DNA of 43,223 bases from Planctomyces sp. (GTDB lineage: Bacteria > Planctomycetota > Planctomycetia > Planctomycetales > Planctomycetaceae). The notes under the pieces were generated by a model. It made no database searches, was not told the origin of the DNA, and was given only the letters and a program-made list of their open reading frames with translations. Where the stretch lies: NCBI GenBank assembly GCA_005778115.1, contig SXKJ01000420.1:1-43223 (forward strand), written 5' to 3'. A program made the position numbers and the translations under genes. Shown one piece after another: positions 1-43,223 of the stretch (positions are counted from its first letter, which is position 1; every line of letters starts with the position of its first letter).

Positions 1-393
1 TCAAACTTAATCTGCGCACACATCGCTGGGACTCCATTCCCAAAGGGCCTTTCCAAAACACACCCAATGAGAACGTCCCAGCGATCTTTTCCTCTACTTC
101 TGCTTTGTTCAAAACCGTTGCGCTTGAGATGAGCGAGCGCCCGCAGACCTTGAAGATTGTAATATCGACGCGATTTATCTGCGCACTGACAAGGCTCTTG
201 AGGATCACGTTCGCGTCTTTCATCGTTACTGAAGTGAGCGGGGGAGAGGAACCAAGTCGAGGCATGTTGCATCGGTTCAAAATCGCCAGGCGCGACCACG
301 ACTACGCAATCAATCTGCTCACGGCTTCGCCAAGCACATCGGTCAGAAGTAAGCTGCGTCCGGCGCAGCGTTCGCCAAACGTCTTGCGGAGCT
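1..393. other. Gap without a recognisable gene
   Basis: No open frame here resembles a known protein, and no long inverted repeat or RNA gene was recognised. The stretch is probably decayed or intergenic sequence; a gene running in from the left edge cannot be excluded. Confidence 0.4.
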
Positions 394-555
394 TCAAGAG
401 TTCTTGCGCCGCGCCGCTTCCAAGCGGCGGACGAAGGCGGAGTGTTCGCGCCGGGCCAGACCACGTTCCAGCGCGGTTCGAAGCCGATTCGTATCGCGAG
501 CCAGCAGCGCCGTGATGTCGATCCACAGACCGGGGAATTCGCGTGAGCGGTTCAT
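394..555 (-). CDS. Short hypothetical protein or gene remnant (53 aa)
   Basis: The frame starts MNRSREFPGLWIDITALLAR and continues as charged amphipathic helix rich in Arg, Glu and Ala. No family was recognised. It is the most protein-like frame in the leftmost 600 bases, but it lies among decayed sequence and no convincing ribosome binding site was seen. It may be the tail of a former longer gene whose upstream part has been lost, or a chance frame. Confidence 0.25.
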   Translation of the reverse strand: MNRSREFPGLWIDITALLARDTNRLRTALERGLARREHSAFVRRLEAARRKNS

Positions 556-608
556 GCCCTCGCGATCCGGTCGGGGCGTCTCATCGGCCCCAACGGCCTT
601 GTGCCGTT

Positions 609-733
609 GGTGAAGCCGATGGTTCGCTAGTCGGTGTCGTCCCCAAACTCTCCCGTTCCTCCGCCGCAGGCGGAGGAACGGGAGAGTTTGGAACGGGTGG
701 TTCCATGCTTGTTAGCACTCCATCGGCTTCACC
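609..733. repeat. Nested inverted-repeat element
   Basis: Outer arms of 14 bases (609-622 and 720-733, GGTGAAGCCGATGG and its complement) enclose a perfect 23-bp stem (643-665 with 669-691) that has only a 3-base loop, GCA. It lies just past the stop of the DUF1501 remnant. It is structurally like the other palindromic elements of the window but has different arm sequences. Confidence 0.8.
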
Positions 734-765
734 ATCCGGGCGAGCCGGATGGGGTCTTTCGATAG

Positions 766-939
766 CTACGCGAAGATCTCCTGCACCACGTTCCCCGCGA
801 CGTCGGTCAGCCGGAAATCGCGGCCGGCGTGGCGGTAGGTCAGACGCTCGTGATCCAGGCCGAGCAGGTGCAGGATCGTCGCATGAAAGTCGTGGATGTG
901 GACTTCGTTCGAGGCGACCAATTCCGGGCCGCGACGCAT
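766..939 (-). pseudogene. DUF1501 family protein, C-terminal remnant
   Basis: Only the last 50 or so residues remain. They include [20 protein letters not shown] followed by [20 protein letters not shown] and a stop, the characteristic end of planctomycete DUF1501 proteins (predicted secreted sulfatase-like proteins, usually above 400 residues and often encoded next to DUF1549/DUF1553 genes). Upstream of about 939 the similarity stops abruptly and the sequence changes character, so most of the gene is missing. An in-frame ATG at 939 exists, but a 57-residue product would lack the catalytic part. Identification of the tail is firm; calling it a remnant follows from its length. Confidence 0.75.
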
Positions 940-1341
940 CCACTAGCCGTTGAGCTTTCGGAGCCACGTCGTACTGCAAGTGCTCCATCAACTGCCGAGC
1001 AAGTTTCTCGGTGTGTTTGATGAGATCCGGCAATGTGCGTGGCTCGTCCATCTCGCTGCCTCTGGCTTTTCGACGGCCTGCAATGGTGTTCGATCGCCAA
1101 AAAGATCAATGAGTGATTCCGTGAAAACTCAATGAAGAACAACTGCCCCCGGTTCTCGTGCAACGTGCGTCGTGCGCCCGAGCATGAAGAGTAGAAGAGC
1201 TTGACATTGAGAAATCGCGAAGGACTGACGTCGCCCCGTTCATCAAAAAATGGCTGGCTGGAAATTGAAACCACACGGTTTGGGAATCTGATTCGGCAGC
1301 GACACAGCCTCACCCAATCGTCGCCAATGGAGTGGTCTCTG
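940..1341. other. Gap with only a weak antisense reading frame
   Basis: A minus-strand frame starting at 1051 reads MDEPRTLPDLIKHTEKLARQ and then runs out of phase into the DUF1501 remnant. Its first 40 residues look helical and protein-like, so it could be the start of another broken gene, but no family was recognised. Nothing else was seen in this stretch. Confidence 0.3.
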
Positions 1342-1824
1342 ATGTCTGACCTGCCTGAATCACCGGACCTCTGGTTGCATGTGGAAGGGGATGCCTTCTC
1401 GGTCTCTTGTCCCAAGCGGTTTCGCGAGCACATTCGGTTTTTTCCCGCCGATCGACTGATCGTCATCGACGAAGCGATCTTGCGCTGGGGCCTGTTCGTG
1501 GGAGCCGCGCAAGTCTGCCCGCTGCGGCTAGAGTCTTTGCCGGTGCATGCTCCGCAATTTGCCGCCCGATTCGACAAACATGGCCGCTTATGCCTGGTGG
1601 GATTCAGCAGCGAGGTCTTTCACAACGGCAAAGAGTTGTCGGAGCGCACGGTGTTGCTCCGCATCGACGACACCGTCATCTGCGATCCCTACTTTCTGCG
1701 CGTGGTCCCGCCACCCGATCCCACAGAGATGCAGCAAGGCATAGTCGAACAAATGCTGCCCGCGAATGCCGTCGCGTCAGACGTCCTCGACAACGAGACC
1801 GATTTCTTGCTCAACGTCCGCTGA
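1342..1824 (+). CDS. Hypothetical protein (160 aa), upstream partner of the C39-like gene
   Basis: I do not recognise the family. The protein begins MSDLPESPDLWLHVEGDAFS, has no signal peptide or membrane segment, and shows alternating short hydrophobic strands typical of a small mixed alpha/beta or beta-rich fold. The start at 1342 is chosen because GGAG lies about 9 bases before it; the frame stays open upstream, so 1327 or an earlier start is possible. The next gene begins about 30 bases after its stop on the same strand, so the two are probably co-transcribed. Its role may be linked to that membrane peptidase-like protein, for example as accessory or substrate, but this is inference from position only. 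Confidence 0.6.
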   Translation: MSDLPESPDLWLHVEGDAFSVSCPKRFREHIRFFPADRLIVIDEAILRWGLFVGAAQVCPLRLESLPVHAPQFAARFDKHGRLCLVGFSSEVFHNGKELSERTVLLRIDDTVICDPYFLRVVPPPDPTEMQQGIVEQMLPANAVASDVLDNETDFLLNVR

Positions 1825-1854
1825 GCGAACAATTCCGAAAGGGAGTTCCGGGTG

Positions 1855-2697
1855 ATGGAGGATCTCTGGTTCGGGATTGGGATCAACGTGGGCGTGTCCG
1901 CTGCTTGCGGCTACGCGATCCGACAGTGGAGCCGTCAATGGTCGCTGTGCTGGGTGGACGTCGCGGGAGTGGTGCTGGCCGTCGCGCTGGTGTCGTACAT
2001 CGCGTTTGTCTGGGATCACCCGTGGCTGGCGCGGTGGATGCCGTTTTCCAATTTGATTGTGCTGGGAAACTGGCTGCCGCTGTTCACCGCCGGGTTGATC
2101 GGCTTGACGTGTCGCCGGCTGCGAGGTCGTCCTCGATCTCGAACGATCGCCGTCGCAATGTTGACGGTCGTCGGACTGGGAGCATTGGTTCGGCCGCTGT
2201 TCGGAGTCGCTCCCACTTGCGAGAACCGTTGGGAAGGTGAGAGCTGCTTGCAATCCACGCCGCACACGTGCAGCGCGGCGTCGGCCGCGACCGCCTTGCG
2301 TCGGGTGGGAGTCGTGACCACCGAGGCCGAGATGGCGCGGTTGTGCCTGACTCGCGATGGGACTCACTGGATGGGCCTGTATCGCGGACTGAGCAAGAAG
2401 CTCTCTGCGCCGTGGCGAATCGAAATGCTCGGCCTCAAGAGCCTGGAGTCTCTGCGATCGGTGTCACAAAACGCACCGGCGATCCTCACGGTCGAACTGC
2501 CGCACGACGTGCCGGCCGGCTGGGAGTATCGCCAAGAGAGCGGCTGGTTGCCGGGTGTCTCGCACTCCGTGGTCTGCCTTGGCCCTGATGGCGAAAACCA
2601 ATGGCGGATCGTCGATCCGGCCAACGGCATCGAACATTGGTCCACAAAAGATTTGCTCGTCCTCTGGCAAGGGAATGGAATGCGGCTGACGCGGTAA
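1855..2697 (+). CDS. Membrane-anchored C39-like cysteine peptidase
   Basis: The first 120 or so residues contain about three hydrophobic membrane segments. The soluble C-terminal half carries the pattern of a papain-like C39 domain: TCSAASAATALRR supplies the candidate nucleophile Cys, GVSHSVVCLG the His, and WRIVDPANG the Asp. C39 peptidases cleave leader peptides, usually at double-Gly sites, but this protein lacks ABC-transporter domains, so its substrate is unknown. The start is ATG 1855 after AAAGGGAG; GTG 1852 is an alternative. Length (280 aa) fits stand-alone planctomycete C39-like proteins. The 291 bases after it contain no convincing gene. Confidence 0.65.
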   Translation: MEDLWFGIGINVGVSAACGYAIRQWSRQWSLCWVDVAGVVLAVALVSYIAFVWDHPWLARWMPFSNLIVLGNWLPLFTAGLIGLTCRRLRGRPRSRTIAVAMLTVVGLGALVRPLFGVAPTCENRWEGESCLQSTPHTCSAASAATALRRVGVVTTEAEMARLCLTRDGTHWMGLYRGLSKKLSAPWRIEMLGLKSLESLRSVSQNAPAILTVELPHDVPAGWEYRQESGWLPGVSHSVVCLGPDGENQWRIVDPANGIEHWSTKDLLVLWQGNGMRLTR

Positions 2698-2988
2698 GGC
2701 TCGCGAAGACATCGGCCCGTAAAGTTGGTGAAAACGGATCACCGTCCGCCATGCGAGATCGGTCAAGCGCTCATGGATCAGGTTGATTTGTTCGTCCTCA
2801 CCAAAAGCTCTCGCGAACCTCAACAACGCTTTACGATCGTCGCCGATACTTCTCGCGGAAGTGATTCAACGACGCCGACACAATCGCAGTTGTTCGGTGA
2901 AGTGAATCGAGTCGCGGCGGAGACGCGGCCTCCTAGGGAAGCTGCTCTCTGAGCACGTTGGAGACGTGGCTTTTGGCGGAGGATTCGC

Positions 2989-3858
2989 ATGGCGATGGTT
3001 CGCTCGGTCTTCGTGAGTGATCTGCACCTCGGCTGCAAATACGCGAACGCACAAGCGCTGCTGGCGTTCTTGAAAGAACATGAGCCGGAGTACCTGTGCC
3101 TCGTCGGCGACATCATCGACGGCTGGCGATTGCGGCGCGGATGGTATTGGGACGACTCGTACAGCTTTCTCGTGCGACGCATCCTGGGAATGCTCAAGGG
3201 CGGCACGATCGTGCGGTACACGCCGGGGAATCACGACGAGTTCTTGCGTGACTTCATCGACAGTCTCGGCAGCGTGCAGATCGCGGACGAGTTCATTCAC
3301 CACGCGGCCGACGGTCAGCGAATGCTGGTGATGCACGGCGATCAGTTCGACTCCGTGGTGCGACACGCGCGGTGGCTCTCGCTGCTGGGAGACGTGGGCT
3401 ACAACGCACTGCTCCTGCTGAATCGCTGGTTCAATCTGGCCCGGCGCCGCTGCGGCTTCGGCTACTGGTCGCTGAGTTCGGCCATCAAACGACAAGTCAA
3501 ACGGGCGACCAACTTCATCAGCGACTTCGAGGACGCCGTCACGCGACACGCCGCGTCAAAGGGTTGTGACTCGGTCCTCTGCGGGCACATTCACACGCCG
3601 ATCATCTCGCAGCGAAATGGCGTGCGGTATCTCAATAGCGGCGACTGGGTCGAAAGCTGCACGGCGATCGTCGAGTACACCGACGGCACATTCGAGCTGA
3701 TCCATCGGCCGGTGCATGGCGACACATTCCAACCCGCAACGGCAGACTCTGGCTTCTACGGCGAACCGATGTCGTTTGCGGAAATGTGGCCCAACGACTC
3801 AGGCGAGCCGGTGGGCGTCAGCCCCCGGACGATCGTTCGGAACTTGTCCGGGGCCTAA
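2989..3858 (+). CDS. Metallophosphoesterase, LpxH/PlcP-like (COG2908 type)
   Basis: All calcineurin-like metal motifs are present in order: DLHLG (near residue 10), GDIIDGW (near 41), GNHDE (near 81), HGDQFD (near 113) and GHIHTP (near 197). This is the COG2908 group, containing UDP-2,3-diacylglucosamine hydrolase LpxH and the phospholipase C PlcP, which turns phospholipids into diacylglycerol under phosphate limitation. Because btaA and btaB follow directly, the PlcP role is the better inference: it would supply the diacylglycerol that BtaA uses. The start has a strong GGAGG 7 bases upstream. The last 15 or so residues (GEPVGVSPRT and on) and the stop codon come from a palindromic element, so the native C-terminus has been replaced or extended. 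Confidence 0.85.
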   Translation: MAMVRSVFVSDLHLGCKYANAQALLAFLKEHEPEYLCLVGDIIDGWRLRRGWYWDDSYSFLVRRILGMLKGGTIVRYTPGNHDEFLRDFIDSLGSVQIADEFIHHAADGQRMLVMHGDQFDSVVRHARWLSLLGDVGYNALLLLNRWFNLARRRCGFGYWSLSSAIKRQVKRATNFISDFEDAVTRHAASKGCDSVLCGHIHTPIISQRNGVRYLNSGDWVESCTAIVEYTDGTFELIHRPVHGDTFQPATADSGFYGEPMSFAEMWPNDSGEPVGVSPRTIVRNLSGA

Positions 3859-3862
3859 CGGC
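3802..3862. repeat. Palindromic element, family I, overlapping a gene end
   Basis: The left arm contains GGCGAGCCGGTGGGCGTCAG followed by CCCCCGGAC; the right arm is an imperfect complement running GTCCGGGGCCTAACGGCC. It encodes the last residues of the phosphoesterase and its TAA stop. The same arm sequence recurs at 10211, 11256, 33287, 34429, 38408 and 39985. Confidence 0.8.
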
Positions 3863-3883
3863 CAATGGCACTGACTTTGGTCA

Positions 3884-3952
3884 GCCGGAACGCGCTAGCG
3901 TCCGGTTCGGTCACAAGCACTAACAACAAACCGGACGCTAGCGCGTTCCGGC
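3884..3952. repeat. Palindromic element, family II
   Basis: Perfect 24-base arms (3884-3907 and 3929-3952) with the core CGCGCTAGCGTCCGG are separated by a 21-base spacer. It lies between the phosphoesterase and btaA, 26 bases before the btaA start. Its core resembles the element at 6523-6638 (GCTAGC centre, GAGCCG outer end). Confidence 0.85.
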
Positions 3953-3978
3953 TCACCAAACAAAAGAAAGGCAGAACC

Positions 3979-5172
3979 ATGAAACTCAACGACTGGTGGC
4001 AAGGGCGAGTGTTCCAATTCGTGCATCAGCACAACCTGGTCTACAACACTTGTTGGGAAGACCCGCGACTGGATCGGACGGCATTGGAACTGTCGCCGAG
4101 CGACCGCGTGATGGTGATCACATCCGCCGGATGCAACCCGCTCGACTATGTGCTGTAAGAGCCAAAGCACGTCTTTGCGGTAGATATGAATCCCGCCCAG
4201 AACTCGCTGCTGGAGTTAAAGCTGGCGGCCATTCGCGAGCTGGAATACGACGATTTCTTCTCGATGTTCGGTCGCGGGCGGATCTCGAAGGTCCGCGGGT
4301 TGTATGCCGGCACGCTCCGGCCTGCGATGTCACCGGGCGCGCGAGAGTACTGGGATCGCCACATCGACTTCTTCTCCGGCGAGCGACGTCGTTCGTTCTA
4401 TTTCCGGGGAAGTTCCGGTTGGTTCGCGTGGCTGGTGAATCGCTACATCGACCGGGTGGCCCGCGCGCGAGACAGCATCGAGGCGATCCTGCACGCCGGT
4501 TCGATCGAAGAGCAGCAGTCGATTTACGAGTCGCAACTGCGGCCGATCTTTTGGACCAAGTTCGTCCGCTGGCTGCTCGGTCGCGACGCGACGCTGTCGC
4601 TGGTTGGCGTGCCTCGCCCACAGCGGGAACAGGTGGAGAAGTCGTATGTCGGCGGCATCGCGAAGTTCGTTGAGGACAGCATTGAGACGGTCTTCACGCG
4701 ACTCTCTCTGCAAGACAATTACTTCTGGCGCGTGTGTCTGACCGGTGAGTACTCGCCGACGTGCTGTCCCGTGTACTTGCGAGCAGACAACTTCCAGCGG
4801 CTGCGCGGAGGACTGGTGGATCGCGTCAGCACTCACACGGCATCGGTTACGCAGTTCTTGACCCAGCAGTCGCCGCTGATCTCGCGGTTCGTCTTGTTGG
4901 ATCACATGGAATGGTTGAGTACCTCTCGGCAGCCCGCGCTCGCCCAGGAATGGCAGGCCATCGTGGATCACGCGACTCCCGATGCACGCATCCTGTGGCG
5001 CAGCGGCGGGCTGCTTACTGATTTCGTTGATCGTGTGCGAGTCCTTCACGATGGCCGCGAACGGGAGGTCGCCGAACTGTTGCGCTACCAGCGCGGCCTC
5101 GCCGACGACCTGCACGCTCGCGACCGAGTCCACAGCTACGGCAGTTTCCATATCGCTCACATGGCAACGTAG
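3979..5172 (+). pseudogene. btaA: BtaA-like 3-amino-3-carboxypropyltransferase (DUF3419), in-frame TAA
   Basis: BtaA transfers the aminocarboxypropyl group of S-adenosylmethionine to diacylglycerol, the first step of betaine lipid (DGTS) synthesis. The frame starts at 3979 after AAAGG and reads through [27 protein letters not shown], then TAA at 4156-4158, then in the same frame EPKHVFAVDMNPAQN and a full-length C-terminal part with RLSLQDNYFWRVCLTGEY and LLDHMEWLS. Without the stop the product would be 396 residues, normal for the family. The stop lies between the CNPLDY and DMNPAQ motifs of the SAM-binding region, so a truncated 59-residue product would be inactive. This is one substitution from intact: a recent nonsense mutation or a sequencing error. 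Its TAG stop lies inside the palindrome that follows. Confidence 0.85.
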
Positions 5173-5275
5173 CCATCACGCTCCGCGTGATGAGCCGAAT
5201 GCTTCACCAATCGTCTGTCACAGAAAGTCGTCGATCAACACTCGGCTCGTCACGCGGAGCGATGACGGCTACGTT
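5166..5275. repeat. Palindromic element between btaA and btaB
   Basis: Arms of about 33 bases (5166-5198 and 5242-5275) match as inverted repeats with about three differences and include CGCTCCGCGTGA. It supplies the btaA stop codon and ends 15 bases before the btaB start. It could form a hairpin in the transcript. Confidence 0.8.
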
Positions 5276-5290
5276 CAAAAGGAGTTTCAC

Positions 5291-6017
5291 ATGACCGCCA
5301 TCGCTGATCTTCGCACGTTGTGCCGACTCACTCTCGCCCCCGTGAGCGGCGGCAATCATGCCGAACGCATGGAGAGTTTCTATCAGCAGCAGGCGAGCGA
5401 CTACGACTCATTCCGCGAACGGCTGCTGCCCGGCCGGCGCGAAATGGTGCAGCAACTTCCTCTCCACGAGGGCGCGGTGTGGGTCGATCTCGGCAGAGGC
5501 ACCGGAGCGAACTTGGAGTTCGTCGCCGATCTTGTCCCGAAGCTCGGCAAAGTGTTCGTTGTGGACCTCGCACCGTCGCTGCTGGAGCAAACTCGGCAGC
5601 GCTGCGAGCGGCATGGTTGGTCAAACGTCGAAGTCATCACAGCCGACGCGACTCGGTTCGAGTTGCCGATCAAAGCGGATGTCGTCACCTGCTCGTACAG
5701 CCTGACGATGATTCCCGACTGGTTCGCGGCCGTCGATCGTGCCACCGAGATGCTCAAGTCAGGAGGCACTTTCGGAGCGGTCGATTTTTACGTCTCGCGC
5801 AAGCATCCGGAGGTCGGATACGCCAAGCATTCCTGGTTCACGCGGACGTTCTGGCCGACGTGGTTCGCGTTCGACAACGTGCATCTCCAGTCCGATCACG
5901 TCCGCTATTTGCACCGCCACTTCGAGTGCCGCCGATTCTTGGAAAATTACCACGCGATTGCCGTAGGTGCCGCTCGCCCGCGTGCCGTGGTATCTGTTCG
6001 TCGGCCGCAGGGCGTAA
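5291..6017 (+). pseudogene. btaB: BtaB-like SAM-dependent methyltransferase, frameshift near the C-terminus
   Basis: BtaB trimethylates diacylglyceryl-homoserine to DGTS. The start at 5291 follows AAAAGGAG. Visible class I methyltransferase motifs are VWVDLGRGTGANLEF (motif I, with R in DLGRG where G is usual), KVFVVDLAPSLLEQ, and VVTCSYSLTMIPDW. After VRYLHRHFECRRFLENYHA the reading frame slips near 5966. The family-like ending VPLARVPWYLFVGRRA with TAA at 6015 is readable only in the next phase; removing one G near 5966 would restore it. As written, translation continues out of phase to 6103. The catalytic core is intact, so a product may still work, or the slip is a sequence error. Confidence 0.8.
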
Positions 6018-6150
6018 GCAGAGGGGCGGTTAGAAATCACATCGCCTCAAGCTCCCGCTGGAATTCATCAGGTCTCCGTATTCGCTTCACTTGTGTGGTC
6101 TAACGTGCCGCGGCAAGAGAGTTCATTCTTCGAAGAAGGAGACAGCCGCA

Positions 6151-6519
6151 ATGAGTTCCGCCGGACAAAGTGTCGCTCCTGCTTTCCAAGACAACGAAGT
6201 ACCGCGAATTCCGGAACACGCGCCATCGTATTTCTGGTTGTTATGCAGCTTCATCGGCACAGTGTCGGCGTACGACGCCTGGCTGGTCGTGCTGACAAAG
6301 TCGGAGGTCTTGCGGTTCGAGCAAAACCCCGTTTGCTGGCACCTGATCAAGCCTGAGCCGGAGTATCTCAGCCTGTTTCTGCCGGCGAAGGCAGCGTGAA
6401 CAATCGCGGTCTTGGCGATCTTGTGCTGGCTTTACTCACGACGACGCTGGCACGCGTTGTCGGCTGCGAGTGGAGTGGCCGCCTACCAGTTCGGCCTGCG
6501 GCTCTATCTGCATACCTAG
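6151..6519 (+). pseudogene. Small membrane protein interrupted by TGA
   Basis: The start at 6151 has a good GAAGGAG upstream. The first part (82 aa) contains one membrane segment, YFWLLCSFIGTVSAYDAW, and ends at TGA 6397-6399. The same frame then continues with a second hydrophobic segment, TIAVLAILCWLYSRRRWHAL, to TAG at 6517. The two halves read as one two-segment protein of about 122 residues, so the TGA looks like a nonsense change (a Gly codon GGA is one base away) or an error. I do not recognise a named family. Position directly after btaB suggests a link with the lipid cluster, as inference only. Confidence 0.6.
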
Positions 6520-6522
6520 ATC

Positions 6523-6638
6523 GTGAGCCGTTGGTGCTAGCCACGGGCTGCGGTGGATAACGTTTGACGGCGAATCGCCCGACGCTAGTGTGTTCGGCTC
6601 ACAAAGCGTGAAGCCCGAGGCTAGCGCCAACGGCTCAC
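6523..6638. repeat. Palindromic element, family II-like
   Basis: Arms of 27 bases (6523-6549 and 6612-6638) match with two differences; both contain GTGAGCCGTTGG and GCTAGCC. The 62-base centre contains another partial copy (GACGCTAGTGTGTTCGGCTC), so the element may be compound. It starts 4 bases after the stop of the small membrane protein. Confidence 0.8.
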
Positions 6639-6688
6639 TGACGATCAATTCTGGAACTGCTCGAAACGGGATCGCGCGGCGGTGTCCT

Positions 6689-7115
6689 TTACGAATGACA
6701 GGCGACGGCCGATCGGTGATCCCGAATGCTCCGGCTTGGCCGGCTCGCATCGCGGAGTCCAAATTCGATCGCGCGAACTTGGTCCAGCAGCCGAGCCAAC
6801 AGGTACGGCTTGCGGAGGTAGCGAAACGCGCATGGGCTTTGCCTCAGCGCGGCGACGTGTTCCTCCGCCGTGTACCCGGTCCGAATCACAATCTGCCCGT
6901 ATTGCGCCGTTCGGATTCCTCGCTCAGGTAATCGAGCAAGCCGTCGATGCCGCCCCAAGGCATGTCCACGGAAGCGACAATGGCAACCGGGGCTTCGTCA
7001 CGCAGGATTTCCAAACATCGGAATAGACATTCGATCCCGCGCACCCGCGATAGCTGTTGGGCACTCGGCCGGGAATGTTCTGATTGCTCTCGTGAGCCGG
7101 CCGTGGCATTGAAGG
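6689..7115 (-). pseudogene. Response-regulator receiver domain, frameshifted remnant
   Basis: Two overlapping minus-strand frames together read like a receiver domain. The first gives GIECLFRCLEILRDEAPVAI, then VASVDMPWGGIDGLLDYLSE, and stops at a TGA. The second, entered near 6915, gives GQIVIRTGYTAEEHVAALRQ and FRYLRKPYLLARLLDQV, with the Thr and Lys-Pro positions typical of receivers. No DNA-binding or kinase domain follows within the remnant, and no good start was found. A single-base slip near 6915 explains the break. It is most likely a dead gene; an error in one homopolymer-free stretch is the alternative. Confidence 0.6.
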
Positions 7116-7385
7116 ACTACGAAAGATATCGATGGCTGTTTCGCAGGCTTTTAAGTTCGGTGAGCCAGCCGCGTCCCAGTTTCCCAATCTACTCTCAGAC
7201 CAGACCAAGGTCTTGAACAAGGGGCTCTGATCAATTTGCGGTAAGACCATCGCGTGCCACAGCGTTTCCCGTTCGTCAAAGCCGAAGGGAATGACCGGCG
7301 TTCACGAAGATTGTTTGAAGCTTCCAAGCCAAGCCTGATGAAAATCTGGTGAAGAGTTTGTGATCGAGATCACCGATCAAAGAGC

Positions 7386-7865
7386 TCAGTGACCGATCAG
7401 TCCGCCGAACTGCCGCACCGCTTCATAGACGACCGTGTTCACCGTACTCGCGAGGTTCAAGCTGCGGACCACTTCATTCATCGGCAGCTTGAGATTATTT
7501 GCGAGGTGCGCATTGCGGATCGACTCCGGCAACCCGCGTGTCTCACTACCGAACAGCAGGATGTCACCGCGCTGAAAGTCCGCGTCCCACACCAGCCGAG
7601 TTGCGAACTTCGTGAGACACCAGACGCGCCGATCCGGCAGTCGCTCTCGGACCTCCTCCCACGAATCGACCGCTTCCCAATCGAGATGCTGCCAGTAATC
7701 CATACCGGCTCGCCGCAGATGTTTTTCATCCAGCCGAAAGCCCAGCGGCCGGATCAGCCACAACTTGGCCCCGACGGCGACACATGTGCGTCCAATGTTC
7801 CCCGTGTTCTGTGGGATGTCCGGCTGATAGAGGACGACGTGCAATAACGGTTCTGGTTTTGTCAT
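7386..7865 (-). CDS. trmL: tRNA (cytidine(34)-2'-O)-methyltransferase TrmL
   Basis: A SPOUT-family RNA 2'-O-methyltransferase that methylates the wobble base of tRNA-Leu isoacceptors. The 159-residue length is that of TrmL. Characteristic pieces are [19 protein letters not shown] at the N-terminus, [32 protein letters not shown] (the SAM-binding knot loop), and the C-terminal [18 protein letters not shown] (usual form NLSNAVAVVVYEA). The start [11 protein letters not shown] at 7865 is chosen by family alignment; upstream in-frame sequence is the palindrome at 7934. It terminates with TGA. The gene looks intact and probably stands alone. Confidence 0.92.
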
Positions 7866-7933
7866 GACGAGAGGAGTTGTCTCGATGCGAACTTCACTCA
7901 GCAACTGAGACGAAGCCTGGGCAGCGACGAAAT

Positions 7934-7993
7934 CCGTACCGCGACCGTCAGGGAGCGGCCGGCGATGGCCGCTCCCTGACGGTCGCGGTACGG
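7934..7993. repeat. Palindromic element, family III
   Basis: Perfect 27-base arms (7934-7960 and 7967-7993) with a 6-base loop GGCGAT; the outer arm is CCGTACCGCGACCGTCAG. It lies about 70 bases upstream of the trmL start. The same 18-base outer arm occurs at 9436-9505 on the far side of the next gene, so this gene is bracketed by two copies. Confidence 0.9.
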
Positions 7994-8022
7994 CAGGCGT
8001 TTCATCAATGACCACATGGGGC

Positions 8023-9423
<1,401 letters not shown>

Positions 9424-9435
9424 TTAGTCTGCGTA

Positions 9436-9505
9436 CCGTACCGCGACCGTCAGGGAGCGACCCGCGTCGATCCAAGCTGGCCGCTTGCTGACGGTCGCGG
9501 TACGG
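9436..9505. repeat. Palindromic element, family III
   Basis: Arms CCGTACCGCGACCGTCAG (9436-9453) and its exact complement (9488-9505) flank a non-palindromic 34-base centre. It occupies the space between two divergent genes, so it lies within the region expected to contain their promoters. Confidence 0.85.
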
Positions 9506-9580
9506 ATTCGTTACTCCTATTCGTCAATCCGTCGCCAACAGTAAGTGCCCGCCTGATCTTCCTCAACGAAAGCGAAGTCC

Positions 9581-12500
9581 ATGAAAGCGCCAGCCATCTT
9601 TCAACGCCTGTCGATTCTCGCTCTCGTTTCAGTGTTCTCGTTCTTTGCGGCGATCGCGGAAGACCAAAAGCCCGATAGCGCCGACAAAGATTTCTCGGCC
9701 GAGCTACCTCGCATCGCGCCGAAGACGCCCGATGATGCCGTGAAGTCGTTTCGGCTCAAGAGCGGCTTCCACATCGAATTGGTCGCCAGCGAGCCGCTGA
9801 TCCGCTCGCCGATGGCGATGGACTTCGACGAGTTTGGCCGAGCGTTCGTCGTCGAACTTCCCGAATACAACCAGTACGGCAGTATAAAACCGCACGGCAA
9901 AGGGGCAATCAAACTGCTGGAGGACACGAACGGCGATGGCCGCTACGACAAAGCGACGGTCTATGTGGACGATCTCAACTATCCGACAGCCGTCGCCTGC
10001 TGGGACGGCGGCGTCCTGGTCGGCGTCGCGCCGGACATTCTCTTCTGCAAAGACACAGATGGAGACGGCAAGGCCGATGTTCGCAAGAAGCTCTTCACCG
10101 GCTTCGGCATGGATAAGGCCGGCGAAGGGATGCTCAATTCGTTTCGCTGGCGGATCGACAATCGGTTTCATATTCCGACGGGATTGGATGGGGGAGAGGT
10201 CACAAGTGTTGGCGAGCCGGAGGGCGTTAGCCCCCGGACGACTCCGAATGCTCCGGCGGCAAACAGTCCGGGGGCTGAAGCCGCCCGGTTCGCCAAAGAT
10301 CGTGTGATCAACGTCCGCGGCCAACATCTGCTTCTCGACCCGCGAGCGATGACCATCACCGCCACCAGCGGCGGCGGCCAGCACGGCATGAGCCTGGACG
10401 ATTGGAGCCAGCGAGCCTTCGTCTGCGGCAACAGCGAGCCAGTACATCTCGTCATGTACGACGGGCAATACCTCGCGCGGAATCCGTATCTGCAAGCTCC
10501 CGCCGCCGCGATCAATATCGCACCGGAGGGAAAATTCACCAAGCTGATGCGAATCAGCGATGTCGAACCCTGGCGAGTGCTGCGGACTCGGTTGCGAAAG
10601 AAGGGAATCATCCCCGGCTCGGACGAAGGGGGCGCACCGTCCGGGTTCTTCACCGGAGCGACCGGCATCACCGTCTATCGCGGCGATGCGTGGCCGGCCG
10701 AGTATCGCGGTCAACTCTTCGTCGGCGAAGTCGCGAACAATCTTGTCTATCGCGCACGGCTCGAACCCAACGGCGTCGGCATGACCGCTCACCGAGCCGA
10801 CACCGAGGCCGAGTTCCTCGCATCGACCGACAACTGGTTCCGCCCCGTGCAGTTCGCGAACGCTCCCGACGGGACGCTGTATGTGATCGACATGTATCGC
10901 GAGCTGATCGAAGGAGCGGCGTTCCTCGCTCCGCAGATTCTGAAACACATGGACGCCAGCGCCGGGGCGGACAAAGGCCGCATCTATCGCATTGCCCCCG
11001 ATGGATTCCAATTCAAGCCCGCGCCGCGACTCGGCGACTTGCCGACAGCCGAATTGGTCAAACTCTTCGAACATCCGAACGCATGGCATCGCGACACCGC
11101 GTCGCGTTTGATCTATCAACGGCAGGATCGGGCCGCGATCGAACCGCTCCGACAGATGGCGACGACATCGAAGTCCCCTCTCGCGCGAGTGATGGCGATG
11201 TACTCGTTGCATGGCCTGTCGGCGCTGGAGCCGTCAGGCGTCGTTACCGCGCTCAGGCGAGCCGAAGGGCGTCAGCCCTCGGACGATTCGCGAGCGGCGA
11301 ACGATGTCCGGGGGCTAACGCCCGCCGGCTCGCCGGAAGAGCGGCTGCATTTGCTCCGTCTCTCGGAATCGTTCACCGATCACGCTGACGTTCGAGAGGC
11401 GATACTGCCTCTCGCAAACGATTCCGACTTACGAGTCCGCTACCATGCCGCCTTCACAATCGGAGCTTTCAACGGCGACGCGGCGACGCAGACGCTGAAG
11501 AAGCTTGCCGCGAGAGACGGTGCGGATACATGGATGCAATTGGCCATCCTGAGTTCGGTGGGAAATCGCCGTGGTGAGTTCTTGGCCGCGCTGTTGTCTG
11601 ATCGTGAGGCCCGCAAGACCGCTCACGTCCGAACGCTGCTGAGCACGCTCGCGTCTCAAATCGGAGCCGCGAATGCGAAGGACGATCTCGCGCTGTTCGT
11701 GAGGCAGCTCGACAGTCTCGCGGCGGATGAGAAACCGCTCGCCGAAGAGCTCGTGAAGAGTCTGGTCAGCAAACAACCGGCAGCCCGCGAATTATTGACC
11801 GGAGTGATCGGAGGCAAAGCGACCGAGATTCTCAACGCGATGATTCGCGACGCTCAGGTCATCGCACGCGATGAGAAGAAAACGCCGGCCGATCGAGCGG
11901 CGGCCGTGCGGACGCTCGCCACTGCCAGTCTCACTGAATTGAAAACGCTCTTCGCCGAATTGCTGCAGTCGCGTCAGCCTCAGCCGGTGCAAGCGTCGGT
12001 GCTGGAAACGCTCGCGAGATTCGACAGTTCCGAAGTCCCGTCGCTGGTGTTGACCGCGTGGCCGTCACAGACACCGCAGTTGCGGGCGACTGCGATTGAG
12101 ACGCTGTTTGCTCGGCAAGCGTGGATCGTCGCGTTTCTGGATGCCGTCGAGAAACAAACGGTGGCTCGTGGTGATCTCGATCCCGCTCGCGTTGTGTTGC
12201 TTCAGAAACACAACGATGCGGAGATTCGGGCTCGCGCCACGAAACTCTTCGCCGGAGTGTCGCTTACCCGGCGGCAAGATGTGGTCGATGCGTATCAAAA
12301 GGCTCTGGAACTGAAGGGAGACGCTGATCGCGGCCGCACGCACTTCCGCAAGACCTGCGCGGCGTGTCACAAGTTGGAAGGCTTCGGTGAGTCGATCGGT
12401 GCTGAACTCAACGCAATCCGCGATCGAGGGACCGCTGCGGTGTTGCTCAACATTCTTGATCCGAACCGTGAGGTGAAGCCGCAGTTCCTGAACTACGTCG

Positions 12501-12721
12501 TGCTCCTCGACAGCGGCCGCACGTTGACTGGCATGATCGCCGCCGAAACGGCCAACAGCCTCACGCTCCGCAAAGCGGACAACACCAATGAAACGATCCT
12601 GCGAGTCAACATCGACGAGCTCAAGAGCACCGGCCTGTCGTTCATGCCGGAAGGCTTGGAAAAGCAACTCGATGTCGCCGCGATGGCGGATGTGCTGGCG
12701 TACTTGAACGCCAGTAAATGA
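9581..12721 (+). CDS. PVC-type heme-binding CxxCH dehydrogenase with HEAT-like repeats
   Basis: A 1046-residue secreted protein. Residues 1-26 are a signal peptide (LSILALVSVFSFFAAIA). Residues about 50-460 form the membrane-bound dehydrogenase-type beta-propeller of planctomycetes, with FHIELVASEPLI, MAMDFDEFGRAFVVELPEY and SGGGQHGMSLDDW. A HEAT-like helical part follows, then a C-terminal cytochrome c domain with CAACHK near residue 926 and a FMPEGLEKQL ending. Such proteins are thought to oxidise sugars or similar substrates and pass electrons to the heme; the substrate is unknown. Two palindromic elements lie inside the open frame, at residues about 211-238 in a propeller loop and 559-585 in the helical region, adding segments such as GEPEGVSPRT that relatives should lack. 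The frame stays open across both. Confidence 0.92.
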   Translation: MKAPAIFQRLSILALVSVFSFFAAIAEDQKPDSADKDFSAELPRIAPKTPDDAVKSFRLKSGFHIELVASEPLIRSPMAMDFDEFGRAFVVELPEYNQYGSIKPHGKGAIKLLEDTNGDGRYDKATVYVDDLNYPTAVACWDGGVLVGVAPDILFCKDTDGDGKADVRKKLFTGFGMDKAGEGMLNSFRWRIDNRFHIPTGLDGGEVTSVGEPEGVSPRTTPNAPAANSPGAEAARFAKDRVINVRGQHLLLDPRAMTITATSGGGQHGMSLDDWSQRAFVCGNSEPVHLVMYDGQYLARNPYLQAPAAAINIAPEGKFTKLMRISDVEPWRVLRTRLRKKGIIPGSDEGGAPSGFFTGATGITVYRGDAWPAEYRGQLFVGEVANNLVYRARLEPNGVGMTAHRADTEAEFLASTDNWFRPVQFANAPDGTLYVIDMYRELIEGAAFLAPQILKHMDASAGADKGRIYRIAPDGFQFKPAPRLGDLPTAELVKLFEHPNAWHRDTASRLIYQRQDRAAIEPLRQMATTSKSPLARVMAMYSLHGLSALEPSGVVTALRRAEGRQPSDDSRAANDVRGLTPAGSPEERLHLLRLSESFTDHADVREAILPLANDSDLRVRYHAAFTIGAFNGDAATQTLKKLAARDGADTWMQLAILSSVGNRRGEFLAALLSDREARKTAHVRTLLSTLASQIGAANAKDDLALFVRQLDSLAADEKPLAEELVKSLVSKQPAARELLTGVIGGKATEILNAMIRDAQVIARDEKKTPADRAAAVRTLATASLTELKTLFAELLQSRQPQPVQASVLETLARFDSSEVPSLVLTAWPSQTPQLRATAIETLFARQAWIVAFLDAVEKQTVARGDLDPARVVLLQKHNDAEIRARATKLFAGVSLTRRQDVVDAYQKALELKGDADRGRTHFRKTCAACHKLEGFGESIGAELNAIRDRGTAAVLLNILDPNREVKPQFLNYVVLLDSGRTLTGMIAAETANSLTLRKADNTNETILRVNIDELKSTGLSFMPEGLEKQLDVAAMADVLAYLNASK
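10211..10294. repeat. Palindromic element, family I, inside a coding frame
   Basis: Arms of 29 bases (10211-10239, 10266-10294) match with a few differences; the inner ends are CCCCCGGAC and its complement. Length is 84 bases, divisible by three, and the surrounding dehydrogenase frame reads through it as GEPEGVSPRTTPNAPAANSP and on. It falls between family motifs GLDGGEV and VINVRGQHLLLDPR, where a variable loop is expected. Confidence 0.88.
11256..11334. repeat. Palindromic element, family I, second copy inside the same coding frame
   Basis: Arms of 29 bases (11256-11284, 11306-11334) with inner ends CCCTCGGAC and GTCCGGGGG. The dehydrogenase frame reads across it in a different phase from the first copy (EGRQPSDDSRAANDVRGLTP). 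It lies in the helical linker region. Confidence 0.88.
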
Positions 12722-12742
12722 TTCATCGGTGGGGCTCTCTGG

Positions 12743-12830
12743 GCCATTGAAGCGTCTGCCATTGAAGCGTCTGCCATTGAAGCGTCTGCCATTGAAGCGT
12801 CTGCCAGTGAAGCGTCTGCCAGTGAGGAAG
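12743..12830. repeat. 15-base tandem repeat array upstream of the DUF4062 gene
   Basis: Five full units of GCCATTGAAGCGTCT (the fifth with one T-to-G change) and a partial sixth that becomes GCCAGTGAGGAAG, which supplies the likely ribosome binding site GAGGAAG of the next gene. The unit is a multiple of three and is open on both strands, but no gene appears to use it. Copy number may vary between strains. Confidence 0.92.
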
Positions 12831-12838
12831 TGATCTCC

Positions 12839-13402
12839 ATGACTTCAAAACCAAGCCGGCGTTCGGCGACTCCGCATGTCTTCATCTCATCGACGATCGA
12901 GGATTTGGAGCCGTATCGCGCTGCGGCCAAGGAGGCGGTCATCGCCGCCCAGATGTTGCCGGTGATGTCGGACCACTTTCCCGCCGGGGCCGAACCGGCG
13001 CTCGGGGTGTGTCTCGGCAAGGTCTCTCAGACCGATGTGCTGATTGTGCTGGTCGCGCATCGTTACGGCTGGCGGCCGAAGGATCAGTCGAAGAAGCACA
13101 AACCTCGCAAGAGCATCACCTGGTTGGAATGCCTGCAAGCGGCTGAGGTCGACAAGCGCGTCGTCCTGGCATTTTTCATCGGTCAGAAAGGGGACTGGCC
13201 TGCCGAATTCAAGGAGGAGTATCGTCTGGCGAAAGCGGCGGTCGAACGTAAGGTGCCGCCGGAACTGACAACCGACGTGACCGAAGCGCTCGACGGACTC
13301 GATGGTTCAAGCGTGGCTCAACGGACGCGGCATTCGCAAGGCGGTCGAGTCACCCTACGAGCTGCAATCGGAGATCGGCAAGGCCTTGCAAGCGTGGCGT
13401 GA
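12839..13402 (+). CDS. DUF4062 domain protein, N-terminal part of a broken STAND gene
   Basis: The start ATG 12839 has GAGGAAG 8 bases upstream. The sequence ATPHVFISSTIEDLEPYRAA is the characteristic N-terminus of DUF4062, a domain with a TIR-like Rossmann arrangement found at the front of NLR-like STAND proteins; HRYGWRP and SITWLECLQAAEVDKRVVLA are also typical. The natural continuation (AWLNGRGIRKAVESPYELQS and the NACHT domain) is found in the next phase from 13302, so the gene is split by a one-base slip near 13300. Past that point this frame is out of register and ends at 13402. No slippery heptamer was seen at the overlap. It may be one gene with an error or mutation, or two overlapping cistrons. 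Confidence 0.75.
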   Translation: MTSKPSRRSATPHVFISSTIEDLEPYRAAAKEAVIAAQMLPVMSDHFPAGAEPALGVCLGKVSQTDVLIVLVAHRYGWRPKDQSKKHKPRKSITWLECLQAAEVDKRVVLAFFIGQKGDWPAEFKEEYRLAKAAVERKVPPELTTDVTEALDGLDGSSVAQRTRHSQGGRVTLRAAIGDRQGLASVA

Positions 13403-15761
13403 GAAACACTCAGAGTTCAACGCCCCTGCCGAGCAGCCGGGTGAAGCCAGCACTCCTGAGAAGTATCTGCGCCAGATGTTGGAATCGACGTCGTTCATCG
13501 ACATCCGCGGGCTGGCGGTTGGCAGCGGCAAGGCTCATCGCTTTCTGATTGAGGACTTATACATCGCGCTCAAGAGCCGCATGGGAATCCGCGATCCGGA
13601 CGAAGCGACCAAAGATAAACCGCGCCGCCGGAAATCGAGCAAGGGGAACGAGAAGTCTGACGCGGCTCTAGAAGGGATGTTGCGCGAGTCCGGCGAGGTG
13701 CCGCTGCAAGCGGCGCTGGCCGAGCGGCGGTTGGTGGTCATCGGCGATCCGGGAGCGGGGAAGACGACGTTTTTGCGGCGCATCGCCGCCGCGTTGTGTG
13801 AGACCGAATTGGGGACCGTCCCGCAGGCGGCACAGACAAGGTTGGGGATCGCTGACAAGACCTTTCCGATCTTTCTGCGGTGCGCGACGCTGGCGAATCA
13901 CATTGCCGCTCATCGAGGGCAACCGGGGACGCCGGCCGATCCGGCCTCTCCCGCGTGGCTGGCTCATTGTCTGGCGGCGACGAGTCGCGAGAACGGCACG
14001 TGGCTTGATGAGACCTTCTTTCAGCGACAGTTGGAGGCGGGGCGTTGCACGGTGTTGCTCGATGGTTTGGACGAAGCACCGGATCGGGCGCAACGAGATG
14101 CGTTATCGCTGTTGTCCGAGAACTTGTCGCGTGTGTTTGATGGTTGCCGGTTTGTGGTGACCAGCCGGCCGCCGGCGTACACCGGGACGACGGTGTTGCC
14201 ACAGTTTGCTCATGTCGAGATTGCCCCGCTTTCGGACGCGGCCGTTGATACGTTCTTGGGGCACTGGTGCCAGCACTTGTACGGCGGCGACACGCCGCAA
14301 GCGAAGGAGCACTGTCGCGAGCTGCTCGAATCGTTGCATGCCCGGCCGGAGATACGGCGAGTGGCTCACAACCCGGTGATGCTCACCGCACTGGCGGTGG
14401 TTCACTGGAACGAGCGGCGGATGCCGGAGCAGCGGGCCGAGTTGTACGAGTCGGTCATCACTTGGCTGTCCCGTTCACGTGAAGATCGCCCCTGCCGCGA
14501 GAAGCCGGAGCGGACGGTGACGCTGCTGCAAGAGCTGGCCCTGGCGATGCAGAACCATCCTCAGGGACGTCAGACGCAGGTGCCGAAGCACTGGGGGGCC
14601 GAGCAACTCGCTCCGCACTTCGGGCCGAAGAAACCGACGGCGAAAAGCCTCGCCGACGCCGAAGCATTCTTGACCGCCGAGGAACTCGATAGCGGTATCG
14701 TGGTGGCGTTGGGGAACGACATCCGCTTCTGGCATCTGCAATTCCAAGAGTTTCTCGCCGCGAAAGAAATTGCCGGACGTCCCGATGCGGAGCAGGCGAG
14801 GATCCTCGGCGGGAAGGTTCCCAAGCTGTACCGACCCGAATGGCGCGAGGTGATCCTGCTGCTGGCCGGAGCATTACACAAGCAGGGCGAGGCGAAGGTG
14901 GACGGCTTCGTCACGCAGGTGTTGGAGAGCATCGGGAAGTCCCCTGATCTGGCGGCCGAGGCACGTTGTGCGGGGTTGTTGGGGGCGATGTTTCACGACT
15001 TGAAGCCGGTGGGCTATGCACCGCACGAACCGCGATACGACGCGCTGTTGCATCGCGTGATGGCGATCTTCGATCGCGAGCGTTCGCAGACGGTCGACAT
15101 CCGCGTGCGGATCGCGGCGGCCGAGGCGCTGGGACAAGTCGGCGATCCCCGTTTGGAATTCGATCATCCCCAGCGATGGATCACGATTCCCGCCGGCAAG
15201 TTTTGGATGGTCTCGCAGAAGACCGACAAGACGCAGCCGAACTTCGACCAGGAGATGTATGACGACGAAGGCCCCGTCCGCGAAGTGACGTTGCCGGAGT
15301 TTCAGCTCGCTCGCTTTCCCGTGCCGGTCGGTGAGTTTACCCGCTTCGTCGAGGACGAGGGCTACACCAAGGAACGGTTCTGGACGGCAGCGGGTGGCTT
15401 TGGCCAATTCACGGAACCGTCTGACTGGACGCCGCAGCTCGAACATGGCAACCGTCCGGTGGTCAGCGCCAGTTGGTACGAAGCGATGGCCTATTGCCAG
15501 TGGGCCAGAGTTCGCTTGCCGACCGAAGCGGAATGGGAACGTGCGGCGCGCGGCACGAACGGAAGACGGTATCCCTGGGGCCAGGAATCTGCGGACGAGA
15601 CGCGGGTGAACTTCAATGGCAACATCAATGCGCCCACGCCGGTTGGGATCTATCCGCTCGGCGCGATGCCGGAAGGGATCGAAGACATGGCGGGCCATGT
15701 CTTCCGCGCCGCAGACGGCGGTCGAGCGAGGAAAAATTCCCACTGGCGAGGTCATCTTTAA
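13302..15761 (+). CDS. NACHT NTPase with truncated FGE/SUMF C-terminal domain
   Basis: The first residues (VQAWLNGRGIRKAVESPYEL) complete the DUF4062 region. The NACHT domain has Walker A GDPGAGKTT (residues 148-156), Walker B CTVLLDGLDEAPD (near 249) and sensor-like FVVTSRPP. A helical stretch leads to an FGE/SUMF1-like C-type lectin fold domain from about residue 625: ITIPAGKFWM, RFPVPVGEFTRFVEDEGY, PVVSASWYEAMAYCQWA, RLPTEAEWERAARG and EGIEDMAGHV. There the domain breaks off at 15704 and the last 19 or so codons are read from the antisense of the facing gene. The expected second half (NVWEW, GGSW and RCA-type motifs) is missing. STAND proteins of this design act as sensors that oligomerise on a trigger and activate the N-terminal effector; a defence role is inference. 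Confidence 0.85.
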   Translation: MVQAWLNGRGIRKAVESPYELQSEIGKALQAWREKHSEFNAPAEQPGEASTPEKYLRQMLESTSFIDIRGLAVGSGKAHRFLIEDLYIALKSRMGIRDPDEATKDKPRRRKSSKGNEKSDAALEGMLRESGEVPLQAALAERRLVVIGDPGAGKTTFLRRIAAALCETELGTVPQAAQTRLGIADKTFPIFLRCATLANHIAAHRGQPGTPADPASPAWLAHCLAATSRENGTWLDETFFQRQLEAGRCTVLLDGLDEAPDRAQRDALSLLSENLSRVFDGCRFVVTSRPPAYTGTTVLPQFAHVEIAPLSDAAVDTFLGHWCQHLYGGDTPQAKEHCRELLESLHARPEIRRVAHNPVMLTALAVVHWNERRMPEQRAELYESVITWLSRSREDRPCREKPERTVTLLQELALAMQNHPQGRQTQVPKHWGAEQLAPHFGPKKPTAKSLADAEAFLTAEELDSGIVVALGNDIRFWHLQFQEFLAAKEIAGRPDAEQARILGGKVPKLYRPEWREVILLLAGALHKQGEAKVDGFVTQVLESIGKSPDLAAEARCAGLLGAMFHDLKPVGYAPHEPRYDALLHRVMAIFDRERSQTVDIRVRIAAAEALGQVGDPRLEFDHPQRWITIPAGKFWMVSQKTDKTQPNFDQEMYDDEGPVREVTLPEFQLARFPVPVGEFTRFVEDEGYTKERFWTAAGGFGQFTEPSDWTPQLEHGNRPVVSASWYEAMAYCQWARVRLPTEAEWERAARGTNGRRYPWGQESADETRVNFNGNINAPTPVGIYPLGAMPEGIEDMAGHVFRAADGGRARKNSHWRGHL

Positions 15762-18700
15762 GTCCGCTTCGTGCGAGTTGCAGATGCCGTCGCTCCATTC
15801 CCCCTTCCACGGATAGGCTCGGTCATCGCCGCCCCGTGCGGCGGCTTCCCATTCACGTTCGGTCGGCAAGCGGATCTGACCCGCAGCGCATTCGCGGCTG
15901 GCCCAAGTGCAAAAGGCGTACGCCTCCCACCACGACACGCCGACCACCGGTTGCGTCTCTCCCTTCCACTTCGCGTCTTGCCAAAGTGCCGGTTCGACGA
16001 TGCGGTTTTCCAAACGCCACTTCCAGCCGTCGGGATGCCAGAGGTTCTCCGTGTCGTAGCCCTTCGCCTTCACGAAGAGTTCGAACTGCTCGTTGGTGAC
16101 GGGGTACTTCGACAATCGAAACGGCTGCTCGAAAGTCTTCGTCTCGTCCGGCAACGCCGCGTTCGGCAAAACGCTCGCGTATTCCTCCGCCAGCTTTTGA
16201 TCGCCGACGCGATACGTCCGCGCCGGCACCTCGACGAACGCCGCCGGAACGCGCACGTCTTTCGCCACACGCCGATCGCCGATGCGGCCCAGCATCCGCG
16301 CCAACTCGGCTCGCGATTTTACTTCGATCTCCTGCGCGATCGCCGACAGACAGACCGCGCGAAATCGGTCCAGCAAATCCTCCTGCAACTCCAGCTTCTG
16401 GTCCCGCAAAATCGCCAAGGCATCGGCGATCGTCAGCAGCAGTCCGCGTGACGGGGCGACGTTCGCCAAGTCGATTGCGGCCAACATCTTTTCCAGCAGC
16501 AACTTCCCCGCCTGCCAACCAGGACTTGCCACTCGCCGCGCAAACAAAAATTTCAGCGTCGGCCGCCAGTTGGCTTGCTCGGCACGCTGCCGAAAGACCG
16601 CCAGCAGCTTCTCCTTGCCGTCATGTAGTTTGGCCAATTGCTCGGTTGCCAGGAACTCTTGGAACGACAAATGAAAGAAGCGTGCCTTCTCATTCGCCGA
16701 CGGAGACAACAAGCCGCTGTGCGACAGCAAGTCTTCGCGAGCTTCGATCTGATCGCGAAACTCCGATTCGGACTCGGGATTGAGCTTCATGTACGACTTG
16801 AGGATGTGGTCGAGTTCGGCAAAGGCGATGACCGGCTGCGGTGCCGAGCGGTTCGGATCGTGCGGCTCCCCCGTGTGCATCCCCAACGCCACTGCCGCCA
16901 ACCGCGCACGAACCCATTCGATCACTTTGCGGTCTCGCGAATACCGGCTATGTAACGCCGTCTTGACGATGCGGTGGTACAAGTCGTGAATGTCTTTGGG
17001 AAGCTGCTTCCCTTCGCTGTAGATGACGCAGATCGCGGTCAGCAACAACGGATTGGCCGCTCGCGTCTTTGGCAAGGCGACAAACCACCGCATGGTCAGC
17101 AAGTCCTGCAACACGTTGGGCAGCGGGTCCAGTTTTGCCTCAGCGACTCCGGCCCGTTCCAGCGCGCGGATTTGATCGGGTTCCAGTCCGTAAGGCCGGC
17201 TGGTGACGAGCAGCCGATTGTGCAGTCCGCGCTTCGACCAGTCCGCGGCGATCGCGTTCACACCCGCCAGCAACGCTTCACGCGGAGACCACGCTTCGGC
17301 ACCGCTCCCTTCGGTCAGCGCCAATTCATCCACGCCGTCGAAGATCAACAGCAACGAACCGGCGGCCCAATGCGGCGCGACATCGCTCCAGCTCAATCCT
17401 TGTTGCGGCGACTTCTCCAGATAACCGCGAACGGCGATTTGCAGTTGCTCGGCCGTCAGCGACCGACGACCAGCCGCGGCCGGCAGCGATTCGCGAAAGT
17501 CACGCAGCGTCACCAAAACCGGCAACCGATCGCGCAACGGCTCGGGCAACGTCTCACGATATTCGTCGACATCCTCCACCTCGAACACCGGCCGCGCTCC
17601 CGCCACCGACAACCAGGCGACCCAGCGGCAAAACGTGCTCTTCCCCGATCCCGGATCGCCGGCAACATACAGCGACCGCTCTCCCAACACGTCAAGCAGC
17701 AATCGCGGCTTCGCAGCCTCGGCTCCCTCCTCGCCAGCCATCGTCAGCGGAGTTCGATCCGGTTTCTTGTGCTTGGCTTTGTCCTTCTTTTTGGACTTGT
17801 CTGCCCCCTTCGCGTGCAGCGATTCCCGCTGCGTCTCGTCGTCAAACCGGCTGCTGGTCAGCGGCGGCACATAGACCTGTTGCAAACCGATCGACTGCAC
17901 TTCGTCCGACTCAAATCCCAACAGCGTGATGTCATCGCACTCGCGCGTCAGCCATTGCAGGTAGCCTGGCGGAATCACACGCGGCCCGGCCGTCAGATCC
18001 AAAACCTCCGCCGTCGGGTTGTTCATCCGCCGAGCCACCTCCGTCACCAAATCGACCAACGGCTGTCCGTGATCGGCGTACTCGATGACCGTGATCTTGT
18101 ACTTCTCCCACAACTCCCGCGCTCGATCATCGCCATGCTTCAGCAGCGCGTAGCTGGGACGCAGTTGGCCGTCGAACATCTTCAGCACGCTGGCCAGCGC
18201 GTCCATGACATACTCGTCTTCCAAGCCGAAGCCGACGAACAGCAGAGGATGATTGGTCAACAAGTTTCGCAACTGCAATCGCGCGGCGGCGAGCGGATGT
18301 TTGTCGTCGGCGGCATGGCGATACAGCGGTTCGTACTGCTTTGGCGCGAGAATCAGGCTGTCGGGATCGTCGATGTGCCCATGCAAATGCCAGACGAACG
18401 GCCGAGGTTCTGGCTCCGACGTGGGGAACAAATCGGCGAGGTTCGCGCGCTGCGAATTCGTCGCGACCTTCGACGCGGAATTGGACCAAAACAACACACG
18501 GTCGTAATTCGTGGTCACGATCAACTTCGGCCGCAGCGACCATAACGCATTGGGCAACGCTAGGTCGGCATCAACGGGCAACTCTGGCGGAAAGGCTGCC
18601 TGCATCGTCTCGCGGAAATGCGCCAAGCCAAGTTCGTCCAGCGCGACGTCGGCGGCTTTGTTGAGCTGTTCCATTTCAACGAACAACTGCACGATCTTGG

Positions 18701-18893
18701 CGGACTTCGCTTTCTTTTCGTCGTCCAATCGTTTGGCCAGCTTGGCGAGCAATTCGTTCCAGGTCGGAGACACTCTCCGCTGCACGGCCAAGCTGACGCC
18801 CGAACCGATAAACGGCACGACTTGCCGCGAGTGGAGTTGTCGAATCAACGTGAGAGGAATCTCCGGCACTGCCGCCATGTGAGGTGTCGTCAT
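14874..18893 (-). CDS. SIR2-NACHT STAND NTPase with truncated FGE domain
   Basis: Residues 1-290 are a SIR2-like domain: VPFIGSGVSLAVQ, LIVTTNYDRVLF, FVWHLHGHIDD and LLFVGFGLEDEYV, the set seen in SIR2-type NADase effectors of antiphage proteins (ThsA, DSR, Avs5 types). A Lys-rich linker (KSKKKDKAKHKKPDR) leads to a NACHT domain with Walker A GDPGSGKST (near 412) and Walker B SLLLIFDGVDEL (near 514). A long helical part ends in an FGE/SUMF domain from about 880: FRLSKYPVTNEQFELFVKA, QPVVGVSWWEAYAFCTWA, RLPTEREWEAAARGG, then GAEDMARHV. Sense coding ends near 15690; the remaining 270 or so codons to 14874 are the antisense of the facing gene and are very unlikely to be native. Abortive-infection-type NAD depletion upon sensing is the likely role, as inference. 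Confidence 0.85.
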   Translation of the reverse strand: MTTPHMAAVPEIPLTLIRQLHSRQVVPFIGSGVSLAVQRRVSPTWNELLAKLAKRLDDEKKAKSAKIVQLFVEMEQLNKAADVALDELGLAHFRETMQAAFPPELPVDADLALPNALWSLRPKLIVTTNYDRVLFWSNSASKVATNSQRANLADLFPTSEPEPRPFVWHLHGHIDDPDSLILAPKQYEPLYRHAADDKHPLAAARLQLRNLLTNHPLLFVGFGLEDEYVMDALASVLKMFDGQLRPSYALLKHGDDRARELWEKYKITVIEYADHGQPLVDLVTEVARRMNNPTAEVLDLTAGPRVIPPGYLQWLTRECDDITLLGFESDEVQSIGLQQVYVPPLTSSRFDDETQRESLHAKGADKSKKKDKAKHKKPDRTPLTMAGEEGAEAAKPRLLLDVLGERSLYVAGDPGSGKSTFCRWVAWLSVAGARPVFEVEDVDEYRETLPEPLRDRLPVLVTLRDFRESLPAAAGRRSLTAEQLQIAVRGYLEKSPQQGLSWSDVAPHWAAGSLLLIFDGVDELALTEGSGAEAWSPREALLAGVNAIAADWSKRGLHNRLLVTSRPYGLEPDQIRALERAGVAEAKLDPLPNVLQDLLTMRWFVALPKTRAANPLLLTAICVIYSEGKQLPKDIHDLYHRIVKTALHSRYSRDRKVIEWVRARLAAVALGMHTGEPHDPNRSAPQPVIAFAELDHILKSYMKLNPESESEFRDQIEAREDLLSHSGLLSPSANEKARFFHLSFQEFLATEQLAKLHDGKEKLLAVFRQRAEQANWRPTLKFLFARRVASPGWQAGKLLLEKMLAAIDLANVAPSRGLLLTIADALAILRDQKLELQEDLLDRFRAVCLSAIAQEIEVKSRAELARMLGRIGDRRVAKDVRVPAAFVEVPARTYRVGDQKLAEEYASVLPNAALPDETKTFEQPFRLSKYPVTNEQFELFVKAKGYDTENLWHPDGWKWRLENRIVEPALWQDAKWKGETQPVVGVSWWEAYAFCTWASRECAAGQIRLPTEREWEAAARGGDDRAYPWKGEWSDGICNSHEADLKMTSPVGIFPRSTAVCGAEDMARHVFDPFRHRAERIDPNRRGRIDVAIEVHPRLVRRFLAPGIPSSVRAARRTFPFRFGRQANSGPLAIGHRFVPTGADHRTVAMFELRRPVRRFRELAKATRCRPEPFLGVALVLDEAGKLTDRHGKASELKLRQRHFADGAFVVIHLLVEVRLRLVGLLRDHPKLAGGNRDPSLGMIEFQTGIADLSQRLGRRDPHADVDRLRTLAIEDRHHAMQQRVVSRFVRCIAHRLQVVKHRPQQPRTTCLGRQIRGLPDALQHLRDEAVHLRLALLV
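15681..15704. other. Palindromic junction joining two truncated FGE domains
   Basis: GAAGACATGG (15681-15690), CGGG, then its exact complement CCATGTCTTC (15695-15704). Read on either strand it encodes the EDMA motif of an FGE domain. Left of it is sense sequence of the plus gene; right of it is the complement of the minus gene. This is the signature of a breakpoint at an inverted repeat formed by two convergent paralogous domains, or of an artificial fold-back join in assembly. Confidence 0.8.
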
Positions 18894-19025
18894 CGTCCGG
18901 CCGACCTTGGAAAGTGTCGTGGTGGATCAAAGAGCCAGCGTGCTCAACCTATCGGACCCCTGCGAACGATGCCAGTTGCCGATGATCCGTCTTTCCTCGT
19001 GGGTCAGATTCCTCCACAGGATGCC

Positions 19026-20375
19026 TCACACTTCCGGCAACACCCACGGCTTCCGCCATTCGGTGCGGCCGCGGAGTGCGTTTGCTTCGGCATCGCCGAC
19101 GAAGGTCTCGGTCGCGGTGTCGAGCGTCAGCTTGCGGCCGACTCGCGCGGAGATGTTGCCGGAGTGACACAGCACCGATGCCGGATGGCCGATCGTTTCC
19201 AGATCGCAGTACGGCTTCGCTCGTGACTTGATGCAGTCGATGAAGTTTTGAACGTGCGGGCCTTCGTGGCTGTCTCCCTCGCCTTTTGCGAGCACTTGGC
19301 CTCCCTTGTCGTAAGCCGCCCATCGCGTGTTGCCGAGCACGATGTAACCCTGATCGCCGAACAACGCCGAGCCTTCTGATTCGCTAAGATAGTTGTACGG
19401 TGCCCACACACGCATCTCGTAGGTCAGCAGCTTGGGATGCTTGCCGTCTTTGACATTGCCGGAACCGAACTCGTAGTTCACCTGCATTGTGTCCGGGAAC
19501 TCTTGAGCGTCGTTGAAGTACCACTTGCCGCCGTTCGCGAAGATCGACGTCGGCAAGCCGAGCGGTTCGTCCTTCTGTACCTCACATGCTGCCGCCAGCA
19601 CCGCGACCGCCATGTCCAAGCGATGCACACCATCGTTGCCGAGATCACCCGTGCCGTAGTCGTAGAGCCAACGCCAGCGGCCATGAAAACGATTGATGTT
19701 GAACGGCCGCTTCGGAGCGGGCCCCATCCACATCTCGTAATCGACTCCCTCTGGCGGAGTGCCGTCTGGCGGAAAGCCAATCGGTCCTTGCTTGGAACTC
19801 TCCCACGCTTTGGCCACGACACAGCGACCAAGCTTCCCGGTCTTCACGAATTCAATCGCCGACTGCATCCGCGTGGTCGAACGGTGCTGCGACCCCATTT
19901 GCACGACGCGTTTGTGCTTCCGCATTGCCGCAACCATCCGCATACCTTCGATGATGTTGTGGCTGTCCGGCTTCTCGACATACACGTCCTTGCCGTTCTG
20001 ACACGCCAGGATCGTCGGGATCGCGTGCCAATGATCCGGCGTCCCGATGACGATCGCGTCGATCGACTTGTCGTCGATCAGCCTCCGAAAGTCTGACTCG
20101 CCGCGCGGCTTCTTCCCCTGCAACTTCTCGGCGGAATCCAGTCCTTTCGGCAACTTGTTTGAGTCAATGTCCGCGATCGCCACAATCTCCACGGACTTGT
20201 TCGACGCAAACGAGGCAATCAGCGACGCCGCTCGCCCAGCCGACCCCATGACCCCGACCCGCACCCGCTCACTGGCCTGAGCCTTCGCGACTTGATCCAA
20301 GTGTGACAACAACACACCCGAAGCCACGGCGACGGACGATTTCTGCAAAAACGAACGACGAGATTGCGAAGTCAT
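19026..20375 (-). CDS. Tat-exported Gfo/Idh/MocA family oxidoreductase
   Basis: An NAD(P)-dependent dehydrogenase family acting on sugars or inositols; the substrate here is unknown. The N-terminus MTSQSRRSFLQKSSVAVASG is a twin-arginine signal, common for planctomycete members. The Rossmann part reads RVRVGVMGSAGRAASLIASF, with AIADID and GTPDHWHAIPTI, and the EKPDSHNIIEGMRMVAAMRK stretch carries the conserved EKP Lys. The C-terminal alpha/beta domain includes DYGTGDLGNDGVHRLDMA with the candidate catalytic His-Asp. Start 20375 is chosen for AAAGGA just upstream; an earlier start at 20390 is less likely. Length of 449 residues is normal. It ends with TGRTEWRKPW-like planctomycete tail (RTEWRKPWVLPEV). 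Confidence 0.9.
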   Translation of the reverse strand: MTSQSRRSFLQKSSVAVASGVLLSHLDQVAKAQASERVRVGVMGSAGRAASLIASFASNKSVEIVAIADIDSNKLPKGLDSAEKLQGKKPRGESDFRRLIDDKSIDAIVIGTPDHWHAIPTILACQNGKDVYVEKPDSHNIIEGMRMVAAMRKHKRVVQMGSQHRSTTRMQSAIEFVKTGKLGRCVVAKAWESSKQGPIGFPPDGTPPEGVDYEMWMGPAPKRPFNINRFHGRWRWLYDYGTGDLGNDGVHRLDMAVAVLAAACEVQKDEPLGLPTSIFANGGKWYFNDAQEFPDTMQVNYEFGSGNVKDGKHPKLLTYEMRVWAPYNYLSESEGSALFGDQGYIVLGNTRWAAYDKGGQVLAKGEGDSHEGPHVQNFIDCIKSRAKPYCDLETIGHPASVLCHSGNISARVGRKLTLDTATETFVGDAEANALRGRTEWRKPWVLPEV

Positions 20376-20386
20376 GGCTGATCCTT

Positions 20387-20689
20387 TCACGACGAGGAAA
20401 GACGCCGACGCCAGTAACCAGGCTTTCGACTGAGATGCGTGACAGCGACGATGAGAATACGATCGGAGTAGCTCTTGAAAATCACTCCGTAGGGAAACTT
20501 GCGAACCAAACGCATTCGAGTTCCGTGGTCGTGGATAAACCCCGTTTCTGAATGCTCGACAATTTCGGCTTCGATCTGCTGAACCAAGCGGTGAAGCCTT
20601 TTGCCGAGTCCGGTTTGAAGAGATTCACAATAGCACGCTGCGTCAGCAAGTTCTTCGAGCGCGTCGGGGTGATATTCCACCGGAATCAT
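20387..20689 (-). CDS. ParE/RelE-superfamily toxin
   Basis: A 100-residue protein starting MIPVEYHPDALEELADAACY, with the ParE/RelE pattern: amphipathic N-terminal helices followed by a beta sheet with MRLVRKFPYGVIFK and ILIVAVTHLSRKPGYW. The C-terminal HLSRKPGYW segment is typical of plasmid-stabilisation-type members. RelE members cleave mRNA on the ribosome and ParE members poison gyrase; sequence alone does not decide between them. The start overlaps the antitoxin stop by 4 bases (ATGA), the usual coupling of such pairs. It lies 11 bases upstream of the oxidoreductase start region on the same strand. Confidence 0.85.
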   Translation of the reverse strand: MIPVEYHPDALEELADAACYCESLQTGLGKRLHRLVQQIEAEIVEHSETGFIHDHGTRMRLVRKFPYGVIFKSYSDRILIVAVTHLSRKPGYWRRRLSSS

Positions 20690-20922
20690 GATCGCATCCG
20701 TCGGCGAACTTCGGCATGGACTTCAGCGGATGGAATGCTGGTGACTTTTCCGGATTCGTAATCTGTAAGTCGATTGCCAACCTCTGCCGACCAAGCCTCG
20801 GCGATTTCAGGTGAAGCAAAACAGTCAACGCTTTCCACAAGACGTTCGCCCAGAAACAACCGCTCATTGGGAGGCAACGTCAGCAGTTGTGTGGCCATTG
20901 ATTCGAGTTCAGATTGAGTCAT
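20686..20922 (-). CDS. Addiction-module antitoxin component
   Basis: A 78-residue protein of the putative addiction module component type (TIGR02574-like): MATQLLTLPPNERLFLGERL, VESVD, EIAEAWSAEVGNRLTDYESG and the closing SAEVHAEVRRRMRS. It neutralises the toxin encoded immediately downstream, overlapping by 4 bases. The start at 20922 has AGAGGT upstream. Such pairs usually repress their own promoter. The order antitoxin then toxin is the standard one. Confidence 0.85.
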   Translation of the reverse strand: MTQSELESMATQLLTLPPNERLFLGERLVESVDCFASPEIAEAWSAEVGNRLTDYESGKVTSIPSAEVHAEVRRRMRS

Positions 20923-20942
20923 CGCGATTTGACCTCTGTAAG

Positions 20943-22130
20943 TTATTTCGCTGCCAGCGGGATTTCAGGGCTGGTCGGCTCTGGCTGGCGTTTTAGCAGT
21001 TCGCTGAGTTGGAACGAGAAGTATTTTTGCTCGGCGGCGGGCTTCTTGTCTTTCGTCGCGTTGGCGACCCAGAGCTTCGTGGATTTTGGCTCGAACAAGA
21101 CGTTGTGCAGGTTGGACTTCATGGCGACGGGGCGCGACATCAACTCAATGGCGGACTCGGCGGTGAATTGGCCGTGGCCGGTTTGGGCACGCTCGACCAG
21201 TTTCTTGTAGCGGTCGCCAGCGGAGAGTAGGACGCAGTCCTTCACGGCGGTCGGCAGCAGCGGGTGTGACTCCCCTTGTTTGACGAGCGAGAATTCTTTG
21301 AAGGACGCCTCCATGCCGACCGCTTCGTTCGTTTTGCCGTCGGCGACGACGTAGAAGTATTGGCAGGTGCGGCGATTGTCTCGGAAGATGCTGATGGCGG
21401 TTTCCAGGTCTTTCCCCTTTTCGAGCACTTCCCGGACGAGAAACGCCATTGGCACTCCGGCCCAGAGGCCCAGTCCGCCGCCCCCCATTTCGCCGACGCT
21501 GACGTGTTCGGCGTTCATCCCCGTGACCGAGCCGATGAAGCCGGCGTAGGTGACGTTGACGAACGGGATGCCTCCGTCCGGTTCGGCAACGATCAGCACG
21601 GCATGCTCTTGCAGGTTCCAGTCGATGGCGTAGTCGAGCACTCGGCCGTGATACAGCGTGCCGTCTTTCGTGGCCGAATTCGCGATCGCGAAACCGCTGC
21701 AATGAAATAACTCTGGCAGGAAGTTGCCGGCCCGCGCGTCGGCGACCGTCATGCCGGAACCTTCGGCAAGTCCTTCCAATTCCTCGAAGTACTTCTTGGG
21801 GACATACGGCTCTTGGATGCCGACGATCATGTCGATCCCCTGCCGCGGCTTGAGTTTCAGCGGACCGACTTCAACCAGGGTCTTCTGCCCTTCCACTTCG
21901 AGGATGTTGTGCATGTTCGAGCGGACTTTGTCCCGAAGCAGAGCCCCGTGTTGGAAGCCCATCTCGCGCGGCGTGCCTTTCAGGTGTAGCACTGGGTAGC
22001 CATCAACCAGCTCCAACCATCCTTTCCCGCATCGGGCGATCGTCTGGGCTGGCAGGCGTTCCGTCAAAAGCAAACAGACCACGCTGAAGAACGCCACACG
22101 AAAAGCACGCAGGACTCGTGGAGATGGCAT
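20943..22130 (-). CDS. Secreted C45/IAT-like acyltransferase or amidohydrolase
   Basis: A 395-residue protein with an N-terminal signal segment (VAFFSVVCLLLTERLPAQ). It shows the layout of the penicillin acyltransferase (IAT, peptidase family C45) group of N-terminal nucleophile hydrolases: GTPREMGFQHGALLRDKVRS near residue 53, EGLAEGSGMTVADARAGNF, and HCSGFAIANSATKDG with the candidate nucleophile Cys144 that would be exposed by self-cleavage, then GRVLDYAIDWNL and FVNVTYAGFIGSVTGMN. The substrate is unknown; amide-bond hydrolysis or transfer is the family reaction. The start at 22130 follows TTAGGGG. It ends 20 bases before the antitoxin start, so it may precede it in one transcript. Confidence 0.8.
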   Translation of the reverse strand: MPSPRVLRAFRVAFFSVVCLLLTERLPAQTIARCGKGWLELVDGYPVLHLKGTPREMGFQHGALLRDKVRSNMHNILEVEGQKTLVEVGPLKLKPRQGIDMIVGIQEPYVPKKYFEELEGLAEGSGMTVADARAGNFLPELFHCSGFAIANSATKDGTLYHGRVLDYAIDWNLQEHAVLIVAEPDGGIPFVNVTYAGFIGSVTGMNAEHVSVGEMGGGGLGLWAGVPMAFLVREVLEKGKDLETAISIFRDNRRTCQYFYVVADGKTNEAVGMEASFKEFSLVKQGESHPLLPTAVKDCVLLSAGDRYKKLVERAQTGHGQFTAESAIELMSRPVAMKSNLHNVLFEPKSTKLWVANATKDKKPAAEQKYFSFQLSELLKRQPEPTSPEIPLAAK

Positions 22131-22406
22131 CGTGGACCCCTAACGAGAGAAAGTGGAAGAGCGGGAATCGGCTGAATGGGTCGCGAGATTATCGCGGTCC
22201 GGTGAGACCTTCCAGGTTGTTCTGGCGAATCTGTGACAGATGCAGTTCGGCTTCGCGGTCGGCAAAGCGGTTTCAGTTCGTTGACGGTGGAAAAGCAAGA
22301 GCCGTATCATCTTCGGCTCACGCGACGGGCGAAGTGCCGGTCGCTCGAGTTTCGACCGCCGGAAGTTCTTCTTGGCGGATTTGATCACTTCGGCAGCCTC
22401 CAACGG

Positions 22407-25079
22407 ATGTTTGAAACCCTCGGCAAGCTGGTATCACGTACGTGGCCGCTATTGCTGGTCGCCTGGCTGGCCGTTTTAGTGGGCTTGAAGTGGGTGGCCC
22501 CTGCGTGGAAAGACGTCGCGGCCGATGGTGAGTTCGCGTTCCTGCCGAAAGATTCCCCCAGCCGCGTCGCCGAGGATTTATTCCGGAACGGTTGGGACGA
22601 GCCGCTGGCCAGCAATGTCGTGATCGTCGTAAGACGCACACCGGCAGGGCTTCTGGAAAGTGACAAAGCCTTTATCAACGATGTCTTACAGAAAGAGCTG
22701 GAAGCCATCGCCGACAAGGATCGCGAAGCGAGAATTCGACAGAAACAAGTATTACTGAAATCCAAATCGTCGCCCGAGATCTCCGAGGAATCCACCGCCA
22801 GCGAAGAGAAATACATCACCATTCGCACGCTGTCCGACAAGTCGGTCGGTCGCCTCCTGAACAGTGAAGACAAGCAGGCGTCGCTGGTTCTGATCGAGTT
22901 GCCGACCGAGTTTTTGGATGCTCGCAATAAGCCGCTGATCCAGGAGATCGAAAAACTCATCGGCAAAATCGATCGCCACGGAAAACGCCAGGCAGGGGAA
23001 CTGCATTCCGAGGGTCGGCCGCCGACCGAGCGAATTCCGCCCGGATTGGATTTAGCCTTGAGCGGTTCCGCCACGGTCGGACGCGACATGATTCTGGCGG
23101 CGGAAGAAAGTTCGAGCCGAACCGAGCTCTGGACGGTCGGCCTGGTCTTGCTCTTGTTGGCTCTGATTTACCGCGCTCCTCTGATGGCGTTCATCCCCTT
23201 GATGACCGTGGCGGTCGCGACCGAGATCTCGCTGGCATTGCTGGCCTGTCTGGCCAAACAGGGGGTGCTCGACCTCTTCGCTGGGATTGAAGTCTACGTG
23301 AAGGTGCTCAGCTACGGGGCCGGCGTCGATTACTGCTTGTTCCTGATCGCTCGGTACAAGGAAGAATTGGATGAGGGGGCGACGCTGGACCAAGCCGTGG
23401 CGAACTCACTGGAAAAGGTCGGACACGCTCTCGTCGCCAGTGCCGGGACGGTGATTTGCGGCATCTTCATGATGTACTTTGCCCAATTTGGCAAGTTCAG
23501 CCAGGCGGGAATCGCGATCACAGTGGGCTTGGTCATCGTGCTGATGGCCGCGTTGACCTTCGCCCCCTCCTTAATGCGGCTGGCTCGGCAATGGGCCTTC
23601 TGGCCGCGGGTCGCCCACGCCAGTTTGTCGAGCACCGCCGGTTGGGTCTCGACCACGTCGCTGTGGTCTCGGCTCTTTGAACGCCAATGGGGACAGGTCG
23701 CCTGGAATCAGGTCAGCGGAATGGTGCGCCGTCGCCCTGGAGTGGTGCTGTTGGTGAGCGTCCTGCTGATGTCGCCGTTTGCCTGGGTTGGAGTCCAATT
23801 TCGCGGACATCTGAGCTACGGGTTGCTCAGCGAACTGCCCCGCGACACCGCAAGTGTCATGGGGGCGGAAGCGGTGGCGAAGCATTATCCCAAAGGGATC
23901 GCCGGGCCGATCACCGTGCTGATTCAGTCGGATCGCGAATCGTTTCTCAACGAGGACGACGAACTGCTCTCGGACAACGCAAATCAGCTCATCCAAACAT
24001 TGGCCGGGCAGCTTCGTGACCAGCAGGATCGCCTGCAGCTTGCAGATGTGCGGACGGTATTGCATCCGTTTGGGGGCGGCTTATCGACGATCGCCAACGA
24101 CGATGCCGCGAGCCGGCGAAATTCATCCGAAATCCAACTGGCGAGTGGTTCGAGTCCACTCGGCGGGATCAAAGCTCGGCATGCTCAAAAGCGAATGCAG
24201 CAGCACTACGTCAGCTCGCAGGGAGAATTGGCTGGCAAAGTCTTGCGCGTCGATTTGGTTCTGCAAGAGGATCCGTTTGCCCGCAACAGCATCGCCCAGT
24301 TTGAGTCGATCCGCCGCTCGATCGAGACTTCCGTTCCCGCCGGACTCAAAGTCTTCGCGCTGGGGCCGACCGCCAGCATCCGCGATCTCAAAATCGTGAC
24401 CGATGGCGATCAGATTCGAATCAATTCTTTGGTGTTGGTGGGAGTTTTCCTGATCCTGATCGTTTTGCTCTCGCACACGTCGGTCGGAAAACTCATCGGG
24501 GCCATCGCGACACAGGGAGACACGTCCGCGGTTCTGCGTGAACTCGTGAGCCGCTTCTCCATCACGGTGTATCTGATCGTCAGCGTCTTCTTCAGCTACC
24601 TGGTGACGTTAGGAATCACCTTCGCTGTGTTCTGGGCGATGGATCCTTCTGGCTTTGGAGGTCTGGACTGGAAGGTGCCCATGTTCCTGTTCACGATCCT
24701 GATCGCGGTGGGCGAAGACTACAACATCTTCCTGATGACGCGCATCGACGAAGAGCAACAAATTCATGGCCCGACCAACGGCGTCATCTCCGCGTTGCAA
24801 AAGACCGGCAGCATCATTTCCAGTTGCGGCATCATCATGGCCGGCACGTTTTGTTCGCTGCTGGCGGGTTCGCTGGTTGGTCTGCACCAACTAGGGTTCG
24901 CCTTGGCGTTTGGCGTGCTCTTGGACACGTTTGTGGTTCGTCCCATCCTCGTGCCGGCGTTTCTGGTTCTGCTGCATGAAGGCCGCTTGACCAGTTGGAA
25001 CCGTTTATTGGCTCGTGCCGAGGTCGCGTTGCCCGCGACCGCCGAGCCAACACCCTCGTTGGAAGTCAGAGGCAAATAA
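22407..25079 (+). CDS. MMPL-family RND transporter
   Basis: An 890-residue inner-membrane protein with the duplicated MMPL layout: one N-terminal membrane helix (WPLLLVAWLAVLVGLKWVA), a large periplasmic loop, five or so helices including LSYGAGVDYCLFLIARYKEE, a second helix and loop, and a final helix set with VGEDYNIFLMTRIDEEQQ. The paired acidic motifs (GAGVDYCLF, GEDYNIFL) are the proton-relay positions of the family. Members export lipids or other hydrophobic compounds; the cargo here is unknown. The frame is open upstream to 22233, but alignment and the first membrane helix favour ATG 22407. Its stop overlaps the next start by one base (TAATG), so the two are translationally coupled. 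Confidence 0.88.
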   Translation: MFETLGKLVSRTWPLLLVAWLAVLVGLKWVAPAWKDVAADGEFAFLPKDSPSRVAEDLFRNGWDEPLASNVVIVVRRTPAGLLESDKAFINDVLQKELEAIADKDREARIRQKQVLLKSKSSPEISEESTASEEKYITIRTLSDKSVGRLLNSEDKQASLVLIELPTEFLDARNKPLIQEIEKLIGKIDRHGKRQAGELHSEGRPPTERIPPGLDLALSGSATVGRDMILAAEESSSRTELWTVGLVLLLLALIYRAPLMAFIPLMTVAVATEISLALLACLAKQGVLDLFAGIEVYVKVLSYGAGVDYCLFLIARYKEELDEGATLDQAVANSLEKVGHALVASAGTVICGIFMMYFAQFGKFSQAGIAITVGLVIVLMAALTFAPSLMRLARQWAFWPRVAHASLSSTAGWVSTTSLWSRLFERQWGQVAWNQVSGMVRRRPGVVLLVSVLLMSPFAWVGVQFRGHLSYGLLSELPRDTASVMGAEAVAKHYPKGIAGPITVLIQSDRESFLNEDDELLSDNANQLIQTLAGQLRDQQDRLQLADVRTVLHPFGGGLSTIANDDAASRRNSSEIQLASGSSPLGGIKARHAQKRMQQHYVSSQGELAGKVLRVDLVLQEDPFARNSIAQFESIRRSIETSVPAGLKVFALGPTASIRDLKIVTDGDQIRINSLVLVGVFLILIVLLSHTSVGKLIGAIATQGDTSAVLRELVSRFSITVYLIVSVFFSYLVTLGITFAVFWAMDPSGFGGLDWKVPMFLFTILIAVGEDYNIFLMTRIDEEQQIHGPTNGVISALQKTGSIISSCGIIMAGTFCSLLAGSLVGLHQLGFALAFGVLLDTFVVRPILVPAFLVLLHEGRLTSWNRLLARAEVALPATAEPTPSLEVRGK

Positions 25080-26368
25080 TGCTGCCATCGTTCAGGTGTG
25101 CTGGGTTCTTGGTTCTCTTCGCCCTGACGGTGGTTAGCCAATCGGCGGTTGCTCAAGAGTCCGTGCCGGGCTGGCACTCCAATTTGGACGACGCTCGCAA
25201 AGTGGCCGAATCGACGGGCAAGCCGTTGTTCATCACGTTCCGCTGCGTCCGTTGACCGGAGTGCTGGCAGTGGGATGGGCAGGTTGCTCAGGAAGATCCC
25301 GAACTCCGTCAGGCTCGCGCTGATTTCGTTTGCGTGCGCGTGACCTCGATGAACCGTGTCGACATCGCGCGCTTCGAGTTCGACTACGACACCACTTGGG
25401 CGGCGTTTGTCACCGACTCGAAACTGCGGATCTACAGCCGCTTCGGAGGACGCGACGAGCACGAACCAGACGCGCGGCTGAGCAAAGCCTCGCTGCTGCA
25501 AACACTGCGTGAGTCGCTCGCCGCCCATAAGACGACGGTCGAGCGTACTGCCGCCGGCGCATCAACGGAGCTCAAAGACGAGGAGTCACTTTGGCATCCC
25601 GAACCGAAAACTTCTCAGACACCACTCGACATTCCGCTGCTGCGAAAGGGACATCAAGGCTGCGTCCACTGCCATCAAGTTCGCGAATACAGCTTGTTGC
25701 AGGCGTATCACGACGGCCGCTTCAGCCGCGAGTTGCTGTTCTCGTATCCGTTGCCGGAATCGCTCGGCATTGAGTTCGACCGCGCCCACGGACATCGCGT
25801 GGCTCGCGTGCAGGACGATTTGCCGGCGGCCGGGCACCTCAAACCGGGCGATGTGGTGACTCGCTGTGAGGATGTGCCGATCCGATCGGAATTCGATCTG
25901 CGCTGGGCACTGCAACGACTGCCGGCCACTCGCGACCGTGTGAAGCTGAGCGTCGGCGGGGCAGGGGGGCGCGAAGTGGAACTCGCGCTACCATCCAACT
26001 GGCGGCAATCAGAATTGAGCTGGCGAAAATCCTCACGCAGCGTCCCCGCCGATTGGGGCTTCCGCGGAGCCACGCTCGCCAAGTTTGAACGCCGCGAAGC
26101 CGGACTTCCGGAAACAGGATTGGCGATCATGATCCTGTCGGTCAAACCGCGCGGACTGACTCAATCGCTCGGCCTCCAAAAAGGAGACGTGATCACCGCA
26201 CTCTCAGGCGACTCACGCGAACGAACGCTCGATCGACTGCGATCCGACATGCTGCGCCGCTTCGCTCCCGGCGACGAAATCCAACTGACCTTGCGCCGCG
26301 GTGGGGAAACCTTGGAGCTCAAGGGGAAGTTTCCCGCATGGTTCACCGAAGAGAACTCGGTCCCCTGA
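25079..26368 (+). CDS. Thioredoxin-like, c-heme and PDZ protein with in-frame TGA (selenoprotein candidate)
   Basis: Residues 1-24 are a signal peptide. A thioredoxin-like domain follows: DDARKVAESTGKPLFITFRC, VR, TGA at 25253-25255, then PECWQWDGQVAQEDPELRQA, and later FDYDTTWAAFVTDSKLRIYS. With TGA read as selenocysteine the motif is U-P-E-C, matching the CxxC redox site, so the stop falls exactly on a catalytic Cys position. The frame continues open to 26368 (429 residues) with a heme site GCVHCHQV near residue 195 and two PDZ-like regions (about 225-300 and 345-420). A weak hairpin can be drawn right after the TGA (pairs 25256-25266 with 25280-25292, a G-rich loop). Alternatives are a Cys-to-stop mutation (TGC or TGT to TGA) or an error. 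It is coupled to the MMPL gene. Confidence 0.75.
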
Positions 26369-26414
26369 GCGAGCCGTCACCCCGCTTGCCTGAGAGCCTC
26401 AAGACTACGCCAAA

Positions 26415-27806
26415 TCAGTTCGGGATCGCACGCCCGTGCGGATCGACGCCGGGGCGGTCGAGATCTTGATCCAGTTCGGCGAGCAAAGCGGGATCGAGGA
26501 AGTGTTCGACCTGCTCGGCGCTCTCGTGGAATCGGCCAGTGCCGAGCACGAAGTGTTTCGCCAAGAACGATTCCCACAGGCGATGCGAGCGGACCAAGGT
26601 TCGCGCGGCTTCTCTGCCAGCGTCCGTGAGTTGCACGTCCGAACCGGAACCAATCAACCACCGTCGGCGGAGCAGCACCCAAGTGGCGAGTCGCGTCAGC
26701 CACGATTGCGTCGTGAGGGAACGAAGCCAAGCCGCCCGCTCGGTCGCCAACGAAACATCAGCGGAGGCCGCAGCGGATTCCTCGAAGCGATACAGTCCGC
26801 CGAGCACGTCTTCGCTGGCGATTCGCAGCCTGAGCAGCAGTCGATGCCAGACTCGGCTGACGAGCCCGTACTTTGGTCCGAGCAACATCGCCGAAACAAA
26901 CAGGAATCCGGCGGCGGCGGCCATCATGCCGGCCGTGCTTGCGTCATGCACGTCGGGGATGCCGACGCTCTCTGCGATCATCGTCGGCAGCGTCAGCGCC
27001 GAAACATGGCCGAGCACCGAACTCAGTGCGGCGATTAACAAGCTCAGCCCGATCATCCTCGGAAGTCGATCGGTCAGCAGATATGCCGTTGCCGGAGGAA
27101 TGATGAGCATCGCGATCACCAAGATGCTGCCGACGCTCTCGAATGCGGCCACCAACGTCATCGCCGTCACGCCCATCAAGCCGTAATGCATCACATGCGC
27201 TGGGATGCCCTGCGTCGTCGCCAGCGCCGGGTCGAAGGCGCTCAGGCGAAGTTCTTTGAACAACATCACGGTGAGCAGCAAGTTGATGACCAGCACGACG
27301 CCAGTGACGAAGACGGCGCGCGGAATCCCGGAAGCACCAACCGTTTCCAACGGAGCCATTTCAATCGCACCGTACAACACGCAATCGGGGTCGATGTGAA
27401 CGTCATCCGCGACCGCTCGAATCAGCAGCAACCCCAGCGCGAACAACGACGTAAACACGACTCCCAGCGCGGCACTGCTTTCCACGTTGCCGAACTTCTG
27501 CAATGACTCCGTCATCCAGGCGGATAACACGCCGACGATGGCGGCTCCCAAGCACATCGCCACATGCCGCACTGACAATTCCGTTGCCGGGCTGATGACG
27601 TTCGCCTCGACCAGCCAATGCGATACGAAGAACGCGGCAACAATTCCCAACAACGATGTGTGACTGATCGCATCCCCCATCAAGCTCTGTCGCCGCAGCA
27701 GGAGAAAGCACCCCGGCAGTGCGCACGCCATCGCGGCCAACGCCCCGATCAGGATGATCCAGGTGTCGAGCGAAGTCCAAGTTTGAAGGGGGGCGAAAAG
27801 GGACAT
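26415..27806 (-). CDS. Metal ABC transporter permease with DtxR-like C-terminal domain
   Basis: The N-terminal 300 residues are an ABC-3 family permease for Mn, Zn or Fe, with about eight or nine membrane helices, LLLRRQSLMGDAISHTSLLG near the start and AAFESVGSILVIAMLIIPPA later. The C-terminal 130 residues are not membrane but resemble MntR/DtxR: a winged-helix-like part ending LTDAGREAARTLVRSHRLWE, then HESAEQVEHFLDPALLAELD and VDPHGRAIP. The Glu, Glu-His positions of MntR metal site (AExxEH) are conserved, and RSH matches the His77 position. The start MSLFAPLQ at 27806 is chosen because it precedes the first helix; longer starts are possible. It is the last gene of the four-gene unit. Confidence 0.88.
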   Translation of the reverse strand: MSLFAPLQTWTSLDTWIILIGALAAMACALPGCFLLLRRQSLMGDAISHTSLLGIVAAFFVSHWLVEANVISPATELSVRHVAMCLGAAIVGVLSAWMTESLQKFGNVESSAALGVVFTSLFALGLLLIRAVADDVHIDPDCVLYGAIEMAPLETVGASGIPRAVFVTGVVLVINLLLTVMLFKELRLSAFDPALATTQGIPAHVMHYGLMGVTAMTLVAAFESVGSILVIAMLIIPPATAYLLTDRLPRMIGLSLLIAALSSVLGHVSALTLPTMIAESVGIPDVHDASTAGMMAAAAGFLFVSAMLLGPKYGLVSRVWHRLLLRLRIASEDVLGGLYRFEESAAASADVSLATERAAWLRSLTTQSWLTRLATWVLLRRRWLIGSGSDVQLTDAGREAARTLVRSHRLWESFLAKHFVLGTGRFHESAEQVEHFLDPALLAELDQDLDRPGVDPHGRAIPN

Positions 27807-27819
27807 TGGGCGTTTAGGT

Positions 27820-29211
27820 TTAATTGATCGCCGCACCCGCGATCGGGTGCGGACTGGGTGGAATCCCCTGAGGCAAATGACTGTCGAGCTGTCGCTCCAA
27901 ATCCGCAAGTTGTTGCGGATCGAGCACATGCTCGATCCCATCCGCACCTCGATCCACGAGTCGCGGATCGAGGTCGGTTTGAGTGAGCAAGTAAATCTCC
28001 CAGAGACGATGGCGTCTCACAGCATCACGAGCTTCGGCTGCTCCGCGCAGAGTGAGTTGGTATCCACCCGTGGAATTCGTCTCCAATAAACGCTCGCGCA
28101 CAGCGGACGAGACCAGCTTTTGAAAACGTCCGGAAGGCCATTGCCGCATCGCCAGCAATTCGAGGTCGTCGATCTCGTACTTGGTCAGCGACTCTTGCGT
28201 TGTTTCACGGGAGCCATGAATTGGCTCGAGGAGTTCGTAACATGCCCGCAGTAGATCACTGCGGCCAATGCGTTGCTCGAATTGATGCTGCAAGCTCCAC
28301 TTCGGCCAGAGGCCCCTTTCCTTGCCGAAGACGAGGCTCACCACGAACAACCCCGCGCCGGACAGCACAATGACTGCTCCGGCGGCGAGCTTCGGAAACG
28401 CGGCACTGAGTACGACGCCTCCCGCACAACTCACCCCTCCGATCGCCGCGGCCAGCCACGACATCACCTTCAAGTCGTTGGTCCAAAACCGCGCAGCCGT
28501 TGGTGGGATCAACAGCAAAGCTACGACCAGCAACAGGCCAACGCTCTGCAAACCGATTAACGTGACAGTGACCGCCATCAACGTTAGCAGCCAATCGAGC
28601 AGCATCGTGCGATAGCCTCGCGCGGCGGCGAACTCTTCGTCGAAGCAGAGCAACGAAAACTCCTTGAACACGCCGCAACAAAGCATCGCGATGACTACCG
28701 ACACGACTCCGATCAGCCAAACGTCGGAAGCGACCATCGACGCGGCCTTGCCGAAAATAAAGTTCGACAGCCCCGCCGCATTCCCTGTCTTGGTTCGCTG
28801 CACGACGGTGAACAGCGCCATGCCCAGACCAAAGAACAAACCCAGCACAATCGCCAACGCGGCGTCTTCTTTGATTCGCGTCCAGCGTCGAATCGCCAAT
28901 GTCATTGCCATGCCGAGCAACCCGGAAGCGAACGCTCCGAAGAGCAAGACGCTCGTGGATCGACCGCTGCCCGGAGCCAACCGCTCCGCCAGCAGAAAGG
29001 CGACCGCGATTCCCGGCAGCGCCGCATGGCTCACCACGTCGGCAGCTAAGGCTCGCTTGCGCAGTACCAAGAATGTTCCAACCAGTCCACCGCTGATGCC
29101 CAGCATGGTTGTTCCACCCAACACCACTCGCGTGTTGTAGTCACGCAACGAAATCGCGCGAGCGAACAACTCCCACAGCGAATCGACGGCAAGTAGCGAT
29201 GAGTCGCACAT
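27820..29211 (-). CDS. Second metal ABC permease with DtxR-like C-terminal domain
   Basis: A paralogue of the following permease, 463 residues. The membrane part has VGTFLVLRKRALAADVVSHA, FKEFSLLCFDEEFAAARGY and LQSVGLLLVVALLLIPPTAA, typical of ABC-3 permeases that work as heterodimers. The cytoplasmic C-terminal part again looks DtxR-like: YEIDDLELLAMRQWPSGRF (helix-turn-helix region), YQLTLRGAAEARDAVRRHRL and ADGIEHVLDPQQLADLERQL. Here the first of the MntR-type acidic ligands is Asp (ADGIEH) rather than Glu. The start codon overlaps the ATPase stop by one base (TGATG). The soluble tails may sense the transported metal and gate the transporter; this is inference. Confidence 0.88.
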   Translation of the reverse strand: MCDSSLLAVDSLWELFARAISLRDYNTRVVLGGTTMLGISGGLVGTFLVLRKRALAADVVSHAALPGIAVAFLLAERLAPGSGRSTSVLLFGAFASGLLGMAMTLAIRRWTRIKEDAALAIVLGLFFGLGMALFTVVQRTKTGNAAGLSNFIFGKAASMVASDVWLIGVVSVVIAMLCCGVFKEFSLLCFDEEFAAARGYRTMLLDWLLTLMAVTVTLIGLQSVGLLLVVALLLIPPTAARFWTNDLKVMSWLAAAIGGVSCAGGVVLSAAFPKLAAGAVIVLSGAGLFVVSLVFGKERGLWPKWSLQHQFEQRIGRSDLLRACYELLEPIHGSRETTQESLTKYEIDDLELLAMRQWPSGRFQKLVSSAVRERLLETNSTGGYQLTLRGAAEARDAVRRHRLWEIYLLTQTDLDPRLVDRGADGIEHVLDPQQLADLERQLDSHLPQGIPPSPHPIAGAAIN

Positions 29212-30050
29212 CAGCGGCTCCTTGGCTGAGCCATCTTCTCGCCGAGTTGATCGAGCAACGCCAACTTGCCGCCATAGGTCTTGCGCAAGTTGTCTGGCGT
29301 AAAGACGTCCGCTGTTGGGCCGGCCGCGATCAAACGCATGTTGAGCAGCACGACTTCATCAAAGTATTCGTGAACCGTCTGCAGATCGTGATGCACGGCG
29401 ATCACCGTCTTTCCGGACTCGCGGAGCTGCCGCAGGATGTCCACGATCGCCCGTTCGGTGGCGGCATCGACTCCCGCAAACGGCTCGTCCATGAAATACA
29501 GGTTCGCGTTCTGGGCCAACGCGCGAGCCAGAAAGACTCGCTGCTGCTGCCCCCCCGAAAGCTGATTGATTTGTCGATTCGCGAAATCCACCATGCCGAC
29601 GCGGTCCAACGCCTGCTTCGCCGCCTCGCGATACTTCCGAGAAACCGGCCTCAGCCAACCGATCTTGCGATACATCCCCATCGCCACGACATCGAGCGCG
29701 GATACTGGAAAGTCCCAATCGACGCTCGTCCTTTGTGGCACATAGCCGACGCGATGTCGCTGTTGCCCATACGGTTCTCCGAAGAACAGCACTTGGCCCG
29801 CCGCACGCGGCACCAGATCCAGCGCCGCTTTGATGAGCGTCGTTTTACCCGAGCCGTTCGGTCCGACAATCGCAATCAACTTCCCGCTGGGAGCTTGATA
29901 GTCGATGTTCCACAGCACCGGCCGCCGGTGATACGCGACCGTGACGTCTTCAATCAGAATGGGAGACGCAGATTCAACGGCATCAATTGCGACCATTCGA
30001 GTTGGCGGTTCTTGCATCGCCTCTTGATCGACGACTGGGGACTCGTTCAT
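29211..30050 (-). CDS. Metal ABC transporter ATP-binding protein
   Basis: The ATPase of the Mn/Zn-type importer, 279 residues. Walker A is [10 protein letters not shown], the Q-loop region [15 protein letters not shown] is the form typical of the manganese/zinc group, the signature is [15 protein letters not shown], Walker [13 protein letters not shown] and the switch His is in [11 protein letters not shown]. The first 30 or so residues ([20 protein letters not shown]) are an extension before the usual [17 protein letters not shown] start. Its start overlaps the binding-protein stop by 4 bases and its stop overlaps the permease start, so all four genes should be one coupled operon. Confidence 0.93.
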
Positions 30051-31114
30051 TTCTCGTCCTTCCCCACTCCGTCGGTCGTTGCGTCAGGCTCGATGCGCAG
30101 CCCGGCTTGTTCCGTCGATCGGAATCCTCCTTCGGGAACCTGTCCACCCAGCGCGCGAGCAATCGTCGTGGCGTTGTGGTCAATCATTCCAATATAGGTT
30201 CCCTCGTAGGTGCCGGCCGCCCCCATCGCATCGGAGAACAGTTCGCCGCCGACTTTGACTTTCCAGCCGCGCTTTCCGGCCCCTTCGATGACCGCGCGCA
30301 GACTCTGGTCTGAAACGCTGCTCTCCACAAAGATCGCTCCGATCTTCCGCTCGACCAGGAAATCGACCAGCGCGTTCACGTCAGCGACGCCCGCTTCAGA
30401 CTCCGTCGAGATGCCTTGCACCGATTTGACCTCCATACCGTATGCGCGAGCGAAATAACCGAACGCATCATGCGCTGTCACCAGCACTCGCTGCTGTTCG
30501 GGAATCGACGCGATGCTGGTCCGGACGTAAGCGTCCAATTTGCTGAGCCGACTCTTGTAGAGATCCGCGCGAGCCACATAGGTCGCGGCGTGATCGGGAT
30601 CAAAATCGCAAATCGACTTGGTCGCGAACTCCATGCACTGACTCCACAGCGTTACGTCCATCCAAACGTGCGGATCGAAATGCCCCTCAAACTCCGGCGG
30701 CTTGCGGAGCGTTGCCGGGGCGAGCGATTCCGCGACGGCGACAACCTTCTTGCCCTTCTGCCGAATCTTCTTCAGCGACTCTTCCATGCGTCCTTCGAGC
30801 ATCAAGCCGCCATAAAAAATGATGTCCGTCTTCGCATCATCGAGTTGCTTCACATCCTCGCGAGTCGGCTTGTAGAGGTGCGGATCGACTCCCTCACTGA
30901 GCAATCCAATCACCTCACACTGTTCGCCGGCCACTTCCCGAACGATGTCCGTCACCATCCCGACGGTGGTGACAATCCGAGGTCGTCGACCTTCTTGAAC
31001 GCCGTCTTTATTGATTGTTGAATTGCTGGAGGGCTCGTCAGAGCGGCCACAACCAGCAATAGTCAGCAGGCCGATCATTAGCCAGGACGGGAAGTTAAGA
31101 ATTGCAGTTGGCAT
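30047..31114 (-). CDS. Metal-binding lipoprotein of the ABC importer (ZnuA/TroA family)
   Basis: A 355-residue cluster A-I solute-binding protein. The N-terminus has a lipoprotein signal with the lipobox IAGC (cysteine near residue 22). Metal-ligand motifs are [21 protein letters not shown], an acidic position in [12 protein letters not shown] and [15 protein letters not shown], the His-His-Glu-Asp pattern usual for Mn or Fe binding rather than the His3 zinc form. No His-rich loop was seen, which also argues against a ZnuA zinc type. It is the first gene of the operon, and the promoter with a palindromic operator lies within 90 bases upstream. Confidence 0.9.
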
Positions 31115-31157
31115 GGGATGAGTGGCCCAAAAAGACTTGTTGTGCGATAAAACTTTA

Positions 31158-31177
31158 TATTTTGATAAATCAAAATA
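31158..31177 (-). promoter_or_regulatory. AT-rich palindromic operator of the metal transporter operon
   Basis: TATTTTGA, TAAA, TCAAAATA: perfect 8-base arms around a 4-base centre, in an AT-rich patch unlike its surroundings. It overlaps the predicted -10 box and start of transcription, a repressing position. Size and symmetry suit a DtxR/MntR or Fur family dimer; the regulator gene is not in the window. Confidence 0.7.
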
Positions 31178-31200
31178 CTGCGATGCAAAGATTTGGTCAA
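31172..31200 (-). promoter_or_regulatory. Sigma-70-like promoter of the metal transporter operon
   Basis: On the minus strand TTGACC (31200-31195) is followed by a 17-base spacer and TATTTT (31177-31172). Five of six and four of six bases match the consensus, and the spacing is ideal. The 5' untranslated region would be about 50 bases. Confidence 0.55.
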
Positions 31201-31372
31201 CACTGATGACGAATGGAGGTCCGTTCGCTCGCCGATGGGAAAGGTGGCAAACTTGGTTGGAATTCCGGCAAAAGTGGCCCGGTCACTACACGATCAGAAA
31301 GTTCGATTCACGGAGTAACTCGTCGATTCTTTAGGCTGCGGAATCTTCCAGTTCGGCTTTGTAGATAGAAGC

Positions 31373-32254
31373 TCAAAACGGGATCGCTCCCTCGCCATCG
31401 GATTTGTGGCTGAGCGTCTGATACAGCTTCATCTGTTCTTTCACGAACGGCCCGGATTCCGTCTTCTCCGAGATGAAGCGAACCGAGCCGTCCCCAATCA
31501 GGAAGTGAGTGCCTCCGATGTGGCGGCTGGAGAAGCCGGCTTCGGACGTATTGATCTCGTGGCCGTGGCTGCAATCGGTGACTTGATCCGTTTCAAAATC
31601 GTTGCCACGGACTCCCATCCAGATCGCGGCTCCGCCGATGAAAGATCGCTCGCCTGCCAGGAACGTGTTCGAGGTTCCGTCGATGACATCGCGGAATCGG
31701 ACAATGCTGTTGAGGTATGCCATGCCATCCGTCTTCAGCGGTGTCGGCAACTGCCCTGGCCAGAATTCCGCGAGACCGTTCTCAACGAAGCGCGGCGGAG
31801 CGACCGGGCCGAAGTTCATCGAATAGTTCAGCGTCCCGAACTGGCCGCGCTGAGCATTGATGCCGTCTGATGGATCCTCTGGGCAGCGATATGCTGGAAT
31901 GTTAGTCTGAAACAATTCGAGCGGTTCCGCTCGTTGGTTTTGAAAATCCAGCCGTTGATGAAGCTGTGCCTGCTCCATGAACGGCAGGATGAAAACCGAC
32001 CAGCCGAATCGAGTCTGCGGTCCCGGCTGTGGATGATGCTGAGTCCAACCTGGTGGGAGCCCATTGTACGTGTCGTGATAATTGTGAAACGCCAAGCCAA
32101 GCTGTTTCATGTTGTTCTTGCACTGAGCCTGCCTCCCCGCATCTCGCGAATGCTGCACCGCCGGCAGCAGCAACGCCGACACGACCGCGATCAGGCAGAT
32201 CACAACGAGCAATTCAATCAACGTAAAGCCGCGTGCGTAACGTGGACTGGGCAT
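31373..32254 (-). CDS. DUF1559 prepilin-like protein
   Basis: A type IV pilin-like N-terminus, RGFTLIELLVVICLIAVVSA, with the prepilin peptidase site before FTLIE, then LLPAVQHSRDAGRQAQCKNN and MKQLGLAFHNYHDTYNGLPP, the conserved start of DUF1559, a large planctomycete-specific surface or secretion-related family of unknown function. DVIDGTSNTFLAGE and the C-terminal HIGGTHFLIGDGSVRFISE are also family marks. Length of 293 residues is normal. It is closely similar to the next gene upstream on the strand, implying tandem duplication. The 258 bases between it and the metal operon hold only the promoter and operator. Confidence 0.93.
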   Translation of the reverse strand: MPSPRYARGFTLIELLVVICLIAVVSALLLPAVQHSRDAGRQAQCKNNMKQLGLAFHNYHDTYNGLPPGWTQHHPQPGPQTRFGWSVFILPFMEQAQLHQRLDFQNQRAEPLELFQTNIPAYRCPEDPSDGINAQRGQFGTLNYSMNFGPVAPPRFVENGLAEFWPGQLPTPLKTDGMAYLNSIVRFRDVIDGTSNTFLAGERSFIGGAAIWMGVRGNDFETDQVTDCSHGHEINTSEAGFSSRHIGGTHFLIGDGSVRFISEKTESGPFVKEQMKLYQTLSHKSDGEGAIPF

Positions 32255-32386
32255 CTGCGTGTCCTCGATAAGGCATCATTTCTATTTGCGTTCATCGTCC
32301 GCCCGCCGTTTTTGAACTCCAGAAGAGCTGGCGAAAAATAAAGGCGGCCGGTTTCGAGTAGTTCTCGAAAAGAGGGAACTTGCGAT

Positions 32387-33259
32387 TTAGAACTCGGCAA
32401 TTGTATTGCCATCAGCTCGATGGCTCAGTTTTTGGTAGGTCTTCATCTGTTGTTGTTCGCCGGGTCCGGATTCGATCTTCTCGGACAGGAAACGAACCAC
32501 TCCGTCGCAGAACAAAAAATTCGCGCCACCAGCGTGGCGGCTGGAAAAGCATGCCTCTCCAGAATTGATCTCATGGCCGGGGCTGCAATCGGTGACTTGG
32601 TCGGTTTCAAATTCGTTGCCGCGAACTCCCATCCAAATCGCTGCACCGCTGGTTGCCGAACGCTCGCCCGCCAGCAGCGTGTTGGATGTCCCATCGCGAA
32701 TGTCGCGGATCGCGACGCGGCTATTGAGAAACGCCAAACCGTTCGTCTCCGTGAGCGTAGGAGGCTGGCCTGGCCAAAACTCCGTGAGACCGTCGGCCAT
32801 CCAACGAAGTGGCGCGACAGGGCCGAAGTTCATCGAGTAATTCATCGTTCCGAATTCACCGCGCTGCGAGTTGGTGTCCGGCGTCGGATCTTCCGGGCAG
32901 CGATAGACTGGCAGCCGCGTTTGAAACAGATTCAACGGCTCGGCTCGCTGAGTTCCAAAATTGAGCTGCTTGTAAAGGTGTGCTTGATCGGCATAGGGCG
33001 AAACAAAGATCGCCCAGCCGAAGCGAGTTTCCGGACCTGGCTGCGGGTGGTGCTGAGTCCATCCCGGCGGAAAAACTCGATGAGCATCATGATAGTTGTG
33101 CAGAGCCAGCCCGAATTGCTTCAGATGATTCTGACATTGAGCCTTTCGCGCTTCGTCCCGCGAATGCTGGATCGCCGGGAGGTATAACGCGCTCAACACG
33201 GCAATCAAGGCGATGACGACGAGCAACTCGATGAGCGTAAAGCCGCGTCGGTGAGTCAT
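32387..33259 (-). CDS. DUF1559 prepilin-like protein (paralogue)
   Basis: A 290-residue protein with RRGFTLIELLVVIALIAVLS, QNHLKQFGLALHNYHDAHRV, WTQHHPQPGPETRFGWAIF, DGTSNTLLAGERSATSGAAI and HAGGANFLFCDGVVRFLSEK. It aligns along its whole length with the downstream paralogue, including the shared GVRGN, FETDQVTDCS and GHEIN segments, so the pair arose by duplication. The 130-base space between them holds nothing recognised. The start at 33259 gives MTHRRGFTLIE, a short basic leader as expected for a prepilin. Confidence 0.93.
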   Translation of the reverse strand: MTHRRGFTLIELLVVIALIAVLSALYLPAIQHSRDEARKAQCQNHLKQFGLALHNYHDAHRVFPPGWTQHHPQPGPETRFGWAIFVSPYADQAHLYKQLNFGTQRAEPLNLFQTRLPVYRCPEDPTPDTNSQRGEFGTMNYSMNFGPVAPLRWMADGLTEFWPGQPPTLTETNGLAFLNSRVAIRDIRDGTSNTLLAGERSATSGAAIWMGVRGNEFETDQVTDCSPGHEINSGEACFSSRHAGGANFLFCDGVVRFLSEKIESGPGEQQQMKTYQKLSHRADGNTIAEF

Positions 33260-33286
33260 AAGCCAGTTCTCCTGAAAGCTGATTTG

Positions 33287-33361
33287 GCGAGCAGGGCGGC
33301 GTCAGCCCCGGACGTGTGATCCAGCGAACGAGGTCCGGGGGCTGGCGCCGCCCGGCTTACC
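33287..33361. repeat. Palindromic element, family I
   Basis: Arms begin GGCGAGCAGGGCGGCGTCAG (33287) and end GCCCGGCTTACC (about 33361), with inner ends CCCCGGAC and GTCCGGGGG. It fills the gap between the secreted protein gene stop and the DUF1559 start. Confidence 0.85.
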
Positions 33362-33367
33362 TGCGGA

Positions 33368-34297
33368 TTACGGAGCCAACCGCCACTGATCGCCGAAGCG
33401 TTCAAACGTAATCTTTTCATGTCCCGCCGCCGCGAACTGGCCGGCGGCCGGAAGTGGCTTCGTCAGATTCAAGGCAACCGCTCGACGAGCCGGCGTCGTG
33501 TTGTCGGGGAGTCGCCACGATCCCTCGACGAGTTGCAGTTTGAAGATTCGTTCCGGCGTCGTCACCGATTGAGTCTTGGTGATCTCGATGGTTGTTCCTG
33601 GCAGTCTAAACTCAGCCGTGTCTTTCGTTGCCGAAAGTGTCGGCGTCAGCTTTTGAATCGCCTTGACGTCGGTCGCCATTTGCTCGAGCAACTTCGGATT
33701 ATCCTTCAATCGCTGCGTCAGCGCCGCTCGGCGCGAGTCGGCGTCTGGGTGACGTAGTTCGCCGGCTGGGAACATGTTCTTCACGAACTCATCCACATCT
33801 TTCTTTTCGAGCGTCTCTTCGGCCTTGCGAAGCACAGTCGCGAGATCGTTGCCGAAACCAACCAGCTTCACGTCCTTCACGGCAGGTTCTTTGAATTCCG
33901 GTGGTTTAGGAGTGTCTCCTTCTTCGGGAGTCAGAATGAACTCGGCCACTGATTGCGAGCGATCAAACTTGGGTGTTGCCTTGGCCGCTTTACGCAGTCG
34001 AGCCCGGATGCCATCCAGGATCTCCGGTTGCTGTTTGAGTCGATCAGCCGTCTGTTCGACCAAATTGGCCTGCCGCAATTGTCGGAGTTGTTCCGTCGGA
34101 AAGTAGTATTCGAGAAACCCGCGCGTGTCCCCGTCATCCAGCCGCTTGATCGCGTCCGCCAGTGCGGCACGGACTTGAGCCTCAGGCGTCTTCGCCGCTT
34201 CAGCCGGCTTCTGAGCATTCGCTCGGTCCGGCAGAAGCGCGAACAGGAGCAACGACGTGAAAACAGCGAACAACCAACCCCGTGCAAGGCGTGACAT
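33368..34297 (-). CDS. Secreted hypothetical protein with two internal repeats
   Basis: A 309-residue protein with a signal peptide (LFAVFTSLLLFALLPDRANA). I do not recognise a named family. Two related segments of about 100 residues are visible: AALADAIKRLDDGDTRGFLE with FPTEQLRQLRQ, and ATVLRKAEETLEKKDVDEFV with FPAGELRHPD, each followed by a helical stretch and by a strand ending in AEFILTPEEG or AEFRLPGTT. It looks like a duplicated NTF2-like or similar small domain, but that is a guess from pattern. The C-terminal FERFGDQWRLAP is typical of a strand closing such a domain. Palindromic elements lie on both sides. Confidence 0.75.
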   Translation of the reverse strand: MSRLARGWLFAVFTSLLLFALLPDRANAQKPAEAAKTPEAQVRAALADAIKRLDDGDTRGFLEYYFPTEQLRQLRQANLVEQTADRLKQQPEILDGIRARLRKAAKATPKFDRSQSVAEFILTPEEGDTPKPPEFKEPAVKDVKLVGFGNDLATVLRKAEETLEKKDVDEFVKNMFPAGELRHPDADSRRAALTQRLKDNPKLLEQMATDVKAIQKLTPTLSATKDTAEFRLPGTTIEITKTQSVTTPERIFKLQLVEGSWRLPDNTTPARRAVALNLTKPLPAAGQFAAAGHEKITFERFGDQWRLAP

Positions 34298-34428
34298 GAG
34301 GGAGTTCCTTTTTGCGGAAGCGAAGTGACGGGGGGTAGCTTGTTCAGGGTGACTCGGCTTGGCAAGCGAATGAAAGAGTGGGCTTGGCGTTCATCTCGCG
34401 AGAGCGTGCGGCTATACCTCGCTCTCTT

Positions 34429-34501
34429 AGGCGAGCGGGGCGGCGTCAGCCCCCGGTTTCGAGGCGAATGCACCGGTGGGCTGACGCCACTCCGCTCGCC
34501 T
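34429..34501. repeat. Palindromic element, family I
   Basis: Arms AGGCGAGCGGGGCGGCGTCA and on (34429-34456) and the near complement (34473-34501) lie in the space between divergent genes, 45 bases before the M28 peptidase start, so it may affect that promoter or leader. Confidence 0.85.
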
Positions 34502-34546
34502 GGTTGATTGAGATGATTGATAAGTCGCGTCACGAAAGGATTGCTC

Positions 34547-36559
34547 ATGCGTCGGACAATTTTGGGTCTTAGTTTGAGTTTAGCACTGGCCATCGCGTTC
34601 GTCTCTTTTTCACGAGCCGAAGTGGCTCCGGAAGTGAAGACGCGATTGACGGAGGATCTGAAATACCTCGCGTCGGATGAACTCGAAGGTCGCGGAGTCG
34701 GGACGAATGGTCTCAACATGGCGGCTGATTTCGTTTCGAAGGCGTTTCGCGAAGCGGGGCTCGACATCACCAAGGCCGGCGGCGATCCATATCAAGAATT
34801 CTCGATGACGACCGGAGCGAAGCTCGGTTCGCCGAACTCACTGAAACTGGTCGGGCCAGAGGGCAAGACGATTGAACTGGCGATCGACAAGGATTTTCAG
34901 GTCGGCTCGTTTGGGGCCAGCGGGACATTCAATGCGGAAATCGTCTTCGGCGGATACGCGATCGACTCGAAGGAGGACAAGTTTCAAGAGCTGGAAGGGA
35001 TCGACGTCAAAGGGAAAGTCGTGATCGTGATTCGTAAGACGCCACGCCAGACGGACGCTCACGGCTCGTTCGCCGCCCAGCATGGCGGCACGTCGCGGTT
35101 CGCGGATTTGCGAGCAAAAGTCAGCAACGTCGCCGGCAAAGGGGCGGCCGCGATTCTGTTTGTGAATGATCCCTATTCCAGCCGCAAAGAAACGGACGCC
35201 GGCAAGCAGCGGATCAAAGATGTCGCCGAGCCGGTTGTTGATCTGGCGGCGGCGCTGCTCGCGGCTGATGCCGCCAACGAAGCGGCGGTGAAGGAAGCTC
35301 GCACGAAGTTGACCGAGGCGATCGACAAGGTGCGCAAGCAGCGCGAGGACGAGGCTAAGGCGAATCGCGATCAGCTCATGAAGTTCGGCTACGGCGGCTA
35401 CAACCAAGGCCAGCAGTTGCCGATCTTTCACATCACGCAAGCGGTCGCGGACGAGCTGTTGAAAGCCTCGCTGAAGAAATCGCTGACGGATCTGGAAGCC
35501 GAGATCGAGAAAGACCTCAAACCACGCAGTGCCGTGTTGCCCGGATGGAAGGCGGAAGGTCAGGCGTCGGTCGAACTCGTGAAGGCCGAGGTCAAGAACG
35601 TCGTCGGCGTGATTGAAGGGGAGGGGCCGCTCGCCGATGAAACGGTCGTGGTCGGCGCGCACTACGACCATGTCGGCTTCGGCGGAGCGAATTCGCTCTC
35701 TCCGAATGTCAAAGAGGTTCACAACGGAGCGGACGACAATGGCTCCGGGACCGTCACGCTGATCGAGTTGGCTCGGCGATTTGGAGCTCGCAAAGAGAAG
35801 CTTAAACGACGGCTTGTGTTCATTGCTTTCACCGCCGAAGAGCTGGGACTGATCGGCTCCGACAAGTACTGCAAGGAGCCGATTTATCCGCTCGACAAGA
35901 CGGTCGCGATGATCAATATGGATATGGTCGGACGGCTCAAGGAAAACAAGCTGATCATCTACGGCACCGGCACGTCGCCACACTGGAAGGCGGAACTGGA
36001 GAAGGTCAATGGCCCTCACAAATTCGAGATGATGCTCAAGCCGGAAGGCTTCGGCCCCAGCGATCAATCATCGTTCTACGCGAAGAAGATACCGGTGCTG
36101 CACTTCTTCACGGGGACGCATCCCGAATATCACCGGCCAGGCGACGATTGGAACCTCATCAACTACGACGGCATGGCCCGCATCGCCGACATGGTCGAGC
36201 AAGTGGTGCTCGACACCGTGCAGACGGAAGAAAAACCACAATACGTCGAAGTTAAAGGCCAAGCCAACCCGAACGCCGACACACGCGCCGGCAGCCGACC
36301 CTACTTCGGCTCGATCCCGGACTTCGGCAACGAGACTCCCGGCTATGCGCTCTCCGGCGTCGCCCCCGGCAGCCCGGCCGACCTTGGAGGACTTAAGGGA
36401 GGCGACGTGATCGTCGAATTCGCCAAGCAAAAAATCAGCGGCTTGGATGACTTCGACCTTGCCCTAAGAAAGTTCAAAGCGGGCGAAGAAGTCGAGATCA
36501 TCGTGCTCCGGAAGGGCGAACGAGTGACGGTGAAGGTCAAGCTGGGGCAGCCGAAGTAG
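34547..36559 (+). CDS. Secreted M28-family zinc aminopeptidase with PA and PDZ domains
   Basis: A 670-residue protein. The signal peptide is at residues 1-24 (GLSLSLALAIAFVSFSRAE). A protease-associated region (IDVKGKVVIVIRK, GKGAAAILFVNDP) is inserted before the catalytic part. Zinc ligands are visible in VVVGAHYDHVGFGG (His), HNGADDNGSGT (bridging Asp), FTAEELGLIGS (Glu-Glu), NMDMVGRL (Asp) and HPEYHRPGDDW (His). A C-terminal PDZ domain has GYALSGVAPGSPADLGGLKG and GDVIVEFAKQKISGLDDFDL. The start at 34547 follows GAAAGGA; a start at 34517 would precede the signal peptide. M28 peptidases remove N-terminal residues from peptides; export suggests a role in peptide scavenging. The gene looks intact. 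Confidence 0.93.
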   Translation: MRRTILGLSLSLALAIAFVSFSRAEVAPEVKTRLTEDLKYLASDELEGRGVGTNGLNMAADFVSKAFREAGLDITKAGGDPYQEFSMTTGAKLGSPNSLKLVGPEGKTIELAIDKDFQVGSFGASGTFNAEIVFGGYAIDSKEDKFQELEGIDVKGKVVIVIRKTPRQTDAHGSFAAQHGGTSRFADLRAKVSNVAGKGAAAILFVNDPYSSRKETDAGKQRIKDVAEPVVDLAAALLAADAANEAAVKEARTKLTEAIDKVRKQREDEAKANRDQLMKFGYGGYNQGQQLPIFHITQAVADELLKASLKKSLTDLEAEIEKDLKPRSAVLPGWKAEGQASVELVKAEVKNVVGVIEGEGPLADETVVVGAHYDHVGFGGANSLSPNVKEVHNGADDNGSGTVTLIELARRFGARKEKLKRRLVFIAFTAEELGLIGSDKYCKEPIYPLDKTVAMINMDMVGRLKENKLIIYGTGTSPHWKAELEKVNGPHKFEMMLKPEGFGPSDQSSFYAKKIPVLHFFTGTHPEYHRPGDDWNLINYDGMARIADMVEQVVLDTVQTEEKPQYVEVKGQANPNADTRAGSRPYFGSIPDFGNETPGYALSGVAPGSPADLGGLKGGDVIVEFAKQKISGLDDFDLALRKFKAGEEVEIIVLRKGERVTVKVKLGQPK

Positions 36560-36578
36560 CCAAGCCACGCAGTGATTC

Positions 36579-36721
36579 GGGCTTGTTGAATTTCTCCGCC
36601 ACTTGGGCTTGTCCCAGTGGTTCCCGCGCTTCTGCACTACATAAAACCCCGAAAAAGTTGGTAGTACAGAAGCGCGGGGACCACCGGGATGAACCCGGTG
36701 GCGGAGAAATTCAACAAGCCC
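36579..36721. repeat. Long palindromic element between convergent genes
   Basis: Perfect 24-base outer arms (36579-36602 and 36698-36721) starting GGGCTTGTTGAATTTCTCCG, with further inner arms including CGCGCTTCTG with CAGAAGCGCG, around an A-rich centre. It spans nearly the whole space between the M28 stop and the facing gene stop and could act as a two-way terminator. Arms are unrelated to families I to III. Confidence 0.88.
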
Positions 36722-36727
36722 ATTCGG

Positions 36728-38371
36728 CTACGGTGTCAGCACGATTCGCTGATTGGCCGCAACATCTTTCTTTGTCAGCTTCCCTTTGCCGTGCGGGAAT
36801 TCGATCTCCAGATCGACCCGCTCGGCCTTGCCGAGGCCAAAGTGAGCGATTGCTTCCTGGCCGGAGCAATAGCCGTAGCCGATGCTGATCTCTCGCGAGG
36901 CAATGCGCGACCCGGCGTTCGACTGGCCTGACGGATAGACATGAATCTTGGTGCCAATGCCCATGCGATTGACCCCGGCTTTGCCTTCGATGCTCACCTG
37001 CAACCAGTTGCCGCCGGGAGTCTCGTTGCGAAGCAGCAGCGAGCGCGATTCGATCCACCAGTTGGGCAAGAACATGTCGAGCTTGCCGTCATGGTCGAAG
37101 TCGCTGGTTGCGCAGGGGGCCATATAGATGATCTTTTTTACCTCCAGAATCTTCGTGAACAACTTGCCGGAACTGCGCTGCTTGCGATCCTCCTCATCGG
37201 GGAAGTCGTTGATCGCCCAAACCTCTTCTTTGAATCGAGGCAGGCCGTCGCTCACGCCAAGGTTTTTGTAGATCAACGGATGCGGCTGCCCGTCTTTGAA
37301 TTTGACGATGCTCACAAGGATGTCCGGCCAGCCGTCGTTATCAAAATCTTGAAGCTCGACGTGCGGAGCCTTCATCAACAGCGGTCCCAGGCCGGCCGCT
37401 TCCGTGATGTCTTCAAAGGATGCCTCGCCATTTTTAACGCCGCGATTCAGATAGAGCCGAATCGGGATCGGCGTGATCCACGGTAGCTTGAAGTGATGGC
37501 CGATGACGATGTCGGGCAGGCCGTCCCGATTCACGTCCACGACGCACGCGCCGGCGGGAGTGTCCTCGCCTTTCGCGTTTGCCCATCGCAAGACGTCGGT
37601 GACGCCGGTCGCCTCGCGAAACTTTCCTTTTTGGTCGTTCAAGTACAGCCGATGCTCCCCCGCGCCGCTGGTGAGAAAAATGTCGGGCCAAGTGTCGCCG
37701 TTCATGTCGGCCGCCAGACAACATAAGCCGCCGAAGCCCAGCGGCAGTCCGACCTTCTCCGAAACATTCTCAAACCGATGCCCACCCAGATTGCGATACA
37801 GCACCGGGCCAACCTTCACCTTCGGCGAGTAGTATTGCTCGCACGTCAGCAGATCGAGCAGTCCGTCGCCGTCGTAATCGAGCGCCGAGACGCCGCGTCC
37901 TTCATAAAGGGGAGGGCAGGTGCCGCTCTCTTTTGAGATGTCCGTGAACCGCCCGCCACCGTCATTGCGGAAGAAATAATTCGGAACCTGAAAGAGCGGA
38001 TCCCCTTTCTTTGAGCCGTGAGAGCAGACGGAGACATACAAGTCCAACCGCCCACTGTTGGTGAAGTCGGCGAACAACGCACCGCTCCCCATTCCGGTCG
38101 TCTGCAGATGCTCCTGCGAATCGAGCCGAAATTTTCCCTTCTCATTTTTCAGGAGCATCCCAGGCTTCGACCCGGCGTTGTGAAACGTCGCGATGAAGAG
38201 ATCTGCCCAGCCATCACCATCGACATCGCCCCAAGCCGCGCCGTGACCGCGAATCGCTTCCGCGTGTGGAAAGATTCCAGATTGCTCGCCGACATCGCGG
38301 AACACAAACGGATCAGCGCCGAACACCGACACGGACATGCCGACAATCAACGCCGACAAAAGCATTCGCAT
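36728..38371 (-). CDS. Secreted CRTAC1-type protein with VCBS/FG-GAP repeats and ASPIC/UnbV domain
   Basis: A 547-residue exported protein with a short signal peptide (LLSALIVGMSVSVFGA). Repeated calcium-binding blades have the form DVDGDGWADLFIA, DYDGDGLLDLLTC, DMNGDTWPDIFLT, DVNRDGLPDIVIG, DFDNDGWPDILVS and DFDHDGKLDMFLP, an integrin-like seven-blade propeller. The C-terminal ASPIC/UnbV region is GVNRMGIGTKIHVYPSG with REISIGYGYCSGQEAIAHFG and LGKAERVDLEIEFPHG. Such proteins are abundant in planctomycetes and probably bind extracellular ligands; no enzyme activity is established. The start at 38371 gives a signal peptide directly. Length is usual. Confidence 0.92.
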   Translation of the reverse strand: MRMLLSALIVGMSVSVFGADPFVFRDVGEQSGIFPHAEAIRGHGAAWGDVDGDGWADLFIATFHNAGSKPGMLLKNEKGKFRLDSQEHLQTTGMGSGALFADFTNSGRLDLYVSVCSHGSKKGDPLFQVPNYFFRNDGGGRFTDISKESGTCPPLYEGRGVSALDYDGDGLLDLLTCEQYYSPKVKVGPVLYRNLGGHRFENVSEKVGLPLGFGGLCCLAADMNGDTWPDIFLTSGAGEHRLYLNDQKGKFREATGVTDVLRWANAKGEDTPAGACVVDVNRDGLPDIVIGHHFKLPWITPIPIRLYLNRGVKNGEASFEDITEAAGLGPLLMKAPHVELQDFDNDGWPDILVSIVKFKDGQPHPLIYKNLGVSDGLPRFKEEVWAINDFPDEEDRKQRSSGKLFTKILEVKKIIYMAPCATSDFDHDGKLDMFLPNWWIESRSLLLRNETPGGNWLQVSIEGKAGVNRMGIGTKIHVYPSGQSNAGSRIASREISIGYGYCSGQEAIAHFGLGKAERVDLEIEFPHGKGKLTKKDVAANQRIVLTP

Positions 38372-38407
38372 AGCAGTTCTCCTCGTTTGTTTGTCCAGAA
38401 CCCTTCG

Positions 38408-38478
38408 GGCGCGCGGGGCGGCGTCCGCCCCCCGGTGGTTCGCTACCCAACCGGGGGGCTGACGCCACCCCGCTCGCC
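38408..38478. repeat. Palindromic element, family I
   Basis: Arms of 28 bases (38408-38435 and 38451-38478) with a 15-base loop; the right arm contains CTGACGCCACCCCGCTCGCC. It lies between the stop of the first propeller-like gene and the CRTAC1-type gene start. Confidence 0.88.
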
Positions 38479-38490
38479 TGTTTCAGTCAG

Positions 38491-39900
38491 CTACGGCATT
38501 CGTTCCGATTCGGGAATGTGGATCACAGTCAGAGCGCAACAGTCCCAGACTTTGCTGTTGCGGCTGACATTCCAGGTGAAGTAGAGCGTGCTGCCGTCCG
38601 CGGAAAGCGCCGAGCTATACGTTCCCTTGAGCGTGCAACCGTATTTGTCCTCGTACAACGGATTCAGGAAGGCGATCACCTTGCGGCGTTTCGTGCGGAC
38701 GTCGAACTGCACGATCGGAGTTCCATCGAGTTCGCTGCCACCATGTGCTCCGGGGGTGTAATAGAGGTAGCGGCCTGTCGGGTCGGCATCCAATGAGGCG
38801 ACCATTCGCGGAGTCTCGCCGATGCAAGCAGGACTGAGTTCCTGGATCTCCTCCGTCTTTGTGTTCAAGGACCAGAGCGATTCGGTTCGCGTCGCTTTGT
38901 TGATCGACGCGGAGTAGACGAAGCCTTGCGGGGTCTCGTTGGTCGAGGCTCCCTCGAACGCGGTGGGGCCGGCGATCTTGCTGGGCGGTGCTGCTTGCTT
39001 CGGGTCGAAGCGAACGAGCGCGGCTTCGTCGCCGAGTCCCTGCACGAAATACGTCCGGCCGGTTGACTGGGCGAGGATCGGCCACGGCCAACAATCTCGC
39101 TTGGGGCCGGAGTACATCAACTTCTGTGACTTCAGATCGTAAGCGAAGAATAGTTCATCGTTCGGCCCTCGGTTCTTGCCGATCGGACTGAGACTGCCTG
39201 CTCTGGTCCCTCCGTAGAAGATCATCCGCTGCGGATCGAGCACGCTGGTTTGGATTCCGTGCTTCGGGACCGCGCCGCGAACAACGATCTCCGCCTTTCC
39301 CGTTTGTGGGTGCAGACGAATGATCCAATCCCCTTGGTAATGGAATTCGTCGGTGGCTCCGTTCCCACCGCGATACGTCGCGAAATACAGCCAGCCGTCG
39401 CTGCCGAGATCAATCCGGCTGTGAATCTTGCCTGGCGTGTAATGACCCTCCGGCAGATTGAGCAGCTTCTTCAAATCCACGAGCTGCCGCAGCGTCTTCG
39501 TTTGCGGGTCGTACTCAAACACGAATGCGTTACCGCTGCGATCGGTCGAGCGTTTCTCTCCCAGAGAATGATGATCGCCGATCGAGGCGTAGTATTTTCC
39601 GTTGACGACCAAACTGTCTCCCCAATTGGACCACGGATTTCCGAGATAGTCCTGTCCGGGATAGAACAAGAAATCAACGGTTGGTGCAGCGGTCGCCACG
39701 GAAACTCCGGGCTGAAGTTTCCAACGCGATTTCAGAAACTCATCCGACTTATCGGTGACGACGCGTTGGCCGTCCGGCAGCGTCGGAGGAAAGACGAGTT
39801 CCGCGTCCGCTGTTTTCTTCTGTGCTTGAGCCGACGACAGGCCAGCCAATAAACAGACAACAACAAGCCCACCTCGCATCCAGCACACAGAACTTCGCAT
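38491..39900 (-). CDS. Secreted propeller-like protein of unknown function (paralogue A)
   Basis: A 469-residue exported protein. The start at 39900 follows GAGGAAACGG and gives a signal peptide (GGLVVVCLLAGLSSAQA). Repeated short strands with WSNWGDSLVVNGKYYASIGD, GHYTPGKIHSRIDLGSDGWL, FHYQGDWIIRLHPQTGK and GRYLYYTPGAHGG suggest a beta-propeller of the kind that reports or binds small molecules. It ends with WDCCALTVIHIPESERMP, shared almost exactly with the next gene upstream on the strand. No catalytic motif was recognised and no name is justified. The pair is a tandem duplication separated by a palindromic element. Confidence 0.8.
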   Translation of the reverse strand: MRSSVCWMRGGLVVVCLLAGLSSAQAQKKTADAELVFPPTLPDGQRVVTDKSDEFLKSRWKLQPGVSVATAAPTVDFLFYPGQDYLGNPWSNWGDSLVVNGKYYASIGDHHSLGEKRSTDRSGNAFVFEYDPQTKTLRQLVDLKKLLNLPEGHYTPGKIHSRIDLGSDGWLYFATYRGGNGATDEFHYQGDWIIRLHPQTGKAEIVVRGAVPKHGIQTSVLDPQRMIFYGGTRAGSLSPIGKNRGPNDELFFAYDLKSQKLMYSGPKRDCWPWPILAQSTGRTYFVQGLGDEAALVRFDPKQAAPPSKIAGPTAFEGASTNETPQGFVYSASINKATRTESLWSLNTKTEEIQELSPACIGETPRMVASLDADPTGRYLYYTPGAHGGSELDGTPIVQFDVRTKRRKVIAFLNPLYEDKYGCTLKGTYSSALSADGSTLYFTWNVSRNSKVWDCCALTVIHIPESERMP

Positions 39901-39984
39901 CACCCGTTTCCTCGTTTTTGACCGGCTGTAGGCTGTGGGCCGAAAGCTGATGGCTGTTATCACACTTTGTCCTGAACCATTTTT

Positions 39985-40067
39985 GGCGAGCGGGGCGGCG
40001 TCAGCCCCCCGGTTCTTCGGTCAGGCTACCGACATACCACCGGGGGGCTGACGCTACCCCGCTCGCC
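39985..40067. repeat. Palindromic element, family I, with extended flanks
   Basis: Arms of 28 bases (39985-40012 and 40040-40067) with one difference. Outside them CCTGAACCA (39971-39979) and TGGTTCAGG (40068-40076) extend the inverted repeat, so this copy may show the full element. It separates the two propeller-like paralogues. Confidence 0.9.
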
Positions 40068-40079
40068 TGGTTCAGGTCA

Positions 40080-41492
40080 TCACGGTCTTCGTTCCGACTC
40101 CGGAATGTGAATCACCGTCAAAGCGCAACAATCCCAACCTTTGCCGCCTCGTGTCGCGTTCCAGTTGACGTACAGCTTGCTCCCATCGGGATCGACGGCC
40201 GAGCTGAATGTGCCGACCAGCGTGATGCCGTACTTCTCTTGGTAGAACGGATGCAGGAAGGCGATCACCTTTCGAGTCTTAGTCTTCACATCGAATTGCA
40301 CGACCGCACTGCCGTCTCGCTCGCTGCCGCCGTGAGCTCCGGGGATGTAGTAGAGATATCGCCCCGTCGGATCGGCATCGATCGTCGTGATGTAGTTCAT
40401 CGAGCCGACCTGCGCGGGGCCAAGCTCGGTGGCTTTCTCGGTCTTCGTGTCGAACGCGAACAGCAACGACTCACCTGTGCGGCCCCCCTTCGAGACTGTG
40501 TAGACGATGCCCTGTGGCGTCTCTTGAGTGGCTGCTCTCATGCCGATTTCCGTGTCGATCGGCATCGGCGGGCTGGGCTGGTCGGGATCGAAACGGACCA
40601 ACCGACCGACTCCGTCTTCCTTGCCGGGCGTGTAATAAATTTTCCCCGTGGACTTGGCGAAGATCATGTATCGAGCCGGCCCGTCCGGCCCATCGAAGAT
40701 CACTTTCTTCTTGTTGACGTCGAAAGCGAAGAACCGCACCGCACTACCGTCCGATTTCTCTCCGGCCGCAGTGCCGCCATAGAAGAGTTTCCGCTTCGGA
40801 TCGAGCACGCTGTTGGGGATGCAATGCTTCGGCACAGGCCCGCAGGCGAGCACTTCGGTTTTGCCAGACTCCGGATGGACGCGGATGATCCAGTCCCCTT
40901 GATAGTGGAACTTGTCGACCGTCACCGTCGTCGAACCGCGATGCGTCGAGAAATACAGCCAGCCTTCGTCGTCCATGTCCAGTCGCCCGTGAATCTTCGC
41001 CGGCACATAGTGCCCTTCGGGCATGTTGAGAATCTTGCGAACGTCAGCCAATTCGCGAAACGATTTCTGCTGCGGGTCGTATTCAAACACGAAGGCGTTG
41101 CCGATCAGGTTCGGATCCCCCTTCGACGACAACTGCGAGTAATGATCGCCGATCGAAGCGTAATACTTGCCGTTGATCGCCAGGCTGTCCCCCCAATTCG
41201 ACCACGGCTTCCCCTCGTAGTCCTGCCGAGGGAAGTAGAGGACATCGACCGTCGGCGGCGTCTTGGCAATCGCGATCTCCTTGCCAATCGTCTCGCTCGG
41301 CTTGAGAAACGCCTCGCTCTTGTCCGTGACGACTCGTTCGCCATTGGGCAACGTCGGCGGGAACTTGAGTGGCGGCGGAGATTCCTTCTTCGCGGCCGGT
41401 TTCTTCGCCGCCGTCTTTTGAGCGTGCGAGGTGGAAGTCTCCACGCAGAAAATCGTCAACGCACACCCCAGAACCCACCATCGCTGAACCAT
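40080..41492 (-). CDS. Secreted propeller-like protein of unknown function (paralogue B)
   Basis: A 470-residue paralogue of the downstream gene with the same motif order: WSNWGDSLAINGKYYASIGD, GHYVPAKIHGRLDMDDEGWL, FHYQGDWIIRVHPESGKTEV, GRYLYYIPGAHGGSERDGSA and the ending WDCCALTVIHIPESERRP. The start at 41492 follows TTAGGAG and gives a signal peptide (WVLGCALTIFCVETSTSHAQ). A Lys- and Ala-rich stretch (KTAAKKPAAKKE) follows the signal and is absent from paralogue A. Function unknown; secretion and fold suggest an extracytoplasmic role. Confidence 0.8.
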   Translation of the reverse strand: MVQRWWVLGCALTIFCVETSTSHAQKTAAKKPAAKKESPPPLKFPPTLPNGERVVTDKSEAFLKPSETIGKEIAIAKTPPTVDVLYFPRQDYEGKPWSNWGDSLAINGKYYASIGDHYSQLSSKGDPNLIGNAFVFEYDPQQKSFRELADVRKILNMPEGHYVPAKIHGRLDMDDEGWLYFSTHRGSTTVTVDKFHYQGDWIIRVHPESGKTEVLACGPVPKHCIPNSVLDPKRKLFYGGTAAGEKSDGSAVRFFAFDVNKKKVIFDGPDGPARYMIFAKSTGKIYYTPGKEDGVGRLVRFDPDQPSPPMPIDTEIGMRAATQETPQGIVYTVSKGGRTGESLLFAFDTKTEKATELGPAQVGSMNYITTIDADPTGRYLYYIPGAHGGSERDGSAVVQFDVKTKTRKVIAFLHPFYQEKYGITLVGTFSSAVDPDGSKLYVNWNATRGGKGWDCCALTVIHIPESERRP

Positions 41493-41798
41493 GACGCGTG
41501 CTCCTAAGTTCGACAGAAAGCGAAGAAGTGGTCCCAAAGTCCCGATCGGACGTAGCCGCGTTCAGTAGAACGCGGGATATCTCGGCATTCATCCACACTC
41601 TGGCGAATGAGGCTAAAGTTTTGAAGCCTCGTCAAAGGCAGTCATTCCATGTTTCGATCGAATCGTTTGCACGCTGCTCTGAAGTAATTGTGACTCATAA
41701 CCGAGCGAGTAGCGTTGATGGATCGAGAAGGCGAGAATGTACGCGTCACCGGCGGCGCGATGACCACAGATGAGTAATGGTAGAATCGGCGGACTACG
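41493..41798. other. Gap without a recognisable gene
   Basis: A minus-strand frame of 88 codons (41613-41879) is open but resembles no family known to me, and it overlaps the likely N-terminal part of the HNH gene. No long inverted repeat or RNA gene was recognised. Confidence 0.4.
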
Positions 41799-42607
41799 AT
41801 GGAAGACGGTTACGTTCTGCATACTGATCCAGCCTGGCTCGGATATCCGCAATCCATCACAGAGGGGGACGTATTGCATTCATGCGGGGGCCGCATGGGG
41901 CATTGGCGAGATTCCGTGGCGGTGAACTACTCGTTTTCATGATCGCCGGAGTGAATCCTCACGAAATCGCTGGAGTAGCAACATTTGTCCGCAACCACGT
42001 AACGACGTTGGGCGATGCTTGGGGCGAATATGGCGACTTACTTGGTGCTGGTTCGTTCGAGGATTTTCTAGCAATCACTCCAATCGAGAATCCCAATTCG
42101 AATAGTTCAACCGCAGTACTGGAAGCGGAACACTTCCGCGTGATTGATCCCAGTATTCGCGTTGTTGACTCAGGCATCACGGACAAGTTTGGCGCGACGC
42201 GAGGCTGGTATCTCGAGGCCGAGGAAACAGATCGTCTGCTTGATCGGCTGGGGGAAGCGTACCCCGAACCAGAGGACGCTGGCTTTGGGGAAGGCGATCG
42301 GGTTCTGAGGCGTCACTGCCGACTTGAACGCAACAGCACCGTAGTTGAATTGGCGAAACGCCGTTGGTTGGAGCGCGATCCGGAATTGGCCTGCGAGGTC
42401 TGCGGCTTCAGCTTCGTCCGGCGATATGGTCCCATTGGGGTTGGCTTTATCGAAGCCCACCATCGGACAGCTCTCAAGGAATTGGAACAAGGGGCAATTC
42501 GATTCACGCGAGAGGCAGACCTAGCGCCTGTTTGTGGGAATTGTCATCGAATGTTGCACACGGACGGAGGTCGTGCGATAGGAGAGCTAACGGCCCTCCT
42601 TCGTTAG
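41799..42607 (+). pseudogene. HNH endonuclease with a frameshift near its N-terminus
   Basis: The C-terminal part carries a zinc-finger HNH (McrA-like) nuclease: LACEVCGFSFVRRYG, then FIEAHHRTAL, LAPVCGNCHRMLH, with the paired CxxC motifs and the His-His catalytic pair. The main open frame starts at 41882, but its first codons (MRGPHGALAR) look random. The phase starting at ATG 41799 reads MEDGYVLHTDPAWLGYPQSI and continues to about 41905, after which the good reading (RFRGGELLVFMIAGVNPHEI) is in the other phase. Joined, they resemble the N-terminal domain seen in this HNH group. The break is a one-base slip, either mutation or error. A role in restriction of foreign DNA is the family expectation. 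Confidence 0.7.
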
Positions 42608-42727
42608 CAAGCAGCTGACGTGCAAGGTGGCCGTGCTCAGGGACCAACCGGGCACTTCAACTCCCCGCCTCGAATACAACATTTGACCTCGTCCGATCTC
42701 AGACAAAAGCGCCTCGAACAAGTTCAA

Positions 42728-42893
42728 CTACGGACGACGCACTCGCGCGACGAAGTAGGGTTGGCCGTCGAGGTTGGACGGAAAGCGGCGGCCACCGTCG
42801 CTCGTCAGCACTTCGACGAAGTACTGAAAGTCGTCACGCGACAGGATGTCTTTGCTCGACACGGTGCCTTGAAACGATCCGTCCGCCGAGTTC
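42728..42893 (-). pseudogene. C-terminal gene fragment of unknown family
   Basis: The frame reads SADGSFQGTVSSKDILSRDD then FQYFVEVLTSDGGRRFP and QPYFVARVRRP before a stop, which looks like a beta-sandwich C-terminal end of a secreted protein. The sense-like part begins exactly at the edge of the palindromic element at 42894, so the rest of the gene appears to have been cut away there. I do not recognise the parent family. Confidence 0.45.
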
Positions 42894-42962
42894 CGTAGGT
42901 TGGGACTCCGTCCCGACTTTGCGGTTCGTTTCGGAGCGGTCGGGACGGAGTCCCAACCTACG
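42894..42962. repeat. Palindromic element adjoining the RAYT gene
   Basis: Perfect 24-base arms (42894-42917 and 42939-42962) with CGTAGGTTGGGACTCCGTCC at the outer end and a 21-base spacer. The TAG stop of the RAYT gene lies inside the right arm. Placement next to a RAYT gene is what is known for REP elements and their transposases. Confidence 0.9.
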
Positions 42963-43223
42963 TTGGACGCGGTGCAAATTCGTCGAGCCACGCGGCGGCA
43001 GCGTAGTGGAATTCGCCCGGTGGGACGTGGGCTTCCGTGGGATTACGGGCGATGTATTGGCGGAACCAAGACAGCTCTTCAACGTCGCGCACGATGCGGT
43101 CATAGGATTCCTGCTGCCAGAACCGATCTCGCTCGTATTGCGGGCAGTCCATCGTGATCGCATCGAGGTGTTCGATCAGCCAGACGCCAATGCGGCGTGA
43201 AGTCCACTTCTTGATGGAACCCA
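42958..43223 (-). CDS. REP-associated tyrosine transposase (RAYT), C-terminal part
   Basis: A Y1-type (IS200-related) transposase reading in from the right edge: SIKKWTSRRIGVWLIEH, then RDRFWQQESYDRIVRDVEEL and FRQYIARNPTEAHV. The FWQ-ESYDRIVRD-EL---RQYI-NP pattern is the C-terminal hallmark of RAYT proteins and includes the Tyr that attacks DNA. The His-containing N-terminal half is outside the window. The stop codon TAG at 42960-42958 lies in a palindrome. RAYTs are domesticated transposases believed to move REP palindromes in trans, so this gene may explain part of the repeat load here; whether it acts on families I to III is unknown. Confidence 0.8.
   Translation of the reverse strand, partial: GSIKKWTSRRIGVWLIEHLDAITMDCPQYERDRFWQQESYDRIVRDVEELSWFRQYIARNPTEAHVPPGEFHYAAAAWLDEFAPRPT

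Follow-up and report, generated by a model that had tools for sequence, protein, structure and literature searches.

The window analyzed here is a stretch of 43,223 nt from contig SXKJ01000420.1 (C406 in our numbering) of a Planctomyces sp. draft assembly (GCA_005778115.1; 7.4 Mb in 515 contigs, with a stated completeness of 94%). On its forward strand, positions 25079 to 26368 hold a predicted Trx7/PDZ-type selenoprotein gene that begins with ATG at 25079 and continues through a TGA at 25253 to 25255, a reading that draws on a match to the family model NF041199 and on dN/dS. According to both the open reading frame list and the sequence, this TGA is the sole internal stop in a frame of 430 codons that closes with a terminal TGA at 26366 to 26368, and translation through it gives a product of 429 residues. 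Immediately upstream on the same strand is an MMPL-family exporter gene (22233 to 25079; PF03176, 280.6 bits), the TAA of which overlaps the selenoprotein ATG by one base (TAATG). An upstream MMPL match was found in 13 of 17 near relatives and in 0 of 30 remoter loci, for which the flank extends only about 1,500 bases; the adjoining exporter may have a role alongside the selenoprotein. The window also contains two adjoining ABC-3 metal-transporter permease genes on the minus strand (26415 to 27947 and 27820 to 29211), both of which encode, at the C terminus, an Fe_dep_repr_C domain (DtxR-type, metal-binding); transporter and repressor parts are unusual fusion partners.

The predicted protein opens with a hydrophobic stretch ending in AVAQ (residues 1 to 26; 25079 to 25156), which, based on the translation and a modeled helix at residues 6 to 19, is probably a signal peptide. 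A Thioredoxin_7 domain occupies residues 32 to 95 (25172 to 25363; PF13899, 38.2 bits against a cut-off of 27) and includes the internal TGA as residue 59, in the context F-R-C56-V-R-U59-P-E-C62. Cys56 is encoded at 25244 to 25246, the predicted selenocysteine (Sec) by the UGA at 25253 to 25255, and Cys62, the second residue of the canonical CxxC register, at 25262 to 25264. Further along, the c-type heme attachment motif CVHCH (residues 195 to 199; 25661 to 25675) has C, H, C, and H at columns 195, 197, 198, and 199, and this CxxCH is kept in all 166 aligned copies among the matches listed. A Pfam search of the whole protein returned no cytochrome family at an E value of ≤1, leaving CVHCH without a heme domain model; heme may be bound at the motif. 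Two PDZ domains follow, the first at residues 229 to 291 (25763 to 25951; PF13180) and the second at residues 352 to 388 (26132 to 26242), where a second PF13180 stretch coincides with a PF17820 match of 22.5 bits, below the cut-off of 27.

A first-pass annotation of this DNA had described one TGA in an otherwise open 430-codon frame, the context FRCVR-TGA-PEC, and c-heme and PDZ parts, and all of these features are present as described. It had also regarded heme and PDZ parts as unusual partners for Sec; the protein in fact belongs to a known family, NF041199 (“Trx7/PDZ domain-containing (seleno)protein”), which it matches at 354.2 bits (cut-off, 300) over profile positions 2 to 389 of 390. 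The CxxU site of that family appears in the window’s protein as Cys at 56 and TGA at 59.

Homologs of two kinds were compared. Genome contigs searched with the Cys-substituted protein yielded 17 loci from near relatives (43 to 86% identity), and TGA stands at the residue-59 column in 17 of 17, even though the query had Cys there. A search for NF041199 in 392 genomes of the phylum yielded at least 150 matches. The window, the 17 near loci, and 148 of the 149 other NF041199 matches listed were aligned (166 copies), and the counts that follow refer to these listed matches. Column 59 is TGA in 116 copies, TGC in 37, and TGT in 13 (Cys in 50), and column 56 is TGA in 66, TGC in 87, and TGT in 13 (Cys in 100); neither column has any other state in the 166 copies. 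At column 62, 156 copies have Cys and 10 have another residue. Comparison of homologs at the TGA column, which had been proposed at the first pass, thus returned only the two states that the Sec reading predicts. All in-frame TGAs inside the aligned stretches (182 of 182) lie at column 56 or 59, and this confinement, together with the TGA shared by every near relative, argues that the codon is not there by chance. In-frame TAA codons occur near the C-terminal end of three copies (L039, L042, and L137) and in a further, broken copy, L164, which has its motif in a different frame and was therefore left out of the alignment. L164 is a second family copy in the window’s own genome (contig C289, 971 to 2557) and has Cys where the window has Sec (FRCVPCEAC); it is broken by a frame change and the TAA and is either a decaying gene or an assembly error.

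For codons 60 to 429, dN/dS between the window and each near relative was 0.13 to 0.36 in 16 of 17 comparisons (dS was saturated for L032), indicating that the part of the gene past the TGA is under purifying selection as protein.

Just downstream of the UGA lies a candidate SECIS element, identified by minimum free energy (MFE) folding, comparison, and covariation. Its core hairpin, UGGGCA-GGU-UGCUCA (25276 to 25290), pairs 25276 to 25281 with 25285 to 25290 (6 bp) around a GGU loop (25282 to 25284), 26 nt after the UGA. The minimal core reached −4.8 kcal/mol in the hairpin search, and −8.9 kcal/mol was attained only with a lower stem, GGGA/UCCC, which differs among relatives and extends the hairpin to 25272 to 25300. 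The MFE fold of 25250 to 25300, which the first-pass annotation had suggested computing, does include the UGGGCA-GGU-UGCUCA hairpin, but its energy is no better than that of shuffled sequences (equal or lower in 115 of 200; z, 0.26). With a fold energy this unremarkable, the hairpin is established through comparison and not through stability. The hairpin matched no Rfam family; the single hit reported was a chance-level snoRNA on the opposite strand. The specific structure drawn earlier, 25256 to 25266 paired with 25280 to 25292 around a 13-base loop, gave way to the core at 25276 to 25290: the arms of the earlier structure averaged −6.6 kcal/mol in TGA copies and −4.1 kcal/mol in Cys copies, versus −10.6 and −1.4 kcal/mol for the core arms.

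The comparison rests on a hairpin search that allowed loops of 3 to 9 nt with G in the first two loop positions, 16 to 37 nt after the codon, with the bSECIS model in the available text of PMC13188914 used for comparison. Among the matches listed, the best hairpin places its loop 25 to 26 nt after the TGA in 113 of 116 TGA copies (elsewhere in the other 3) versus 0 of 50 Cys copies, in which hairpins are scattered elsewhere (42 of 50) or absent (8 of 50); AGGT stands at the loop position in 6 of the 50. The best energy is −7.5 kcal/mol or lower in 73% of these TGA copies versus 26% of these Cys copies. In the window and each of its 17 near relatives, a 30-nt stretch folds into a hairpin with its loop at the GGU position, with energies between −7.6 and −13.4 kcal/mol.

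Covariation was assessed in the 114 distinct TGA copies among the matches listed, with shuffle controls that, like the Fisher tests used here, ignore relatedness. Pair 22-32 forms in 93% of these copies versus 65% in shuffles, a level that 0 of 500 shuffles reach, and does so by varied means (GC, 64; GU, 15; AU, 11; CG, 11; UA, 5). Pairs 23-31, 21-33, and 20-34 form more often than in any of the 500 shuffles, and 19-35 comes close to this (3 of 500). No covariation support came from 24-30, which hardly varies, 25-29 (52% versus 49% in shuffles), or 18-36 (178 of 500), mostly because variation there is too small, and no pairing was found beyond 18-36. A further trace of the RNA appears in the codon usage. 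Codon 68 (25280 to 25282), which reaches into the loop, is CAG in 110 of 116 TGA copies listed, that is, in 110 of 110 Gln codons and never CAA; Gln codons in the same genes, with codon 68 itself included in this background, are 79% CAG and 21% CAA. The SECIS loop thus seems to dictate the protein sequence at residue 68. The Cys copies mostly have Glu or Asp at this residue.

These results bear on whether the TGA is a mutated Cys codon or a sequencing error, and the gene a pseudogene or artifact. TGA is one base from TGC or TGT, Cys occupies column 59 in the 50 copies noted above, and the broken Cys-type paralog indicates that damage to this family in the assembly is not unheard of. Such an event would nonetheless have to account for a TGA common to all of the near relatives and to most of the listed family, for purifying selection past it, and for a hairpin that is conserved and covaries in TGA copies. 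As far as the comparison reaches, it refutes mutation or error, which we regard as very improbable.

Recoding of the TGA as Sec finds further support in the window’s genome, where selA (436 bits), selB (350.6 bits; cut-off, 242), selD (288.3 bits; cut-off, 125), and a tRNA-Sec (65.8 bits; gathering threshold, 47) with the anticodon UCA according to ARAGORN were all detected. The set selA, selB, selC, and selD that the first-pass annotation had named as worth looking for is thus complete, in line with the Sec machinery reported for planctomycetes in the available text of PMC4807772. The frame that holds selD (L018, contig C424) is open for 879 residues, over twice as long as the model with its 311 positions, and this length suggests a fusion protein. 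Across the 392 genomes searched, 120 had a copy among the NF041199 matches listed. A strong selA match was found in 70 of the 76 genomes with a TGA copy and in 16 of the 44 with Cys copies only (Fisher P, 1e-10, relatedness ignored), where a genome with no entry in the matched part of the selA search was counted as being without selA. The six TGA-copy genomes without a strong match (G280, G214, G212, G082, G164, and G264) are drafts with stated completeness of 67 to 92%.

A leaky TGA, or its organism-wide reassignment, in which Trp or Cys is inserted without selenium, would by itself leave an identical read-through frame. That the terminal stop of this same gene is TGA argues against reassignment. 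Two further facts argue against both variants, which we consider exceedingly unlikely: TGAs in the aligned stretches occur at no columns but 56 and 59, which otherwise always have Cys, and the genome has the full Sec machinery. Equally hard to credit is that the mechanical ORFs on the two sides of the TGA represent two products, a peptide of 58 residues terminated by the TGA and a second protein that starts afresh from GTG at 25334, since such a restart would lose the signal peptide and the active site, the codons between the TGA and the GTG are conserved as protein, and the Cys homologs are continuous over the site.

We therefore return to Sec at the TGA, as originally proposed and now backed by the machinery, the Cys/TGA column, the hairpin, and selection past the codon, and we are highly confident in the prediction that TGA 25253 to 25255 is read as Sec in an exported redox protein. 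Machinery, codon conservation, hairpin, and purifying selection together make up a recoding setting that comparison of sequences strongly indicates; beyond it, we infer export, the direction of the redox reaction, and the substrate. A gene caller that halts at the TGA would split the gene in two and miss its active site; reading the codon correctly is therefore important when this genome and its relatives are annotated.

The thioredoxin-like domain places residue 59 at the active site. A model of the domain (pLDDT, 82; pTM, 0.81) has a strand at residues 50 to 54 and a helix from residue 60, and it was used because the full-length model was weak (pLDDT, 70; pTM, 0.40). The best Foldseek matches (TM, 0.5 to 0.7) were AGR2, a Bacteroides cytochrome-c-biogenesis-related protein, ERp18, and the DsbD C-terminal domain. 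When the whole-protein profile was compared with solved structures, PDZ proteins and no thioredoxin appeared among the best 60 of 135 rows; the domain-only profile found thioredoxin folds, including a weak match to disulfide isomerase 3fk8 (E value, 0.004), in which U59 and C62 align with the CxxC and C56 aligns with Ala. This register, together with the domain model, agrees with the earlier suggestion of U-x-x-C at the CxxC site and would put Sec59 at the site of the nucleophilic Cys of thioredoxins, with Cys62 as its usual partner and residue 56 as a third. Residues 56 and 59 are always Cys or Sec in the 166 copies and residue 62 is lost in 10, so residues 56 and 59 may form the essential pair, in keeping with the CxxU under which reviews enter the family.

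Based on these features, the UGA at residue 59 would be decoded by SelB, with GTP and Sec-tRNA(UCA), under the direction of the mRNA hairpin at 25276 to 25290, and the terminal UGA at 26366 to 26368, which has no such hairpin setting, would stop translation. In the exported protein, Sec59 would be the N-terminal nucleophile of a site of the thioredoxin type and would form a mixed selenide-sulfide with a substrate, Cys62, or Cys56, and C56-x-x-U59-x-x-C62 could serve as a three-residue redox relay.

The window’s copy is of the one-Sec form (Cys56, TGA at 59). Many relatives have two TGAs, at residues 56 and 59 (UxxU), and these account for 66 of the 116 TGA copies and 66 of the 166 aligned copies among the matches listed (L039, L042, L045, L067, and 62 more). 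Their TGAs are nine bases apart and are followed by a single downstream hairpin, which presumably serves both UGAs. In the same matches, the states at columns 56 and 59 are UU in 66 copies, CU in 50, and CC in 50, and no copy has Sec at 56 alone. A FastTree tree requires a minimum of 4 changes at column 59 and of 22 at column 56. Hairpins are somewhat stronger in the UU than in the CU copies listed (median, −10.5 versus −8.5 kcal/mol; P, 0.002). The family therefore offers a clean comparison, with few Cys/Sec switches at 59, many at 56, and one conserved hairpin, and this contrast makes it testable why some lineages have a second Sec and how one SECIS serves two UGAs. As a tentative picture, less likely than not, a relay of residue 56, Sec59, and Cys62 might operate beside a covalently bound heme, with Sec59 as a stable core, residue 56 switched at least 22 times, and one SECIS hairpin acting on two UGAs. 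Were this true, the Trx7/PDZ family would be a natural experiment on the benefit of a second selenium atom.

The single-Sec family has already been cataloged, and the relatives with two Sec are the fresher point. In the available text of PMC13188914, a 2026 review, the entry for NF041199 gives CxxU and a single Sec and refers to the Global Ocean Sampling study; the second TGA is absent from that table row, whereas 66 of the 116 TGA copies listed here have two. The window’s copy shows no difference from NF041199, sharing its C-x-x-U motif, its domains, and a whole-length match. The accessible part of PMC9312934 likewise lists a “PDZ domain-containing protein” with pfam13899 (Thioredoxin_7) and CxxU. 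Mentions of UxxU in the available passages of three papers concern other families, subscription journals and database annotations lying outside the search. No paper linking selenoprotein, Planctomycetes, thioredoxin, and PDZ was found. The Global Ocean Sampling study itself (PMC2398784, available text) describes a “Putative secreted serine protease MucD” selenoprotein with CxxU, represented by 2 Sec and 12 Cys sequences. Compared by description, it has CxxU in common with the window’s protein and a PDZ domain would explain the MucD name, so it is probably a member of the Trx7/PDZ family. More remotely, at 13 to 21% identity, residues 32 to 95 share the thioredoxin fold with the DsbD C-terminal domain, AGR2, and ERp18, and the CxxC of disulfide isomerase 3fk8 corresponds to U59-x-x-C62. 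Unlike DsbD, AGR2, and ERp18, the window’s protein has a predicted Sec in first position, an additional, strictly conserved Cys/Sec at 56, a pair of PDZ domains, and CxxCH.
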